Shown here piece by piece: positions 1-64,000 of a stretch of DNA of 64,000 nt. Made by a program: the position numbers and the translations under genes. Position 1 is the first letter of the stretch; each line of letters begins with the position of its first letter. The DNA comes from Synechococcales cyanobacterium C42_A2020_086. Its GTDB lineage: Bacteria; Cyanobacteriota; Cyanobacteriia; Elainellales; Elainellaceae. Under the pieces are notes generated by a model. The model ran no database searches, was not told where the DNA came from, and saw only the letters and a program-made list of their open reading frames with translations. The DNA lies in assembly GCA_015272325.1 (NCBI GenBank), contig JACYLU010000001.1, positions 186,001 to 250,000 on the forward strand, written 5' to 3'.

Positions 1-2
1 TT

Positions 3-1970
3 GGGCGGGAGTTGGCGCAATTGCCCACCGAGTTAGCAGGTGAACCCGTCTATCAAGTCGTGCTGCTGAGCGCTAACAACGAAATTTCGCGCTGCCATGC
101 CCTGATTATGGCTATCGACGGGCAGATTATTTTGGAAGACCGCAGCACCAATGGCACTCATCTCAACGGCGAACGGATTACCCGCGCTCGTCGCCCCCTC
201 ACCAGCGGCGATACCCTTCAGATTGGCACCTACACCATCACCGTTAGTGTGCTACAGCCCATCGCCGAAACGCAGGATTTAAACCGCAGCTCAACGATCA
301 TTTTCAATCCCGACACCACGATTGTGTCTGCCGATCAGGTTGCTCCTGAGCCGGTGCGCCAGTCCACCATTATTTTTGACCCCGACACCGATCGGCTAGA
401 GCCGCAGGCCCCACCTCCCGGTCGGGCTGTTACCACGCGCAATGTCTTTCCGCCGGCGCGATTGTTTGCGGAAGAACGGGTGTCGATTTCGGCCCTGCAC
501 GCTACCGGCTTTCCAGTCGAGGAAACCGAGTATGCAGCCCTCGGCGGCGGCATGGGTTCTTTTGTTTGGGTAGACACGCTGCGGATTGCCGGCGTCAAAC
601 CCGAGCGGATCACCGTGCTCAGCATTCAGAAGAAACCCTACGGACGCTACGAGACGCTGCTGAAAAATTGCCAGATTCCTCGCTATAAACGCATTCGCTC
701 GGGATCAGACTCTTGTCCCGACAACATCTGGGGCTGGCCTGGCTACGCGATCCGGGAAGCCTGGCGCGATACCTTCTCCGGGCGCGTTGGGGCGGCACTG
801 GGCTATCTGTGGCAGGTATTTGCCGAACCGGCCTTTGCCGACACCTACACCCCGATTGCCGACAACGTGTTCAAATCCATGGACCGAGAAGCGGACCGTA
901 TTGGCTGGGACCGCATGGTGCGTTACGGCAGCATCCGCAGCATCCGCAAAACTGAAGACGGGCGATACGTCATTGCCTATTCGGCGACTCGACCGCCCGG
1001 CCCTCCCGACTACCGTTTTTTGGTGGCGCGCTATGTGCATCTCTGCACCGGCTATCCTGCTATCAAGCTGCTGGATGACCTGCAAGACTATCGCGAACGC
1101 ACTGGCGATGTGCAGACCGTCGTGCATGGCTATGAACCCCACGATCACGTCTTTGAACAGCTCGAACGCAAAGGCGGCACGTTGGTGATACGCGGTTTTG
1201 GCATTGTCGGCTCGCAAATCATGGATCGGGTCTACAAAGCTCGCATGGTGAATCCCAGAATTTTCGTGGTCCACCTCAGCCGGTCACCCAAGCTGGGGCA
1301 GCGGTTTGGTCGAGCTAAGCGCTATGTCGAGAATCACTGGGAATTTCAGCCTTTTAACTGGCCCAAGGGAACCTGGGGTGGCGATATGCGGGCGATGCTG
1401 GAAGCGGCAGATCCCCTACGGCGACGCGAGCTGCTAGAAGCCTGGGGCGGCACCACCACCGCTAGCCGAGGACCATGGCGCAAAATCATCAACCAGGGTC
1501 TACGCGAAGGCTGGTACACCATCAAGTTTGGCACCGTTGACAAGGTGGAACGCAGCCCTGATGGGAAGCCAATCACCTTTGTCAGAAGCAACGAATACCA
1601 CGGCATCGATAAGATTGAAGCCGATTTTGTGATTGACTGCACCGGGCTGATTTCCGATCCCCGCGAGCAACCGCTGCTGAATGACCTGATCACCCACTAC
1701 AACCTAGATCTCAATCCCCAGAAGCGGCTGCATGTTGAAAATGACTTCGAGATCGCCAAAATGCGCAATGACCGCGCTCGCATGTATGCTGCCGGCATCA
1801 TCACCCTGGGTGGTCCCTATGCGCCGGTAGATACCTTCCTGGGATTGCAATACGCGGCCCATCGAGCGGTTGAGGCTCTGGCGACGCATCGAGCACCCGG
1901 CGTCAGGTATATCGAGGGGCTGGGTTCTCTCTGGCAATGGGTGAAATGGGCGACGAACCAAGCTCCCTAG
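3..1970 (+). CDS. FHA domain fused to FAD/NAD(P)-binding oxidoreductase (5' end outside window)
   Basis: The reading frame is open to the window edge. The Gly-Arg-Glu at 3-11 fits the conserved Gly-Arg that begins an FHA domain, so the true start lies upstream and the TTG at 12 is not the start. FHA hallmarks follow: SRCHA, then RSTNGTHLNG. A linker carries the motif STIIF(N/D)PDT twice (about 288-385). The rest is a flavoprotein: a GGGMGS dinucleotide loop near 547, a second Rossmann loop GFGIVGS near 1197, and VIDCTGL near 1630, the arrangement of two-dinucleotide-domain flavoproteins such as N-hydroxylating or Baeyer-Villiger monooxygenases. FHA domains bind phosphothreonine peptides, so phospho-signalling control of a redox enzyme is inferred. 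The substrate is unknown. The stop is followed 69 bp later by the start of a small membrane protein. Confidence 0.8.
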   Translation, partial: GRELAQLPTELAGEPVYQVVLLSANNEISRCHALIMAIDGQIILEDRSTNGTHLNGERITRARRPLTSGDTLQIGTYTITVSVLQPIAETQDLNRSSTIIFNPDTTIVSADQVAPEPVRQSTIIFDPDTDRLEPQAPPPGRAVTTRNVFPPARLFAEERVSISALHATGFPVEETEYAALGGGMGSFVWVDTLRIAGVKPERITVLSIQKKPYGRYETLLKNCQIPRYKRIRSGSDSCPDNIWGWPGYAIREAWRDTFSGRVGAALGYLWQVFAEPAFADTYTPIADNVFKSMDREADRIGWDRMVRYGSIRSIRKTEDGRYVIAYSATRPPGPPDYRFLVARYVHLCTGYPAIKLLDDLQDYRERTGDVQTVVHGYEPHDHVFEQLERKGGTLVIRGFGIVGSQIMDRVYKARMVNPRIFVVHLSRSPKLGQRFGRAKRYVENHWEFQPFNWPKGTWGGDMRAMLEAADPLRRRELLEAWGGTTTASRGPWRKIINQGLREGWYTIKFGTVDKVERSPDGKPITFVRSNEYHGIDKIEADFVIDCTGLISDPREQPLLNDLITHYNLDLNPQKRLHVENDFEIAKMRNDRARMYAAGIITLGGPYAPVDTFLGLQYAAHRAVEALATHRAPGVRYIEGLGSLWQWVKWATNQAP

Positions 1971-2039
1971 TTGGACAGTGTTCCGGCTCTCCTGCCCGGC
2001 GCTAATTCTCTTTCATCACTTATTCTCTTTGATGCTGCT

Positions 2040-2486
2040 ATGACTCCAACTCTGTTTGGCCGCTGGCAAACGCGCATTTTTCTGCTCGCCACCGTTGGCT
2101 TGCTCATGACTTGGGCTTTCTCGACTGGCTTTCTTGGCGTGCATCCGGGTTCAGTCTATTTTTGGATCCTCTTTTACTTCGGTCTAATTGGCTTGCTGTG
2201 GGATGTCCTCTACAACTATCTGCAGCAGTTTATGTGGGACCACGACTGGCCAGGCGTTTTCCAGTTCTTTGCTGCTATTGCTGAAGGGATTCTGCTAGCC
2301 ATTCTCAGCAGACTCGGTGTGTTGCCGTTTGTTGACGGTGCCAGTTTCAACCTGCGGGATTTCCTGCTGCACTACAGCGTGACTTGGCTGGCCGTCTACC
2401 TGTCTTCCTGGGTAGTGATGCGGCTGCTGTTCCCCCGCTGGCGCTTTCGTGGCGGTGAATGGATTGGCAAATGGCGGCGAGCCTAG
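2040..2486 (+). CDS. Small polytopic membrane protein, unknown function
   Basis: The product is 148 residues starting at ATG 2040. The frame is open back to a TTG directly after the previous stop, but the ATG gives a normal N-terminus (MTPTLFGRW) just before the first membrane segment. Four hydrophobic segments can be seen, around residues 12-30, 40-60, 75-95 and 110-130, and the C-terminus is rich in Trp and Arg (RWRFRGGEWIGKWRRA). I do not recognise a named family. It sits 69 bp behind the FHA-flavoprotein on the same strand and may be cotranscribed, which would make it a candidate membrane partner; that link is inference from position only. Confidence 0.6.
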   Translation: MTPTLFGRWQTRIFLLATVGLLMTWAFSTGFLGVHPGSVYFWILFYFGLIGLLWDVLYNYLQQFMWDHDWPGVFQFFAAIAEGILLAILSRLGVLPFVDGASFNLRDFLLHYSVTWLAVYLSSWVVMRLLFPRWRFRGGEWIGKWRRA

Positions 2487-2704
2487 TGCCGCTTCCCAAT
2501 CTCGGACAACAGAACTGACTAATTGCATCCTGCTCGCTGCTGGGTCTAGAGTGGCTGTCCCATGGAACCGGCGGCGAGCCATGTCTTTCTCAAGGGTTTG
2601 CGGTCAATGAACGCGGGAACCGCCGCTACATGCTTCAAAAATATTTGCTGAATATTTGTTAAAACTTTGTTTGCACTGCGTTCCATATCGGCTCAAGATT
2701 AATT

Positions 2705-2732
2705 AGGTATTATTCAACAGGTATTATTCAAC
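2705..2732. repeat. Perfect 14-bp tandem duplication
   Basis: The unit AGGTATTATTCAAC occurs twice head to tail (2705-2718 and 2719-2732). It is intergenic, and the unit is not seen elsewhere in the window. Confidence 0.9.
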
Positions 2733-2799
2733 ACCAGTTCAACGGTTTTTCTACCTAAACTGATATACCAGATCCATCAAATCCTATCAAACCATTTTG

Positions 2800-2836
2800 C
2801 TTCGTCGAACTCAGTTGCCTCGTCGAACTAAGTTGC
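2800..2836. repeat. Imperfect tandem duplication, about 19 bp
   Basis: Two adjacent copies share TCGTCGAACT(C/A)AGTTGC with two small differences. Part of a third copy (TTGCTTCG) follows. The location is intergenic. Confidence 0.75.
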
Positions 2837-3164
2837 TTCGCTCCACAGGCTTCAGATTACTTTTTTTATTCAGCATTTGCCTATTGCAAGCACTGAACTT
2901 TAACCGAATCAAGATTTCTCAGCGTTTACTTTCATTTACTTTGATCTACTTTATTGCTCTTTTACTGAATCTTCTTAACCACTTGATGGTTCTAATCACT
3001 CGATAGGTATTTTGTGTACCGCATGCAGAACTCTCTCTAAATCTACTCAAGTCTCACCGATAATTCACTCGGCAAACGCGGAGCTGTAAATCCTTCGCGT
3101 CTAGTTTGCATTGCCGTATGAATACTCATTTGTATTTTCACCTGATTTTCAGCAGGAGATCGCT

Positions 3165-5963
3165 ATGGCAAATCCACGTTCCATTAACCTGTTTGAGCTG
3201 CTAAACGGTCAAGATGGCTTCTACATTTTGGGCAAGTTTCCCTCACTGAATCCGCAATTTGGCACCGGGCAGTTTGGCTTCTCGGTTAGTTCTGCTGGCG
3301 ATGTCAACAATGACGGTATTGATGATTTACTGATTGGCGCTCGCCATTCCCCGGTTGGCAGTGTACCCCTTGCCGGCAAGAGCTTCGTGATTTTCGGGCA
3401 GTCGGGGCTGGGGGCCGGCGGCAGTTTTGATCTGGCGTCGCTGAACGGCAGCAACGGGTTTGTGATCAACGGGGCTAGCAACAACGAGCGCGCTGGGCAA
3501 GCCGTTAGCTCAATTGGGGACTTCAACAACGACGGCATTGACGATTTGGTGATTGGCTCCTATGCCCTCAACACCTTTGAATATCGAGTGGGCGGTGTCA
3601 CCGATAGCCTCACGAGCATCGGGCGAGCCTACGTGATTTTTGGGCGCTCGGGCGGCTTTGCCACAAGCCTCAATCTCAGCGAGATCACGACTGATCAAGA
3701 ATACCAACCCGGCGTTTCCGAAACCGTCAACCTGGACTACCGCAAAGGCTTTTCCATCCGCAGTTTGTTCGACAACACCGGCTATGGACAAGGATTAGCG
3801 GGGTTTTCCGTCAGTTCTGCCGGAGATATTGACCGCGATGGCTTTGATGACCTGCTGGTGGGGGTTCCCGGACCCAGCAGTCGTAGTCCCCGCAGTACGC
3901 TTCCGGGTGAAGCCTGGATTGTTTATGGTCAAAATCCTAATCCTAGAAGTGCCACTCCTTTCGATCGCGATCGTGAGTTCTCTCGCTCGCTGCGGGTCAC
4001 CTACCTCAATGGCATCACCCCCAAAAATCGCACTGGCAATTCGGTGAGTTCGGCGGGCGATGTCAATGGCGATGGCATTCCCGACGTGATTGTGGGCGCA
4101 CGAGATGCCAACAGCAACGCTGGCGAGAGCTATGTCGTGTTTGGCGGCAGTGCGGTGATTCCGGGTTTTAATCCTCTCCGAGGGGCGCCCGACTCTACCA
4201 AGAAAACCGTGCAGTTGAATACGCTCAACGGCAGCAATGGCTTCCGAATCAGCGGTCTGGATAGCGATACCGACAGCAACGGGCCGGATTCGGGCGAGCG
4301 CTTGGGCTGGGCGGTTAGCACGGCGGGCGACCTCAACGGCGATGGCTTTGACGATGTGATCGTGGGCGCACCCAGCATTACCAACTCCCCAACGGATCAG
4401 CCGGATACAGCAACCGATCCAAACCAGCCTGGCAAAGCCTATGTGATTTTTGGTCGAGCGTCTTTTGCAGGCAGTGTGGATATTTCGAGCGCAGCAGCGC
4501 TGAGCGGTCGGGGATTCATCATCCACGGCGTCAACGGCGGCGATGGAGTCGGTTTTGCGGTCGCCCGTGCGGGAGATATCAACGGCGATGGATTTGACGA
4601 TCTGGCAATCGGAGCACCCTTTGCCGATGCGGGCAGTGTGTTTGGCAATGCCGGCGAAACCTACATTCTCTACGGTAGTTCGACAATCGGAGCAGGAGGC
4701 CGCTTCAACCTAGCGGACCTCAATGGCAGCAATGGCTTTTTGCTGAGGGGAACCTTCTCGAACGATCACTCGGGTTGGGCGGTGAATCGAGCGGGCGATG
4801 TTAACAACGACGGCGTGGACGACCTGGTGATTGGCGCGGTTGAAAGAGGCACTTCGCCGGGAAAAGCCTACGTCATGTTCGGCAATGCCACTCCCAAGGT
4901 GGATCTCAACGGCGGCGATGCCGGGGTCAACTTTAGCACCACGTTTGTGATTGGCGGCAGTGCAGTACCCATTGCTAAACCAGGAGCACTGATCGTGACG
5001 GATGCCAACGACACCACCCTCAGGGGCGCTACTGTGACCATCACCAACCTGCTGAACGGTGCTTCCGAGCAACTCGCCGCCAACACCGCCGGCACCAGCA
5101 TCACGACTGCCTACGATAGCAGCACGGGCGTTCTCACCCTCCGTGGCACAGACAGTCTGGCGAATTACCGGCAGGTGCTGCAATCCCTCACCTACCGCAA
5201 CACAGCCGCCGCACCCAACACCACAACCCGTACCATTCAGATTGTTGTTAGGGATGACGGTATCCACAGCAGCCATAGCGCTCCCGTTCAAGCCCTAGTT
5301 GCCCTCAGGGCCATGCCTCCCGGTGGCTCCGGAACGGGTTCGGGAACTGGCTCGGGCGGCTCAGGCGGCTCGGGAACTGGCTCAGGCGGCTCCGGCAGTG
5401 GAGGTACCGGATCTGGCACGCCTATTCCCCGACCCCCTCAACCTTTGAAACTGATTGGCACCAACAAGCGCTCGGTGCTCACTGGCGATGCCGGTAACGA
5501 TATTCTGCTCGGGCGGGGCGGCAACGATCAGCTGAGCGGGGCGGCTGGTGATGATCGGCTGAATGGCGGCACAGGCAACGATAGGCTGGATGGCGGCAGC
5601 GGCAACGACCAACTCCGTGGCGGTCCTGGTCGCGATCGCTTTATCTTCGGCGCTCAGAAATCCTTTAGCGAAGAGCAGCTTGGCGTGGATCGCATCCTCG
5701 ACTTCAACCCCAAGCAGGATCAGATTGTCCTCGACCGCTCTACCTTCCGGGTGCGACGGCAGCCCACCGTAGCTGTGGTGCCAACCCTCCGCCGCGCCCA
5801 AACCAGCGTTGCCCAGATCACCTATGTGAGTTCTACCGGCGGGCTTTACTACAATGCCAATGGCGTGGCAGGGGGGTTTGGCCTAGGCGGACCGTTCGCC
5901 ACGATTACCTCCAAGGCGGCAGGCGCAGCGCTGTTGGCAGAAAATTTTGTGACGCAGCCGTAA
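3165..5963 (+). CDS. FG-GAP beta-propeller protein with C-terminal RTX calcium-binding repeats (secreted)
   Basis: I start it at ATG 3165 (932 aa) because AGGAG lies 6 nt upstream; an upstream in-frame TTG at 3111 has no such site. Seven FG-GAP/integrin-alpha-like calcium motifs of the form D(V/F/L/I)NxDGxDDLxIGA occur near residues 45, 120, 222, 299, 389, 471 and 545, enough for one seven-bladed propeller. A beta-sandwich-like region (about 575-715) follows, then a Gly/Ser/Thr linker (about 718-752), then RTX nonapeptides of the GGxGNDxL type (about 772-825) and a C-terminal tail. There is no N-terminal signal peptide, which fits type I secretion through a C-terminal signal. Role in adhesion or surface layer is inferred. 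No transporter gene is nearby. Confidence 0.88.
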   Translation: MANPRSINLFELLNGQDGFYILGKFPSLNPQFGTGQFGFSVSSAGDVNNDGIDDLLIGARHSPVGSVPLAGKSFVIFGQSGLGAGGSFDLASLNGSNGFVINGASNNERAGQAVSSIGDFNNDGIDDLVIGSYALNTFEYRVGGVTDSLTSIGRAYVIFGRSGGFATSLNLSEITTDQEYQPGVSETVNLDYRKGFSIRSLFDNTGYGQGLAGFSVSSAGDIDRDGFDDLLVGVPGPSSRSPRSTLPGEAWIVYGQNPNPRSATPFDRDREFSRSLRVTYLNGITPKNRTGNSVSSAGDVNGDGIPDVIVGARDANSNAGESYVVFGGSAVIPGFNPLRGAPDSTKKTVQLNTLNGSNGFRISGLDSDTDSNGPDSGERLGWAVSTAGDLNGDGFDDVIVGAPSITNSPTDQPDTATDPNQPGKAYVIFGRASFAGSVDISSAAALSGRGFIIHGVNGGDGVGFAVARAGDINGDGFDDLAIGAPFADAGSVFGNAGETYILYGSSTIGAGGRFNLADLNGSNGFLLRGTFSNDHSGWAVNRAGDVNNDGVDDLVIGAVERGTSPGKAYVMFGNATPKVDLNGGDAGVNFSTTFVIGGSAVPIAKPGALIVTDANDTTLRGATVTITNLLNGASEQLAANTAGTSITTAYDSSTGVLTLRGTDSLANYRQVLQSLTYRNTAAAPNTTTRTIQIVVRDDGIHSSHSAPVQALVALRAMPPGGSGTGSGTGSGGSGGSGTGSGGSGSGGTGSGTPIPRPPQPLKLIGTNKRSVLTGDAGNDILLGRGGNDQLSGAAGDDRLNGGTGNDRLDGGSGNDQLRGGPGRDRFIFGAQKSFSEEQLGVDRILDFNPKQDQIVLDRSTFRVRRQPTVAVVPTLRRAQTSVAQITYVSSTGGLYYNANGVAGGFGLGGPFATITSKAAGAALLAENFVTQP

Positions 5964-6013
5964 TGGCAACCATCGTCCTGAGTGCCTCGTGGACCTAGAT
6001 ACGCCTAAACACT

Positions 6014-6045
6014 AAAATGGGCAACGGCCGATCAGCCCTTGCCCA
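6014..6045 (-). terminator. Rho-independent terminator of por
   Basis: Read on the minus strand, TGGGCAA pairs with TTGCCCA (6018-6024 with 6039-6045) and is followed by TTTT. It lies about 30 bp past the por stop and between two convergent genes, so it could also stop transcription from the plus strand. Confidence 0.75.
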
Positions 6046-6076
6046 TGCAACATGACATGCCAGTTAGAAGGCGGAC

Positions 6077-7524
<1,448 letters not shown>

Positions 7525-7989
7525 TCAAGCACTGGTTTTTAAGCTTTCTTTCGGCATGACGGTCTGTTTCCATCCAGTGAGGAGTTTGATGTCCTCAATT
7601 CTACCCAGGAGAGCTTGAATAGCCAGCGGCAGACTGTCTTCAACGTAGGGTGGAGATAGCTGAAATCCCAGGCGCTCAAGCGATTGATGGAGCGTCTCCA
7701 CCTGAGCTAGCCAAACGTGCCGCTGCTGATCAGCCGCTTCTCCGGTCTCCAGCGAGACTAACTCCAAACATCGCCGCATGGTGAATAACTCCTGCAATAC
7801 CTGATCGCGAAGCACCTCTACTTCAGTATTCAACCGCAAGACTCGTCTCGATTCCCACCATTGCATAGCCTGTTGCGTTCCCCATAGAAACGCAATGGTT
7901 TGCAGAGCTTGGATAATACCGACGATGAAAGCCACCATGAGAAACGATCCGAGTTTATGCGGGTGCAGCACTGCCTGCGTTGAATTCAA
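7525..7989 (-). CDS. Membrane-anchored coiled-coil protein, resembles N-terminus of a cyanobacterial histidine kinase
   Basis: The product is 154 aa from ATG 7989. It has one N-terminal membrane segment (about residues 14-36, LGSFLMVAFIVGIIQAL), then a helical region with LNTEVEVLRDQVLQELFTMR and LERLGFQLSPPYVEDSLP. This layout recalls the N-terminal part of cyanobacterial sensor kinases that precede a HisKA/HATPase core, but no H-box, N-box or G-box follows; the frame ends at 7525. It may be a stand-alone remnant of such a kinase or a complete small protein. It borders a cluster of broken genes, which favours decay. Family assignment is from memory of the pattern and is tentative. Confidence 0.45.
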   Translation of the reverse strand: MNSTQAVLHPHKLGSFLMVAFIVGIIQALQTIAFLWGTQQAMQWWESRRVLRLNTEVEVLRDQVLQELFTMRRCLELVSLETGEAADQQRHVWLAQVETLHQSLERLGFQLSPPYVEDSLPLAIQALLGRIEDIKLLTGWKQTVMPKESLKTSA

Positions 7990-8126
7990 ATCAGCGGTTT
8001 ACCGACCTAGCTTTACCTTACCGAACTACCCTCGCCCAAACATCCGCTCTAGCCGCAAGAGCTGTGGCGCAAAACGGTCAACCAAATCTCTGAAACAGGC
8101 AGGAAGTCTTGCAGTTTTCTGCAATG

Positions 8127-8275
8127 TGAGGTGGTCCCCAAAAATTGGACAGGGGGTTAAGCTCTAAACGACACCAAAGGAGGATAGGAGTAGTTCATGA
8201 ATAGCAAACGTAAGCAACCTAGCCCTCAATTCGAAACCAAAACCGCTTAGAAGCCATTCAAGGCGAGAAAACGGA
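8127..8275 (+). mobile_element. IS3-family insertion sequence remnant (left end and start of orfA)
   Basis: The stretch TGAGGTGGTCCCCAAAAATT at 8127 matches the style of an IS3/IS150-group left end. AGGAGG and an ATG at 8197 follow, and then a frame reading MNSKRKQPSPQFETKTA and, after a 1-nt shift near 8246, LEAIQGEKT. That resembles the N-terminus of IS3 OrfA (KRKxxSPEFKxKxALEAIxGEKT). No right end, orfB or helix-turn-helix remains; the resemblance stops near 8275. Confidence 0.6.
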
Positions 8276-8606
8276 ACTGGTGGAGGAGGGCAAGTATGAC
8301 GAGTATGGTCATCGGCGGGAGGTGGATATTGCTGGGTGTGCGATGCCAATGCAGAAGATTGAAAGCATTGATGAACCTAGGCGGGCAGCGACAACGACGG
8401 GGCAGTGGTCGTTGTTTGAACAGCAGAATCCTCGTGTGGATGATTTTAGAAATCGGCTTATTTGGAGCGACAACGAGCTGGTGATGGCATTGCTGATGCG
8501 GTCGTTTAAGGGCAAGGTGGATCTGATTGATATTGACCTACCCTTTGATGTGGGCGCGGATTTTTCGATGAGTGTGGGAATTGGAGCAGCAATCAATGGA
8601 GAATGA
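8197..8606 (+). pseudogene. Frameshifted chimera: OrfA-like start joined to a site-specific DNA methyltransferase fragment
   Basis: The first frame stops at TAG 8248-8250. A 1-nt shift opens the frame that runs to 8606. From about 8280 it reads GKYDEYGHRREVD, then FRNRLIWSDNELVMALL and VDLIDIDLPFDVGADFSM. These are the pre-catalytic region and motif IV of beta-class adenine or cytosine-N4 methyltransferases seen in cyanobacterial Mod-like proteins, where the motif reads IYIDPPFDVGADF. Here the catalytic DPPF has become DLPF, and everything downstream of motif IV is missing. It cannot be an active enzyme. Whether the OrfA-like part came from an IS or is the native methyltransferase N-terminus is open. 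Confidence 0.65.
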
Positions 8607-8855
8607 TGTGATCGCTAATGCTGAAATTTTGTTTGAAGTCACTACCCCGCTCGGCTTTTCCGTTCGCACAACTGCTGAGTATTGGCAGTTTATTGTCACA
8701 ATCAAGCATCCAGTCATGCTCGACCGTCTAGCCGATGTCCAAAACACCTTCGATCCAGACGAAATTCGTCTGAGTAAAACCGACTCTCAGGGGTAGTGCA
8801 TCAAATTGTGGTGGGTGAGGTAAAGTGAAAGAGCGTTTCCTCATGAGCAATACCT

Positions 8856-9233
8856 ATGGAATGTCGGCTCTGCGGTCATCTCAGCACTCACAAACATGGC
8901 AAAGCACCAAACGGCACTCAACGGTATTTCTGCCCAGTGTGCAAGCAAACGTTCAACGAGCGGTTTGACACTTTGTATTACCATCGCCATGTCACGCCCG
9001 AACAGATCCGACACGTCCTTCAGGCGCACAGCGAAGGCAGTAGTCTGAGAGGCATTAGTCGCACGAGTGGGCTTGCGTACAACACGGTCGTCAGCATTAT
9101 TCGTGCTGGAAGTGTGCAGGCACAGTTAGTGCATAACGCTGAAGTTCAATCGGTGCAAACTGAGGAAGTGAGTGCGGATGAGTTGTGGTCATTTGGTGCA
9201 AAAAACAGAAGCAATGCCTCCCCCAAGAGCTAG
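8856..9233 (+). CDS. insA: IS1-family InsA (DNA-binding repressor, N-terminus of transframe transposase)
   Basis: The product is 125 aa from ATG 8856. A zinc-finger-like cluster has Cys3, Cys6, Cys26 and Cys29, followed by a helix-turn-helix region (GSSLRGISRTSGLAYNTVV). In IS1, InsA alone binds the ends and represses, while a -1 frameshift fuses it to InsB to give the transposase. The C-terminal part SADELWSF carries the first acidic residue of the catalytic triad before the slip site. After the heptamer at 9200-9206 the zero frame continues only nine codons, which supports frameshifting as the productive route. Confidence 0.88.
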   Translation: MECRLCGHLSTHKHGKAPNGTQRYFCPVCKQTFNERFDTLYYHRHVTPEQIRHVLQAHSEGSSLRGISRTSGLAYNTVVSIIRAGSVQAQLVHNAEVQSVQTEEVSADELWSFGAKNRSNASPKS

Positions 9234-9685
9234 CCGTGGGCGATTGCTGGATCGCTGTGAGTTTAGCGAACACCAACGGGCTGATTTTAGCGGCACGAGT
9301 CGGAAAACACAACGATGAATTGATTGAGGCGTTAGTCGTCAGTAGTGAAGGAAAAACAGAGTGCAAACAGTTCAATAGTGACGACTGGGGAGGCTACGAA
9401 CGGGTCCTACCGCCTGAAATCGTCCATTCAATCGGTAAGGACAAAACGCAAAGACTGGAGAGAACCAATGGAACGTTGCGACAACAAACCGGACGATGGC
9501 ATCGGCGACAGAATAAGTTTGGCAAGGTCTGGGAACAAACCAAGGTGACGACACGGTTAGTGGTGAGTTATTTCAACTGGGTTTGGCAGCATAGCCGCTT
9601 CAAAACCACTGCTGCACAGCGAGCAGGACTAACAACACAATCGTGGAATTGGCACGACATCGCTACTTACCCCACATTAATTTGA
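9185..9685 (+). CDS. insB: IS1-family InsB (catalytic part of transframe transposase)
   Basis: This open frame is in the -1 register relative to insA and is most likely expressed by frameshifting at 9200-9206, giving a fusion of about 276 aa spanning 8856-9685; the ATG at 9185 is therefore not a needed start. The catalytic core is visible: SDDWGGY with the second Asp, and LERTNGTLRQQTGR with the Glu, both characteristic of IS1 DDE transposases. The frame ends with TGA 9 bp before the right inverted repeat end. No internal stop or obvious damage is seen. Confidence 0.88.
   Translation: MVIWCKKQKQCLPQELAVGDCWIAVSLANTNGLILAARVGKHNDELIEALVVSSEGKTECKQFNSDDWGGYERVLPPEIVHSIGKDKTQRLERTNGTLRQQTGRWHRRQNKFGKVWEQTKVTTRLVVSYFNWVWQHSRFKTTAAQRAGLTTQSWNWHDIATYPTLI
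9200..9206 (+). promoter_or_regulatory. Programmed -1 frameshift site (A AAA AAC)
   Basis: The heptamer AAAAAAC is read in the insA frame as A AAA AAC, the canonical IS1 slippery sequence. A one-base back-slip continues in the insB frame with CAG at 9206. Confidence 0.85.
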
Positions 9686-9949
9686 CTCACTACCAGGGCT
9701 ACTTTGTCAAGTATAAATCGCTACTCAAAATGTGTAGCTACGCGATCTCTCAAACTGTTCATCTTACAGGCAATCTGGATGTGCAGCCCTAACCCAAAAA
9801 CGAAGCTAGCTAACAAAACATTCAGTTCTTGCTCAAGGAGAAATGAAGATTCTGTTGGAACCAAGAATACAATTGTGGCAGAATTAAGGCACCATATCGA
9901 ATGGTACTAGAGCAGCATGTGTTGAACCTTAATTGAACTGGAGCGGTGC

Positions 9950-10381
9950 ATGTGGAGTGATCTTCTAGAAGTGAATACCTATGATAGTGGGAATAATGGG
10001 TTCACACTGTGGACAGAGCACCTACTGCAAGAGGTAGCCTTTTTTCTCAAAGTTGTTCTGGAATTCATTGCAGTGTTGATTGTTGCCATTGCTCTCGTTA
10101 GAACCATTCAGAAGTATATTCGCTATCTGCGACATCGCAACTCTATGGCTCAACCTTCAGTTCGTCTAGAACTGGGACTCTCACTCGCTCTCTCGTTAGA
10201 ATTCTTGCTTGCAGCTGACATTGTTGGTACTGCCGTCTCTCCAGATTGGCAAGCCATTGCAAAGTTAGCTGCCATCACCGGGATTCGCACGTTCCTGAAT
10301 TTCTTTTTGCACCGCGAAGTACGAGAGTTGCAAGAATTACCTAGTAGCGTGCGCTCCGTTGAACCGCAGGGCATGAATTAA
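9950..10381 (+). CDS. DUF1622 family membrane protein
   Basis: The product is 143 aa from ATG 9950, with GGAG 6 nt upstream. Three hydrophobic segments are visible, near residues 32-54 (VAFFLKVVLEFIAVLIVAIALV), 75-95 (LELGLSLALSLEFLLAADIVG) and 105-125. The RLELGLxLALxLEFLLAADI motif and the following IRTFLNFFL are typical of DUF1622, a small bacterial inner-membrane family without an assigned function. Neighbours on the left are mobile debris and the next gene on the right is another membrane protein, so context does not suggest a role. Confidence 0.8.
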   Translation: MWSDLLEVNTYDSGNNGFTLWTEHLLQEVAFFLKVVLEFIAVLIVAIALVRTIQKYIRYLRHRNSMAQPSVRLELGLSLALSLEFLLAADIVGTAVSPDWQAIAKLAAITGIRTFLNFFLHREVRELQELPSSVRSVEPQGMN

Positions 10382-10493
10382 CCCCACTAGTTCGATCACT
10401 GAAAGTCCTGTTACTTAAACAAGCGAGCCACTAAAAATGAATGGCAATCAATAACAACAAATGACAACGAGCGGCAAGATTGTTTGATAGGGC

Positions 10494-10536
10494 GATGTTA
10501 ATAAAACCATGTTAATGAAACCATCTTGATAAACCT
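10494..10536. repeat. Degenerate triple repeat of about 14 bp before the GAP-family gene
   Basis: Three adjacent related units follow the pattern ATGTTAATxAAACC: 10495-10508, 10509-10522 and a weaker third to 10536. They lie directly upstream of the next start codon, so they replace a normal leader. Confidence 0.6.
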
Positions 10537-11199
10537 ATGAATATCTTTTGGGAACTTGTGCCCATGATGTTGGGAACCGCTTTGGCTCCCCTCTGGATCA
10601 TCGTAGTGCTACTGATTCTGCGTAGCCCCAATGGGTTAGTCAAGGCCACTGCCTTTGTGATCGGCACCACCTTGGTGCGGCTGCTCCAGGGTCTTGCGTT
10701 TGGCTACCTGTTTGGAGCGGTTGAACCGGCTGCTGGACGCTCCTCTATAGTGTCGGTCCTGCTCATGGTGTTAGGGCTGCTGCTGCTGATTTCGGCCATC
10801 AAATCCTTGCTGCATGAAGAGGATCCCGACGCTCCTCCGCCCAAGTGGATGAGCACTTTTGATCGAGCGACCGCCCCAAGACTTCTAGGATTAGGTGCCC
10901 TACTTACCGTGATGGCTCCTAAATTGTGGGTATTCACTCTTTCAGCCCTGGGGGTCATTCGAGGGGCTGCCCTCAGCTCTACAGAGGCGGTGAAAGTGTT
11001 CTTGCTCTATCTTCTGGGGGCGCAAGCTCTGTTGATTGCACCGCTGCTGCTTTACGCTATCATGCCCGGTCGGTCGGCTCGCTGGCTTCAGTCTGCCTCA
11101 GATTGGTTGACGCGCTATAACCGCCCCATTACCTTCGCTGTTTCCCTGATCTTTGGCAGCCTCTTTCTCTGGAAAGGGGTTTCGGGGCTGCTGCTGTAG
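10537..11199 (+). CDS. GAP family (Sap-like) membrane protein, LysE-like fold
   Basis: The product is 220 aa from ATG 10537, with no clear ribosome site because the leader is repeat DNA. About six hydrophobic segments are seen: an N-terminal one from residue 5, RSPNGLVKATAFVIGTTLVR as the second, then around 68-88, 113-135, 155-175 and 198-218. A short cytosolic loop (LLHEEDPDAPPPKWM) carries acidic residues and Pro-Pro before the conserved FDRATAPRLLGLGAL. This matches the GAP family (named for the mycobacterial Sap peptidolipid-addressing protein), which is related to LysE-type exporters. The substrate here is unknown. Confidence 0.72.
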   Translation: MNIFWELVPMMLGTALAPLWIIVVLLILRSPNGLVKATAFVIGTTLVRLLQGLAFGYLFGAVEPAAGRSSIVSVLLMVLGLLLLISAIKSLLHEEDPDAPPPKWMSTFDRATAPRLLGLGALLTVMAPKLWVFTLSALGVIRGAALSSTEAVKVFLLYLLGAQALLIAPLLLYAIMPGRSARWLQSASDWLTRYNRPITFAVSLIFGSLFLWKGVSGLLL

Positions 11200-11301
11200 A
11201 CTGCGGCTAAAACCAACTGCCCTCAGAACCAGAACCATATCGCGTATCTCCACCACCTCACCTCTACTACCTCGTACTATCTCGGTTTCACAGCTACCGC
11301 C

Positions 11302-11859
11302 TTACGAATTGAAGGGAGGCATCTCCCCTGTCACACCCCGATGCCCATCGGGGAAAACAGTGGTCTGATCAAATAGCGCATCGCTCAAATTCGCAGACTG
11401 GGCGCGAAACAGGTTGCAGCGCTGCAAGTTGGCCCGAGTGAGGCGCGCCTGCTCTAGGTTAGTATCCGAGAGGTTGGCACCCCGGAGATCGCTATCGACC
11501 AGACTGGCAAAGCGCAAATCTGCCCCCTGCAGATTGGACTGACTGAGGTTAGCCCACTCCAACTGGCAGTAGCACAACTCTGCCCGCGACACATTGGCAT
11601 ATTGCAGGTTAGCGTGGCTGAGGTTAGCCATTTGCAGCCGAGCGCTGCTCAGTTCGGCTTCTTGCAGTTGAGCATATTCCAGCTTGGCACGGCTGAGGTT
11701 AGCGTAGGGTAAATAGGTGCGGCTGAGGTTGCTGCCTCGCAGGTCAATATCTTGCAGATTGCATTCAAACAAGTTAACTTCGCTTAAATCGACCTCTCTA
11801 AAGTCTCGCCTGCCCTTGGCATACTCGTTTATTAGTTCCTCAGCGCTCAGTTTTTGCAT
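11302..11859 (-). CDS. Stand-alone pentapeptide-repeat protein
   Basis: The product is 185 aa from ATG 11859. It begins MQKLSAEELINEYAKGRRDF and is then almost wholly A(D/N)Lxx pentapeptides (for example LRGANLSDTNLEQARL), which should form a right-handed quadrilateral beta-helix. It closes with TTVFPDGHRGV. Both the opening and closing motifs recur in the C-terminal half of the Ser/Thr kinase at 46427-48076 (LTAEELLSAYAKGKRDF and TVHPSGKRGLW). It is therefore a free-standing version of that module. Function is unknown; a scaffold or protein-interaction role is inferred. No signal peptide is present. Confidence 0.9.
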   Translation of the reverse strand: MQKLSAEELINEYAKGRRDFREVDLSEVNLFECNLQDIDLRGSNLSRTYLPYANLSRAKLEYAQLQEAELSSARLQMANLSHANLQYANVSRAELCYCQLEWANLSQSNLQGADLRFASLVDSDLRGANLSDTNLEQARLTRANLQRCNLFRAQSANLSDALFDQTTVFPDGHRGVTGEMPPFNS

Positions 11860-12192
11860 AGGTAGTCAATAGGATCCGCAAAACAAAGCACTAACTCTGA
11901 AGCAAGAGATAGCGCTATTTTTATAAGTTGAGTATTTATGCTTAATTAATAAAAGTTTACACAGGGCTAGACGCAAGGGGGGTTTACTTAACCCTTTCTT
12001 TAGGGTTAGTTGGGCTATGGCGGTTGCCTAACTCGCGAGCAGGTGTCCCTTGAGCTGTAGAGAGTCTTAAGTAGAGAGTGCCGCTGCCGCATGGATTGTA
12101 GCTATTGCAGCTACAAATTGCAGCTTTTATCTACTTGGTCGCAGATGCGGTCAACAGCCTTGCCAGGAGACACCCCTTCCTACAGTAGCACT
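11860..12192. other. Intergenic region with no gene seen
   Basis: About 330 bp upstream of the pentapeptide gene, which begins on the minus strand at 11859, and downstream of the propeller gene. Palindromic traces such as TTGTAGCTATTGCAGCTACAA (12096-12116) occur, but no T-run terminator or open frame is convincing. Confidence 0.45.
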
Positions 12193-13263
12193 TCAGTTTT
12201 GGGACTGGCGGCGGAAGGTAGCGTGCGGTCGGGCGCGACCGGTTGTTAGGCTCACCCAGGCTAGCCCTTCGCTGGTGCCAACCCACACCTTGTTGCCGGT
12301 ATCAGGCGCTAGATCCAACACCCGACTAGACGGTAACCCCGGAATTTCGTTAACAATGGCACCATTGAAGCGGTTGAGCACAAATAGACCGTTGTCGGTG
12401 CCCACCCAGGCAAAACCTAGGCGATCAAAGCGGACACTGGTCACATTCCGTCCTCGTAGGGCAGTAACAGAACGCAGAATCGTGCCTGTGGTGGGGCTAA
12501 CCACCAAGAGTTGGCTCGGCGTCGCCACCCAGAGGTTGCCATCGGGTCCGAGAGTTAAGTCCTGCACGGTTCGTCCCGGCAGATCGGCCAGTCGCCCAAT
12601 GGGTAGAGCGCTGGCCGTGTTGATTTGCACGAGTCCATCCTGTGTGCCCACCCAAAGGTGACCATTGGCATCGAGGGTGAGGGCATTAGCGCTGACGCCG
12701 GGCAGGGTCCGCAGCGTGGTCATCAGCAGTCCTTCGTCGGGGCTAATTAAGGCTAACCCTTGGTCGGTCCCTACCCACAGGTAGCCGCGACGGTCGATCA
12801 GCAAGGAGAGCACACGATTGGAGGGCAAAGCAAAATTCTGAGCCGTAATTTCATTGCTGCGAGGATCAACGCGCTGCAAGCCGGTATAGGTACCGACCCA
12901 TACTCGCCCAACTTTGTCTTCGGCTAAGGCCCCGATCACCACATTCGGCAGGCTGATGCGGGCTATTACCCGTCCGCTGTGGGGATCAATGCGGGCTAAC
13001 CCCTGCCAAGAGCCAACCCAGAGATTGCCCTGGTAGTCTCGCTGCAAGGCCGTCACGCGGTAGTCGGGTTCAATGGGTAAGGGAGCAGGAACCGTAGGAG
13101 TCGGTCGGTCTGCCAACTGGAGGTCAAAGGCAGGTGGAACGGCGGCGACGGGGAATGACCCTGCCCAAGGGAGTGTTAGGACCAGCAGCGAGCCGAACAG
13201 TCGTGAGCTGAGCCGTTGCGAAGGTTGCCAATAGAGCGGCAAATAGAAAGCAAGATGTGCCAT
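12193..13263 (-). CDS. Secreted seven-bladed propeller protein (two-component-regulator propeller repeats)
   Basis: The product is 356 aa from ATG 13263. An N-terminal hydrophobic stretch (residues about 20-42, LFGSLLVLTLPWAGSFPVAA) looks like a signal peptide. Seven repeats of the form (L/V/A)WVGTxxGL follow, evenly spaced at roughly 40 residues: LWVGSWQGL, VWVGTYTGL, LWVGTDQGL, LWVGTQDGL, LWVATPSQL, AWVGTDNGL and VWVGTSEGL. This is the Reg_prop motif found in the periplasmic sensor half of hybrid two-component systems, but no kinase or transmembrane part follows, so the protein is a free periplasmic or secreted propeller. A ligand-binding role is inferred. It is transcribed divergently from guaA. 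Confidence 0.82.
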   Translation of the reverse strand: MAHLAFYLPLYWQPSQRLSSRLFGSLLVLTLPWAGSFPVAAVPPAFDLQLADRPTPTVPAPLPIEPDYRVTALQRDYQGNLWVGSWQGLARIDPHSGRVIARISLPNVVIGALAEDKVGRVWVGTYTGLQRVDPRSNEITAQNFALPSNRVLSLLIDRRGYLWVGTDQGLALISPDEGLLMTTLRTLPGVSANALTLDANGHLWVGTQDGLVQINTASALPIGRLADLPGRTVQDLTLGPDGNLWVATPSQLLVVSPTTGTILRSVTALRGRNVTSVRFDRLGFAWVGTDNGLFVLNRFNGAIVNEIPGLPSSRVLDLAPDTGNKVWVGTSEGLAWVSLTTGRARPHATFRRQSQN

Positions 13264-13646
13264 GAATGGGGATCACCATCAGCGACTTGGCTGATCAGGA
13301 TACCCATTTTCGAGAGAAAACTCACGCAGCGCGAACGTAACTGCATCAACGCTGGATAAAACGAATACCGCCTGCTGGCTGTTCAACGGTGATCAGCCTA
13401 ACGCAACGGTTTGAAAAGCCTGCGCTCGATAGATGCCTCACTGCCGGTTTTGCCGGTAGGGGAACCGGGGGGTTGGAGACCGCCGGCAGCCGGTTTGGCG
13501 GTTACCGTTTTGTCTCAGGTTTGTTAATCTAAGTAGAATATTCAAAAATTATTACATTTAATTTATTTGTTTATTTTTCCTGCATTGAGGCTTTTTTGTT
13601 CAGGCTATGGTTGTTCATCTACTAGGACGCGCATCAGGTTACAGCA
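13264..13646. other. Divergent intergenic region between propeller gene and guaA
   Basis: About 380 bp. The left half has no recognised element. The centre (13441-13502) is G/C-rich and can fold. The right end (13525-13590) is very AT-rich and probably contains the guaA promoter, which I cannot place exactly. Confidence 0.5.
13441..13502 (+). promoter_or_regulatory. Mutually exclusive hairpins upstream of guaA (candidate attenuator)
   Basis: CTGCCGG (13441-13447) can pair with CCGGCAG (13483-13489), with an inner CCGGT/ACCGG stem. Alternatively ACCGCC (13479-13484) pairs with GGCGGT (13497-13502), followed by TACCGTTTT. The two folds share bases 13483-13484 and so compete. The second resembles a weak intrinsic terminator. 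It matters only if transcription begins upstream of 13441, which I cannot show. Confidence 0.4.
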
Positions 13647-15251
13647 GTGATCCAAACTGAAACTCCCCCGACGACTTCGTCTGCTCATCAGCTCGATCGC
13701 CAAATGATCCTTATTCTCGACTTTGGCTCCCAATATTCTGAGCTGATTGCCCGTCGAATTCGTGAAACCCAGGTCTACTCGGAAGTGCTTTCCTATCGCA
13801 CTACGGCTGAGCAACTGCGGCAGCTCAACCCGAAAGGTATCATTTTGTCCGGCGGTCCCAGTTCGGTTTATGACGAAGGTGCTCCCCACTGCGACCCCGA
13901 AATTTGGCAGCTCGGCGTCCCGATTTTAGGAGTCTGCTACGGGATGCAGCTCATGGTACAGCAGTTAGGGGGTGGTGTTGAACGGGCAGAACGCGGCGAA
14001 TATGGTAAAGCTTCGCTGTTTATTGATGACCCGACCGATTTGTTGACCAACGTTGAGGATGGCACCACGATGTGGATGAGTCACGGCGACTCGGTCACGC
14101 ACCTGCCGGAGGGCTTTGAGCTGCTAGCCCATACCGACAATACCCCCTGTGCTGCTATCGCCCACCACGACAAAAAGCTCTACGGCGTGCAGTTTCACCC
14201 AGAAGTGGTGCATTCCGTCGGCGGGCAGGCGCTGTTGCGCAATTTTGTGTACCACATTTGCGACTGCGAACCGACCTGGACCACGGCGGCCTTTGTAGAA
14301 GAAGCCGTGCGGGAAATCCGGGCCAAGGTTGGCGATAAGCGGGTGCTGCTGGCCCTCTCGGGCGGTGTAGATTCCTCGACGCTGGCATTTTTGCTGCATC
14401 AGGCAATCGGCGACCAGCTCACCTGCATGTTTATCGATCAGGGCTTCATGCGCAAGAATGAGCCAGAGCGGTTGCTGAAGCTCTTTCAAGAACAGTTCCA
14501 CATTCCTGTGGAATATATCAACGCCCGCGATCGGTTCTTGGCCCAGCTTAAAGGCGTCACCGATCCCGAAGAGAAGCGCAAGCGCATTGGGCATGAGTTC
14601 ATCCGCGTTTTTGAGGAAGAGTCGCGGCGGCTCGGTCCCTTCGATTACCTAGCGCAGGGCACCCTCTATCCAGACGTAATCGAGTCTGCCGATACGAATG
14701 TCGATCCCCAAACCGGCGAACGGGTGGCGGTTAAGATCAAGAGCCATCACAATGTCGGCGGCTTGCCGAAGGATCTGCGGTTCAAACTGGTGGAGCCGCT
14801 GCGGAAGCTGTTCAAGGACGAAGTTCGTAAGGTTGGGCGCTCGATCGGGCTACCAGAGGAGATCGTGCAGCGTCATCCCTTCCCTGGTCCCGGATTGGCG
14901 ATCCGGATTCTCGGCGAAATCACCGAGGAGCGGCTGGAAATCCTGCGAGAAGCGGACTACATCGTGCGTCAGGAAATTAACCGCAACAATATCTATCATG
15001 AATTGTGGCAGGCGTTCGCGGTGCTGCTGCCCATCCGTAGTGTTGGCGTCATGGGGGATCAGCGTACCTATGCCTATCCGATTGTGCTGCGCTTGGTAAC
15101 GAGTGAAGACGGCATGACCGCCGACTGGGCGCGGGTGCCCTACGATCTGCTAGAGCTGATTTCCAACCGCATCGTCAATGAAGTGCGAGGGGTAAACCGT
15201 GTCGTCTACGACATTACCTCCAAGCCCCCCGGCACGATCGAATGGGAATAG
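13647..15251 (+). CDS. guaA: GMP synthase (glutamine-hydrolysing)
   Basis: It converts XMP to GMP using ATP and glutamine, the last step of guanine nucleotide synthesis. The product is 534 aa. The class I amidotransferase domain has Cys97 in GVCYGMQ and His184/Glu186 in QFHPE. The ATP pyrophosphatase P-loop SGGVDSS spans 238-244, and the C-terminal dimerisation domain ends in the expected IEWE. I keep the GTG start at 13647 because cyanobacterial GuaA often has a short extension before the [21 protein letters not shown] core; an ATG at 13704 is the alternative. A strong terminator follows at 15378. Confidence 0.95.
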
Positions 15252-15377
15252 ACGTGGGACTAGACCAGTAGAAGCCGACCCGCAGCCAGAATCTAGGCTC
15301 ACCACATCCAGAGCTCTCAGCCCTGAGTGAACGCTTGACTCAGCCCTTTAGAAGCTAGGTAGAGAAGCTAACCAGCC

Positions 15378-15426
15378 AAGACACAGAGACTCAAAGAAGC
15401 AATTGACTTCTAGCCTCTGTGTCTTT
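15378..15426 (+). terminator. Rho-independent terminator after guaA
   Basis: AAGACACAGAG (15378-15388) pairs with CTCTGTGTCTT (15415-15425). An inner GAAG/CTTC stem extends the hairpin, and TTT then AT follow. Confidence 0.75.
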
Positions 15427-15442
15427 ATCATGGCATCCTAAT

Positions 15443-15472
15443 TGACTCAAACGGCTTTGACTCAAACGGCTT
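15443..15472. repeat. Perfect 15-bp tandem duplication
   Basis: TGACTCAAACGGCTT occurs twice head to tail (15443-15457 and 15458-15472), about 60 bp before the next gene. Confidence 0.92.
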
Positions 15473-15533
15473 TCCTCTCGATGGTCCTCCCCCACCGATT
15501 TAGTTCAATCAGGGTAAACGTTTCTCTTAACTA

Positions 15534-17435
15534 ATGAACATTCTCCTGTCTTCAGTCAGGAAGTCTCTCAGTCAGCAACCGCAGCTGATCATAGGCCTGC
15601 TGATCTTTGTCACTTGCCTGTTTGTTTATTTGGCAAACAACCATACCCTTAGCTCGGGCGACAATGTTCCCAATTCTCTCATCGCCTTCAATTGGCTGTT
15701 TAATCACAGCCTAACGCTCGATGCATTTCGGGGTACCTACATCATTGGTGAGAATGGGGTGTGTTTGGGCTGTCCTGATCAGGTGCCCTATTTTTTGGTA
15801 GAAGCACCCAACGGGCATTTAACATCCACCTATCCGGTGGGTACTGCAATCGTCACCTTTCCCCTCTATTGCTTCTTTTTCATCTGGCTTAAACTCTCTG
15901 GTTTTCTATCGGGCTGGTCGGCTACCCCGCTGTTGGTTCCACCCATTACTGATCCCAGCTTCGAGGTGGCGCGCCAGGCGTATGAGAAATTAGCGGCCTC
16001 TATTCTCACGGCGGCGTCGGTGGTCTTGTTTTATCTGTGTGCGCGGCTAAAATTCAATTCCCTGGTGGCGCTGGTGATCACGTTTATCTTCGCCTTTGCG
16101 ACCAATACATGGACGATTAGTTCCCAAGCGCTTTGGCAACATGGCACCGGCAACTTTGTATTAATTGCGGTCATTCTCTGTCTACTGAAGGCAAATCGCA
16201 CCGAGGGGCGACGAAAACATCTGCTCCTGCTAACGGCTGGCTTCCTCTGCGGCTTGATTCCCGGAATTCGACCTACCAATATTCTGTTTGCCATAGCGAT
16301 TGTGGTCTATGCTGTGTTCGCCTACCGCAGAGAGGTGATTTTTTTCCTGCTGGGGTTGCCGTCGTTTCTGCTGAGTGTAGGCTGGAATTTTTACTTCTTC
16401 GGCGTTGGGCTGAAGAATATTCTGTCGGCTGGGTACTCGCGCTTTTCTGAGGAGTCTTTCACGTCAGCTTACTACGAGTTCACCCCCCAGCAGTTTTGGC
16501 AGGGTTTCCTGGGGCTAACTATTAATCCAAATCGTGGATTGTTGGTCTACTCGCCTATTTTGCTGTTTGCTCTGCCTGGAATCTATCCCGTGTTTCGGCT
16601 GCGGTGGAAAAAAGACGAGCAACTGCTAGGCTGTTTAACCTTAGCTGCGGCGCTAGTTTTTATCCAATATTGCTTCTACCTGTTGTGGTGGGGGGGCTGG
16701 TGCTATGGACCCCGCTTTCTGACCGATATCCTGCCTGTTTTGTGTCTGTTGATTGGGTACTGCCTCACCTACAGCTTGGACCCATTGCGGCAGCACAAAC
16801 CGCGAATCTGGACAGGAATCATCAGTGGATTTCTAGTGCTGATGCTGTATTCCACCTTCACGCAGATAGTTGGTACCTTTGGGCACACCAATTGGGATGG
16901 CATTCCGACCGCTAGCCACCATCGCCTCTGGGATTGGCAGGATACTCAGATCAAGCGCCACACGGCCCGTCTATACCATCGCTTGACCGATCCGATTGAG
17001 AAGCCGCGCCAGTATGCTCGTCAAACCAACGGCAGAATTTTGCAGGTTCGGGATGCCAGCGGGCAACCTCTAACCTCGATCACGGCGGCTCCGGCACAAG
17101 AAATCATTTTGACGGCTCAGGTGCGGAACAACGGCAAAACCCAGTGGTATGGTTATGAGACGGCCCTAGGACGTGGCGAGGCTCGAATTACCGCTGAATT
17201 CTTTGATGCGGCTGGCAATCCAGTACCCACCGGGCAAACCGGTCTGCTTTATGTATCGGGTACGCCCAAACCTGATACCAAGGCGGAGGCCATCGGCGGC
17301 ATTCTGTTTCCCTCCCAGCCTGGAAACTACCGTCTAGAGTTGAGGCTGATCCTGCAAGGCATGAAGGATCCCCCGCGTCTGAGTAAGCGTCCTCCGGTTG
17401 TGCTAGAAGCCATCGTAGCTGCTCCTGGCTCGTAG
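15534..17435 (+). CDS. Polytopic membrane protein, GT-C glycosyltransferase-like, with C-terminal soluble domain
   Basis: The product is 633 aa from ATG 15534. About ten or eleven membrane segments occupy residues 15-430. The first large outside loop has SSGDNVPNSLIAFNWLF and TSTYPVGTAIVTFPLY, the kind of acidic loop that GT-C enzymes (ArnT/PMT-like, lipid-linked sugar donors) place after the first helix. A second long loop lies between FGVGLKNILSAGYSRF and GLLVYSPILLFA. The last 170 residues form a soluble beta-rich domain (LQVRDASGQPLTSI to VVLEAIVAAP). The GT-C call rests on topology and not on a catalytic motif I can prove, so the substrate and even the activity are open. Confidence 0.6.
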   Translation: MNILLSSVRKSLSQQPQLIIGLLIFVTCLFVYLANNHTLSSGDNVPNSLIAFNWLFNHSLTLDAFRGTYIIGENGVCLGCPDQVPYFLVEAPNGHLTSTYPVGTAIVTFPLYCFFFIWLKLSGFLSGWSATPLLVPPITDPSFEVARQAYEKLAASILTAASVVLFYLCARLKFNSLVALVITFIFAFATNTWTISSQALWQHGTGNFVLIAVILCLLKANRTEGRRKHLLLLTAGFLCGLIPGIRPTNILFAIAIVVYAVFAYRREVIFFLLGLPSFLLSVGWNFYFFGVGLKNILSAGYSRFSEESFTSAYYEFTPQQFWQGFLGLTINPNRGLLVYSPILLFALPGIYPVFRLRWKKDEQLLGCLTLAAALVFIQYCFYLLWWGGWCYGPRFLTDILPVLCLLIGYCLTYSLDPLRQHKPRIWTGIISGFLVLMLYSTFTQIVGTFGHTNWDGIPTASHHRLWDWQDTQIKRHTARLYHRLTDPIEKPRQYARQTNGRILQVRDASGQPLTSITAAPAQEIILTAQVRNNGKTQWYGYETALGRGEARITAEFFDAAGNPVPTGQTGLLYVSGTPKPDTKAEAIGGILFPSQPGNYRLELRLILQGMKDPPRLSKRPPVVLEAIVAAPGS

Positions 17436-17489
17436 GATCCCTACCGTCTTTTCAGCATCTAGTTAGCTGGCTTCGGTTATGGGTGGTGA

Positions 17490-17765
17490 CAGTCATTCTT
17501 TTATAGAGGGTCGGTGAAAAGTTCGGCATTCGGATGTACTCACATCGTCGAATCGGGCAGTGTATTGCTAGAGCGGTTGCTATTTCGAGATTATCTTCGA
17601 GAACATCCAGACGAAGCGTTACGTTATGCTCAATTGAAGCGCCATCTTGCCGAATTGAGAATTGCTGGATCAGTTTCCATTGGAAGGCAGCTTTGTCACA
17701 CTTTGCTATCCTATTTCCAGGACGCTTCAACAATTGACAATCTCAAGGCTTACACAAAAATCTAA
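17490..17765 (+). pseudogene. GrpB-family protein remnant (C-terminal half)
   Basis: The frame reads SFFYRGSVK, then HIVESGSVLLERLLFRDYL and REHPDEALRYAQLKRHL, matching the conserved HLHVVExGSxxWxxxLLFRDYLRxHPExAxxYxxLK region of GrpB (a nucleotidyltransferase-fold family). The frame is closed upstream by TGA at 17487, the first 100 or so residues of the family are absent, and after KRHLAEL the similarity breaks off where a conserved Y-x-x-x-K-x-x-F/Y tail is expected. It is a 5'-truncated, decayed fragment. Confidence 0.6.
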
Positions 17766-17805
17766 ACACTCTCCGCAACGGCAATGAGGAAGGCAGCCCC
17801 AAAGC

Positions 17806-17913
17806 TTAATCTTGCTCCATACTGTTCCTGACTAGATGCACCATACACAATTGCACCAGGGTATTCGGATAAGTGGCAGCAATGGCATCGGCAAAGCCAG
17901 TTAAGCCTCGTCC
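17806..17913 (-). mobile_element. IS256-family transposase remnant
   Basis: The minus strand reads RGLTGFADAIAATYPNTLVQ and then LCMVHLVRNSM before a stop. This matches the central DGLxGFxxAIxxxYPxTxVQLCxVHxxRNS block of IS256/MULE-type transposases. Only about 35 codons are left; inverted repeats and the rest of the gene are gone. Confidence 0.7.
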
Positions 17914-17987
17914 ATTACACTCATACATCGACGCTTTGCGGTCTTGCCAGTCGTCCTATCCCCCATTCAGAATGCAACTGTTGCGAA

Positions 17988-19235
17988 TCAGCGACAACTT
18001 TGCGGTAACTTTAATGTGAATATTGTTCCCTGATTCAGTTCGGAACAGACTTCGATCGTTCCGTGATGCTGTTCCACGACAATTTGACGGGCGATCGCAA
18101 GTCCGAGTCCAGTTCCCCTGCCTACTGCTTTGGTGGTGAATGCGTGCTCAAAGATGCGTGCTTTTACTTCTTCTGTCATGCCAATGCCGTTATCCGCGAT
18201 TGTGATTCTGATTTCATCATTCTCAGCTTCAGTGCAGATTGCAATTTTAGGAGCATCAGACGTTTCCAGAGCATCGATCGCATTCGCGAGAAGATTCATA
18301 AACACCTGGTTGAGTTGTCCTGGAAAGCAGGACAGCATCGGAATGTCACCATAGTTTGTCATCACTTCAATTTCTGGTCGCCGTTCATTGGCTTTGAGTC
18401 GATGTCGTAGGATCAAAATGGTGCTGTCAATGCCTTCGTGCACATCGAAAGATTGCTTCGTCTCAGAATCGCTGCGGGAGAAAGTGCGCAGACTTTTGCT
18501 AATGGCTGTAATGCGATCGCTACTTGATCCAATGGCTCTGATCACTTTAGGCAGGTCTTCTCGCAGAAAATCTAAGTCAAGCTCTTCTAAGGCTGCGATG
18601 AGATCCGGATCGGAAACGCTTTCCAGGCAAAGATCGATCGCTTTGAAGAGCGTCTCGCTATAGTTTTCCATTGCTCTGATATTTCCCACAATGCAGCCTA
18701 CAGGATTGTTAATTTCGTGAGCAACACCCGCGACCAGATTCCCCAAGGCTGACATCTTTTCGCTTTGAATCAACTGGAGCTGAGACTGCTGTAGCTTTTC
18801 TAGCGCTTGTTGCAATTGCAGGGTGCGGTTTTGGACTTGCTGCTCTAGCGTTTGCGTGAGTTGGCGCAGTTGGAGATGAATTTTGACCCGCGCGATCACC
18901 TCTTCTTGCTCGAACGGTTTGGTAATGTAGTCGACTGCACCCAGCGACAATCCTTCGACTTTGCTGCTCGGATCTGAAAGGGCAGTCATGAAGATAATTG
19001 GAATGTTCGCTGTTGCGGCATTAGCTTTTAGACGCTGACACACCTCAAATCCATCTAATCCCGGCATTTGCACATCGAGCAAAATCAGTTCAGGTCGATT
19101 CTGAGCGACCTTGTTGAGCGCATCCTCACCATCGACTGCAATTCGGACTTGCCAGCCCACACTCCGAAGGGCTTGCGAAATTACTGACAGATTATTGGCA
19201 TTATCATCGACAACTAGAATAAATTCGCCGCTCAT
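17988..19235 (-). CDS. Response regulator-histidine kinase hybrid (REC-HisKA-HATPase)
   Basis: The product is 415 aa. An N-terminal receiver has D10, D11, phospho-acceptor D54 (LLDVQMPGLDGF), T84 and K106. A coiled linker (about 118-155) leads to the kinase: H-box GVAHEINNPVG with His173, N-box NQVFMNLLANAIDAL, G1 DNGIGM and G2 GRGTGLGLAIA. There is no membrane segment, so it is cytosolic. Its ATG overlaps the last bases of the upstream kinase gene (ATGA at 19232-19235), which implies translational coupling and a phosphorelay in which the membrane kinase phosphorylates this receiver. GCGATCGC sites lie inside it at 18091 and 18513. Confidence 0.93.
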   Translation of the reverse strand: MSGEFILVVDDNANNLSVISQALRSVGWQVRIAVDGEDALNKVAQNRPELILLDVQMPGLDGFEVCQRLKANAATANIPIIFMTALSDPSSKVEGLSLGAVDYITKPFEQEEVIARVKIHLQLRQLTQTLEQQVQNRTLQLQQALEKLQQSQLQLIQSEKMSALGNLVAGVAHEINNPVGCIVGNIRAMENYSETLFKAIDLCLESVSDPDLIAALEELDLDFLREDLPKVIRAIGSSSDRITAISKSLRTFSRSDSETKQSFDVHEGIDSTILILRHRLKANERRPEIEVMTNYGDIPMLSCFPGQLNQVFMNLLANAIDALETSDAPKIAICTEAENDEIRITIADNGIGMTEEVKARIFEHAFTTKAVGRGTGLGLAIARQIVVEQHHGTIEVCSELNQGTIFTLKLPQSCR

Positions 19236-22000
19236 GACTCACTCTCTAGATATTTTTGCAACAACGCGGTCAACTTTTTGGCTTGAAAACTTCCAGCGAG
19301 TTGAATCACTGCTTGGGCAAACGCCGCATACTGGGGCTGAGATTGTGCCAGGGTTCGGGCTTCTTCCTCAACTTGAAAGAAATCGCCCTCTTCGACGAGC
19401 TGATAGAGTTGCTGTAGAGTCGCGACCGAGGGTGGAATGATTTCGGTCATCGTCTCAGCTTGAGGTGCGATCGCTCGGTAAATCCAAGTGAGCTTTAATT
19501 GCTCCTGAATCGTTTCTAGCAGTGTCTCTGCTTGCACAGGTTTCGGCAAGAACGCATTGCCACCCGCCTCAAGGCTTCTATTTTGATCCACGTTGAATAC
19601 ACTTGCAGAAGAAACGATCACCGGCAGCGATTGAGTGTCTGGAGACTGACGTAGGTGTTGTAACAGCTCAAAGCCGTCCATTACCGGCATAGCTAAGTCA
19701 GTAATGACAAGATCTGGAGCGGCTGCCAGTTGTGCTAAACCTTCCTGTCCATTGCCAGCTTCCAGCACTGTAAACCCAATAGGTTCAAGCAAATTGATTA
19801 AGACGGCGCGATTTTCCCAGCGATCGTCTACGACCAGAATCGTCCGCTTTTCACCTTCGTAGCCGATCACCGTTCCTTGACTGTTCTGTCGAGCTGCAAT
19901 TGCCCAGTCGGTTGCTTCTGTTAATTCCACTTCAAACCAGAAACAGCTCCCCTTGCCAAACTCACTTTCGACCTGGAGTTGACTCCCCATCAGCTCCACA
20001 ATTCGCTGACTGATTGACAATCCCAGTCCCGTTCCTTCTGCTTGTTTTTTCGCACTCCCGACTTGTTCGAATGGCAAAAAGATTTTTTCTAACTGTTCTG
20101 GGGTCATCCCAACGCCAGTATCTTTGATGCTGAATCGAGCCTTAAATCGCCCTGCTGTCGTTGGCTCAACTTCAATGAGAAACGTAACGCTGCCTCGATC
20201 CGTGAATTTGATTGCATTGCCCAAAAGGTTGATCAGAACCTGACGCAACCGCTTTTCATCCGCTTGGATGCCATTTGGTATCTCAGTTGATGGATAGATA
20301 AACTCAATGCCTTTTTGTTCGGCGCGAATGCGACAAATTTCAGCCACACTTTCTAGAAAAGAGGGGAAATGGAAATCGCTCTTCTGGAGTTCAAGCTTGC
20401 GAGCTTCAATCTTGGAGAGATCGAGAATGTCATTGATCAGGGTGAGTAAATGAGAACCACATTGATAGATCACATCAATGCCTTTGTAAGCGCGATCGCT
20501 GAGTGCTTCATTGCGAAGAATCTGAGCATACCCCAAAATTCCATTCAGCGGTGTCCGTAGCTCGTGGCTCATATTCGCCAGAAATTCGCTCTTGGCTTGG
20601 TTTGCACTATCCGCCATGCGTTTTGCTTGGGCGAGTTCAGCAGTTCGTTCAGCCACCCGTCGCTCTAAGCTGGCAAACGAGTCTTCTAACTGAGTCGTCA
20701 TGCTGATAAACGCTTGCGCCAACCGTCCTAATTCATCGTTACGCTCAGTATCGAGTTGTACCTTGAAATTACCGCCTGCGACCTGATCAGCAGCGCCAAC
20801 AAGCTGATTGAGCGGATGTGCGATCGTGCGATCGAGCACAAAGAACAACAGCACGATCTCAACCAGAAGGGCAACTAAACCAGACATTAGAATAAATCGC
20901 GCCGCATCTAAAGCCTGCCCCGTCAGCAGCGATTTGGGATAGACTGTCACGAAAAACCAGTCTGGCCCTTGGACTTTGCTGATGGCGAGAAATTCTCGAT
21001 TGGGTTTATTCTCAATGACCGCATCCTGAGGGGTCGAATTTTGCACAAGCTGATAGATGCGTTTAAGATGCTCATCATCAGATTGCAGAATGTCAAATTC
21101 GCCGCGACGCGCTTCAAGATCTTGCTCGTGCTCCGGATGAGCAATCAATCGTCCATCTGCCCGAAAAATAATGTTGTATGCGCCGACTAAATGATCCTGG
21201 ATGGCAGTATCAATCAAGCTGCTCACAGGAACATCCGTTCCGATCGAGGCAACGTGGCGACCTTGAAAATCGATCGGAGTCGAGAGCGTGGTCATAAAGA
21301 GTTGCCCCACTTCGTCATAAAACAGGGCTGTCCATCGTTGCGTTCGATCAGGGTCATGGTCAAGATCGGTATAGTAATACCAATGTTCCTGTCTAATATC
21401 CTTGTCTGCCGTAATGATATTGCCCCATCTTGTCCCCTTCCAGTAGACCAGCGCAGAATTATAGGGTCGAGGTGTGGTGTAGAGATTGAGAACCCGGTAC
21501 TCCCAAGCGGGACCATAATGTCTCAACATGTCGAAGCTGATCACCGCAATCCGACGAAAGTTGGCATCGACGGTTGCTGCTGAACCCAGAAACCCACTCA
21601 TCCCGCGTTCTGTGAATGCTCCGGTTGCAGGATTACCCTGATAGAATTCGGGACGCAGACGAATCGTGTGATCAGGCTGCTCAACATAGAGTTGATCGAA
21701 TTCAGCTTTGGGATCGCGATCGCCCATTGCCGCAAGCCGCGATAAGAAATCGGCTCGAAATCGCTTGTGATTTTCTTCCTGCTGCAAAAAGAAGTAGCTT
21801 TCTTTCGCTCCCCGCTCAATGATGTATTTGCTCAGTTGCTCTCTGGTTTGGGTTTCCAGATTAGACATAAGGTGCAAATAAGTGATGCCTGCCGAAAGCA
21901 ACACAACAAGCGTGATTCGGAGCGACATATTGAGCAACGTTTTCAGCGCCAGCGACCCTCGCAGGTCAAATCGAGCATGAGCAGCGCGATTCCAAAACAT
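19232..22000 (-). CDS. Membrane hybrid sensor histidine kinase (Cache-HAMP-HisKA-HATPase-REC)
   Basis: The product is 922 aa. A first membrane segment near 22-43 and a second near 365-390 enclose a periplasmic sensor of about 320 residues that looks like a dCache domain ([37 protein letters not shown]). HAMP follows (about 390-440), then a coiled coil, HisKA with [14 protein letters not shown] (His near 478), HATPase motifs [17 protein letters not shown] and GTGLGLSI, and a receiver with [15 protein letters not shown] (Asp near 768). The C-terminal 80 residues are helical, as in several cyanobacterial hybrid kinases. The ligand is unknown. It is the first gene of a coupled pair and carries HIP1 octamers at 19467, 20492 and 21716. 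Confidence 0.93.
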
Positions 22001-22485
22001 GATGCGTTACCAAGGCCGGGGTTTGTGATGATGAGTAAATCCGTCTTCATCATTCCCTCGCAGGCAATCGTTCTAACCCAGAGCTTTATGCAATACCTCG
22101 GACAATGCATGGATAGCAGATGAAGATTCCCGTTTACGTTGTGAAGGCGGCCCTTGAACGTCTTATTATCTGCCGTGATTCTGGCCAGATGCAAACCAAT
22201 CGTGGCAACCGCTGGCGCTCTTGATGCACCTGTTGGAGCCATTGTTTTGCCCCTTCGCGCTCCTGAATCCTCGCCGCTACGACTTGGATTGCAATCAACA
22301 GAGCGAAGTAGTAGACCATTGAGGGAGGCACTCGCTGGGCAACAGTCGCCAAGCGCAACCGGTGACGAGCCGGTAGAGGATGCTTTGCACCACTACATCA
22401 GGCATCATTTTCGTATTTCTTGGGGACAGAATACTGTTTTCTGCTTTTTTTCTGTCTTAAGCTTTCTTTCAACACTGGTGGCAGC
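22001..22485. other. Intergenic region with a possible transposase remnant
   Basis: About 490 bp. On the minus strand near 22190-22290 a frame reads IQEREGAKQWLQQ and QRLPRLVCIW, which faintly recalls the REGAKxLLxxxxxxxPRLxLIWAD segment of IS5-type transposases. Frameshifts surround it, there are no terminal repeats, and I hold the identification only weakly. No other gene is supported. Confidence 0.3.
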
Positions 22486-22518
22486 AAAAAGGTGTGTCAG
22501 TTTGAAACCTAACACACC
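22486..22518 (-). terminator. Rho-independent terminator of chlB
   Basis: On the minus strand GGTGTGTTAG pairs, with one mismatch, with CTGACACACC across a short AT-rich loop, and TTTTT follows. It lies about 30 bp past the chlB stop. Confidence 0.82.
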
Positions 22519-22546
22519 CTACGTATTGATAGGAGAATTATCGAGA

Positions 22547-24073
22547 TTAAGCTCCTACCGCTTCCTTAGCTGCGTACATCACTTCTAGCGTGATTTCATT
22601 AAAGCCGCGCTCGCGGGCGAATTTTTCGGTGTTGCGTTTCACCTTGCCGCGCACAAAGCCGGGGATTTTGTTCAGTTCGGCGGTGGCTTCTTTATTCCAG
22701 TTCAAATCAGAATCGGCAGAAACGCCTTTCGTGATCACTTCTTTCGTGTCGTGGCCGCCAAAGATCTCCAGCAGGTGATCCTCCATGCCCAGTGTGAAGG
22801 AGTTGTAGACCAGATCCACGATCTGATTCGCGCCTTCGTAGCCGAGAAACGGGCGGTAGCCAACGGGAAAATTCTGGATGTGAATCGGGGAGGCGATAAC
22901 GCCGCAGGGAATATCGAGCCGTTTACCGACGTGGCGCTCCATCTGGGTGCCGAAGATGGCGGCAGGTTCGAGTCGAGCGATAGCGTTAGCAATTTCGGCG
23001 TTGTCGTCGCTGATCAGAATCTCGTCGCAATACTCGCTCACCTGCTGCCGGAACCAGTCGGCGTCGTATTTGCAGTAGGTGCCCGCCAGCACGACGCGGA
23101 TTCCCATCTCCCGTGCCAGAATTTTGGTCATGGCAGCGGCGTGGGTATTGTCACCAAAGACGACAGCCTTTTTGCCGGTGAGGTTTTGGCAGTCGATCGA
23201 GCGTGAGAACCAGGCAGCCTGGGAGACAAAGCGAGTTTGCTCATCAATAAACGGCTCGTAGTTGACCTCGGCTCCCTGCTGATTTAGCACCTTCTGAATG
23301 GCACGCAGGCAGCGGGCGGTTTCCACAACGCCCATCGGGGTAATGTCTACATAAGGCATCTCAAACTCGCTTTGCAGATACTGTGCCGCCATCATTCCCA
23401 GCTCACGGTAGGGCACAAGGTTAAACCAGGCTCGCGGCAAATTCTTCAGCTCGTGAACCGTTGCTCCCTCCGGGATGACAGCATTGACCGTGACGCCAAG
23501 GTCCTGCATCAGCCGTTTTAGCTCGGTGCAGTCGTGGTTATTGTGAAAGCCGAGGGTAGACATGCCGATAATGTTGACCGAGGGCTGCTCGGTTTTGGTG
23601 CTCGGCAATTCCCCTTTTTTGCGGGCTTTTTCGATGTAGAACTGCACGATCTGCTGCAGGGTGCGGTCAGCGGCTTGCAGTTCGTTGACGCGGTAGTGAT
23701 TGACGTCCGCCAGCATCACGTCGCCCTTGGCTTCGAGCTGTGCCCGTTCCACGAAATTTTGCAAGTCTTCCTGCAAAATGCTGGAGGTGCAGGTGGGCGT
23801 CAGCACAATCAGATCCGGATGCTCTTCCTGATCCTTGCGGGTAATGTTCTCTACGACTTTTTCCTGGGATCCCCGCGCCAGCACGTTGCGATCAACAATG
23901 CTGGCCGTTACCGGCGTGAAGTCGCGCTCCCGCTCCAGCATCGAGCGCATGACGTTGAAATAATCGTCTCCTAAAGGCGCATGCATAATTGCGTGCACGT
24001 TTTTAAACGAACTGGCGATGCGAAGAGTGCCGATGTGTGCAGGTCCGGCATACATCCAGTAAGCCAATTTCAT
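22547..24073 (-). CDS. chlB: Light-independent protochlorophyllide reductase subunit B
   Basis: ChlB pairs with ChlN as the catalytic NB component of the dark-operative, nitrogenase-like protochlorophyllide reductase, which receives electrons from ChlL. The length of 508 aa is normal. Asp36 (PLGDDYF), the unusual aspartate ligand of the NB cluster, and Cys95 (TPTCTSS) are both at the expected positions. The C-terminus has the small [11 protein letters not shown] domain typical of ChlB. The start ATG at 24073 gives the usual [18 protein letters not shown]. chlL and chlN are not beside it, as is common in cyanobacteria where chlB stands apart. Confidence 0.97.
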
Positions 24074-24195
24074 AAAGTTGGGTCTCCGTTAGGCTGATGG
24101 GCATTTACCCAATGAGGCTTGAGCGGCTTGAGAGACTGTGAACGGTTGAACCGCGCAGCTGCCAAAAACCAAACGGCATCGAGGCTGCTTGCTTG

Positions 24196-24225
24196 AGGCT
24201 ATCTCAGGCTATCTGAGGCTATCTG
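24196..24225. repeat. 10-bp unit in three tandem copies
   Basis: AGGCTATCTC, AGGCTATCTG and AGGCTATCTG lie head to tail; only the last base of the first copy differs. Confidence 0.92.
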
Positions 24226-24424
24226 TGAAATGGCTTGAAGTTGCGACTGTTTCTGAGGCTGTTTTTGATGGTTTCAACTTTTGATTGTCTCAAAAATGGC
24301 GCGATTGGGTCAGAAGCACTGCGGCTCCAAAAGGTAAGCGGGAACAAAATCCAAATCCTGAAAACCGTTGCTATACAAAGGGAAGCAAGATTTCTGAGGG
24401 CGACTTCTCCTGGCTGAGATCGTA

Positions 24425-24450
24425 TTGATTCTTAATGTTGATTCTTAATG
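24425..24450. repeat. Perfect 13-bp tandem duplication
   Basis: TTGATTCTTAATG occurs twice head to tail (24425-24437 and 24438-24450). Confidence 0.92.
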
Positions 24451-24463
24451 CTTCGTGGGCTGT

Positions 24464-24493
24464 GGTCCGGTGGCTATGGGTCCGGTGGCTATG
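24464..24493. repeat. Perfect 15-bp tandem duplication
   Basis: GGTCCGGTGGCTATG occurs twice head to tail (24464-24478 and 24479-24493). Confidence 0.92.
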
Positions 24494-24518
24494 AGAATGA
24501 CAACCGTTGAACCGCTAT

Positions 24519-24546
24519 TATGTAAGGCAGGCTATGTAAGGCAGGT
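24519..24546. repeat. 14-bp tandem duplication, one mismatch
   Basis: TATGTAAGGCAGG(C/T) occurs twice head to tail, ending about 25 bp before the hisH ribosome site. Confidence 0.9.
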
Positions 24547-24582
24547 GTGAGGCAGACTGCCCCAGATTCAGGAGAGACAACG

Positions 24583-25224
24583 ATGACCTTGATTGCCGTC
24601 ATTGATTACGACATGGGAAATTTGCACTCGGCCTGCAAAGGGCTAGAGCAGGCGGGCGCTACACCCCAAGTCACTGATGAGGTCAAGGACTTAGAGCGGG
24701 CGGATGCTGTCGTGTTACCAGGTGTGGGGGCCTTTGATCCGGCGATTCAGCATTTGCGTTCGCGGGATCTGATTCAGCCGATTCGCGACATCATTGCTAG
24801 CGGCAAACCGTTTCTCGGCATCTGTTTGGGGCTGCAGATTCTGCTAGAGGGCAGCGAAGAAGGCCACGAACCCGGACTGGGCGTGATCTCTGGTATGGTG
24901 CGTCGCTTCCGCCCGGAACCGCAGCTCACGATTCCCCACATGGGCTGGAACCAGCTCCATCTGACGCAGCCCGATTCACCCTTGTGGCAGCAGCTTCCGG
25001 CTAACCCCTGGGTGTACTTCGTGCATTCCTTCTATGCTGACCCTAGCAACCCCAGCGACGTAGCTGCCACCATTACCCACGGCAGCCAAACCGTGACGGC
25101 AGCGATTGCCCGCAATAACCTGATGGCGGTGCAGTTCCATCCTGAGAAGTCGTCCACTGCAGGGCTGCAAATCTTGGCAAACTTTGTGGCGCTGGTGCGC
25201 TCGCAGCAGCTCATTGCCTCCTGA
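24583..25224 (+). CDS. hisH: Imidazole glycerol phosphate synthase, glutamine amidotransferase subunit
   Basis: HisH hydrolyses glutamine and channels ammonia to HisF for histidine and AICAR synthesis. I start at ATG 24583 (213 aa) because AGGAGAG lies just upstream; a GTG at 24547 would add 12 residues from duplicated DNA. The catalytic Cys81 is in GICLGLQ, and His186/Glu188 in QFHPEKS complete the triad. MGNLHSACKGLEQAG near the N-terminus is also typical. hisF is not in the window. rsmD begins 9 bp after the stop, so the two are probably cotranscribed. Confidence 0.95.
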   Translation: MTLIAVIDYDMGNLHSACKGLEQAGATPQVTDEVKDLERADAVVLPGVGAFDPAIQHLRSRDLIQPIRDIIASGKPFLGICLGLQILLEGSEEGHEPGLGVISGMVRRFRPEPQLTIPHMGWNQLHLTQPDSPLWQQLPANPWVYFVHSFYADPSNPSDVAATITHGSQTVTAAIARNNLMAVQFHPEKSSTAGLQILANFVALVRSQQLIAS

Positions 25225-25232
25225 GCCGATCC

Positions 25233-25799
25233 ATGAGTTTACGCATCTACGGCAATCGCCCGCTGAAAACGCTGAGTGGCCAAGCCACCCGCCCGACTCC
25301 GGCTCGCGTGCGGCAGGCGTTGTTCAACATCTGGCAGGGCACAATCGAGGGCTGCCACTGGCTCGATCTGTGCAGCGGCAGTGGTGCGATGGGAGCTGAG
25401 GCGCTGTGTCGCGGTGCCAGTCGAGTAGTGGGTATTGAGCAGTCACCCAAAGCCTGCGCCGTGATTCAGCAAAATTGGCAGCAGGTGGCCAAGCCCGATC
25501 AGCAGTTTCAAATTCTGCGTGGCGATGTGGTGCAGCGGCTGCCATTGCTGTCTGGGCAAACCTTTGACCGCATTTATTTTGATCCGCCCTACGATAGCGA
25601 TCTATATGAGCCGGTTCTGACAGCAGTCGCTAAGCATGGGCTGCTTGCCGCTGATGGCGAATTTGCTGTAGAGCACCGAGCCGATCGCATCCTACCTCAG
25701 GCAGTGCTCGACCTCAGCGTTTGTCGCCAGAAACTCTACGGCAGCACTGCCCTGACCTTCTATGCCGTCACGCCTGAAATGACCATAGCTACAACGTGA
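25233..25799 (+). CDS. rsmD: 16S rRNA (guanine-966-N2) methyltransferase
   Basis: RsmD methylates G966 of 16S rRNA on assembled 30S subunits using S-adenosylmethionine. The product is 188 aa. The N-terminal RIYGNRPLKTLSGQATRPT and RVRQALFNIW are family hallmarks; the SAM-binding loop DLCSGSGAMG spans 45-54 and the catalytic motif FDPPY spans 116-120. ATG 25233 follows the hisH stop by 8 bp, suggesting an operon. Confidence 0.93.
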   Translation: MSLRIYGNRPLKTLSGQATRPTPARVRQALFNIWQGTIEGCHWLDLCSGSGAMGAEALCRGASRVVGIEQSPKACAVIQQNWQQVAKPDQQFQILRGDVVQRLPLLSGQTFDRIYFDPPYDSDLYEPVLTAVAKHGLLAADGEFAVEHRADRILPQAVLDLSVCRQKLYGSTALTFYAVTPEMTIATT

Positions 25800-25821
25800 T
25801 ACATCGCCCCATCCGCAGCAT

Positions 25822-25854
25822 AAAAAAATCCTTCCCAGTTTCAGAGGGGGAAGG
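25822..25854 (-). terminator. Rho-independent terminator of petG
   Basis: On the minus strand CCTTCCC (25848-25854) pairs with GGGAAGG (25830-25836), followed by A and then TTTTTTT. It lies between convergent rsmD and petG. Confidence 0.85.
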
Positions 25855-25964
25855 TCGAGTGAATGGAAGCTGCTTAAATACAACTTTGATGATCAATTAA
25901 AGATCAATGAGATGAAAATGGGAATAAAAATGCCCGGCGAGGGGTGTTCCTGCGAGCAGCAACC

Positions 25965-26078
25965 CTATAGGTTGAGCTGGTTGCCGCGCTTGTACTGCAA
26001 GTAGGCGGCGACAAACAGCCCCGCCAGCGTTACAGGAATTAAACCAAGCACAATTCCAGAGAGTAAGGGTTCAACCAC
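25965..26078 (-). CDS. petG: Cytochrome b6f complex subunit PetG
   Basis: A 37-residue single-span subunit needed for assembly and stability of the b6f complex in thylakoids. The translation begins M(GTG)[17 protein letters not shown] and ends [12 protein letters not shown], which is the PetG sequence with full expected length. The start is GTG at 26078; AGGAG lies about 9 nt upstream on the minus strand, and no in-frame ATG is available. It is far too short for routine gene finders set at 60 codons. It appears monocistronic with its own terminator. Confidence 0.96.
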
Positions 26079-26104
26079 AGCGTTATCTCCTTTGCGTTGA
26101 TCGG

Positions 26105-26133
26105 ATTTTAGCAAATTTAAAGGCCCGGTCTGG
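26105..26133 (-). promoter_or_regulatory. Candidate petG promoter
   Basis: On the minus strand TAAAAT (26105-26110) sits about 26 bp before the GTG start and would give a leader of roughly 20 nt. The -35 region 17 bp upstream (CAGACC) is poor, so this rests mostly on the -10 and its position. Confidence 0.3.
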
Positions 26134-26376
26134 GTCTTCACGGTTTTTAGTCTTCTATCATAATTCTTGAGGACGCTGTTTCGGGATGCCCTTGCGCCTA
26201 AACAGTGAGGTAACTGGCAAGATGCTGATTCTACCTTGGCTTGCTTTGCTCACCCCTGCCGAGTTCTGCTTTACCCTTGACTAGGCTCCGGTTGTTAAGC
26301 TTTAGAAAGCTTAAATTATGGTGAGTTCTCCATGAAGTAAGTTAAATCCTTCCAGTATAGTGTTAGCTGAATCACG

Positions 26377-26396
26377 TTTTGTTCCATTTTGTTCCA
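26377..26396. repeat. Perfect 10-bp tandem duplication
   Basis: TTTTGTTCCA occurs twice head to tail, about 45 bp before the cytM start. Confidence 0.9.
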
Positions 26397-26442
26397 TCGC
26401 CCTGCTAGAGAGCTTTTGGATAACCAGATCACCACTGCTGAC

Positions 26443-26790
26443 ATGTCTCTTCGGAGGGCTGCCTTCACCCTGCTGGCAGTGCTGCTCGTGATTGTCATTG
26501 CAGCACTCGGAGTTCACCAGTTGCGGCGTTCTGATCCCTATGTGCAGAGCGTTCTGTCGGTTGTGGGCGACCCCACCCAAGGGCAGACGATTTTTCAGAT
26601 GAACTGTGCCGGCTGCCACGGCCTCGATGCCGATGGTCGGGTGGGTCCGAGTCTGCATCATGTGGCGTCGCGCAAGTCACGTATTGGCTTGATCCATCAA
26701 GTCACAAGCGGTAAGACTCCTCCCATGCCGCAGTTTCAGCCTACCCCCCAGGAAATGGCAGATTTGCTGGAATATTTGGAAGGGTTATAG
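26443..26790 (+). CDS. cytM: Cytochrome cM
   Basis: A small membrane-anchored c-type cytochrome known only from cyanobacteria, linked in the literature to stress and to balancing respiration and photosynthesis. ATG 26443 gives 115 aa; an upstream TTG at 26389 lies in duplicated DNA and is unlikely. A hydrophobic segment (residues about 7-24) acts as an uncleaved signal anchor. Haem attachment CAGCH spans 55-59, and Met95 in PPMPQF is the probable sixth ligand. The block GRVGPSLHHVASRKSRIGLI and the ending EMADLLEYLEGL are characteristic of CytM. Confidence 0.88.
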   Translation: MSLRRAAFTLLAVLLVIVIAALGVHQLRRSDPYVQSVLSVVGDPTQGQTIFQMNCAGCHGLDADGRVGPSLHHVASRKSRIGLIHQVTSGKTPPMPQFQPTPQEMADLLEYLEGL

Positions 26791-26967
26791 ATCATGCCGT
26801 TGTTTCGGTCTAGTTGATGTCCATTTTGTTATACGGCTTGAGTTGTTGGCTAGAACGTAGCTGTAAGACAACCTGACCTCGTTGCTTTGAGGTACTTGTG
26901 TCTGGCAGTCAGTAACCTGACGGGCGAGTCCGAGACTTTGATGCAATCACCAATAATCTTTAGCTGA

Positions 26968-26992
26968 TACCTCTTGACTTTGAAGTCAGGTA
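26968..26992. promoter_or_regulatory. Near-palindrome upstream of the thioredoxin-like gene (candidate MerR operator)
   Basis: TACCT...GACTTTGAAGTC...AGGTA spans 26968-26992: the inner arms GACTT/AAGTC are perfect, and the outer arms TACCT/AGGTA are offset by three bases. TATAAGG follows directly and could be a -10 element. MerR-family regulators bind such dyads between -35 and -10, and a MerR gene lies two genes downstream. Binding is inferred. Confidence 0.45.
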
Positions 26993-27033
26993 TAAGGTTT
27001 ATGCTGAAATCAACACTTAAGGAGAACTTTAAG

Positions 27034-27309
27034 ATGACGAAGCGTTTAGTTGAGGTTTTCACAGCAGGTTGCCCATTATGTGATGAAACTGTCAGCTTGG
27101 TAAGAGAGTTGGCGCGTGACAATTGTGAGATTCAGGTATGGGATTTGCGTGAAGGATGTGCAACTAATGAATGCCGTGAGAAAGCAAATCAATACGGAAT
27201 TCATCGCGTTCCGGCAGTTGTAGTTAATGGCAAGCTAGCAGAATGTTGTCAAAATCAACAGCCGATTTCTCGTGAAGCACTATTGACCGCTGGCATTGGG
27301 CAAAACTAA
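27034..27309 (+). CDS. Thioredoxin-like protein with CPLC motif
   Basis: The product is 91 aa from ATG 27034, with AAGGAG 12 nt upstream; the longer frame from 26974 runs through the presumed promoter. It opens KRLVEVFTAGCPLCDETVSL, a thioredoxin fold with CPLC at the active site instead of CGPC, then RVPAVVVNGKLAECC, which contains the cis-Pro and a vicinal Cys pair. Two further Cys lie in GCATNEC. The extra cysteines and the linked MerR regulator suggest metal or thiol stress, possibly metal binding, but no ligand can be deduced. It resembles small SaoT-like or mercury-operon thioredoxins in pattern; I am not sure of the subfamily. Confidence 0.75.
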   Translation: MTKRLVEVFTAGCPLCDETVSLVRELARDNCEIQVWDLREGCATNECREKANQYGIHRVPAVVVNGKLAECCQNQQPISREALLTAGIGQN

Positions 27310-27320
27310 AGCAAGAGCGC

Positions 27321-27340
27321 AGGAGAGACAAATCTCTCCT
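27321..27340. promoter_or_regulatory. Perfect 7-bp hairpin between thioredoxin-like gene and merR
   Basis: AGGAGAG (27321-27327) pairs with CTCTCCT (27334-27340) over a 6-nt loop. No T-run follows, so it is probably not a terminator. The arm contains an AGGAG sequence that would be hidden when folded, although it lies more than 30 nt from the merR ATG. Confidence 0.5.
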
Positions 27341-27362
27341 GTTATTGAGTATTAATGTGACT

Positions 27363-27818
27363 ATGAATAAAGGTTTATTGATCGGTGAGTTAAGTCGGCG
27401 ATTGCATCTCTCTACCCAGACTATCCGGTATTACGAGCGGTTAGGACTGCTTAACCCACCCAAACGGACTGAATCGCAGTATCGCGTTTACGGAACAGAT
27501 GACGAGGAACGACTGCGCTTCATTCAAAAAGCTAAACAGTTTGGGCTATCGCTGGATGAAATCAAACAATTGATCGAGATTAGGACGAGCGGGGCACCTC
27601 CCTGTTCAGATCTCAAACGTATGGTAAAGCAACATCTCGATGAACTAGATCGGCGTATTTCTGATATGCTGGCATTCCGCCAAGAATTAGCTAGCCGATA
27701 CGAGGCAATAGAATCTTTGCTTACTGATGCCTCCGATACCACAACTGAAACCTCTTATGGGGGGAAGATTTGTGGATTAATTGAGCAATCAAGCGAGACA
27801 ATTAGCACCGAAGGATAA
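27363..27818 (+). CDS. MerR-family transcriptional regulator
   Basis: The product is 151 aa from ATG 27363; the longer frame begins with TTG and lacks support. The N-terminal winged helix reads IGELSRRLHLSTQTIRYYERLGLL, followed by YRVYGTDDEERLRFIQKAKQ and SLDEIKQLIEI, all standard for MerR. A long dimerisation helix follows. Effector-domain cysteines are GAPPCSD (near 78), and GGKICG near the C-terminus, a spacing like metal- or mercury-sensing members but not diagnostic. It probably controls the thioredoxin-like gene immediately upstream, 54 bp away on the same strand. Confidence 0.88.
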   Translation: MNKGLLIGELSRRLHLSTQTIRYYERLGLLNPPKRTESQYRVYGTDDEERLRFIQKAKQFGLSLDEIKQLIEIRTSGAPPCSDLKRMVKQHLDELDRRISDMLAFRQELASRYEAIESLLTDASDTTTETSYGGKICGLIEQSSETISTEG

Positions 27819-28007
27819 TCGTGCAACCTAAAACAGCCTTACTGCTTTTACTCAAATATCAGAATTAGTGGTTAAACAAACAATTGAGAAGTTGGCTATG
27901 TAACAGCGTAGTATAACAAGTTGATGAAGCGGGCGGATAGAAGATCTTGGTAGAGGTGCTAAGGTCGTCTACCGCCGCTTATCTTAGTCTCTAGTGCAAA
28001 AAAGCGC

Positions 28008-28039
28008 AAAAACCGCCGCGAGTTTAAACTGCCGGCGGT
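28008..28039 (-). terminator. Rho-independent terminator of the fbp-tal-zwf-opcA operon
   Basis: On the minus strand ACCGCCG pairs with CGGCGGT (28033-28039 with 28012-28018), and the loop contains the palindrome AGTTTAAACT. TTTTT follows. It lies about 50 bp past the opcA stop. Confidence 0.82.
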
Positions 28040-28088
28040 GCTTTCATTCAATTCGCTTTCAGTTTTGCTTTCAGTAAACTTAAAAAAG

Positions 28089-29420
28089 CTACTGCTTACG
28101 CAGGCGCAACATTTCTGCTACAACCGCCATGCTTTCTTCGTAGAGCACGTCGCGTCCCGAGCGCTGGAGCTGCTGGCTCATCAGAAACTCGGCCTTTTGG
28201 TCGCTAGTGGCTGTAACCTGCTCAGTTTTGGCAATCTGGGCACCACCTTTGGCTTCCATGCGCATGCAGCCAGTCGTTTCTGAGCAGATAATCGTGTTGC
28301 AGTCTGCCTTTGGATTACTGGAGGTGAGGCTCAGCCCGATTAAATCCCCGATTACCTCACCCGGATCGCCGATCGGCACGCCGGCCAGCTCGGCCTTAAT
28401 TAATTCCCCGTTGGGTCCCTGCAGATCAATATGAACCAAATCATAGAGGTCGCGGGTTTCGCTATAGGAAACAGGGGTCCAGTCGAGCCGGCTAGCAAGC
28501 CAACCCAAAAACATCAGCGCCTGCGCCGGGTTGCCCTTTTCGTAGTCGATCATCACCTGATCGATGTCCTTTAGGTGTGCCCGTCGTTCTGGCGGGTCGT
28601 AGGCTGCTGCTGTCAGTTCTTGCCAAGCGCCGAAGCGGTGCCAGTTCAAGTCAGCTACGTAGGTACCGGCTTCGATCAGCTCGACCATCTTCAGGAATTC
28701 TGCTTCTGGGTCGGTATAGTAAGACGAGTCGAGGACAATGCACTGGCAACAGTCCACTAGTTTTTTAAATAGCTCTTGTTCAGGGTTGGGAGTTGCCTTC
28801 CACCAAACAAACTTCGGCAGATCCGGAATTAACAGCGACGCTGCCACATCGCCAACGCGGTTTAGCGCCGCCTTCGTGCCCCGCAGCGTAATGTATTCGC
28901 AGCACATCAGGTTAGCGCTAGATTTTTTCAGAATCGGGCAATAGGCCGAAACCTGCGCCGTCACGCCTTGATCTTCGCCAAACGTGGGACAGAGCGTAAT
29001 AATGCGGCAGGGGTTTTGGGCAGCAATGGCATCGCTCACACTCAGGCCCCGCAGGTCGGGATTGGTCAGCTTCGCCCGCTCTGGGGGTAGTTTGGCGTAT
29101 TCTTCCCGCAGGCGGGTCAGCGTCGCAGGATCCACTCGTCCAGTAATTGGCAAACCGTACGCTTTCTGGGCGTCTTTGATTGCGTCCTTCATCATCGGAC
29201 CGTTGACGCCTTCAATGTCGCCCGTGTAGAAGCCGAGGATCGCCAAGAGCTGTTGGAACTCCTCGGGTTCGTAGATCACCATGCTGAAGGTCGAGGCGCG
29301 GGTAGCTACCGGAACCACGTGATCACCAACCTGCGCTTGCCAAATCTGACTCAGTTCGGCTTCGATCTCGTCGATGGAAATGTCTTTGGGTTTTTGGAGA
29401 GTAACAAGGGGAGTGCTCAT
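28089..29420 (-). CDS. opcA: Glucose-6-phosphate dehydrogenase activator OpcA
   Basis: OpcA binds and activates cyanobacterial G6PDH. I start at ATG 29420 (443 aa, MSTPLVTLQKPKDISIDEIE); the frame is open further upstream only through the zwf-opcA gap and zwf end. Residues about 52-105 (FQQLLAILGFYTGDIEGVNG onward) look like a peptidoglycan-binding-type three-helix fold. The C-terminal part contains Cys374, Cys379 and Cys385; the 379/385 pair has the same six-residue spacing as the thioredoxin-sensitive Cys pair reported for Anabaena OpcA. Last gene of the operon, 49 bp after zwf. Confidence 0.93.
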   Translation of the reverse strand: MSTPLVTLQKPKDISIDEIEAELSQIWQAQVGDHVVPVATRASTFSMVIYEPEEFQQLLAILGFYTGDIEGVNGPMMKDAIKDAQKAYGLPITGRVDPATLTRLREEYAKLPPERAKLTNPDLRGLSVSDAIAAQNPCRIITLCPTFGEDQGVTAQVSAYCPILKKSSANLMCCEYITLRGTKAALNRVGDVAASLLIPDLPKFVWWKATPNPEQELFKKLVDCCQCIVLDSSYYTDPEAEFLKMVELIEAGTYVADLNWHRFGAWQELTAAAYDPPERRAHLKDIDQVMIDYEKGNPAQALMFLGWLASRLDWTPVSYSETRDLYDLVHIDLQGPNGELIKAELAGVPIGDPGEVIGDLIGLSLTSSNPKADCNTIICSETTGCMRMEAKGGAQIAKTEQVTATSDQKAEFLMSQQLQRSGRDVLYEESMAVVAEMLRLRKQ

Positions 29421-29469
29421 GGGTGGGGTAGAAAAGGAAGAATAAGTTGGACTCACAGCAGCCAGCTTG

Positions 29470-30999
29470 CTATAGTCGTCGCCAGCGTCGACCGTCGCGG
29501 TTAAGCAACAGTTCGGCTTCAATCGGTCCCCACGTTCCCGCTTCATAGAGGGGAATTGCATCGGGATCGGCGGGGGCATCCCAGACGTTCAGCAACGGGG
29601 TGAGAATCCGCCAAGAAGACTCCACTTCATCCCCTCGAGTAAACAGGGTCTGGTCCCCCAACATGCAGTCTACCAAGAGGCGACTGTAGGCTTCGGTATT
29701 CGGCTGACCAAATGCATTTTCGTAGCTGAAATCCATTTCCACCGAGCGTGTGCGCAGGGAACTGCCGGGCGTCTTCACCTCCATGCGCAGAGAAATGCCC
29801 TCATTGGGCTGAATCCGTAGCGCCAGCACGTTGTTATTCATCTGTTTTGCTGCCGACTGAAACATCAGGAACGGCACCTCACGGAAGCGAATTGCAATCT
29901 CCGTTACCTTCTTAGTCATGCGTTTGCCAGTACGCAGGTAGAAGGGGACCCCCTGCCAGCGCCAGTTATCGATCATCAGCTTCAGGGCGGCATAGGTGGC
30001 AGTTGTCGATTCTGGGCTTGCTCCTTCTTCTTCCCGGTAAGCAGGCACAGGTTTACCGCCCATCCAGCCTTTGGTGTACTGCCCACGCACCGCAGAGAGA
30101 TCCAGCCGATCTAAATCGGCCAAACGGGTCGCCTGCAGCACCTTCACCTTCTCATTGCGAATGCTGTCGGCTTCCAGGGAGTTGGGGGGTTCCATTGCCG
30201 TCAGGCAAAACAACTGCATCAGGTGGTTCTGCACCATGTCCCGCAGTGCCCCTGCCGTTTCGTAGTAGCCCGCTCGACCCTCCAATCCGACGGTTTCAGC
30301 AACTGTGATCTGCACATGGTCTACAAACTGCCGGTTCCACAGCGGCTCAAAGATGGCATTGGCAAAGCGGAACACCAGCAAATTCTGCACGGTTTCTTTG
30401 CCGAGGTAATGGTCGATGCGGTAGATCTGCTCTTCGGCACAGGTATTATGAACCACACGGTTGAGCAACTGTGCCGAGCTAAGATCTTTACCGAAGGGTT
30501 TTTCAATCACCAGGCGATGTTTGCGAGGATCTGTCAGCATTCCAGCTGCTCCCAACTGCTGAATCGCTTCCGCAAAAAAGCGGGGTGCTACCGAGAGGTA
30601 AAACACGCGATTGCCCCGCGTGCCGCGCTGCTCGTCGAGTTCGGCTAAAAACGCCTTTAGCTTCTGGTAGCCCTCAGGATTGTCAATGTCTGCCGAGAAA
30701 TAAAACAGCCCTTTGGCAAACTCATCCCAGATTGCCTCTTTGCGTAGACCGCCGCCAAACTCTTCTACGCCTTCCCGCATCTGCTCACGGAAGTAGTCAT
30801 GGCTCCACTCCCGTCGGGCAACGCCCACAATCGTCAGTTCTGGAGGCAATCGCCGCTCTAGTTTCATCTGGTAGAGAGCCGGGACCAGTTTGCGCTGGGT
30901 TAAATCGCCCGAGGCGCCAAAAATTACCAGAATTTGCGGTTCGGGAACGCGATCTTGCTGCAGTCCAACGCGAAGCGGGTTTTCAAGTAGAGTGACCAT
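29470..30999 (-). CDS. zwf: Glucose-6-phosphate 1-dehydrogenase
   Basis: It oxidises glucose 6-phosphate with NADP as the first step of the oxidative pentose phosphate pathway, the main night-time and heterocyst source of NADPH. I start at ATG 30999 (509 aa); a TTG eight codons upstream is less likely. [10 protein letters not shown] (28-37) binds the coenzyme, and RIDHYLGKE (194-202) is the substrate and catalytic signature. Cys187 and Cys445 fall exactly at the numbers given for the redox-regulated cysteines of Nostoc-type G6PDH, so reductive inactivation in light is expected. It is the third gene of the operon. Confidence 0.97.
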
Positions 31000-31085
31000 G
31001 GGCAGTGTATAGAGTTGAAACAAACTTTAAGGGGGGAAGGCAGAGCCGTAGCAGGACGGCTCCACAGGGCAAATCATCTAGGCAA

Positions 31086-32231
31086 TCACGATACCGGGGT
31101 CAGCTGCTGAATTTTCTCCTCGAGAGAACGCATCAAGGCATCAAACGGTTGTACAAACTTCTCAATGCCGTCGATCAGCAGTTCTGCCATTACTTGGTCG
31201 AGGTTGATATCCACATCCGGGTCTTTCAAGCTTTCGATCAGGTGATAGGCTTCCGGCACGTGGGTTTCAATGCGAGATTGCACGTCGCAGTGATCGGCGC
31301 AGGCGTCGATCGTGGTTGGCGGTAATGTATTGACCGTATCGGGACCGATCAGCTCATCCACATACATGACGTCGCTGTATTCAGGGTTTTTGGTGCTGGT
31401 GCTAGCCCACAGCAGCCGCTGCACGTTTGCTCCTTTGGCGGCGAGCTGCTTCCAGCGGTCGCTCTCGACAATTTTCTTGTACTCCTGATAGGCAATCTTG
31501 GCGTTGGCAATTGCTACTTTACCTTTGATTGCCAGCAGTTTCTCGCGGGCTTTCATGTCGTCAATGCCCTTCAGCTTTTCGTCGATTTTGGCGTCGATGT
31601 TGCTGTCGATGCGGCTGAGGAAGAAGCTGGCCACCGAAGCGATCTTGCTGATATCTTCGCCTTTTTCAACGCGGGCTTCCAATCCCCGAATGTAGGCTTT
31701 AGCGCTGCTAACGTAGCTATCTACCGAGAACAGCAACGTCACGTTGACGCTGATCCCGGCAGCAATCACCGCTTCAATGGCTGGCAAACCTTCCTGAGTG
31801 CCCGGAATCTTGATCATCACATTCGGGCGGTTGATGGCGGCATGATAGCGCTTCGCCGCTTCGATGGTCGCTTCCGTGTCGTGGGCAACGGCCGGAGGCA
31901 CTTCGATGCTGACATAGCCATCGAGTCCGCCAGTTTGCTTATACACCGGCATCAAAATATCGCAAGCTTGGCGAATGTCGTCAAACACGAGAGACTCATA
32001 GATTTCATTCACCGACTGACCAGCCCGGATGCCCGCTTCAATCGCCTCGTCGTAAACGGCATTACCGGCAATGGCTTTTTGGAAGATCGCTGGATTCGAG
32101 GTGATGCCGCAAATGCCGCTCGTTTCCACAAGCTGCTTCAATTCGCCCGACTGGATCAGATCCCGAGATAGGTTATCCATCCAGATGCTTTGGCCGTACT
32201 GTTTAATCTCAAGCAAGTGATTTGCTGTCAT
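31086..32231 (-). CDS. tal: Transaldolase
   Basis: It moves a dihydroxyacetone unit between sugar phosphates in the non-oxidative pentose phosphate pathway. I choose the second Met (ATG 32231, 381 aa) because AGGAG lies 9 nt upstream of it but only 3 nt from the first Met at 32237. Lys141 in MIKIPGT is the Schiff-base lysine. SGICGITSNPAIFQKAI and LLWASTSTKNP are family blocks of the long (TalB subfamily 2) form found in cyanobacteria. It is the second gene of the operon. Confidence 0.95.
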   Translation of the reverse strand: MTANHLLEIKQYGQSIWMDNLSRDLIQSGELKQLVETSGICGITSNPAIFQKAIAGNAVYDEAIEAGIRAGQSVNEIYESLVFDDIRQACDILMPVYKQTGGLDGYVSIEVPPAVAHDTEATIEAAKRYHAAINRPNVMIKIPGTQEGLPAIEAVIAAGISVNVTLLFSVDSYVSSAKAYIRGLEARVEKGEDISKIASVASFFLSRIDSNIDAKIDEKLKGIDDMKAREKLLAIKGKVAIANAKIAYQEYKKIVESDRWKQLAAKGANVQRLLWASTSTKNPEYSDVMYVDELIGPDTVNTLPPTTIDACADHCDVQSRIETHVPEAYHLIESLKDPDVDINLDQVMAELLIDGIEKFVQPFDALMRSLEEKIQQLTPVS

Positions 32232-32328
32232 GGCCATCTGCTCCTTCTCAAACGTTCACTCGTTCTTTCAACCTTGGTTGCTTCAACCTTAGATCTCGGT
32301 TGGTAACGACTGGATCATCCTTTGGACG

Positions 32329-33405
32329 TTAATCTTTAGATGTGAGGATAGGACGATCTCGCTGCTCACGGTTGTGTTCTTGAATAAAGGATTCAACTAA
32401 AGCCACGTCCTCTGGGCTACCAATAATTAGCGGCGTCCGGGCATGCAGCTTTTCAGGAATTACGTCCAGAATCTTTTGCGTACCGGTGCTGGCGCTGCCT
32501 CCGGCTTGCTCGATCAAAAAGGCTAGCGGAGCTGATTCATAGAGCAGGCGCAGTTTACCTTCCGGCTTCTTGATCGTTCCCGGATAGAGGAAGACCCCAC
32601 CTTGAAATAGAATTCGGTGAATATCGCCCACTAACGCACCGCTGTAGCGGGCTGTGTAGCCTTCGTGACGATGCACATAGCGGGTGTAGTCGCGAATTGA
32701 TTCTTCCCACTGCCAGAAGTTGCCCTCGTTGACGCTGTAGACTGGTCCATGCTCGGGAATCCGAATGTTTTCGCTCGATAGGATAAACTCTCCCAAGCTG
32801 GGATCGAGTGTAAACGCATGGACGCCGCGCCCAATCGAGTATACCAGCATCGTGCTAGGACCATAGAGCACATAGCCCGCCGCAAGCTGCTGATGCCCAT
32901 TTTGCAGCAAGTCCTGTGCCGTGCCGTCTAGATCATTACCTTCTTGTCGCCGAATCGAGAAAATCGAGCCGACGTTGAGGTTGATATCCACATTCGAGGA
33001 GCCGTCGATTGGATCGTAAAGCAGCGTGTAGCGCCCAATCGGGCAGTTCTCGGGAATATAATAGGGCTGCTCCATCTCCTCAGAGGCTAGGCGGCATACC
33101 AAGCCGCTTTGCTCAAACACCGAGATGAACACCTGATTGGCATAAACATCCATTTTTTTGACGGATTCGCCCTGCACATTCGTCCGCCCAGTAAAACCCA
33201 GCGCGTCTTCCACTAGCCCGGCTCGGGTCAAGCGGCGAGCAATCAGCTTGGCGGCCAAGGCAATTCGGTTCATCAGTGCGCTCAAGTCTTGAGCTTCTGC
33301 AGAAAAACTTTGCAGTTGCTGCAACACATGACGCGATAGGGTTGTACAGTCCCGATCTAGGGCATGTTGATGATCCAGGGCTAACGGTTGATCCACTTCA
33401 GTCAT
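32329..33405 (-). CDS. fbp: Class I fructose-1,6-bisphosphatase
   Basis: It hydrolyses fructose 1,6-bisphosphate in gluconeogenesis. The product is 358 aa from ATG 33405. Metal-binding Glu109/Glu110 (ASEEME) and DPIDGSSN (131-138) are present, along with GGVFLYPGT and the substrate-binding KLRLLYE. Cyanobacteria also carry a bifunctional FBPase/SBPase (glpX type) for the Calvin cycle; this class I enzyme is the form linked to zwf and opcA. It is the first gene of the operon, so the promoter lies in 33406-33789, shared with divergent pfkA. Confidence 0.96.
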
Positions 33406-33789
33406 ACAGTTTCTTCCAATTTCTTCCCGTTCGTAAGCGGTTTATCGTCCAGTGCCGGAGAACCAGACATTCACAACCTAAGGTTCTACGGCTGTTGTGG
33501 CTGCCCTTCATCTCCTATCTTAGGGAAGCCTTCCTGAAACGGAGCTGAATTTTAGGTGAACTATAGAAATGCATCGCGATTCGTGATAGGCAAACGCAAT
33601 GGCTACGGCACAGTTGACCTGGAATTTTGAAGAATCTGCACAAAAGTGAGTCTTGATTCTGCCACGGAGGGATAATTTGGGCGGAGCAATCTGAGTCATG
33701 TTGAGTCATTCTGAGTCACTGTGCCTCTCGAATAGGTATCACTTAGGTATCGGTGACTCAGGTCATTCCTGCGTGCTGGAGGAAGGTAG
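33406..33789. other. Divergent promoter region between fbp and pfkA
   Basis: 384 bp without a coding frame I accept. It must hold the promoters of the oxidative pentose phosphate operon (leftward) and of pfkA (rightward). GGAGGAAGG just before 33790 is the pfkA ribosome site. A triple 10-bp repeat lies at 33691-33720. Confidence 0.6.
33691..33720. repeat. 10-bp unit in three tandem copies
   Basis: CTGAGTCATG, TTGAGTCATT and CTGAGTCACT lie head to tail, with the core TGAGTCA constant. TGACTCA, its reverse complement, follows at 33753, so the core is also a regulator-like half site; a binding role is speculative. Confidence 0.88.
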
Positions 33790-34872
33790 ATGGGAGCACA
33801 AAAACGCATCGGAATCTTGACGAGTGGTGGCGATTGCGCTGGCTTAAATGCAGTGATTCGGGCAGTCGTACAGCGAGCCGTCGGCACCTACGATTGGGAA
33901 GTGCTGGGCATTCGCCAGGCCACTCGCGGCTTAATGGCTCGGCCGCCGCAGGTGATCCCCCTTGAACCGGAGCAGGTCGATCCGCTGCTGACGGTGGGTG
34001 GCACAATGCTAGGCACGACCAATAAAGGGGATCCCTTCGCCTATCCCATGCCCGATGGCACCCTGCGCGATCGCTCCTCTGAAATTATTGAAGGCTATTC
34101 CCTGCTGGGGCTAGATGCGCTGATCGGCATTGGTGGAGATGGTAGTCTTGCAATTTTGCATCGCCTCGCGCAGCAGGGCGGCATGAATTTTGTCGGCATT
34201 CCCAAAACCATCGACAACGATATTGGCATGACCGAGCGCGCTATCGGTTTTGATACGGCGGTAAATATCGCTACAGAAGCCCTCGACCGACTGCACTTTA
34301 CAGCCGCGAGCCACAGCCGAGTGATGATTCTAGAAGTCATGGGGCGCGACGCGGGGCACATTGCCATCTCGGCAGGAATTGCCGGCGGTGCCGACGTGAT
34401 TCTGATTCCCGAAATTCCCTATTCCCTCGACAGCATTTGTCGCAAAATCTACGCTCGCCAAGAGCGTGGTCAAAACTTTTGTCTGATCATTGTGGCAGAA
34501 TCCGTGCGCACCGAAACCGGGCTTCCCGTTACTAAACTGGAATGCGAAGGACAGCAGCGCTACGGCGGTATCGGACAATACTTAGCCGATCGCATCGCGG
34601 CATGCAGTGGTGCCGAAACCCGGGTCACCGTCTTGGGGCATGTGCAGCGAGGCGGTATTCCCTCACCGCTGGATCGCCTGACTGCTTCTGCCTTTGGCGT
34701 TGCCGCCGTAGACCTGATCGCCGAAGAAAACTACGATCGGGTCGTAACGTGGCAAAACCGACAGGTGGTAAGCGTGCCCGTTGCCGATGCCATTGCCCGA
34801 TACAGCACCGTAGATCCCAACGGCACTCTGGTGAAAACTGCCCGGGGCTTGGGAATTTGCCTGGGGTCGTGA
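33790..34872 (+). CDS. pfkA: 6-phosphofructokinase
   Basis: It phosphorylates fructose 6-phosphate. The product is 360 aa from ATG 33790, with a strong GGAGGAAGG ribosome site. ILTSGGDCAGLNAVIR opens the protein. GGDGS (115-119) has Gly where PPi-dependent enzymes have Asp, indicating a nucleotide donor. PKTIDND (138-144) has the Lys typical of the PPi-type and mixed clade; the combination marks the group III-like PfkA common in cyanobacteria. Some cyanobacterial PfkA proteins have been reported to prefer ADP, so the donor should not be assumed to be ATP. It ends 5 bp from a convergent pilin-like gene. Confidence 0.95.
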   Translation: MGAQKRIGILTSGGDCAGLNAVIRAVVQRAVGTYDWEVLGIRQATRGLMARPPQVIPLEPEQVDPLLTVGGTMLGTTNKGDPFAYPMPDGTLRDRSSEIIEGYSLLGLDALIGIGGDGSLAILHRLAQQGGMNFVGIPKTIDNDIGMTERAIGFDTAVNIATEALDRLHFTAASHSRVMILEVMGRDAGHIAISAGIAGGADVILIPEIPYSLDSICRKIYARQERGQNFCLIIVAESVRTETGLPVTKLECEGQQRYGGIGQYLADRIAACSGAETRVTVLGHVQRGGIPSPLDRLTASAFGVAAVDLIAEENYDRVVTWQNRQVVSVPVADAIARYSTVDPNGTLVKTARGLGICLGS

Positions 34873-34877
34873 GCTGG

Positions 34878-35447
34878 CTATTCACAAGCTCGGTCGGCAG
34901 CTTTGCGCAGTGCTCCTAGCAGCGTTGATACGAACACGCAGCGCTTGCGAACTCCACCCCGGTGGCTGATCAGGGTTAACCGTCCAAAGGGCGGCGTTAC
35001 GTGACCTCGATGATTAAATTCCACCGAATAGAACCCGTGCCACTGACGGAGCGTGGTATGGTCCGGGGCAATTAGCACCTCTGAGATGAGGGGCTGCCAA
35101 TCGGTCGATGCTGGCAGCACTGCTGTGGCGTGAATTGCCCATTCAATGGAGCGTTCACGCTCCCGAAAACTAACCCGCCAAGCCTGCCGAGAGAGAAGCG
35201 CTTGGGCTTGAGCCTGCCGCAGGGCTTGGTACACTTCATTCTGAGCGGCTATAAGCTGATGGTTAGTGTAGAATCCGAGCCAACTCGGAGCCACGATTGC
35301 CGCCAAGGTGCTAATGATCAGCAGCACCACCAGCATTTCAAACAGAGTGAACCCAGTACGAGTGCCAGTACGAGTGAAGGACAATAGAGCCAAACGAGCA
35401 GGCAAGCCGTAGTCAGAATGACGATTGCAGGACGATCGGTAGCGCAT
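34878..35447 (-). CDS. GspH/FimT-like type IV pseudopilin
   Basis: I start at ATG 35447 (189 aa); the longer frame begins with TTG and adds 57 residues without hydrophobic character. A leader of about 32 residues ends in TRTGTRTG and is followed by FTLFEMLVVLLIISTLAAIV, the prepilin cleavage site G|F with Glu5 and a hydrophobic helix. The rest matches the GspH/FimT style: YQALRQAQAQALLSRQAWRV, and FNHRGHVTPPFGRLTLIS near the end. It probably serves in type IV pilus assembly or DNA uptake as a minor pilin. A 12-bp duplication in the gene doubles the TRTG of the leader. Confidence 0.8.
   Translation of the reverse strand: MRYRSSCNRHSDYGLPARLALLSFTRTGTRTGFTLFEMLVVLLIISTLAAIVAPSWLGFYTNHQLIAAQNEVYQALRQAQAQALLSRQAWRVSFRERERSIEWAIHATAVLPASTDWQPLISEVLIAPDHTTLRQWHGFYSVEFNHRGHVTPPFGRLTLISHRGGVRKRCVFVSTLLGALRKAADRACE
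35353..35376. repeat. Perfect 12-bp tandem duplication inside the pseudopilin leader
   Basis: CCAGTACGAGTG occurs twice head to tail. On the coding strand it yields the doubled TRTG right before the prepilin peptidase site and keeps the frame. Confidence 0.9.
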
Positions 35448-35691
35448 TGCAAAACCCTGATGCACCGTGCAGACTTTTCCCAGAGTGCCCAGGTGCTGAT
35501 GTTCGATTTCAGCTTCTCGCTGGAGATTGCCTGACTGCCGATCGTTCCTTTCGCGATTGCCGCAGCGGTCTGCCCCTAGCCGATAAGAAATTTTCGCGCC
35601 ACCATTGTTAAGGACCAAACATCCGGGCTATGATAGTCTATCGGAGTGAGCTAAGCGGTTAGGCATGGGCCTAGCCTGGGTTTCCTACCTC

Positions 35692-35772
35692 GCGGATGTG
35701 GCGGAATTGGTATACGCGCACGTTTGAGGGGCGTGTGGCTTTGCCTTGCGAGTTCGAGTCTCGCCATCCGCA
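35692..35772 (+). tRNA. tRNA-Leu (anticodon GAG)
   Basis: Acceptor arms GCGGATG (35692-35698) and CATCCGC (35765-35771) pair fully, with discriminator A. The D arm has GAATTGGTATAC. The anticodon stem CACGT/GCGTG encloses the loop TTGAGGG, giving anticodon GAG for CUC/CUU. A long variable arm (GGCTTTGCC), typical of class II tRNA-Leu, and the T arm GCGAG-TTCGAGT-CTCGC complete it. CCA is not encoded. Confidence 0.96.
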
Positions 35773-35982
35773 TGAACTATGCAACACGAAGCAGATTAAA
35801 GGCGCTGGTTCCTGACCTTTTGGGGGATCGGCGTTTTTGCGTGAGCAGGTGGCTGAGGGCAGCATGCATAGCATCGGGCAAAATTGGCGCAATGGAGCCA
35901 GGATGCGGAACTCGCCAACGTCCTCCACCGCACTCCGACTTGTACTATCATGCAGATAGATAATTAACTTTTGTAACCGATT

Positions 35983-36600
35983 TTGACTCCAGCGTTTAAA
36001 CCAACCCAACGTTTAGCAGAGCCTACCTCCTGGTATGTCCTGGATCCGATCTGGCAGGCTGGTGAGGACACTGTGCAGCGAGGACTGCCCCACCAGCAGC
36101 TCTCTCCTACTTGGCAGGTGTTGCTGCTCGGAGATGGCTCCCCCACACGCCACTTACAGCTTCTGACGGGTGAACCCACAGAAGTAGATGTCATCGATAT
36201 GTCGCTGGTAGACCAGGAAGTCGCCGGTGCTCCGGAGCAGCTACAAGCGGTTCCCGGTCCCTGGATTCGGCGGCAGGTATGGCTGCGGACGGCGTCTGGG
36301 CAACGTCTGGCTTACGCGACTTCATGGTGGGAAGCAAGCCATGTAGATGAGTACTTACAGAATCGCTCGCTGCCGGTTTGGTCGAATTTGGCGCGGCTGC
36401 GCACAGAGCTATATCGCGATATCCAGGGCATTCAGTACGGCAATTCAGTGCCGCTCGAACTCGCCTTTGACCAGCGCGGACCTTTCTGGGGACGCCACTA
36501 CTTGTTCTGGCATCACGGCCGCCCAATTACCTTGATCCATGAGGTCTTTTCACCCTATCTGGCTAAATATTTAGGACCGATGCAAGGTCAGGCTCTGTAA
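35983..36600 (+). CDS. Chorismate lyase (DUF98 family)
   Basis: It should release pyruvate from chorismate to give 4-hydroxybenzoate, the head-group precursor of plastoquinone in cyanobacteria. The product is 205 aa. The start is probably TTG 35983, since no ATG precedes the first conserved strand (TSWYVLDPIWQAG); no ribosome site is evident. Family features are LLLGDGSPTRHLQLLTG, WIRRQVWLRTASGQRLAYA with the conserved Arg, and a C-terminal LIHEVFSPYL in which the Glu is conserved. It matches the cyanobacterial chorismate lyase/Ycf21 group in length. Confidence 0.82.
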   Translation: MTPAFKPTQRLAEPTSWYVLDPIWQAGEDTVQRGLPHQQLSPTWQVLLLGDGSPTRHLQLLTGEPTEVDVIDMSLVDQEVAGAPEQLQAVPGPWIRRQVWLRTASGQRLAYATSWWEASHVDEYLQNRSLPVWSNLARLRTELYRDIQGIQYGNSVPLELAFDQRGPFWGRHYLFWHHGRPITLIHEVFSPYLAKYLGPMQGQAL

Positions 36601-36640
36601 AATTTGCCCAACGTCTGCCATGAATTAGTCCGAGATTTAG

Positions 36641-36662
36641 GGCCATAGAGTCAGCTATGGCC
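36641..36662. terminator. Perfect 8-bp hairpin between convergent genes
   Basis: GGCCATAG pairs with CTATGGCC over a 6-nt loop. It lies between the convergent chorismate lyase and pheS genes. No clear T-run follows on either strand, so it may be a factor-assisted or bidirectional end signal. Confidence 0.5.
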
Positions 36663-36703
36663 GTAAGTCTGCGGGTTGAGGTCGTGTGGTATAGGTCTAG
36701 AAC

Positions 36704-37693
36704 TTAGAACTGTCTCAAGAATCGCAGGTCACTCGTATACAGCCGCCGGATATCGTCGATTTGGTGGAGCACCATAGCAATTCGCTCGACGCCCAAGCCG
36801 GCGGCAAACCCTGTGTATACTTCAGGGTCATAGCCGACAGCTTTCAAAACGTTGGGATCGACCATGCCGCAGCCCATCACCTCTAACCAGCGCCCTCGCC
36901 ACTGCACGTCTACTTCGGCCGAGGGTTCGGTGAAAGGGAAGAAGCTAGGACGAAACCGAATCGGGATTTCGCCGAACATGGCTTCCAAAAACATCTTGAT
37001 GGTCCCTCGCAAATCCGTGAAGGTCAGCCCCTCATCAACGGCTAAAATCTCTAGCTGATGAAATACCGCCGAGTGGGTGGCATCCACCGTGTCGCGACGG
37101 TAGCAGCGCCCTGGCATAATAATCCGCACAGGGGGGTCGTTCGTTTCCATGTAGCGGATTTGCACCGAGGAGGTGTGGGTCCTCATGATGTTGCCATCGG
37201 GCAGATAGAGCGTATCCTGCATATCGCGGGCGGGGTGATCGGGCAGGAAGTTTAACGCTTCGAAGTTGTAGTAGTCGGTTTCCATCTCTGGTCCGGTAGC
37301 GACGGTGTACCCCAACCCGATAAAAATATCGATCATGCGGTTGATGGTGCTCGTCAGCGGATGGGTGCGACCCTGGGGAGAGTACACACCGGGCATGGTG
37401 ACATCAAGCGCCTCCGCTTCCAACTGCGCTTCAATTTGCGCCATTTGCAGGGCAGCGCGTTTCTGCTCTAGCTCGGCTTGTAGCAACTCCTTGACTTCGT
37501 TTGCCAACGCTCCAATGCGCGGACGCTCGCTGGCATCCATTTTGCCCATACCGCCCAAAATTTGAGACAGGCTACCCTTTTTGCCTAGATATTTAACGCG
37601 GAGCTGTTCTAGGGCGTCGAGAGATGTTGTGGCAGCAATGGCCTGCTGCGCTTCTTGTCGGAGCGCGGTTAATTGCGTGTCGAGAGTGCTCAT
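36704..37693 (-). CDS. pheS: Phenylalanyl-tRNA synthetase alpha subunit
   Basis: PheS carries the catalytic class II core that charges tRNA-Phe, working as a heterotetramer with PheT. I choose ATG 37693 (329 aa, [16 protein letters not shown]), which has AGG close upstream; an in-frame ATG at 37714 adds seven residues. The N-terminal coiled coil (about 1-85) binds tRNA. Motif 2 is [20 protein letters not shown], and motif 3 is [13 protein letters not shown]. pheT is not in the window. Confidence 0.96.
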
Positions 37694-38034
37694 GCCTAAA
37701 TTTGCCGAGGACATTAGAAAGTGAGAAAAGGGAAACGAGAAGGGTCAAGTCATCGCTCAATCGTTCGTCGATTGCCAATAGATAACGATTAAACGATTGA
37801 AGGATGACTAATAGGGTGACAATCAAAGGTGAATAGCCGATACCAGTCAGCCTATCTCTATCAGTGTACGAGGTCCACCCGCAGATCTAGCAGCAGGATG
37901 AGCAACTGGCGACACAACCCAAACCGCGTTTGCCGCCAATGCCGCTATTAGAACGAGAGCAATTCGCCCTCTACACTGGATTTGGACGCTCTCATCCTAC
38001 CTATTTTTTATCATCCATCTCTACTTCTCCTGCC
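37694..38034. other. Divergent intergenic region between pheS and surE
   Basis: About 340 bp with no coding frame I accept. ACGATTAAACGATTG-like repetition occurs near 37785-37800. Promoters of both genes must lie here; no T-box or other known pheS leader element is recognisable. Confidence 0.45.
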
Positions 38035-38907
38035 ATGAATCTTCTAATCAGCAATGATGACGGTATTTTTGCGCTGGGTATCCGTACCCTGGCCAACACC
38101 TTAGCAGCAGCCGGTCATCGCGTGACTGTGGTCTGCCCTGACCGAGAGCGATCGGCAACCGGTCATGGACTCACCCTGCATAAGCCAATCCGAGCAGACG
38201 TAGTCGAGTCGGTGTTTCATCCAGAGGTGCAAGCCTGGGCCTGTTCGGGAACCCCCTCCGATTGTGTCAAGCTAGCCTTGGGAGCCTTGATGAGTGAGCC
38301 GCCCGACATGGTGCTTTCTGGAATTAATCACGGCTCCAACCTGGGAACTGACATCCTTTATTCAGGGACAGTCTCGGCAGCGATGGAGGGCGTGATCGAG
38401 GGAATCTCCAGCATTGCCTTCAGTTTGACCAGCTTCTCATCGCAGGAGTTTCAGCCGGCTGCCAATTTTGCCCGCACCCTGCTGGAACATCTCAGCCATG
38501 AACCCCTGCCCCAAGCCATGCTGCTCAACGTCAATATTCCGGCTGTACCTGAAGCCGAAATTGCTGGCGCTATTGTCACTCGTCAAGGCATACGACGCTA
38601 CTTTGACATGTTTGAGAAGCGCATCGATCCCCGGGGTAAAACCTACTACTGGTTAGCAGGGGAAGTTGTCGAAGAAGTCAACGAGCCAGACTTAGAATCA
38701 CTAGAACATGCAAAGCTTGAAGCAGCAGGCATGGATCTGGAATGGCTACGGCAAACACCAACCGATGTTCAGGTCATTCGCCAGAATTACATTACAATTA
38801 CGCCGCTCCAATACAATCTCACCTGTGCCTTCGGAATTGCGAGTCTGCAGAACTGGACATTCCAGCGTTCGGGGTTGTGCCAATACTCAACGGACGGCAT
38901 TGGTTGA
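38035..38907 (+). CDS. surE: 5'/3'-nucleotidase SurE
   Basis: It dephosphorylates nucleoside 5'- and 3'-monophosphates. ATG 38035 gives the standard [19 protein letters not shown]; the frame upstream to 37930 is not conserved. Asp8, Asp9, Ser40 ([10 protein letters not shown]) and Asn98 (SGINHGSN) are the metal ligands. The usual family end [13 protein letters not shown] is followed by 18 further residues ([16 protein letters not shown]), which look like read-through into non-conserved sequence and may reflect a frameshift close to the original stop. The product is 290 aa. Confidence 0.93.
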
Positions 38908-38998
38908 TGGCATTCATCAGGCGCAGTGGATCTGGCAGCACCAGCCCAATAGCGAGTCAGCGCCCCTGATAGCAAGCCTACCTTGCAGCCGTCTACAG

Positions 38999-39016
38999 CT
39001 TGATCTCCTTGATCTC
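38999..39016. repeat. Perfect 9-bp tandem duplication
   Basis: CTTGATCTC occurs twice head to tail. Confidence 0.88.
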
Positions 39017-39072
39017 CCAGCCTTTTGGCATCAAGGCACCAGACCGATGCGAGGCGGGATTTTCCGATCAGC

Positions 39073-39096
39073 ACCGACTAAACTACCGACTAAACT
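39073..39096. repeat. Perfect 12-bp tandem duplication
   Basis: ACCGACTAAACT occurs twice head to tail (39073-39084 and 39085-39096). Confidence 0.92.
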
Positions 39097-39464
39097 GTGG
39101 ATAGTGAGCCAGTAAGCAGACGCTAAGCTGCGCTGAAGTCAACGGATCAGGGCATGCTAGTACTTTAAGCACAACCCGATGAGCAGCCACAGCAACCCAA
39201 TCTTGCGGCGAAGCCGGCGGCAGAGTCATGCTTTGTTAAGGGTTGGGGTGAATACAATAGAAGTGGTTTTGCGGAATAGCTTGATGCTCCTGCTGTTTGA
39301 TAGAGGCTCATTTGGTAGACGTTCATCTGACGAGAAGCCCAGTAGAGTGCTGAGTTCAATGAAGTTTGATGCCAAGAGCCTCAATTCGGTGGCCTCAGCG
39401 GTTAACCCTGATGGTCTCCGATGCGGACCTGCAACGGAGTGATGGAATCTGGCGAGAAGCGCTC

Positions 39465-40376
39465 ATGTCGAATACACAAGACCAATTCACAGTTCGTTTC
39501 TGGGGAGTAAGAGGAAGTATCGCGTGTCCGGGACAAAGTACCGTTCGGTATGGCGGCAACACATCTTGCGTTGAGGTTCTAGTGGGAAGGCATCGCCTGA
39601 TTTTTGACGGAGGAACAGGTCTACGAGTCCTAGGGCAATCGTTGTTGAACCAAATGCCGCTGGAGGCGCATCTCTTCTTCACCCACTCCCACTGGGACCA
39701 CATCCAAGGATTTCCCTTCTTTACGCCTGCCTTTGTCCGAGGGAACCGGTTTCATATCTACGGAGCGATTGCGCCCAATGGCTCTACGATCGAGCAGCGA
39801 CTCAATGACCAGATGCTGCATCCCAACTTCCCGGTGCCGCTGCAGATTATGGGAGCAGACCTAAAATTCTACGATCTGGAAATTGGCGAACCTGTTGTCA
39901 TTGGCAAGAGAGGCGAGGTGCGGGTGGAAACCGCGTTGCTTAATCATCCAGGGGAATCCGTCGGGTATCGAGTGAATTGGCAAGATCAGTCCGTTGCCTA
40001 TATCACCGACACTGAGCATTTTCCTGATCGCCTCGATGAGAATGTCCTTTGGCTAGCCCGTCATGCCGATGTTCTCATTTATGACTCCACTTACACCGAC
40101 GAGGAATACTATGCAGAGCAGTCGAGTAAGGTGGGCTGGGGTCACTCTACCTGGCAAGAAGCTGTGAAAGTAGCCAAGGCGGCTGAAGTGAAGCAACTCG
40201 TGATTTTCCATCATGATCCCCTACACGATGACGAATTTATGGATCGTATTCAGGAAGAAACAGGCTATCAGTTCCCTAATAGCGTTGTGGCCTGGGAAGG
40301 CTTAGAAATAGATGTTTTGGCAATTGCCGCTTCAGCAGCCGCATCAACAAATATCGAAACTCAGGTCTCGGCATAA
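39465..40376 (+). CDS. MBL-fold metallo-hydrolase
   Basis: The product is 303 aa from ATG 39465; an upstream in-frame ATG at 39411 would add 18 residues and cannot be excluded. RFWGVRGSIACPG and RYGGNTSCVEV open the protein, then FDGGTGL, and the metal motif HSHWDH (74-79). Further ligands are probably NHPGESVGYR, YITDTEH and FHHDPLHDDEF. This is the RNase Z-like/phosphodiesterase branch of the beta-lactamase fold, found beside GAF or signalling genes in other bacteria, but the substrate cannot be read from sequence. No signal peptide, so cytosolic. Confidence 0.85.
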   Translation: MSNTQDQFTVRFWGVRGSIACPGQSTVRYGGNTSCVEVLVGRHRLIFDGGTGLRVLGQSLLNQMPLEAHLFFTHSHWDHIQGFPFFTPAFVRGNRFHIYGAIAPNGSTIEQRLNDQMLHPNFPVPLQIMGADLKFYDLEIGEPVVIGKRGEVRVETALLNHPGESVGYRVNWQDQSVAYITDTEHFPDRLDENVLWLARHADVLIYDSTYTDEEYYAEQSSKVGWGHSTWQEAVKVAKAAEVKQLVIFHHDPLHDDEFMDRIQEETGYQFPNSVVAWEGLEIDVLAIAASAAASTNIETQVSA

Positions 40377-40476
40377 CATCCTTGATGAGATGGCGGTGGC
40401 AGCGCTACCAAGGTGCAGATTGAGCAAGTGCTGACGGATCGCAAAAACTGCCTGGTTTTGTGTCAAAATGTAAAGC

Positions 40477-41466
40477 GTGTGGATTACTTCCTCTCTGCAA
40501 TCTCTCAAGACTCCGACTTTCGTTGCCCTCGGGAATTTTGATGGCGTCCATCAAGGGCATCGAAAAGTTATTGAGCCAATTCTGACGGCAGCTGGGGTGG
40601 GCACACCTGTGCTAGCCGGGAGTGAGCGAGCTAGTGTCGAATCGCCTGGCTTGCAGAATGCTCATCCTACGGTTGTTACCTTCCATCCTCACCCGCAAGA
40701 GTTTTTTACAGGGCAGCGCCGCTTGCTGCTGACACCTATTGCCGAGAAGGCGAAGTATTTAGAATCCTTGGGGGTCGAGCAACTGGTGTTGCTGCCGTTT
40801 GATCAGAATTTAGCCAACTTGACGCCAGCCCAGTTCGTTGAGCATATTTTGATTGAGCAGTTGCAGGCTCAGCGAATTAGCGTTGGGCAAAATTTTCGCT
40901 TTGGGCGTCAGCGGGCAGGCACGACGGCCGATCTGCAAAGGCTAGCCGCTGATTACGGAGTGCCTGTCGACATTGCGCCACTGCAGACGGACAACGGCGA
41001 GCGCATTAGTAGTTCGGCGATTCGGCAAGCCCTCAGCGAAGGTAATCTGCAGCGGGCAAACCGCTTTTTGGGGCGTTCCTACTGCTTGGTGGGGCAAGTC
41101 ACTCCTGGGCAGCAATTGGGACGCGCCTTGGGCTTTCCCACCGCCAATTTAACCTTGCCCAGCGAGAAATTTTTGCCGCGATCAGGGGTTTACAGGGTTT
41201 GGGTGCAGGCTGCTACCGGGCAGCTCGCAGAGCACCCCCAGGCCGGCGTCATGAATTTGGGCTATCGTCCCACGGTAGATGGCTCGCGCCTAGTGGTGGA
41301 AGTACACTTGTTGGATTGGTCCGGGGATTTGTACGGACAGACTTTAAGCGTGCATTTAGAGCAGTTTCTGCGGCCTGAACAAAAGTTTGCCTCTCTAGAT
41401 GAATTGCAGGCGCAGATTCGGCTCGACTGTAATGCTGCCCGGACGCAATTGTCGGCTACATCCTGA
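40477..41466 (+). CDS. ribF: Bifunctional riboflavin kinase/FAD synthetase
   Basis: It makes FMN from riboflavin and then FAD. The product is 329 aa from GTG 40477, giving the usual cyanobacterial start (M/V)WITSSL. The N-terminal adenylyltransferase domain has GNFDGVHQGH (19-28), TFHPHPQEFF and ISSSAIRQAL. The C-terminal kinase domain has GRALGFPTANL and GVYRVWV. No FMN riboswitch is visible upstream. ribD lies 11 kb away on the other strand. Confidence 0.95.
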   Translation: MWITSSLQSLKTPTFVALGNFDGVHQGHRKVIEPILTAAGVGTPVLAGSERASVESPGLQNAHPTVVTFHPHPQEFFTGQRRLLLTPIAEKAKYLESLGVEQLVLLPFDQNLANLTPAQFVEHILIEQLQAQRISVGQNFRFGRQRAGTTADLQRLAADYGVPVDIAPLQTDNGERISSSAIRQALSEGNLQRANRFLGRSYCLVGQVTPGQQLGRALGFPTANLTLPSEKFLPRSGVYRVWVQAATGQLAEHPQAGVMNLGYRPTVDGSRLVVEVHLLDWSGDLYGQTLSVHLEQFLRPEQKFASLDELQAQIRLDCNAARTQLSATS

Positions 41467-41599
41467 AATCATCAGCCACAGACACCCAGACATTCCCAAA
41501 CGTGCCTAGCCCCTAAACTGGACATTTCCGTAGATTTGCTGCCCTGCCGCCTGAAGAATCTTGCGATGATAAAGAGAATCTGCCAGCACTGGGGCTGCT

Positions 41600-42508
41600 A
41601 TGAGAGAGCGCATTGCACAATTAATTGAAACGTTGGGACACACTATTGTCGGTAAGCAAGATGCAATTCGGTTAATGCTGGTAGCGCTGTTTTCGGGTGG
41701 TCATGCTCTATTAGAGGATGTGCCGGGCGTGGGCAAAACCCTGCTAGCCAAATCGTTAGCACGCTCCATCGACGGGCAATTTCAACGAATCCAGTGTACG
41801 CCCGACCTGCTGCCTACTGATGTCACCGGCACCAATGTCTGGAATCCCCGCAGCGGCGAGTTTGAATTTCTGCCGGGTCCGGTATTTGCCAATGTGCTGC
41901 TCGCCGATGAAATCAACCGCGCGACTCCCCGCACCCAATCTGCCCTGTTGGAAGTGATGGAAGAGCAGCAGGTAACAATCGATGGAGTTTCGCGGCGGGT
42001 GCCCAATCCATTCTTTGTGATCGCGACTCAAAATCCCGTTGAGTATCAGGGCACTTTTCCGTTGCCAGAAGCTCAAATGGACCGCTTCGCTCTATCACTC
42101 AGTCTTGGCTATCCCAGCGAGACGGAAGAATTGCAGATGTTGCAGCGCTTGCAAGATCGCATAACGCCACAGGAACTCCAGCCCTGCATTTCGTTGGAGG
42201 AGGTCCAGTCTTTACGTCAGCTCTGCGCACAAGTCGCGGTAGAAACTCATCTGCAGCAGTACATGCTCGATCTGGTGCGGGCAACCCGGCAAGATGAGGA
42301 GATTACATTGGGCGTCAGCCCTCGGGGAACTGTAGCCCTGCATCGGGCAGTGCAGGCCCTGGCATTTCTGGAAGGGCGAAACTATGCCATCCCAGATGAC
42401 GTCAAATTCTTGGCTCCCTATGTGCTGGCCCATCGCCTGATTCCAGCCGCAGGGCGACAACCCAAACTGATTGTGAATCGGCTTCTGCATTCGATCACCA
42501 TTCCCTAG
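41600..42508 (+). CDS. MoxR-family AAA+ ATPase
   Basis: The product is 302 aa from ATG 41600. Walker A is EDVPGVGKTLLAKS (about 39-52), Walker B LLADEINRA, then the sensor region VIATQNPVEYQGTFPLPEAQMDRF split over the usual distance, and the C-terminal lid has GVSPRGTVALHRAVQALAFL. MoxR proteins act as chaperone-like ATPases that insert metals or mature partner proteins, normally with VWA-domain proteins (DUF58) next door. No such partner gene follows here; the next gene is a phosphatase. Confidence 0.92.
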   Translation: MRERIAQLIETLGHTIVGKQDAIRLMLVALFSGGHALLEDVPGVGKTLLAKSLARSIDGQFQRIQCTPDLLPTDVTGTNVWNPRSGEFEFLPGPVFANVLLADEINRATPRTQSALLEVMEEQQVTIDGVSRRVPNPFFVIATQNPVEYQGTFPLPEAQMDRFALSLSLGYPSETEELQMLQRLQDRITPQELQPCISLEEVQSLRQLCAQVAVETHLQQYMLDLVRATRQDEEITLGVSPRGTVALHRAVQALAFLEGRNYAIPDDVKFLAPYVLAHRLIPAAGRQPKLIVNRLLHSITIP

Positions 42509-42668
42509 TGGGTCAATCCCCAGCAAGAATAGATCGCGCCAGAGCAAACTAGGGGCAGTCGGGCAACGTTTCACGCTGGAGTTCAGTCCGGATTGGCTGC
42601 AGCGTCAGTGATTTCTTAAACAGAAGATCACCTCAGTGTGATGAAGTGGAAATAGCTTTTGTGGGTTT

Positions 42669-44513
42669 ATGACATTCTTGCAGGCATCCAAGCTGGAATC
42701 CTCCGCACCGTCTCCTCGCTTGCCCTACACCAATGGTCGCCTCCTGCTGATTGCCACCCTGCTCTTATTGGGTTTAGCCATTATTGTGGCGAGTGTTCGC
42801 CTCCTACTGGTTCCTCCTGTGCAACTGTTAACGGATCCGTTTCTGCAACTGCCGACCGCCAATTCAGTGCGTGTCGTTTGGTTCACTGAATTTCCGGGGT
42901 CGCGCCATCGGGTGGAATATGGCGAGAATCTGCAGCAGGTGGCTGTGGCGAATACCACAAAACTGAGCCGGGTTCGGGAAGATCAGCAATCCAACGTCGG
43001 CAGCCAGCGAGTGAAAAAAGGGGTAGTAGAAGGGCAGATCTATACCCAGCCTACCTATCGAAACATCTGGCGGCATGAAGCCGAAGTTACCGGGTTACAG
43101 ACCAATCAGCGGGTTCCCTATCGCGTCCGTAGCGAGCAGAACGGGCGATCGGTCACGAGTGATCAGTTCACCCTTGCGCCTCTGCCTGCAGCAGGTACAC
43201 CCCTGAAGATTCTGCTGACGTCGGATCACCAGCTGAAGCCAATGACAGCTGCTAACCTGCAAAAAGTCTCCGAAACCGTGGGACAGGTTGATGCTGTGTT
43301 TATGGCTGGCGATTTGGTTGATTTTCCCGATCAAGCCTCAGAATGGTTTGATGATAACGGCGGTGGTGCCTTTTTCCCGGCTCTGCAAGGGCGAGCAGCT
43401 TATGATCTGGAGCGGAATGGCATTACCACTCGCTATACCGGCGGTGCGATCATCCAGTCTGCTCCGTTATTTCCGGCAGTCGGCAACCACGAGGTGATGG
43501 GCCGTTTCTCGATGGAGAAAACCCTACGTGAGCAGTTTAATGATCCGTTTCCTCGTGCCGCCGCAGAGCAGCTTTATAACCAGGTGGCAGCCCAAGTAAA
43601 TCCCAATGCTGATCCAGCCGTGCGCGAAGCTTGGTTGAAAGACAATACCTTCAATACCGACACCTACGAAGAAATCTTTACCTTGCCTACCGATAGTCCA
43701 GGAGGAAAACGCTATTACGCCATCAGCTTTGGCGACGTGCGGCTAATTTCGCTGTTTGCCACCAACATCTGGCGCGTCCCTAGCCTTGAGCCTGACGCCC
43801 GCGGACGCTATCGAGAGCGCGAAGCCGATTTCAATGCGGCAGAGCGATGGGGATATGGGCAGCACATTTTTGAGCCGATCACGCCAGGCAGCCCTCAGTA
43901 CAACTGGTTGCAGACCGAGCTAGCTCGTCCCGAATTTCAGCAGGCGAAGTACAAAATCGTCATGTTTCACCATCCGCCGCACTGCTTAGGCGACAATGTT
44001 GTTCCAGCCTACACAGACCCGGTCCAGATTATCGACCGCACTCCCGAAGGGCAAATCACAGCCGTTCGCTATGAGTATCCTTTAGAATCTGACCACCTGA
44101 TTCGAGATCTCATGCCGTTGCTCGATGCAGCCGGCGTTCAGCTTGTGTTTTATGGACACTCCCATCTTTGGAACCGCTTTGTTAGCCCGAGCGGCATGCA
44201 TTTTCTAGAGTCCTCCAATGTAGGTAATACCTATGGAGCTTTTGTTGGCGATAAGCAACGGACAATTCCAGTGGGCTATGCTGAACGCTATGTGGCAACG
44301 GGCAATCCCAACGGGCTGGAGCCAGTCATGCCCACACTGCAACCGCTGCTAAACGATGCTCAGCAGCCCCAACCCTATATTGCCAGCAACGACATCACTG
44401 CCTTTAGCATTTTAGATACCGGCACCGGTACCGTCAGCAGCTATTGCTTCGATACACGCCAGCCAGATTCAGCCGTGATCAAATTTGATGAGTTTGTGCT
44501 GGGTCGGCCATGA
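42669..44513 (+). CDS. Membrane-anchored calcineurin-like (purple acid phosphatase-type) metallophosphoesterase
   Basis: The product is 614 aa from ATG 42669. One membrane segment (about 24-48) anchors it. A fibronectin-like N-terminal domain (about 57-165, VRVVWFTEFPGSRHRVEYG) precedes the phosphoesterase, as in plant-type purple acid phosphatases. Metal motifs are SDHQ, AGDLVDFPD, VGNHEVMG, FHHPPH and GHSHLWNR. The first is SDHQ, unlike the typical GDxG, though the Asp and His needed are present. It probably acts in the periplasm on phosphate esters or on phosphorylated macromolecules; no Pho box is apparent upstream. Confidence 0.85.
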   Translation: MTFLQASKLESSAPSPRLPYTNGRLLLIATLLLLGLAIIVASVRLLLVPPVQLLTDPFLQLPTANSVRVVWFTEFPGSRHRVEYGENLQQVAVANTTKLSRVREDQQSNVGSQRVKKGVVEGQIYTQPTYRNIWRHEAEVTGLQTNQRVPYRVRSEQNGRSVTSDQFTLAPLPAAGTPLKILLTSDHQLKPMTAANLQKVSETVGQVDAVFMAGDLVDFPDQASEWFDDNGGGAFFPALQGRAAYDLERNGITTRYTGGAIIQSAPLFPAVGNHEVMGRFSMEKTLREQFNDPFPRAAAEQLYNQVAAQVNPNADPAVREAWLKDNTFNTDTYEEIFTLPTDSPGGKRYYAISFGDVRLISLFATNIWRVPSLEPDARGRYREREADFNAAERWGYGQHIFEPITPGSPQYNWLQTELARPEFQQAKYKIVMFHHPPHCLGDNVVPAYTDPVQIIDRTPEGQITAVRYEYPLESDHLIRDLMPLLDAAGVQLVFYGHSHLWNRFVSPSGMHFLESSNVGNTYGAFVGDKQRTIPVGYAERYVATGNPNGLEPVMPTLQPLLNDAQQPQPYIASNDITAFSILDTGTGTVSSYCFDTRQPDSAVIKFDEFVLGRP

Positions 44514-44527
44514 ATGCGGTTGCCCTA

Positions 44528-44549
44528 GATCACGAGATGATCACGAGAT
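44528..44549. repeat. Perfect 11-bp tandem duplication
   Basis: GATCACGAGAT occurs twice head to tail (44528-44538 and 44539-44549) between convergent genes. Confidence 0.9.
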
Positions 44550-44611
44550 ATTAATCCTGGTGACTTTGGTTCAGCTCAGATGCCGTAGCCCCCAGCGAAA
44601 TGCCGTTACAC

Positions 44612-45163
44612 CTATGACATGGCACTGCCTTTCCGACGTCCGCGGGAGGCGGATTTATCTGGCTTGGTGGTTTTGGTGCTGGTGCGGCCCGTTGTTTTGG
44701 TTTTAGCAGCCGTCTTAGAGCCAGTGCCGATGCGTGTTCTGCGACGCGTGGGTTTCTCAGCCGGCACAGCAACCTGAGGCTCAGCAGCAAGCCCGTTTAG
44801 GGAATTAGTAGTACCGTTGGAACCATTGAGGCTGGCCGTTGCCATTGATGTCTGAGGTTTGCGACCCGGTTTACGCCTCCGAGTTGCTGCTCCTTTCTGC
44901 CGCTTTGCAGCCGATAGATAGCTTTTCAAGGACGAGGCTGAAATTTCAATGCCTTGAGAAGTCAGCATTTTCGAGATTTCCTCATAGCTGTAGCCCTTAC
45001 TCAAGGCAGTTGAGATCGTCTCCTGTAGCAGAGAGACCGCCTCACGCAGAGACCAATTCTCCTTCGGTTTCTCAGGAAGATCTTGCAACGTTGCGGTTGC
45101 ATTCTCGATTGCAGTTTTAGAAATGTTGACTGACGCAGGCAGGCGCTTTTGAGATCTGGCCAT
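44612..45163 (-). CDS. Helix-turn-helix protein with histone H1-like basic tail
   Basis: The product is 183 aa from ATG 45163, with AAGGA upstream. The N-terminal part is helical; KGYSYEEISKMLTSQGI and SASSLKSYLSAAKR (about 55-90) look like a helix-turn-helix of the kind used by MobC-like and small plasmid regulators. After residue 92 the chain is low-complexity and strongly basic (RRRKPGRKP, then many Lys/Arg/Thr pairs to the end), like an H1 or SPKK-type tail that coats DNA. Together they suggest a sequence-specific anchor with a non-specific tail. I do not know the family. A nucleoid or stress role is inferred. Confidence 0.68.
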   Translation of the reverse strand: MARSQKRLPASVNISKTAIENATATLQDLPEKPKENWSLREAVSLLQETISTALSKGYSYEEISKMLTSQGIEISASSLKSYLSAAKRQKGAATRRRKPGRKPQTSMATASLNGSNGTTNSLNGLAAEPQVAVPAEKPTRRRTRIGTGSKTAAKTKTTGRTSTKTTKPDKSASRGRRKGSAMS

Positions 45164-46426
45164 TCTTTCAATCCTTGTATAAGATTCTGTACATAATACT
45201 ATTTCAAATTCTGGATGCTATCTCAAAATTGCCGCTCATTTATTTTGGCAAAATCATGACGCAATGATGAGGTTGATAAAGGCAAAATGCAGGCTGTATT
45301 CTCCCTCTTTGCAGCGAATCTAAAGCCACTTTGCGACCCGATGAAACTCAAGAAATTCGTTGTAGTCGGTTAGCATTCAAGGCAATTCTGGAGCGTGAAG
45401 CGCGCCGCAACCCTGTTTTTACTCCGCCAGTTCACACAGCAGCACTGAAAAATCGACTCGCGGAGACACGATGGAGATGCGAGCAACGTCTAGAGCACTG
45501 CTTTATCTTGGATTGCACTAGAGAGTCATTTCACGGCAAAAGCACTACTTGAACAAGGCTCGATTTCAAGGGATTGCGTTAAAAAACTTCATCTGTTTTA
45601 GCATTCAAGCAAACTCGTTTGCTAATCCTAACTAGCACCTGTCGTGAAGTACAAATTCTTCGGCCTCTCGCCCTCCAAAAGCGTTGACCAATCGAGAGGA
45701 TGGACGGTGCTTCTGTTGAAAGTGAGCTGAGAATCAGCATGCTTCTGAATCGCTGAATTCTGCAATCTAATCAGCAAGAACAATTCCACAAAGTCGGCAA
45801 TAGTTGGTGACAGCGGATTAACCAATCGTTTCTCCTGATTCCTCAATCCCTGCTCCCGCTGGTCATCCTTTTTGGAAAGGACTGCCAGCCGAACACAGTC
45901 TATATCGCTATCCCTCAGGAATCACCTCCTCCCCTTGCAACAGACGTCTCATCCCCTGCAGGTCTTGCTAAGGAACCCAAGCCGATCTATACCCCTAGAA
46001 CAGCTAGCACAAAAAGATACTCAGCATGGGCCTCACCCCTCAGTAGGGCTGCATCAAAACTGCGGTACAACGTAATTAACGTGACTTACGTAGTGTCATA
46101 CAGCAGGGTGGCAAGATGAAATGGATACAACGACAATATAGGCAATATAACGGTCTCAGCGTTCGTTCAGATCGAAGTCGAGTCAGAAGGACGGCACTGC
46201 TTACCGACCTAAATCTGTTGTCTTGCTACATTGACTGCCTCGTAGATCTAAGGGAATTCATCACTGCTTCAACTAAATCCTCGGCAGCTTTAGCAACTCT
46301 TCAAGAGATTTCCCGAGGGAATAGCGCTCCATCCTCAAATTGTTGGAAAGATAATGGTAGACAGAGAGTATCCCTGAAGTGGGGTTCTCCTCTGCTTCGA
46401 GCGATTGACAAAGCGAGTGACGCGGC
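45164..46426. other. Long stretch without a recognised gene
   Basis: About 1.26 kb. Short frames occur at 45331-45552 (+), 45628-45846 (-) and 46116-46430 (+). None has a family signature, and ribosome sites are absent or poor. The last one overlaps the kinase start by 4 bp (ATGA), which could mean a coupled leader peptide but may be chance. No terminal repeats or tRNA were seen. Composition is more AT-rich than the flanks. It may be decayed coding DNA or hold an unrecognised RNA. Confidence 0.4.
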
Positions 46427-48076
46427 ATGAGCTATTGCTTAAACCCAGCCTGTCCTAATCCCGAAAATGCGATCCATGCCGAACGGTGTCAGGCGTGTGG
46501 CTCGAAGTTACTTTTGTACAACCGCTATCGGGTCCTGCAATCCTTGGGCCAGGGGGGCTTTGGGGCAACCTTTCTAGCCCGGGAGGAAGCGCTGCCTGGT
46601 CACCCTTACTGCGTGATTAAGCAACTGCGCCCAGCTGCCTCTTCACCACATGTGCTGCAAATGGCGCGTGATTTATTTGAACGCGAGGCCAAGACCCTGG
46701 GCAAAATTGGCAATCATCCCCAAGTGCCTCGATTGCTCAACTATTTCGAGGTGAATCAAGAATTTTATCTAGTCCAGGAATATATTAGTGGCTCGACGCT
46801 GCAGCAGGAAGTGAAGCGTTCTGGTCCCTTCAGTGAAGCGGGGGTGAAACAGTTTCTCAGCGAAGTCCTGCCGATGTTGCAATACATCCATAGCCAGCAG
46901 GTGATCCACCGCGATATTAAGCCCGCTAACTTGATTCGTCGCGCTCAGGACCGCAAGCTGGTGCTGATCGATTTTGGGGCGGTAAAAGACCAAGTCAACC
47001 CAACTCGCATGGGAGCAACCGAGCAAACTGCACTGACGGCTTACGCCATCGGGACACCCGGCTATGCTCCTCCCGAGCAGATGGCGATGCGGCCAGTCTA
47101 TGCTAGCGATATCTACGCCTTGGGGGTTACCTGTCTATACCTGCTGACCGGGAAATCTCCTAAAGATATGGACTATGACCCTGCTACCGGGGAGATTCTC
47201 TGGCGCAACCAGGTGCATGTCAGTGACCACTTTACTGATGTGCTGAAAAAGATGCTGGAGGTGTCGGTTCGCCATCGCTACCAACAGGCTAACGATGTCT
47301 TGCGGGCGCTAGATCTAGAACCCTACCTCGACAGTTTGGCACGCAGCATGGTGAGTCAGCCCAGTCGCCCGTCTCGCCAGAGTCATGCAGCAAGTGCGGG
47401 TGATTCAGCCGAAGGCACCCTGAATTCTATGCCGTCTTCACCGACTGCCCGGATGGCAGCTGCAATTCGAGCTCGCCAAGCCGCAAAAGCGGTCGGGGAT
47501 GTCGCTCGCTCAGATGCGACTAGCTTGCAGTCTGGCTCGCTGCGCCGCCCAACTCTTGTCCAAGGTGCTACTGCGGTGACAGCCCTGCACAGCAAGGAGT
47601 CCCCGAGTCGTGATTCGGCAACACGGGCTGTAATGGCCAACTCTGCGCGGCTCACTGCAGAAGAGCTACTCTCTGCCTATGCAAAGGGCAAGCGTGATTT
47701 TACCTGCCACGACCTCAGTGCTCTGAATCTCTCGAAAACGAATCTTTCAGGTGCCAACTTTCATCAGTCCACGTTGCAAAAAAGCAACCTGCAAGGTGCC
47801 AATTTACTCAACGCTGACTTTGGACGAGCTAGCCTTAGTCAGGCACTGCTGAAGAATGCTAAGCTGGCCCGAGCCTATCTCAGCCATGCCGATTTAGCGG
47901 GTGCCGATCTGCGCGGAGCTGACTTGAGCTACGCCTATCTCAGCCATGCCAACCTACGTGGGGCTAACCTGTGTGGAGCCGATTTAACGGGTGCCAAAGT
48001 GTCAGATGAGCAGCTAGCTATGGCCCGCACCAATTGGGCAACGGTTCATCCCAGCGGCAAACGAGGGTTATGGTAG
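46427..48076 (+). CDS. Ser/Thr protein kinase with N-terminal zinc ribbon and C-terminal pentapeptide repeats (SpkB-like)
   Basis: The product is 549 aa from ATG 46427. A zinc ribbon (Cys4, Cys9, Cys21, Cys24) precedes a eukaryotic-type kinase: GQGGFG (41-46), Lys65, HRDIKPAN (161-168), DFG (182-184) and GTPGYAPPEQ. A Ser/Ala/Arg-rich linker (about 315-400) leads to LTAEELLSAYAKGKRDF and about 20 pentapeptides, ending TVHPSGKRGLW. This order matches cyanobacterial SpkB, implicated in oxidative stress and motility in Synechocystis. The pentapeptide module has a free-standing relative at 11302-11859. Partners and substrates are unknown; an FHA reader protein lies at the left edge of the window. 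Confidence 0.93.
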   Translation: MSYCLNPACPNPENAIHAERCQACGSKLLLYNRYRVLQSLGQGGFGATFLAREEALPGHPYCVIKQLRPAASSPHVLQMARDLFEREAKTLGKIGNHPQVPRLLNYFEVNQEFYLVQEYISGSTLQQEVKRSGPFSEAGVKQFLSEVLPMLQYIHSQQVIHRDIKPANLIRRAQDRKLVLIDFGAVKDQVNPTRMGATEQTALTAYAIGTPGYAPPEQMAMRPVYASDIYALGVTCLYLLTGKSPKDMDYDPATGEILWRNQVHVSDHFTDVLKKMLEVSVRHRYQQANDVLRALDLEPYLDSLARSMVSQPSRPSRQSHAASAGDSAEGTLNSMPSSPTARMAAAIRARQAAKAVGDVARSDATSLQSGSLRRPTLVQGATAVTALHSKESPSRDSATRAVMANSARLTAEELLSAYAKGKRDFTCHDLSALNLSKTNLSGANFHQSTLQKSNLQGANLLNADFGRASLSQALLKNAKLARAYLSHADLAGADLRGADLSYAYLSHANLRGANLCGADLTGAKVSDEQLAMARTNWATVHPSGKRGLW

Positions 48077-48141
48077 TGAATATAGCGGACTGAATCCTGC
48101 GATTCGCTTGCCCTGCCATTAGCCCAGTTCAACCTCCTACC

Positions 48142-48444
48142 ATGCCTGACCCCACTTCCAAGCCCGTCTCTCGATTTGCATCTCGCCGCCTTGATCCGCA
48201 ACAAGAACCTGAAAAGTATGCTCAACTTAAAGCCGAGTTAAAAGCTCCCTATCGAGGATTACGGCAATTCATTTATCTTGGCTGCGCTGCTTCGGGTTTC
48301 ATTGGCGGCTTTATCTTTTTGATGCAGTTGCTGGCTGGACGCCAGGTTGAGAGCACTTTGCCGAACTTGGCGCTGCAGATCGGTGTGGTGGCGCTGATGC
48401 TGTGGCTGTTTCGGTTAGAGCAAAAAGCGGCGCGCAAACCCTGA
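48142..48444 (+). CDS. DUF3493 (LPA3-like) membrane protein
   Basis: The product is 100 aa from ATG 48142. It opens with a polar segment (RFASRRLDPQQEPEKYAQLK), then AELKAPYRGLRQFIYLG, the signature stretch of DUF3493, and two membrane helices (about 46-64 and 74-91). The family is restricted to phototrophs; the plant member LPA3 helps photosystem II assembly. A photosystem II-related role is inferred from that family and not from anything local. The kinase stop lies 65 bp upstream. Confidence 0.82.
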   Translation: MPDPTSKPVSRFASRRLDPQQEPEKYAQLKAELKAPYRGLRQFIYLGCAASGFIGGFIFLMQLLAGRQVESTLPNLALQIGVVALMLWLFRLEQKAARKP

Positions 48445-48702
48445 CCCCGTCTATGGTGAAGAGAGTTTAAGGTTAAGAGAATCTTAAAAAGTCTGGGAAA
48501 TAGCCGATCATCTGTCACACTGAATACAGTTCAAATGGGGTCAGCCGATATAAAGACCCTAACTATAAACACTGTGAATACCTAAGGGTAAATGCCTAAA
48601 GTGAGGTGCCAGGTTCTCTGTTCAGGAGTCTTGGCACTTCGCTTTTTGCAGCGAATTGTGCAGAGGATGAGGCTACCCCTGTGAAGACTGTGAAGCAATG
48701 AA

Positions 48703-50520
48703 ATGGAACGATTGAAAACCGATGTACTCGTAGTGGGTGGTGGAGTAGGTGGGGTGGCAGCGGCAGTACAGTCTGCCCGTCGGGGAGCACGCACGATTTT
48801 AGTCAGTGAATTTTCTTGGTTGGGAGGGATGCTCACCACTGCTGGAGTCGCTGCCCCGGATGGCAATGAGTTGCTTGCCTGGCAAACCGGACTGTGGGGA
48901 GCGTTTCTGCGAGCAGTGGAACAACGGCAGCCCGGAGGAGTCGATCATGCCTGGGTTAGCTTCTTTACCTACGAGCCGCGCATCGGTGCCGCCATTTTTG
49001 CAGATTGGGTGAACGCTTTGCCTAATTTGCATTGGATTCGTGAGCAGGTGCCGCTAGAAGTCTATTGTCGCGATCAGAGGGTGACGGGAATACGTTGCGC
49101 CCACTTCGCAATCGAGGCAAGCATCACCATTGACGCTACAGAACTAGGCGATGTGCTGGCCTTAGCAGACGTACCCCACCGCTGGGGCTGGGACTGGCAA
49201 CCCGAGTGGCAGGAACCCAGTGCACCCACTGCCCCAACCCAACTGACGCAGACCTACCCTGTGCAAGCACCAACCTGGGTTGTTGTCCTCCAAGATTATG
49301 GACCAGGGCAAACCGCACCCGCCATTCCGCCGTCTCCGAATGAGCTGACGCAGCAGAAAGACGTAATGGCAGAATTTGCCGGAACAGAGTACGGCTATGG
49401 GTGGGAACAGTTCCTCAACTACGGCAGACTACCTGGAAATCGATTCATGATTAACTGGCCCCAGCGCGGCAATGACTATGGCGTGGGCTTGCAGCGACTT
49501 GTGGGTTCAGCGGCTCAGCGGCAGGAGTGGTGGCAGGAGGCTTACTGGCATACTCAGAGCTACGCTCGGTTCCTGCAAATGCAGCTCGGACGGCGCTACG
49601 GGCTAGCAGACGCTACGTTTCCGGTGGTCTCCGGTATTGGCGGCGGAGCCTTTGCGCTCCACCCGTACTACCGTGAAAGTCGGCGACTGCAAGGGGTGAC
49701 AACGGTATGTGAGACCGATATTCTACCGGTAGCAGGAGGCTCGGTTGCCGCGTTGCCCATCGACTCAACCGGACAGGTCAACGCCATTGCCATAGGCAAC
49801 TACGTCAACGATCACCACTACCCAGGCTTTTCACTGCCGCTAAAGCCCAAATCGCTGCGCTGGGGCGGCCGCTGGACCGGCACTCCCTTTGCTCTACCCT
49901 ACGATTGTCTCGTTCCGGCAACCATCGATGGACTGTTGGTAGGTGAGAAAAATATTTCTGTCTCCCATATTGCCAATGGAGCCACCCGGTTGCAGCCTGT
50001 CGTATTGGGGTTAGGGCAGGCCGCAGGCATGGCAGCTGCGCTCTGTATTGAACAAGGCTGCCCGCCGCGAGCCTTACCGGTCCGGGTGTTGCAAGAGGCT
50101 CTGCTTACTGACCCAATAGCTCCCGCTGCGGTGGTGCCTCTGTGGAACCGAACGCCGGAACACCCCGATTGGCTGTACTGGCAGCGCTATTATCTGGCTC
50201 ATCCTGAGGCTTACCCTTGCACGGGCTATTGTCCTGATTCAGGAGTCCTAGATTCGGCTTCTGCGACCACGAATCGAGCCGATTTGGAATTTAGCGGCAT
50301 CCTGCAGCGTTGCGACGAGCAAGATTACGCCTTCACCATCACGGCTGCTCAGGATGAGCTAAGCAATGGCAGAGCGGAAGTGAGTCTGGTAACCCTCTCA
50401 GCGGAGGTCAACGACCAGCTTTCCTTATGCCAGACCGGGTCACGGCTGCGGCTGTGGGGGCGACTGAATCGCTCGGGCAACTGGCTGCTGGTGAGCCGGC
50501 TGCGTCCTGAAGAGCATTAG
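48703..50520 (+). CDS. FAD-dependent oxidoreductase (FAD_oxidored family)
   Basis: The product is 605 aa from ATG 48703. It begins with DVLVVGGGVGGVAAAVQSAR, a classical FAD-binding Rossmann loop, followed by SEFSWLGGMLTTAGVAAPDG, the marker of the PF12831-type family. IDATELGDVLALA and VVSGIGGGAFALHPYYRESR lie further on, and ISVSHIANGATRLQPVVLGLGQAAGMAAAL closes the FAD domain in two adjacent blocks. A C-terminal small domain (about 500-605) is less conserved. Substrate unknown. miaE starts 66 bp after the stop on the same strand. Confidence 0.87.
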   Translation: MERLKTDVLVVGGGVGGVAAAVQSARRGARTILVSEFSWLGGMLTTAGVAAPDGNELLAWQTGLWGAFLRAVEQRQPGGVDHAWVSFFTYEPRIGAAIFADWVNALPNLHWIREQVPLEVYCRDQRVTGIRCAHFAIEASITIDATELGDVLALADVPHRWGWDWQPEWQEPSAPTAPTQLTQTYPVQAPTWVVVLQDYGPGQTAPAIPPSPNELTQQKDVMAEFAGTEYGYGWEQFLNYGRLPGNRFMINWPQRGNDYGVGLQRLVGSAAQRQEWWQEAYWHTQSYARFLQMQLGRRYGLADATFPVVSGIGGGAFALHPYYRESRRLQGVTTVCETDILPVAGGSVAALPIDSTGQVNAIAIGNYVNDHHYPGFSLPLKPKSLRWGGRWTGTPFALPYDCLVPATIDGLLVGEKNISVSHIANGATRLQPVVLGLGQAAGMAAALCIEQGCPPRALPVRVLQEALLTDPIAPAAVVPLWNRTPEHPDWLYWQRYYLAHPEAYPCTGYCPDSGVLDSASATTNRADLEFSGILQRCDEQDYAFTITAAQDELSNGRAEVSLVTLSAEVNDQLSLCQTGSRLRLWGRLNRSGNWLLVSRLRPEEH

Positions 50521-50586
50521 TGGCACACTAGATGAAGCCGCATCGTCTCTTCGCACCCTGCCAATCGATCGGAGTTGCCTGTTTCT

Positions 50587-51186
50587 ATGACTGCTGCTTC
50601 TCTTCCGACCATCAAATTTTTGCAACAGCCCACATCAGCCGCGTGGATCGAGCAAGCAATTGCCCATTTAGACACGATTCTGCTGGATCACTCGCACTGT
50701 GAGCGCAAAGCTGCCGGTGTTGCTCTCAACCTGATCTTCCGCTATCCCTCTAGCAGCAAGCTAGTCCGTACACTGACGGCAATTGCTCAGGAAGAGCTAG
50801 AGCATTTTGAGCAGGTCAATCAGTGGCTCGACCGACGTGGTATCGCCTTGGCTCCGCTGTCGGCACCTCCCTATGCTGCCGGGCTGAAAGCCGAGATTCG
50901 CCGCTCTGAGCCGGAGCGCATGCTCGATTCGTTGCTGGTATCAGGATTAATCGAAGCCCGCAGCCACGAACGCTTGGGACTGCTTGCCCTACACTGCCCG
51001 GATCCTGAGCTAGCTCAGTTCTATCGAGGTCTAATGGCATCCGAAGCGCGGCACTATGGCATCTACTGGACACTGGCAACCACCTACTTTGAGCGAACCG
51101 ACGTCGGGCAACGCCTAGAACAGCTTGCGGCCGTCGAGAGTGAATTGCTTGCGACGCTTTATCCCGAGCCTCGAATTCATAGCTAG
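50587..51186 (+). CDS. miaE: tRNA-(ms2io6A)-hydroxylase
   Basis: MiaE is a diiron monooxygenase that hydroxylates the isopentenyl side chain of modified A37 in tRNAs. I start at ATG 50587 (199 aa); a TTG four codons earlier is the alternative. Ferritin-like helices carry the ligands: HCERKAAGVALNLI, AQEELEHFEQV (Glu and His), LIEARSHERLGLL and SEARHYGIYW. These four blocks are the family signature. The upstream MiaA/MiaB enzymes are not in the window. Confidence 0.92.
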   Translation: MTAASLPTIKFLQQPTSAAWIEQAIAHLDTILLDHSHCERKAAGVALNLIFRYPSSSKLVRTLTAIAQEELEHFEQVNQWLDRRGIALAPLSAPPYAAGLKAEIRRSEPERMLDSLLVSGLIEARSHERLGLLALHCPDPELAQFYRGLMASEARHYGIYWTLATTYFERTDVGQRLEQLAAVESELLATLYPEPRIHS

Positions 51187-51329
51187 CACCTTCTGGTTGC
51201 TGCTGTAGCTCATACACAGCAGCTCATATACGGTGGAATCCAGCAAATTATTCTCTGCAATATGCTTCTGTTTTTAATTATTTTAATTAAAGATATTCAA
51301 TTAACAATCCATTTGGTATTCCCTTTCTC

Positions 51330-51848
51330 ATGCAAACCTGCTATCACAATTTTTTGATTCGAGACTGGCAACCTGCCGATCGCCCAATGGCGGCAGCGCT
51401 GATTCAATCGGTGCTAGAGGAGTATCGGCTGAGCTGCGAACCCGAAGGAGCCGACTGGGATGTGATGCAGGTTGAGTCTGCCTACTGGGCAACCGGCGGC
51501 GAATTCTGGGTGGTAGAGCAGCAGGGGCGGCTAGTTGGCACTGGTGGCTACTATCCGATTGCCCGTGGGCAAAAGGCTGTAGAAATTCGCAAGATGTATT
51601 TGCTGCCCGAGGTTCGTGGGCAAGGGCTAGGTCGATTTTTGCTGCAAACCTTAGAGCAGCAAATTGCCAAGCGGGGATTTCAGCAAATCTGGATTGAAAC
51701 GGCTAGCGTTCTCAAAGAAGCCATAAAACTTTACGAAAGCAGCGGCTATGTTCCTAGTACGGGAGTAGAAACGGCTCGCTGCGATCGGGTGTATGTCAAG
51801 CACATCAACTACGACGCGGCAGTTCAGAACCTAGCTAAACCGAGTTAA
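51330..51848 (+). CDS. GNAT-family N-acetyltransferase
   Basis: The product is 172 aa from ATG 51330. The acetyl-CoA-binding motif A reads RKMYLLPEVRGQGLGRFLL (about 90-108), preceded by WVVEQQGRLVGTGGYYPI. The substrate cannot be told from sequence. A strongly AT-rich stretch upstream (51240-51320) probably holds its promoter. An imperfect 14-bp tandem repeat (AGCTCATA...) lies at 51207-51233. Confidence 0.85.
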   Translation: MQTCYHNFLIRDWQPADRPMAAALIQSVLEEYRLSCEPEGADWDVMQVESAYWATGGEFWVVEQQGRLVGTGGYYPIARGQKAVEIRKMYLLPEVRGQGLGRFLLQTLEQQIAKRGFQQIWIETASVLKEAIKLYESSGYVPSTGVETARCDRVYVKHINYDAAVQNLAKPS

Positions 51849-52057
51849 ATCAACCCCAAACACACGCCGAAATTCATCAACCGCTACTTTGTGAAGCCAG
51901 CCGGCAGTGGTTTACCTGCAGAAAGGTGATAAGCCTCAGCGATGCCTCTGCCTGAGGGTAGAACTTAGTCGGATCTGATTTCCGTCTTTGGGTAGACGTC
52001 TGTAAAAGAGCAGTCTGTGAAAGTGAACGGAATCAAAACTGAGCTGAGAGAGAATTT

Positions 52058-52264
52058 ATGAAATTAACAAAATCATTGAACGCGATGAGCTTAAAGATGA
52101 TGCTCCTGGCGGCACTACCGCTGCTCATGGGTGTGATGATAGCTGCTTGTGGCGACACGCGCGAGACCGAAATTGAAACTCCGACGGACGAAACCGAGAT
52201 CGAGCAGCCCGCCACATCGCCGGAAGCCTCTCCCGATGCTCCTGCCTCGCCGACCGCTCCTTAG
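52058..52264 (+). CDS. Small lipoprotein with acidic/proline-rich tail
   Basis: The product is 68 aa from ATG 52058, with GAGAGAG upstream. A signal peptide (about 11-30, MMLLAALPLLMGVMIAAC) ends in a lipobox-like IAAC with Cys at 31. The mature 38 residues are almost only Glu, Thr, Pro, Asp, Ser and Ala (ETEIETPTDETEIEQP). Such a tail is unstructured. I recognise no family; it is a plausible short outer-surface or periplasmic lipoprotein. Confidence 0.72.
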   Translation: MKLTKSLNAMSLKMMLLAALPLLMGVMIAACGDTRETEIETPTDETEIEQPATSPEASPDAPASPTAP

Positions 52265-52292
52265 TTCAGCTTGATTGAGTTCAGCTTGATTG
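52263..52292. repeat. Perfect 15-bp tandem duplication
   Basis: AGTTCAGCTTGATTG occurs twice head to tail, beginning within the stop codon of the lipoprotein gene. Confidence 0.92.
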
Positions 52293-52490
52293 TCTCACCA
52301 TCAGCAAAGCGTAACAATTACCAGGATGTGCTGTGCTTCGCGCAACGTATCTTTATTGTTGCTCTTGTATTTAGGTCTGCGTAACATCTGCCCCATTTTA
52401 GGCACTGGGATATTCAGACGTTTAGATATTCAGATACGCCGTCACCAAGGCTACTCGGGACGGGTTACTCCCTATCCAGTTTGGCCTCAC

Positions 52491-53633
52491 CTATGCTTTA
52501 GCTGTTACAGCAGAGGAGTTGGTTGGTAGATATCCTTCTACGAGATAGTCTGAGCCAATGGTATGCCATTGTACCCTCTCCAGGGGAAGTGCTTGGTCCA
52601 TACGAGTGAAGCCTAGTTCACCTATCGGTGAGGGTGCATCTGCTCCGCCAATTAACTTAGGAGCAATGAATGCCAAAATCTTCTGTACTGAGGCTTCAGC
52701 AATAGCCCGAGCCGCGAGTGTACCTCCACATTCCCACAGCACATTCAAACAGCCACGCTCATAGAGCTGCTGCATTACAAGTTGAGGCGTGAGCTGGGAT
52801 AATTCAACTACTTCTACTCCCTGACGTTGCAATGCCCTTTGAGGAGCTGATGGTGCTCCTTGTTCAGTAAAAACGAGGGTAGGAGCATCTTGCGTTTGCC
52901 AGAGGTGGGCTGCGGGCGGTAGGTCGAGATGGCGGCTCATCACAACTCGTAGTGGGTTCGCTCCTTGACCGTGACTCGTCAGGTGCGGGTTATCCTGCCG
53001 GACCGTGTTGCCGCCAATGATGATTGCATCGCAGCGGCTCCGCAACTGATGGACCCAAGTTCGGGCAGCCTCAGAAGTGACCCAGGCGCTATGGCCGGTT
53101 GTAGCAGCAATTTTGCCATCCAGCGTCATCGCATACTTCAGGATGCCAAACGGACGTTGGTAGCGCATGCGATGCACAAATCCTTCATTGAGAGTTTGGC
53201 ATGCCGCTTCCTCAACCCCTACGACAACTTCAATTCCAGCAGACTGGAGCCGAGCAATACCGCGACCGGATACCTGAGGATTGGGGTCTACCATGCCCAC
53301 AACGACCTTAGCGACCCCCGCCTGAATCAACGCATCAGCACAGGGTGGTGTTCGCCCATAATGGCTGCAAGGTTCTAAGTTAACGTAGAGTGTGGCTCCC
53401 TGAGCTTGGCTGCCTGCCGCCTGCAACGCGAATACCTCAGCATGGGGTTGTCCTGCTTGGGGATGAAAGCCTTCCCCCACAATTGCACCTCCTCGGACAA
53501 CTACTGCTCCCACCATTGGATTGGGAGCCGTTCGACCGGCTGCCCGCTCGGCTAACGCTAGACAGCGCTGCATCATTCGTCGATCGAACTCTGAGGCAGC
53601 AGGGGGTACAGGCGAGGATGTAAACGTAGACAT
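52491..53633 (-). CDS. ribD: Riboflavin biosynthesis bifunctional deaminase/reductase
   Basis: RibD performs the second and third steps of riboflavin synthesis. The product is 380 aa from ATG 53633. The zinc deaminase domain has NPMVGAVVV, HAE (64-66) and PCSHYGRTPPC (Cys89, Cys98). The reductase domain begins near 160 (PFGILKYAMTLDGKIA) and contains SRCDAIIIGGNTVRQDNPHL and ECGGTLA. No FMN riboswitch-like leader is recognisable upstream. Confidence 0.95.
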   Translation of the reverse strand: MSTFTSSPVPPAASEFDRRMMQRCLALAERAAGRTAPNPMVGAVVVRGGAIVGEGFHPQAGQPHAEVFALQAAGSQAQGATLYVNLEPCSHYGRTPPCADALIQAGVAKVVVGMVDPNPQVSGRGIARLQSAGIEVVVGVEEAACQTLNEGFVHRMRYQRPFGILKYAMTLDGKIAATTGHSAWVTSEAARTWVHQLRSRCDAIIIGGNTVRQDNPHLTSHGQGANPLRVVMSRHLDLPPAAHLWQTQDAPTLVFTEQGAPSAPQRALQRQGVEVVELSQLTPQLVMQQLYERGCLNVLWECGGTLAARAIAEASVQKILAFIAPKLIGGADAPSPIGELGFTRMDQALPLERVQWHTIGSDYLVEGYLPTNSSAVTAKA

Positions 53634-54201
53634 GGAGCACCAAGAGAACCCATCAAAGCGAAATTCATAGGAGATTAGGTAAAACTTTATGTTTTTTGGG
53701 GTCGCTATGCTTGATGATGCAATGCTACAGGGATAAATTGATCGTTTTTTTGCTGCTCCTATTAGCCAAATCCCATTGGCAGAATTAAGAATTCACGCTA
53801 TCAATAGCAGGCACTACTTTAATTATTCGCTGTGAGGTGGTTACCCTATGATGTTCGACAAAAGAAGTTTCAGACAGATCGACTGAACGCTTCGAGTGAT
53901 TTGAATTATATTGTTAAACCTTGTTAAGTAAACCTACCTCATGGGCTGCCCGATCTAATTAACCATCTGTCAGCCATCCGTTTAGCCATCTTAGCCATCC
54001 GTCAAGGCTCTGGAAGCCGTTCTGTCTGGGTTAAGAAATTGATATGGCAATTGCCCAACCATTCGTTAGAATTTATCCCAATGTACTGAACGTTGACTAG
54101 ATTTAACCTGGTGGAGGAATTTGGCAGCCCGTGTTAAACCTTAGGATTTTTGTTCTATCGCATTTTCGTTCTTTCGCTTGTCTGACTCTAACGCACATCC
54201 G
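53634..54201. other. Divergent intergenic region between ribD and the phosphatase gene
   Basis: About 570 bp. No coding frame is accepted. A degenerate run of (T/C)AGCCATC(CGT/TT) units occupies about 53971-54004. Promoters for both flanking genes are expected but not located. Confidence 0.5.
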
Positions 54202-55677
54202 ATGACTGCTGTGCCCGCCCCCCGACAGCCCTCTCCATCGTCTGATTTTTCTGGTGGTACCACGCCGCCAGACATTACACCTGTGTTCGCATTGAAGGAA
54301 TTGGTTTCGCGGCTGCATCGAGAGCAAAACAAAATTCAGGATTTGCTAGCCTCCCTGGGGTTTGCACTGCGGAGTTTTAAGAATCTCAATCAGTTTTTAG
54401 AGCTGACGCCACTCATTGCTAGTCGCGTTACCGATGCTGATGGCGGTGCCTTGGTCATGTACAAACCCAACGGGCAGATCCGCCTGGAACGGCTGCATTG
54501 TCAAGATAACAACCATTGCCAAGATGTGCGAGGAGCCATCGAAGCAGCCACTCGTCAGCTAACGGCGTCTTCACCTTCCTACGGTAAGCTTGCCCCTCAC
54601 CACAACCGAACTGCGGATCTCGATCAGCGTGTCAGCCACAACCTCAGTTCTACTGGTGTTGCTGTGCAGCTATTTGGCACCGCCATCTTGACGAAGAATG
54701 TTGAGCGCGGCCGGCTCTATGTGTTTAGCCGCGACCCCGAGTACACTTGGACCGAGACTCGACAAAAGCTGGTGCGGCTCGTGGCAGACCAAACCGCCGT
54801 TGCCATTGAAAACGACGAGCTGACCGTTGAACTCCGCAAAAAAGAGCGCCTAGACCGCGAACTGGAAATTGGTGCCGAAATTCAGCATCAGCTCTTGCCG
54901 CGCCAGTGCCCAACTATCCGAGGAGTAGAGCTAGCTGCTCGCTGTAAGACCGCCAATCGCGTAGGAGGAGATTACTACGACTTCATTCCTGCTAATTACG
55001 ATCAGTTCCGCGCCAAAAAATCTGCGCAGCGCGTTGAGCCTAAGTCCTGGAGTCTAGCCATCGGAGATGTTATGGGCAAGGGCGTTCCGGCAGGGCTGAT
55101 TATGACCATGCTGCGTGGCATGTTGCGGGCAGAAGTGCTGAATGCCCATTCCCCTGCTCGCATCTTGCAGCATCTCAATCATGTCATGTATGCCGATTTG
55201 GAAAACTCCAATCGCTTCGTGACCTTGTTTTACTCCGAGTACAACGCCGAGACGCGCATCCTGTCCTACAGCAACGCTGCCCACAATCCGCCGCTGCTTT
55301 GGCAGGCTGCTACCCAAACCATTAAGCGGCTAGACACTTTTGGGATGCTGATCGGACTCGATATGGACAGCAAGTACCACGAGGCGCAGGTGCAGCTCCA
55401 CCCCGGCGATACGCTGATTTACTTCACCGACGGCTTTACCGACGCCGCAAACCAGAGCGGCGAACGCTTTGACGAAGAGAACCTAGAGCGGCATTTTCAA
55501 TGGGCGTGCCGTCATTGTGATACCCCTCAAGCTATTTTGGAATATTTGTTTAACCAGGTGCAGCAGTTTATCGGTGCCGATCGACACAATGAAGACGACA
55601 TGACCCTGATCGTGATGCAGATCAAAGACGAGCCATCTCCCGCTTCAACGGAAGCACCTGCTGCCCCTCAGGCTTAA
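54202..55677 (+). CDS. GAF-SpoIIE (RsbU-type) protein phosphatase
   Basis: I start at ATG 54202 (491 aa); a TTG eight codons upstream is the alternative. Residues about 30-215 form a GAF-like sensor (LASRVTDADGGALVMY is reminiscent), ending in LVADQTAVAIEND. A coiled segment precedes the PP2C/SpoIIE domain: LEIGAEIQHQLLPRQCP, GGDYYDF, AIGDVMGKGVPAGLIM, AHNPPLLW, YFTDGFTDA and DDMTLIV. It should dephosphorylate an anti-sigma-factor antagonist or similar phosphoprotein. It is soluble. No sigma/anti-sigma gene is near. Confidence 0.92.
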   Translation: MTAVPAPRQPSPSSDFSGGTTPPDITPVFALKELVSRLHREQNKIQDLLASLGFALRSFKNLNQFLELTPLIASRVTDADGGALVMYKPNGQIRLERLHCQDNNHCQDVRGAIEAATRQLTASSPSYGKLAPHHNRTADLDQRVSHNLSSTGVAVQLFGTAILTKNVERGRLYVFSRDPEYTWTETRQKLVRLVADQTAVAIENDELTVELRKKERLDRELEIGAEIQHQLLPRQCPTIRGVELAARCKTANRVGGDYYDFIPANYDQFRAKKSAQRVEPKSWSLAIGDVMGKGVPAGLIMTMLRGMLRAEVLNAHSPARILQHLNHVMYADLENSNRFVTLFYSEYNAETRILSYSNAAHNPPLLWQAATQTIKRLDTFGMLIGLDMDSKYHEAQVQLHPGDTLIYFTDGFTDAANQSGERFDEENLERHFQWACRHCDTPQAILEYLFNQVQQFIGADRHNEDDMTLIVMQIKDEPSPASTEAPAAPQA

Positions 55678-55809
55678 CGCCATTGCCCAACCTCAATCCT
55701 TCATCCTCTTGCTGATCTGAATTCAGCGAACTGTGGCACACTAATGTTCGATCAGGGCTTGGATGAAAGCTCAATTAGAATTCACTGCAGTTTCGTGGGA
55801 GATGGGGTG

Positions 55810-56067
55810 ATGGTAGTGATCGACTTAGTGCATCATGCAATTCCGCAATTGAACGATTTCAGCTCTTGGTCTGAGATGATGCAGACGGGGCTGGGTTTCC
55901 TGACTGGAAATACCTGGGGGATCCTAGCTCAGCAGCAGTTTGATACCGACGTATTTGCCGGTGCCCGTGGTCTGTTCAACTCCTTTCTGCAATCGGGACA
56001 ACTATGGGCATTCCTGATTGGACTAATCGTGGGTTACCTGCTCAAAGGTTTTACCTCTTATGGTTGA
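55810..56067 (+). CDS. Small membrane protein, unknown function
   Basis: I choose ATG 55810 (85 aa), with GGGAG 8 nt upstream; the frame upstream to 55744 lacks a site. A polar N-terminus (LVHHAIPQLNDFSSWSEMMQ) is followed by a moderately hydrophobic stretch and one clear C-terminal helix (LWAFLIGLIVGYLLKGF). It lies between the phosphatase and argH on the same strand. I do not recognise a family. The good ribosome site and membrane helix make a real gene likely. Confidence 0.6.
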   Translation: MVVIDLVHHAIPQLNDFSSWSEMMQTGLGFLTGNTWGILAQQQFDTDVFAGARGLFNSFLQSGQLWAFLIGLIVGYLLKGFTSYG

Positions 56068-56109
56068 TTTCTCTGATTCACTCCGGGCCATCTACTAGCG
56101 AGTATCTAC

Positions 56110-56133
56110 AGTCATAGCTCGAGTCATAGCTCG
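56110..56133. repeat. Perfect 12-bp tandem duplication
   Basis: AGTCATAGCTCG occurs twice head to tail (56110-56121 and 56122-56133). Confidence 0.92.
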
Positions 56134-56426
56134 CAAGTTTTTCAGCTTGGTGGTATTCATAGTAAGGTCATTGCCGTCTGCTCAGATGGCTCAAGCGAGC
56201 AGGCAATAGAATGCAGCAATAGGTGCAGGTATCAAATTGGGTGCCCAGTCAAGCATCCGTTCGGTGGAGACACTTTTGGGCAACACAAGGCGCTACAATA
56301 GCTCGGCTGCAAGTACCTGCTGGTAGCACCTGTCAGTCAGCAACCGCTCAAGGGCTGCGTCGAGCACCTTTTGCTTGTTTTTTGTTTTGTCAATTTACTT
56401 TATCCGTTCACACAGGGTCTGGAATT

Positions 56427-57842
56427 GTGGTTAATACACCGCCATCTTCATCGCAAACCTGGAGCCAACGGTTTGAATCTGCGCTGCATCCAGCTATCGC
56501 TCGATTCAACGCCAGTATTGGATTCGATATTGAGCTAATTGAATACGACCTGACCGGCTCCCAGGCTCACGCCCAGATGCTAGCCAAAACGGGCATTATT
56601 ACTCCCGAAGAAGGAGAACAGCTAGTGGCAGGGTTAGAGCAGATTCGACAGGAATACCGTCAGGGACTATTTCAACCAGGCGTTGAGGCTGAAGATGTGC
56701 ATTTTGCTGTAGAGCGACGGCTCACTGAGTTGGTAGGTGATGTCGGCAAAAAGCTGCACACGGCTCGCTCTCGCAATGACCAAGTCGGCACGGACATCCG
56801 TCTGTATCTGCGGGAGCAAATCACGCAAATGCGGCGGCAGATCCTGGAGTTTCAGGCGGTGCTGCTGCAGTTGGCAGAGCAGCACGTAGAGACGCTGATT
56901 CCTGGCTATACCCACTTGCAGCGCGCCCAACCCCTCAGCTTGGCACATCATCTGCTCGCCTACGTGGAAATGACTCAGCGCGACTGGCAGCGCCTTGGCG
57001 AAATTTATCAACGGGTGAATACCTCTCCCTTGGGCAGCGGAGCCTTAGCCGGCACAACCTTTCCTATCGATCGCCATTACTCGGCCGAGCTACTGCAGTT
57101 TGGCAGTGTCTATGCCAATAGCCTTGATGCCGTCAGCGATCGCGATTTTGCCATCGAGTTCCTCTGCGCCGCGAGCTTGGTCATGGTGCATCTCTCACGC
57201 CTTTCGGAAGAGGTGATTCTCTGGGCCTCGGAAGAATTTGGCTTTGTGACACTCAAGGATAGCTGCTCCACAGGGTCTAGCATTATGCCACAGAAAAAGA
57301 ACCCAGATGTGCCTGAGCTGGTGCGCGGCAAAGCAGGACGAGTGTTTGGGCATTTGCAGGCGCTCTTAGTGATGATGAAAGGGCTGCCCCTGGCCTACAA
57401 CAAGGATCTTCAAGAAGATAAAGAGGCGTTGTTTGATAGCGTTAAAACCGTGCGAGCCTGCCTAGAAGCAATGACAATTTTGATGTCTGAAGGACTAGAA
57501 TTCCGAACACAGCGGCTGAATCAAGCGGTAGCAGAAGATTTCTCGAATGCCACGGATGTAGCAGATTATCTAGCTGCCAAAGGGGTACCGTTCCGCGAGG
57601 CCTACAATTTAGTGGGGAAGGTCGTAAAAACCTCTCTAGCAGCGGGCAAATTGCTCAAGGATTTAACTCTTGACGAGTGGCAAGCCCTGCATCCAGCATT
57701 TGCAGCTGATATCTACGACGCCATTGCACCCCGCCAAGTCGTAGCGGCTCGAAACAGCTTTGGCGGCACCGGATTTGAGCAAGTCCGGCAGGCGCTGCAA
57801 ACAGCTCGACAGCGGTGGTTACAGTCTGAGGCAGCTCACTAA
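56427..57842 (+). CDS. argH: Argininosuccinate lyase
   Basis: It splits argininosuccinate into arginine and fumarate, the last step of arginine synthesis. The frame is open from 56223, but the first 68 residues are not conserved; GTG 56427 gives 471 aa beginning (M)[15 protein letters not shown], which fits the family. The signature [12 protein letters not shown] (near 282-293) contains the catalytic serine. [12 protein letters not shown] and [10 protein letters not shown] are further conserved blocks. The 360 bp upstream hold a small duplication and the probable promoter. Confidence 0.95.
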
Positions 57843-58034
57843 ACCGCTAGTCCGTTGCTTCTGGTTTTGAGGGCAGAATGCTAGCCTCCGCCTGAGGAAA
57901 CTACTTAGCAGAACTTTCAGTTGAAGAAAGGTTGAAGATCTTTAAGTAAACCTAAAAAATCCTTGATCTTAACGAGGGCATTAAAGTTCCTTCGCTACGA
58001 TGATCAACTGGATGGCTCTCTGGCATGACGACCT

Positions 58035-58340
58035 ATGCTGACTCAGGAATTCGATCAAGAAACGGAGCAATACTGGACTGATCTACTAGCTCGGGAACAA
58101 ATGACGAGCGAGGAATTACTCAAGACGTTGATCCGCGAGCGCTGGGCTGCGTTGCAGCAGTCTCCATCGGATCAGACAGCAGATCAGACTCAGACAATAT
58201 CAGATCAGACCCTTCCGGTTGCATCACCAGCAATAACCCCATCAGACGTCACCGCTTCAGCCGCACCACAACCTAAACAACCTAAACCGAAAAACCCCAA
58301 GCAAGCTATTGCCGAATTTGTTCGCAAGAAAGCGCGTTAG
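58035..58340 (+). CDS. Small protein with helical N-terminus and low-complexity basic tail
   Basis: The product is 101 aa from ATG 58035. Residues 1-42 look like two helices (EQYWTDLLAREQMTSEELL, KTLIRERWAAL). The middle repeats SDQT/DQT three times, and the end is Pro/Lys-rich (KQPKPKNPKQAIAEFVRKK). I recognise no family. It is plausible as a small DNA- or RNA-associated protein, but only composition supports that. Confidence 0.6.
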   Translation: MLTQEFDQETEQYWTDLLAREQMTSEELLKTLIRERWAALQQSPSDQTADQTQTISDQTLPVASPAITPSDVTASAAPQPKQPKPKNPKQAIAEFVRKKAR

Positions 58341-58601
58341 GTTGAGGGAAGGCACAATTAGCGCAGCAGAGCATCCCTGAGGCTTCTAGGCTCTACCCTC
58401 TGCATCCATTCACCGATTTGCAGTGCATTTTCAGCGATTGATCTGCCCAGGGAAACGCTCCATACATCGGGAGGCAATGCCGCTTTGCCTCCTTTTTGCT
58501 AGCCTGTTCGAGTGATTCGTTCACCGAGCTGTCTCCGGTCTAGGGCGATGATCGTTTGATGATGATGATCGTTTGCCGCCGAGACTCGGGTAGCAGGTCC
58601 T

Positions 58602-59045
58602 TCAGGAACAGGCGGAGAGCGGGGCGTGGGCAGCCAACAATGCCTTTGCTCTAGCTATGTCGTAGGGAAACGGTTTACGCAGCGGACGATAATCGCGATC
58701 GTGGGCTGGTCCATGGCGGAGCACGGCGTTGACCAACATGCAGGTGTCTTGGCTTAGGTTAATCGCTCCGTGGGGAATACCAGGGGGAATGGTGACTACT
58801 TGGGGCTGGTCTTCACTAAGGGGAATATACTCGTAGCGACGGTTTTGCAGAACGACCAACACAAAGCTGCCTCGGACAACTAGCAGTTGATCCGTCTGAA
58901 AGTGATGCACAAACAGGTCATCGATCAGCCCCGCTGGAATTTGTGCGAGCAAGGTTTCGTGGCTTGATTGGGGTGTATAGAACTCCACCATGCCGCTTTT
59001 GATGGAATCTAGCCGGCGAACCTCAACTTGGCTGATCAGAGCCAT
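58602..59045 (-). CDS. Cupin-fold protein, sugar-epimerase-like
   Basis: The product is 147 aa from ATG 59045. The cupin core reads LFVHHFQTDQLLVVRGSFVLVV, then YEYIPLSEDQPQVVTIPPGIPHG and INLSQDTCMLVNAV, as in dTDP-4-dehydrorhamnose 3,5-epimerase-related single-domain cupins. The metal or substrate residues (His-His, later His) are partly present, but the epimerase catalytic set is not complete by eye. No sugar-nucleotide genes lie nearby. Confidence 0.78.
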   Translation of the reverse strand: MALISQVEVRRLDSIKSGMVEFYTPQSSHETLLAQIPAGLIDDLFVHHFQTDQLLVVRGSFVLVVLQNRRYEYIPLSEDQPQVVTIPPGIPHGAINLSQDTCMLVNAVLRHGPAHDRDYRPLRKPFPYDIARAKALLAAHAPLSACS

Positions 59046-59182
59046 ACTGAACCTCCTATGCCGTTTCGCTTACCGCTGTCACTACCAGCATAGAATACCC
59101 CATCGTAAAATTTTGTTTCAACAATCACAACGAATGCACAAAATATGCATTGTGAGTGTGCTGATCAAGTGCGCCGGCACAG

Positions 59183-59962
59183 CTAGTGCAGAATTTGTGA
59201 CAGGAACTTCTTTGTCCGCTCTTCTTTGGGGTTGCTGAAGAACTCTGCTGGCGTCGCTTCTTCAACCAGCAGCCCGTCTGCCATCAGCACTACGCGATCG
59301 GCAACTTCTCGCGCAAAGCCAACTTCGTGGGTGACGCAGACCATTGTGATTCCTGAGTTTGCCAAGGTGCGCATCACATCCAGCACCTCCCGCACCATCT
59401 CAGGGTCGAGGGCCGAGGTGGGTTCGTCAAACAGCATGATTTTGGGCTGCATCGCTAGGGCACGGGCAATCGCCACGCGCTGCTGCTGTCCACCCGAGAG
59501 CTGACCAGGATATTTATGGGCTTGGTTGAGGATGCCAACCCGCTCCAGGAGCTGCATGGCCACTTCTTCGGCCTTGGCTTTTGGCCAGCGCCGCACCCAT
59601 TTGGGAGCTAGGGTCACGTTGTCTAACACCGTTAGGTGGGGGAAGAGATTGAACTGCTGAAACACCATGCCGACCTCACGGCGAATGGCATCAATGTTTT
59701 TCAAATCGTGGGAGAGCTGAATGCCGTCGATCTCAATTGACCCTTTTTGATAAGGTTCCAGGGCATTGAACGTCCGAATAAAGGTCGATTTACCAGAACC
59801 CGAGGGACCCATGACCACAACGACTTCTCCCTTGGCTACGGTGAGGCTAACGCCCTTTAGCACATGGAAGTTATTGTCGTACCACTTCTCGACATCTCTG
59901 GCGATGATGATGGGTTCAGCCCCGGTTTGAGAGTCCGCCATTTCCATTTGAGGTTGGGTCAT
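59183..59962 (-). CDS. Polar amino acid ABC transporter, ATP-binding protein (GlnQ/BgtA type)
   Basis: The product is 259 aa from ATG 59962. Walker [10 protein letters not shown] (52-60), signature LSGGQQQR (155-162), Walker [13 protein letters not shown] (175-186) and the H-loop THEVGFA are intact. The [16 protein letters not shown] stretch identifies the polar amino acid (PAAT) subfamily. It is the last gene of the operon, 231 bp behind the second permease. In cyanobacteria this ATPase is often shared between several Nat permeases. Confidence 0.94.
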
Positions 59963-60193
59963 AGTTGTCCTGTGTAATAAAGGTCGCTAATTGAAATGAG
60001 GCACTATGTGAACGAATGCACGAGGTGGGTTAAGTGAGGGTTCATGAGGGACGGTTGGGGGGACTTAAGTTCATTCTAGGCTGGGAATCCCTGACTCTCG
60101 ACGGTTTTGCTGCTTTTCACCTTAGGCGAAGAAGAACCCCGCAAACGGTCAAGCCGAGTACAGTTGAGAGCCACACACCTACAGCTGCACACC

Positions 60194-61453
60194 TTAGCCG
60201 CCATCGGGTCGAGCGGTAGTCAATGCCGGCTCCACCGCCCGTCTAGGAGCACTCAACTGTTTCTCTAGGCGGCGGCTAGCTGAGGACATGGCATAGCAGC
60301 AGAGGAAGTAGATCAGCCCAATGAACAGATAGACTTCACCACTACGACCGAGATACTGCGGGTTCGCCAGAATCGCCTGTCCCATGCCCAGCAGTTCTGT
60401 CAGTCCCACGATTGCCAGCAGCGAGGTGTCTTTGAATAAGCTGATGAACTGCCCCACGATTGTCGGAATTACCGCTTTCAACGCCTGCGGCAGCACAATC
60501 AGCGATGTCGTCAGCAGAGGGTTCATTCCCAGCGCCTTGGCCGCTTCCGATTGCCCTCGGGGAACAGACTGCAAGCCACCTCTGACGTTTTCTGCTAAGT
60601 AGGCAGCACTAAACAGCGTAAAGCCAACAATGGCTCGCATGACTCGTTCGGTGCGGATCTGCGGCGGCAGGGCCATTGGCACCAGAAGCTGTGAGGCAAA
60701 CAGAATCGTGATCAGCGGTAGCCCGCGAATCACCTCGATATAGAGCACCGAAAGCCCGCGAATCACAGGCAGATCGCTGCGTCGCCCTAGTGCCAGCAGC
60801 ACTCCCAGCGGAAACGACAGCACAATACTGACCGCTGCTACTAGTATCGTAAGCAGCAGCCCGCCCAGATCATCGAGCCTGACCGTGCGGCCGATAATCA
60901 AGCCGCGAATGAGCGCAAACGAGAGCAGGAACCCAACCAACCAGAGCAGCGGTAACCAGGTGCCCAACTGCGGCTTGGCCCGCCCAATTGCCTGACCAGC
61001 AAAGCCGGTCAACACCAACAGCACCAGCAATCCTAGGGCCAGCGCAATCGAGACTGGATTGGTCAGCAGCGCTAGCACCACCACGATGATGGCTGCCAAA
61101 ACCCCTAGCGTGATCAGTGCCCGCCGATCGAGCAGTCGCGCTTGCCGAGCCAGCACGCCCCAGGAGAAGCCACCCACAGCAGCAATTACCGCCACGCCCA
61201 ACCAAACCTGCCAAATAAACTCCACCGGATAACGTCCGACGAGGAGCAGCCGGAAGTTGCTGGGCAGAACATCCCATTGGGCTTGGGTTAAGGCCCAGCC
61301 CAGGAGACTAGTGGTCACCCAGATCAGCAGCAGTAGACTGATGATCGTCAGCAGGGTGTTGAACCAGCTACTAAACAGATTTTTCTTAGCCCAGGCCCAG
61401 GGTCCGAGCTGATTAACCGGAGGAGCCGAAAATTGCGGAGTGGTGGTCGTCAT
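60194..61453 (-). CDS. natH: Amino acid ABC transporter permease (NatH/AapM type)
   Basis: The product is 419 aa from ATG 61453, with about eight to nine membrane helices. The long N-terminal half (about 1-190) precedes the core permease domain, as in AapM/NatH. The coupling region EAAKALGMNPLLTTSLIVLPQ (the EAA loop) and IEVIRGLPLITILF are present. It follows natG after 8 bp. It should form a heterodimer with NatG for neutral and acidic amino acids (N-II system). Confidence 0.9.
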   Translation of the reverse strand: MTTTTPQFSAPPVNQLGPWAWAKKNLFSSWFNTLLTIISLLLLIWVTTSLLGWALTQAQWDVLPSNFRLLLVGRYPVEFIWQVWLGVAVIAAVGGFSWGVLARQARLLDRRALITLGVLAAIIVVVLALLTNPVSIALALGLLVLLVLTGFAGQAIGRAKPQLGTWLPLLWLVGFLLSFALIRGLIIGRTVRLDDLGGLLLTILVAAVSIVLSFPLGVLLALGRRSDLPVIRGLSVLYIEVIRGLPLITILFASQLLVPMALPPQIRTERVMRAIVGFTLFSAAYLAENVRGGLQSVPRGQSEAAKALGMNPLLTTSLIVLPQALKAVIPTIVGQFISLFKDTSLLAIVGLTELLGMGQAILANPQYLGRSGEVYLFIGLIYFLCCYAMSSASRRLEKQLSAPRRAVEPALTTARPDGG

Positions 61454-61461
61454 GGCAGTGC

Positions 61462-62619
61462 CTATCGTTCTTTGATCTGGACGCGCTGGTTAAGTCCATT
61501 CATAATCAGGGAAATGATCAGGTTGATCGTTAAGTAAACGATCATGATCAGCAAGAGCACCTGCAGGACTCGCCCGGTTTGGTTATTAATGGTGAAGGCA
61601 ACTTGGAAGAAGTCAGGGAATGCGATTCCGGCTGCCAGACTAGAGTTCTTCGCTAGGTTGAGGTATTCGCTGGTCAGCGGCGGAATCATTACCCGCAGTG
61701 CTTGCGGAAACACCACTAGCCGCATGGTCAATCCAGACTGCAATCCTAGGGCCTGCGATGCCTCCCACTGCCCTTTCGACACAGATTGGATGCCGGCTCG
61801 CACCACCTCGGCAATGAAGGCAGCAGTGTAGAACACTAGCCCAAATAGCAGCGCCCCAAACTCTGAGGACAGGTATAGCCCGCCATCGACGGAATTACCA
61901 GTAAATTGCGGTGCCTCCCATTCCAGCCCAAAGAGGAGTGCCAGTACGCCAATCACCGCGAGGGCAATGACGGCGATCTGATAGTTTCTGCCCACTGAGC
62001 CACCCTGCAACTCCATGACTTTCAGGCGGCGCTGCCAAAGGATAAGTCCCAAAATGATGCTCGCCACGATCAGAATCAAAGCAATAGTGGTGCGCAGCGA
62101 GCTAGCCGGCCAGAGGATGTGCATTCCCTTGTTCGACAAGTACGTAGCGGCGGGCAAACGCAATGGATTCTCAATGGACGGCAATTTGAGAAACCCTGCC
62201 TGATAGATCAAAAAGAGCTGTAGCAGCAGCGGCGTGTTGCGGAAGATTTCTACATAGACCAAAGCAAGCTGCCGCACTAACCAGTTGTTTGACAGGCGGG
62301 CAATCCCAACTACAATGCCTAGCAGCGTTGCCAAAACAATGCCCAGGAGAGCCACCCGCAGAGTATTGACGATGCCCACGAGCAACGCCCGTCCGAAGGT
62401 GTCAGTGGAGCTGTAGGGAATCGCCGTATCGCCAATGCTAAAGCCAGCCGGGCTATTAAGGAAACCGAAGCCAGGGGGCAGACCTAGCCGCCGCAGGTTG
62501 ACAGAAACGTTATTGACGATGATTGCCCCGATGACCAGAATCACCGCCAAGACGATCACCTGCCCTACAATCTTCAGGACACGGTCGTCTCGCCAAAACG
62601 GAATTTTTTGTTCGTCCAT
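61462..62619 (-). CDS. natG: Amino acid ABC transporter permease (NatG/AapQ type)
   Basis: I choose ATG 62619 (385 aa, MDEQKIPFWRDDRVLKIVGQ); a TTG six codons upstream is the alternative. About eight membrane helices. A large periplasmic insertion (about 40-90, and another near 150-230) is typical of the AapQ type. The EAA loop reads EASQALGLQSGLTMRLVVFPQ, and YVEIFRNTPLLLQLFLIYQ is the other hallmark. It is the second gene of the operon, 219 bp from the binding-protein gene. Confidence 0.9.
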   Translation of the reverse strand: MDEQKIPFWRDDRVLKIVGQVIVLAVILVIGAIIVNNVSVNLRRLGLPPGFGFLNSPAGFSIGDTAIPYSSTDTFGRALLVGIVNTLRVALLGIVLATLLGIVVGIARLSNNWLVRQLALVYVEIFRNTPLLLQLFLIYQAGFLKLPSIENPLRLPAATYLSNKGMHILWPASSLRTTIALILIVASIILGLILWQRRLKVMELQGGSVGRNYQIAVIALAVIGVLALLFGLEWEAPQFTGNSVDGGLYLSSEFGALLFGLVFYTAAFIAEVVRAGIQSVSKGQWEASQALGLQSGLTMRLVVFPQALRVMIPPLTSEYLNLAKNSSLAAGIAFPDFFQVAFTINNQTGRVLQVLLLIMIVYLTINLIISLIMNGLNQRVQIKER

Positions 62620-62703
62620 AATGTATCCAGGTTGCAACCCGTCGCCGAAGCCAGAGTTAACAGAGAGAACACTCTGTAGAGACCGTAGAGAGCAGCAGAT
62701 TAG

Positions 62704-62731
62704 AGAGATTAGTAATCAGAGATTAGTAATC
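62704..62731. repeat. Perfect 14-bp tandem duplication
   Basis: AGAGATTAGTAATC occurs twice head to tail, in the gap between the binding-protein and first permease genes. Confidence 0.92.
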
Positions 62732-62838
62732 AGAAGTTAGAAACCAGAAGCAAAGATAAGATAAGCCATCTAGAAGCCAGCAGGCATGAACATGGCAAGC
62801 CACGACAACATTCCTGCTGACCTCCCGAAGCGTTTGCC

Positions 62839-63897
62839 CTAGCGGAAGGGCGGCGAGTAGATCAACCCGCCGTTGGTCCAGAGTTCGTTGATACCGCGTT
62901 CCAGCTGAAAGGGATCGCCGATATTGCGCTTGTAGATCTCTCCGTAGTTGCCGACATGCTTAATGACTCGCACCATAAAGTCGTTCGGCAATCCCATATC
63001 GGATCCTAGGGTGCCTTCCTGACCCAGGAATCGCTTCACCTCTGGATCGGTCGTGGAGGCTTGCTGGTCCAAGTTAGCTTGGGTGATGCCCAACTCTTCT
63101 GCCTGGAAGGTGCCGAAGGTAATCCATTTCACAGCGTCGTACCATCTGGAGTCGTTGTTGCGCGTCACCGGACCTAGAGGTTCTTTAGAAAACACCTCAT
63201 CCAGAACCACATAGTTGTCGGGGTTGGGCAAGGATTTACGGCGAGCGGTGAGCTGCGAACGGTCAGAGGTGGCTGCTTGACAGCGCCCTTGAGCAAAGGC
63301 GGAGTAGAGCGCGTCCTCATCGTCAAACACAACCGGAGTAAAGGGAATATTAAGCTTGCGGAAGCGGTCGGTTAGGTTCTGCTCGGTTGTGGTTCCCGAC
63401 TGGACACAGATGGATCTGCCGCTGAGTCCGTTCAAGTCTTGAATGCCCGAAGCGGTCGTCACCATCATGCCTTGCCCATCAAAAAATGTCGTTGGGGCAA
63501 ACTCCAGTCCGAGGGCGGTGTCTCGGTTGATCGTCCAGGTTGTATTGCGGATCAACACATCAACTTCACCAGCAGCTAGGGCTGTGAATCGCTCTTGAGC
63601 GCTCAGATTGCGGAATTCTACTTTGGTCGGGTCATCAAAGAGCGCCGCCGCAATCGCTCGGCAGTAGTCCGCATCCATTCCGGAGTATTCGCCGTTGTTA
63701 TCCACAAAGCTAAAGCCAGGGAGCTGACCATTGACCCCGCAAATCAGCGATCCGCGACTAATCACCGTGTCTAAGGTGCTGCCTCCTGCCGGACCACCAC
63801 CGCCCTGAGCCACAGTGGTGTCATCAGGAGACGCGCAGGCAACTGCAACCACTGCCGTCAGCACGGTTGCTAGCAGCAGGGAAATCCATTTACGCAT
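62839..63897 (-). CDS. natF: Amino acid ABC transporter substrate-binding lipoprotein (NatF/AapJ type)
   Basis: I choose ATG 63897 (352 aa, MRKWISLLLATVLTAVVAVAC); eleven more residues are possible upstream. The signal peptide ends in AVAC, a lipobox with Cys21, so it is probably lipid-anchored. SRGSLICGVNGQLPGFSFVD and GMDADYCRAIAAALF are typical of the AapJ branch of SBP family 3, as is ICVQSGTTTEQNL. It is the first gene of the operon; its promoter must lie close to the right window edge. Confidence 0.92.
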   Translation of the reverse strand: MRKWISLLLATVLTAVVAVACASPDDTTVAQGGGGPAGGSTLDTVISRGSLICGVNGQLPGFSFVDNNGEYSGMDADYCRAIAAALFDDPTKVEFRNLSAQERFTALAAGEVDVLIRNTTWTINRDTALGLEFAPTTFFDGQGMMVTTASGIQDLNGLSGRSICVQSGTTTEQNLTDRFRKLNIPFTPVVFDDEDALYSAFAQGRCQAATSDRSQLTARRKSLPNPDNYVVLDEVFSKEPLGPVTRNNDSRWYDAVKWITFGTFQAEELGITQANLDQQASTTDPEVKRFLGQEGTLGSDMGLPNDFMVRVIKHVGNYGEIYKRNIGDPFQLERGINELWTNGGLIYSPPFR

Positions 63898-64000
63898 AAA
63901 ACTCTGTCTCTCACTTGAATCAATAAACAATCAATCAACGGTAGAAAAAGGAGAAAGCAAAGGGGGCATGGAAGCAATCCGATTTAGTAAAACCAGTGGA

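Follow-up and report, generated by a model that had tools for sequence, protein, structure and literature searches.

Does the gene at the left edge of this window, the 64-kb stretch of DNA analyzed here (C34:186001-250000), join a phosphothreonine (pThr) reader to a redox enzyme in one polypeptide, and does it belong to a system that ties Ser/Thr phosphorylation to redox chemistry? Our main reading, to which we give a probability of roughly 0.55, is that the fusion gene stands at the centre of a redox module gated by phosphorylation, which is conserved and apparently undescribed.

One gene for an FHA domain and a flavoprotein core

The window opens inside the fusion gene (window 3..1970, plus strand). 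Upstream DNA places its ATG 76 bp 5' of the window, from which a single frame of 681 codons runs to a stop at window position 1970 (C34:185925-187970 with the ATG included), residues 1-26 of the protein being encoded outside the window. The first-pass annotation had described an FHA domain fused to a flavoprotein and had feared that upstream sequence might instead reveal a separate FHA gene and a frameshift. That two-gene reading is out: ATG to stop lies in one frame, and the other FHA gene at the locus (PF00498, E 9.8e-9) is separate, ending 50 bp 5' of the fusion gene on the same strand. The fusion is one intact ORF.

The FHA domain occupies window 3..230 on the plus strand (residues ~27-102). 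It is the sole Pfam domain over cut-off in this protein (PF00498, E 1.3e-11, 45.2 bits against a cut-off of 20.7), and its top PDB sequence match is Rad53 FHA1 (E 2.7e-5). In FHA domains the contact or scaffold positions for pThr are an Arg, a Ser, an Arg or Asn, a His and an Asn. The domain was read directly in 54 non-identical cyanobacterial proteins, 40 from chosen loci and 14 more among 30 loci, and these pThr-contact residues stay while much of the domain drifts: R28 is found in 53 of the 54, S55 and H58 in all, and R56 and N76 in 51 each. This pattern supports the earlier view of the domain as a predicted pThr reader.

The flavoprotein core follows (window 510..1967, plus strand). Its FAD-type motif, GGGMGSF (residues 207-213; window 543..563, plus strand), has Gly207, Gly209 and Gly211 in 54/54 relatives and the following Ser in 53/54. 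The NAD(P)-type motif, GFGIVGS (residues 424-430; window 1194..1214, plus strand), is equally rigid, with Gly424, Gly426, Ile427, Val428 and Ser430 in all 54, as are Thr573 and Gly574 of CTGL (window 1638..1649, plus strand), which forms the core's second "TG" motif. From these invariant glycine motifs we infer that the core binds FAD and NAD(P)H; the loss of flavin-binding residues that had been raised as a way for the fusion to fail is not seen in the flavin-type motif.

The same arrangement recurs. A profile of the core (E up to 1e-20) finds the flavoprotein in 91 of the 376 genomes covered for this class; these belong to 47 of the 155 genera represented. Its 98 match rows include two genes that are split, with two rows each in two frames (G111, G278). 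Among unsplit copies, 91 of 94 lie in open frames of at least 649 aa, the exceptions being G240 (599), G249 (559) and G009 (529), and the FHA domain was read in the 54 proteins above; the domain order noticed in the window is therefore found in other genomes, and a chance fusion can be set aside. In a tree of 82 tips the cyanobacterial copies fall together with a node support of 0.195 under the rooting used, and the actinobacterial clade, with L168 left out of it, has support 0.984; a single fusion event is possible, and the tree shows no more than that.

Some copies depart from the common form. One of the 91 long frames (G239, C33:37119-39116) has an in-frame TGA inside the fusion gene. Two cyanobacterial fusions of 809 and 840 aa (L159 and L160) carry, by eye, two tandem FHA domains before the same core, and for L159 Pfam likewise counts two FHA stretches ahead of the core. 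The idea of a plasmid-borne gene was rejected: the one match in a plasmid collection is a Nonomuraea gerenzanensis replicon of 11.85 Mb, hence chromosome-like.

The linker holds two Thr-containing motifs, STIIFNPDT (window 291..317) and STIIFDPDT (window 363..389), both on the plus strand. The pattern [IVL]xF[NDH]PxT occurs in 34 of the 54 linkers, whereas 500 shuffles of these linkers gave 0.05 on average and never more than 1, relatedness not being allowed for in this comparison. A relaxed pattern occurs in 36 of 54 (shuffled mean 0.58, maximum 4), at a density of 9.9 per 1000 linker residues versus 0.06 in the other ORFs of the same loci. The first-pass annotation had proposed that the two motifs could be phosphorylated and bind the FHA domain in cis. 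The two copies are real and the motif is conserved; however, 18 of the 54 linkers lack even the relaxed form, and among its 41 copies the preceding Thr (of "ST") is present in only 27, against 39 for the last Thr. Binding of the linker by the FHA domain in cis is possible for this protein and is no family-wide rule.

The motif has a possible parallel in GarA. The likeness of ST-I-I-F to the ETTS phospho-motif we take as a lead. In the GarA/OdhI switch, which belongs to a kinase pathway as the fusion may, an FHA domain likewise has a short Thr-containing motif next to it, but GarA stands alone as an FHA protein and has its motif N-terminal to the domain, whereas the motif of the fusion is C-terminal and varies at its first Thr. 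The ETTS motif of GarA, in a passage of PMC12321487, has two regulatory Thr residues.

Fold of the core and its membrane partner

What kind of flavoprotein is the core? By sequence, the libraries give little: Pfam lists two models, both below cut-off (E 0.007 and 0.18), NCBIfam lists none, and the best PDB match is not significant (E 0.77). A structure model (m0dc942ae4d06) covers the 655 residues encoded in the window. Confidence in the core is mostly high, with block means of 80-96 and some weak stretches, the worst at model residues 429-459 (38-46). The FHA part is poor (pLDDT block means 33-55, residues 1-80) because the alignment rows are without FHA, and no structural claim on the FHA domain is made from it.

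The best Foldseek match of the core is SidA (6x0h; E 8.2e-18, target TM 0.65), and rows 1-48 are all N-hydroxylating monooxygenases, with target-normalised TM values of 0.63-0.74 that peak in DfoA. By VIA, the highest Z is to YpdA (7a7b; Z 24.4, 317 residues, 3.6 A), with DfoA within 1 Z of it (5o8r; Z 23.8, 393 residues, 3.6 A). One FMO, 4a9w, gives Z 22.4 (323 residues, 3.5 A); thioredoxin reductases and FMOs lie within a few Z units of YpdA. By fold of the model and by motif, then, the core is a two-dinucleotide-fold (Rossmann) flavoprotein, as the earlier reading of the sequence had it. Since YpdA and DfoA are equal in score and the FMOs and thioredoxin reductases are close, the fold does not pick the chemistry.

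Two kinds of enzyme deserve comparison. The fold of YpdA and of thioredoxin-reductase-like flavoproteins is like that of the core, but the core has ~490 residues to the 323 of YpdA, carries a fused FHA domain and has a membrane partner. It also lacks their kind of invariant Cys: in 15 aligned cyanobacterial and actinobacterial core sequences no Cys is invariant or nearly so, although Cys264 is kept in 53 of 54 cyanobacterial sequences. The want of a near-invariant Cys across both phyla speaks against a disulfide reductase.

The N-hydroxylating enzymes SidA, PvdA, DfoA and DesB share the two-dinucleotide-fold architecture over ~390 aligned residues, and the invariant glycine motifs and two TG motifs of the fusion family are a further likeness to N-hydroxylating flavin monooxygenases. 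The core could be a flavin monooxygenase of N-hydroxylase or FMO type with a role in biosynthesis or detoxification and a lipid-phase substrate; the membrane protein described below would then be its anchor or substrate carrier, and the FHA domain would serve only for localisation. The Foldseek ranking and the 393 residues aligned with DfoA favour such an enzyme. However, YpdA, thioredoxin reductases and FMOs score as described, identity to the N-hydroxylating monooxygenases is 10-15% in the listed rows, and the fused FHA domain and membrane partner set the fusion apart. No N-hydroxylating monooxygenase profile matches the core in Pfam (E up to 5) or NCBIfam, searches in which the HMMER filters drop very weak matches. 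Moreover, the recurrent neighbours that were identified are kinases, FHA proteins and transporters, with no biosynthetic enzymes among them, several actinobacterial clusters (for example 8, 9 and 10; 13-16 loci) lying outside that identification. We regard the monooxygenase reading as rather unlikely, and keep to a flavoprotein of the proposed redox module.

The most constant feature of that module is a small membrane protein. The gene that begins 69 bases 3' of the fusion gene (window 2040..2486, plus strand) encodes 148 aa with four transmembrane helices predicted from hydropathy, and its model has a mean pLDDT of 84.7. A profile of this protein (E up to 1e-5) matches 91 of the 376 genomes, and these are exactly the 91 with the flavoprotein: neither profile matches a genome that the other misses. 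A hypergeometric calculation puts the log10 probability at -89, a figure that ignores relatedness and is to be read only as "very strong". The two genes lie within 5 kb of each other in 77 of the 91 genomes; of the other 14, four carry both on a single contig at a distance above 500 kb and ten on different contigs. Close linkage is therefore not enough to account for the co-occurrence. The five genomes with two complete flavoproteins each (G115, G186, G193, G211 and G288) also have two membrane genes each. Another (G159) has two membrane-gene matches against one flavoprotein, the second match being at a contig start.

Around the chosen cyanobacterial loci, tblastn finds the membrane gene within 10 kb in 34 of 40. 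Across 17 aligned proteins the invariant residues include an N-terminal GRxQTR, a WxxDWP in the stretch joining helix 2 to helix 3, and one Glu within helix 3. Foldseek gave no PDB match better than E 1.6 for its fold, a result that is uninformative for small helical proteins. The four-helix protein is the constant genetic partner of the flavoprotein in the genomes checked. The first-pass annotation does not mention this partner, and the separate FHA gene 5' of the fusion lay beyond the DNA that it saw.

Actinobacterial relatives and neighbouring genes

Relatives of the pair occur in a second phylum. A collection of genomes, scanned with an alignment that has a Nonomuraea homologue at its head, gave at least 555 relatives; the best 80, all actinobacterial, were kept, a ranking that favours relatives of Nonomuraea. 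Their flavoproteins are not fused to FHA: no match to the FHA queries lies 5' of the flavoprotein in any of these 80 loci, and the ten longest of 79 actinobacterial flavoprotein ORFs match no Pfam family at E up to 0.01. The membrane gene, sought by tblastn with several queries per family, adjoins the flavoprotein gene in 79 of the 80; in the exception, L054, 11 bases remain before the contig end. In the same searches, an FHA/zinc-ribbon gene is found in 56 loci, a Ser/Thr kinase in 42, a CPA2-type antiporter in 38 and an MFS transporter in 18. A separate, even draw of 296 genomes of the phylum yielded the flavoprotein in nine, although one of these (L161) is the centre genome, which the 80 loci include as L072. 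In the other eight, with flanks of ~1.5 kb or less, the membrane gene is adjacent in 8/8, a kinase is present in 5/8 and an antiporter in 2/8.

FHA/zinc-ribbon genes go with the flavoprotein in both phyla. In the window's host, the separate upstream FHA protein carries a zinc-ribbon-like motif at its C terminus, and 36 of the 40 cyanobacterial loci have an FHA ORF of this zinc-ribbon cluster upstream in the same orientation, at a gap of 0-1094 bp. The ribbon pattern is present in 32 of 37 such ORFs in cyanobacteria and 41 of 42 in actinobacteria. In the printed examples the ribbon precedes the FHA domain in actinobacteria and follows it in cyanobacteria; the modules were therefore shuffled while remaining with the system. 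Archaea offer a comparison, in that a passage of PMC7016017 places zinc-ribbon/FHA proteins in an operon that also encodes a calcineurin-like phosphatase and a vWA protein. As described there, the archaeal proteins resemble the module in having a ribbon fused to FHA among phospho-signalling genes, but differ in their partners, which in the module are the flavoprotein and the membrane protein. A gene for an endonuclease V-like protein of ~221-259 aa (by eye) lies 5' of the FHA/zinc-ribbon gene in 9 of the 40 cyanobacterial loci (L134, L137, L138, L139, L142, L146, L149, L152 and L154).

The actinobacterial FHA arm has gaps. Of the 24 loci with no FHA/zinc-ribbon match, eight (L054, L055, L057, L058, L059, L065, L069 and L103) have ~1.6 kb of sequence or less after the match. 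In others, namely L041-L051 (Nonomuraea and [Actinomadura] parvosata), L056, L062, L064, L066 and L116, the absence is not simply excused, and the FHA arm is therefore not universal. L041-L051 have neither an FHA/zinc-ribbon nor a kinase match, and in eight of them an MFS transporter follows the membrane gene. Directly 5' of the flavoprotein at L041 is a DUF4253 protein (7182-7997; PF14062, E 1.8e-37), of a cluster found in 10 of the 80 loci.

Kinases, too, recur as neighbours. A kinase lies within 10 kb in 13 of the 40 cyanobacterial loci, about threefold the ~4 expected by chance from a baseline of 7 to at least 52 kinases per genome in 36 genomes. Together with the actinobacterial count, this makes the kinase link suggestive in cyanobacteria and stronger in actinobacteria, the baseline having been computed for cyanobacteria. 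Kinase identity in the examples is from Pfam, with one cyanobacterial kinase and one cyanobacterial antiporter so confirmed. The first-pass annotation had also pointed to a Ser/Thr kinase and a phosphatase in the window. Both are present, a kinase at 46427-48076 and a SpoIIE-type phosphatase at 54178-55677, but they lie 44 kb and 52 kb from the fusion gene, and we rejected them as evidence for its regulation. That kinase has pentapeptide repeats at its C terminus (PF00069, PF00805). The tie between Ser/Thr phosphorylation and redox chemistry proposed at first pass gains instead from the second phylum, where flavoprotein, FHA and Ser/Thr kinase genes are linked.

Could the flavoprotein be a subunit that regulates a CPA2 cation/proton antiporter, in the manner of KefF on KefC, with the kinase and FHA domain as a gate? 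According to a passage of PMC10224563, KefF is an oxidoreductase and 20-kDa ancillary subunit required for full KefC activity, and a flavoprotein can therefore serve as an antiporter subunit. The module resembles KefC-KefF, as described there, in encoding a flavoprotein oxidoreductase together with a CPA2 antiporter. Antiporter genes are nearby, in differing gene orders, in both phyla, and Pfam identifies one example from each (PF00999, E 3e-51 and 1.6e-45; TIGR00932, E 4.3e-43, below cut-off). However, a constant flavoprotein-antiporter pairing of the Kef type is not found: the antiporter is near 38 of the 80 actinobacterial loci and within 10 kb of just 5 of 40 in cyanobacteria, with none at the other 35, the window's locus among them, and an MFS transporter match takes its place in 18 of the 80. 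KefF is, moreover, a 20-kDa ancillary protein where the flavoprotein here has two folds, and the constant partner here is the four-helix protein and not the antiporter, which is optional. We regard the antiporter-subunit reading as improbable. The weakest alternative, that the FHA domain is a passenger kept for structure or dimerisation that reads no pThr and has kinase neighbours by coincidence, can draw on the actinobacterial flavoproteins that exist without a fused FHA domain, but retention of the pThr-contact residues in 51-54 of 54 proteins and the association of FHA/zinc-ribbon genes in both phyla make it very improbable.

If the FHA domain acts in trans in actinobacteria, what might it read? 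Two unfused actinobacterial flavoproteins (L164, L165) start with ETITFNP-like residues and a third (L167) with KTVTFNP, near the cyanobacterial STIIFNP, and five from Pseudonocardia (L103, L104, L107, L113 and L117) have DTIxLPG at the N terminus. Scored by eye and post hoc, ETITF- or DTIxLP-like stretches are present in 11 of 87 parsed actinobacterial N termini (89 loci, L161 being the same as L072). The ETITFNP-like stretches would fit a ligand read in trans, and we note them as a lead from sequence likeness; against it, most actinobacterial N termini are without the motif, many of them despite an FHA/zinc-ribbon neighbour.

A proposed phosphorylation-gated redox module

In the module that we propose, the flavoprotein would dock on the four-helix membrane protein and act there, with NAD(P)H and FAD, on a substrate or electron acceptor. 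The input would come from a Ser/Thr kinase that phosphorylates a threonine of a partner or of the flavoprotein's own N-terminal linker. The FHA domain would read this mark, in cis in cyanobacteria and by way of the zinc-ribbon protein in actinobacteria, and the reading would switch docking or activity. The analysis shows the fusion, its conservation, the co-occurrence, the neighbours and the fold of the model; from these we infer flavin and NAD(P) binding, membrane docking and kinase input through FHA, and control of ion antiport by the module in some lineages is a guess.

A bolder version can be stated, which we think unlikely. It would make the proteins a new class of signalling flavoenzyme with an ancient core of flavoprotein and four-helix protein, the latter of no recognised fold, in which membrane electron transfer is switched by Ser/Thr phosphorylation via FHA (fused in cyanobacteria, in trans with a zinc ribbon in actinobacteria) and cation/proton exchange is tuned to the NAD(P)H state. 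The phospho-ligand, in cyanobacteria and actinobacteria alike, would be a short motif of the type [ES]TIxFNP that precedes the flavoprotein.

The building blocks of the proposed module are of known kinds. Their combination, the flavoprotein family, which has no profile in the libraries searched, and the constant membrane partner are apparently undescribed within the literature searched. Among the papers listed by full-text searches that covered few subscription papers, judged by titles and the openings of abstracts, none describes a same-chain fusion of FHA and flavoprotein or such a module. The passages of PMC7880944 and PMC7291507 that bear on the subject list an FHA protein, A1557/slr1624, and make a general remark on FHA.

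Co-occurrence with a single small membrane protein makes function testable by two knock-outs. Likewise, the module offers a concrete candidate pathway for bacterial Ser/Thr kinases that have no assigned role.

A role in anti-phage defence was considered and rejected, five proteins having matched 0 PADLOC families at E up to 0.001.

Other features were seen in the window and its host. The host has a gene for a protochlorophyllide-reductase subunit, and relatives of its class have this locus too; we take it to be a cyanobacterium. Window 3111-5963 encodes a 950-aa protein with repeated DVNxDG-type motifs and, near its C terminus, RTX-like glycine/aspartate repeats (by eye). At 28089-33405, minus-strand genes for G6PDH, OpcA, transaldolase and fructose-1,6-bisphosphatase are followed by a plus-strand phosphofructokinase gene; OpcA, the G6PDH assembly protein, has an extra peptidoglycan-binding domain match.
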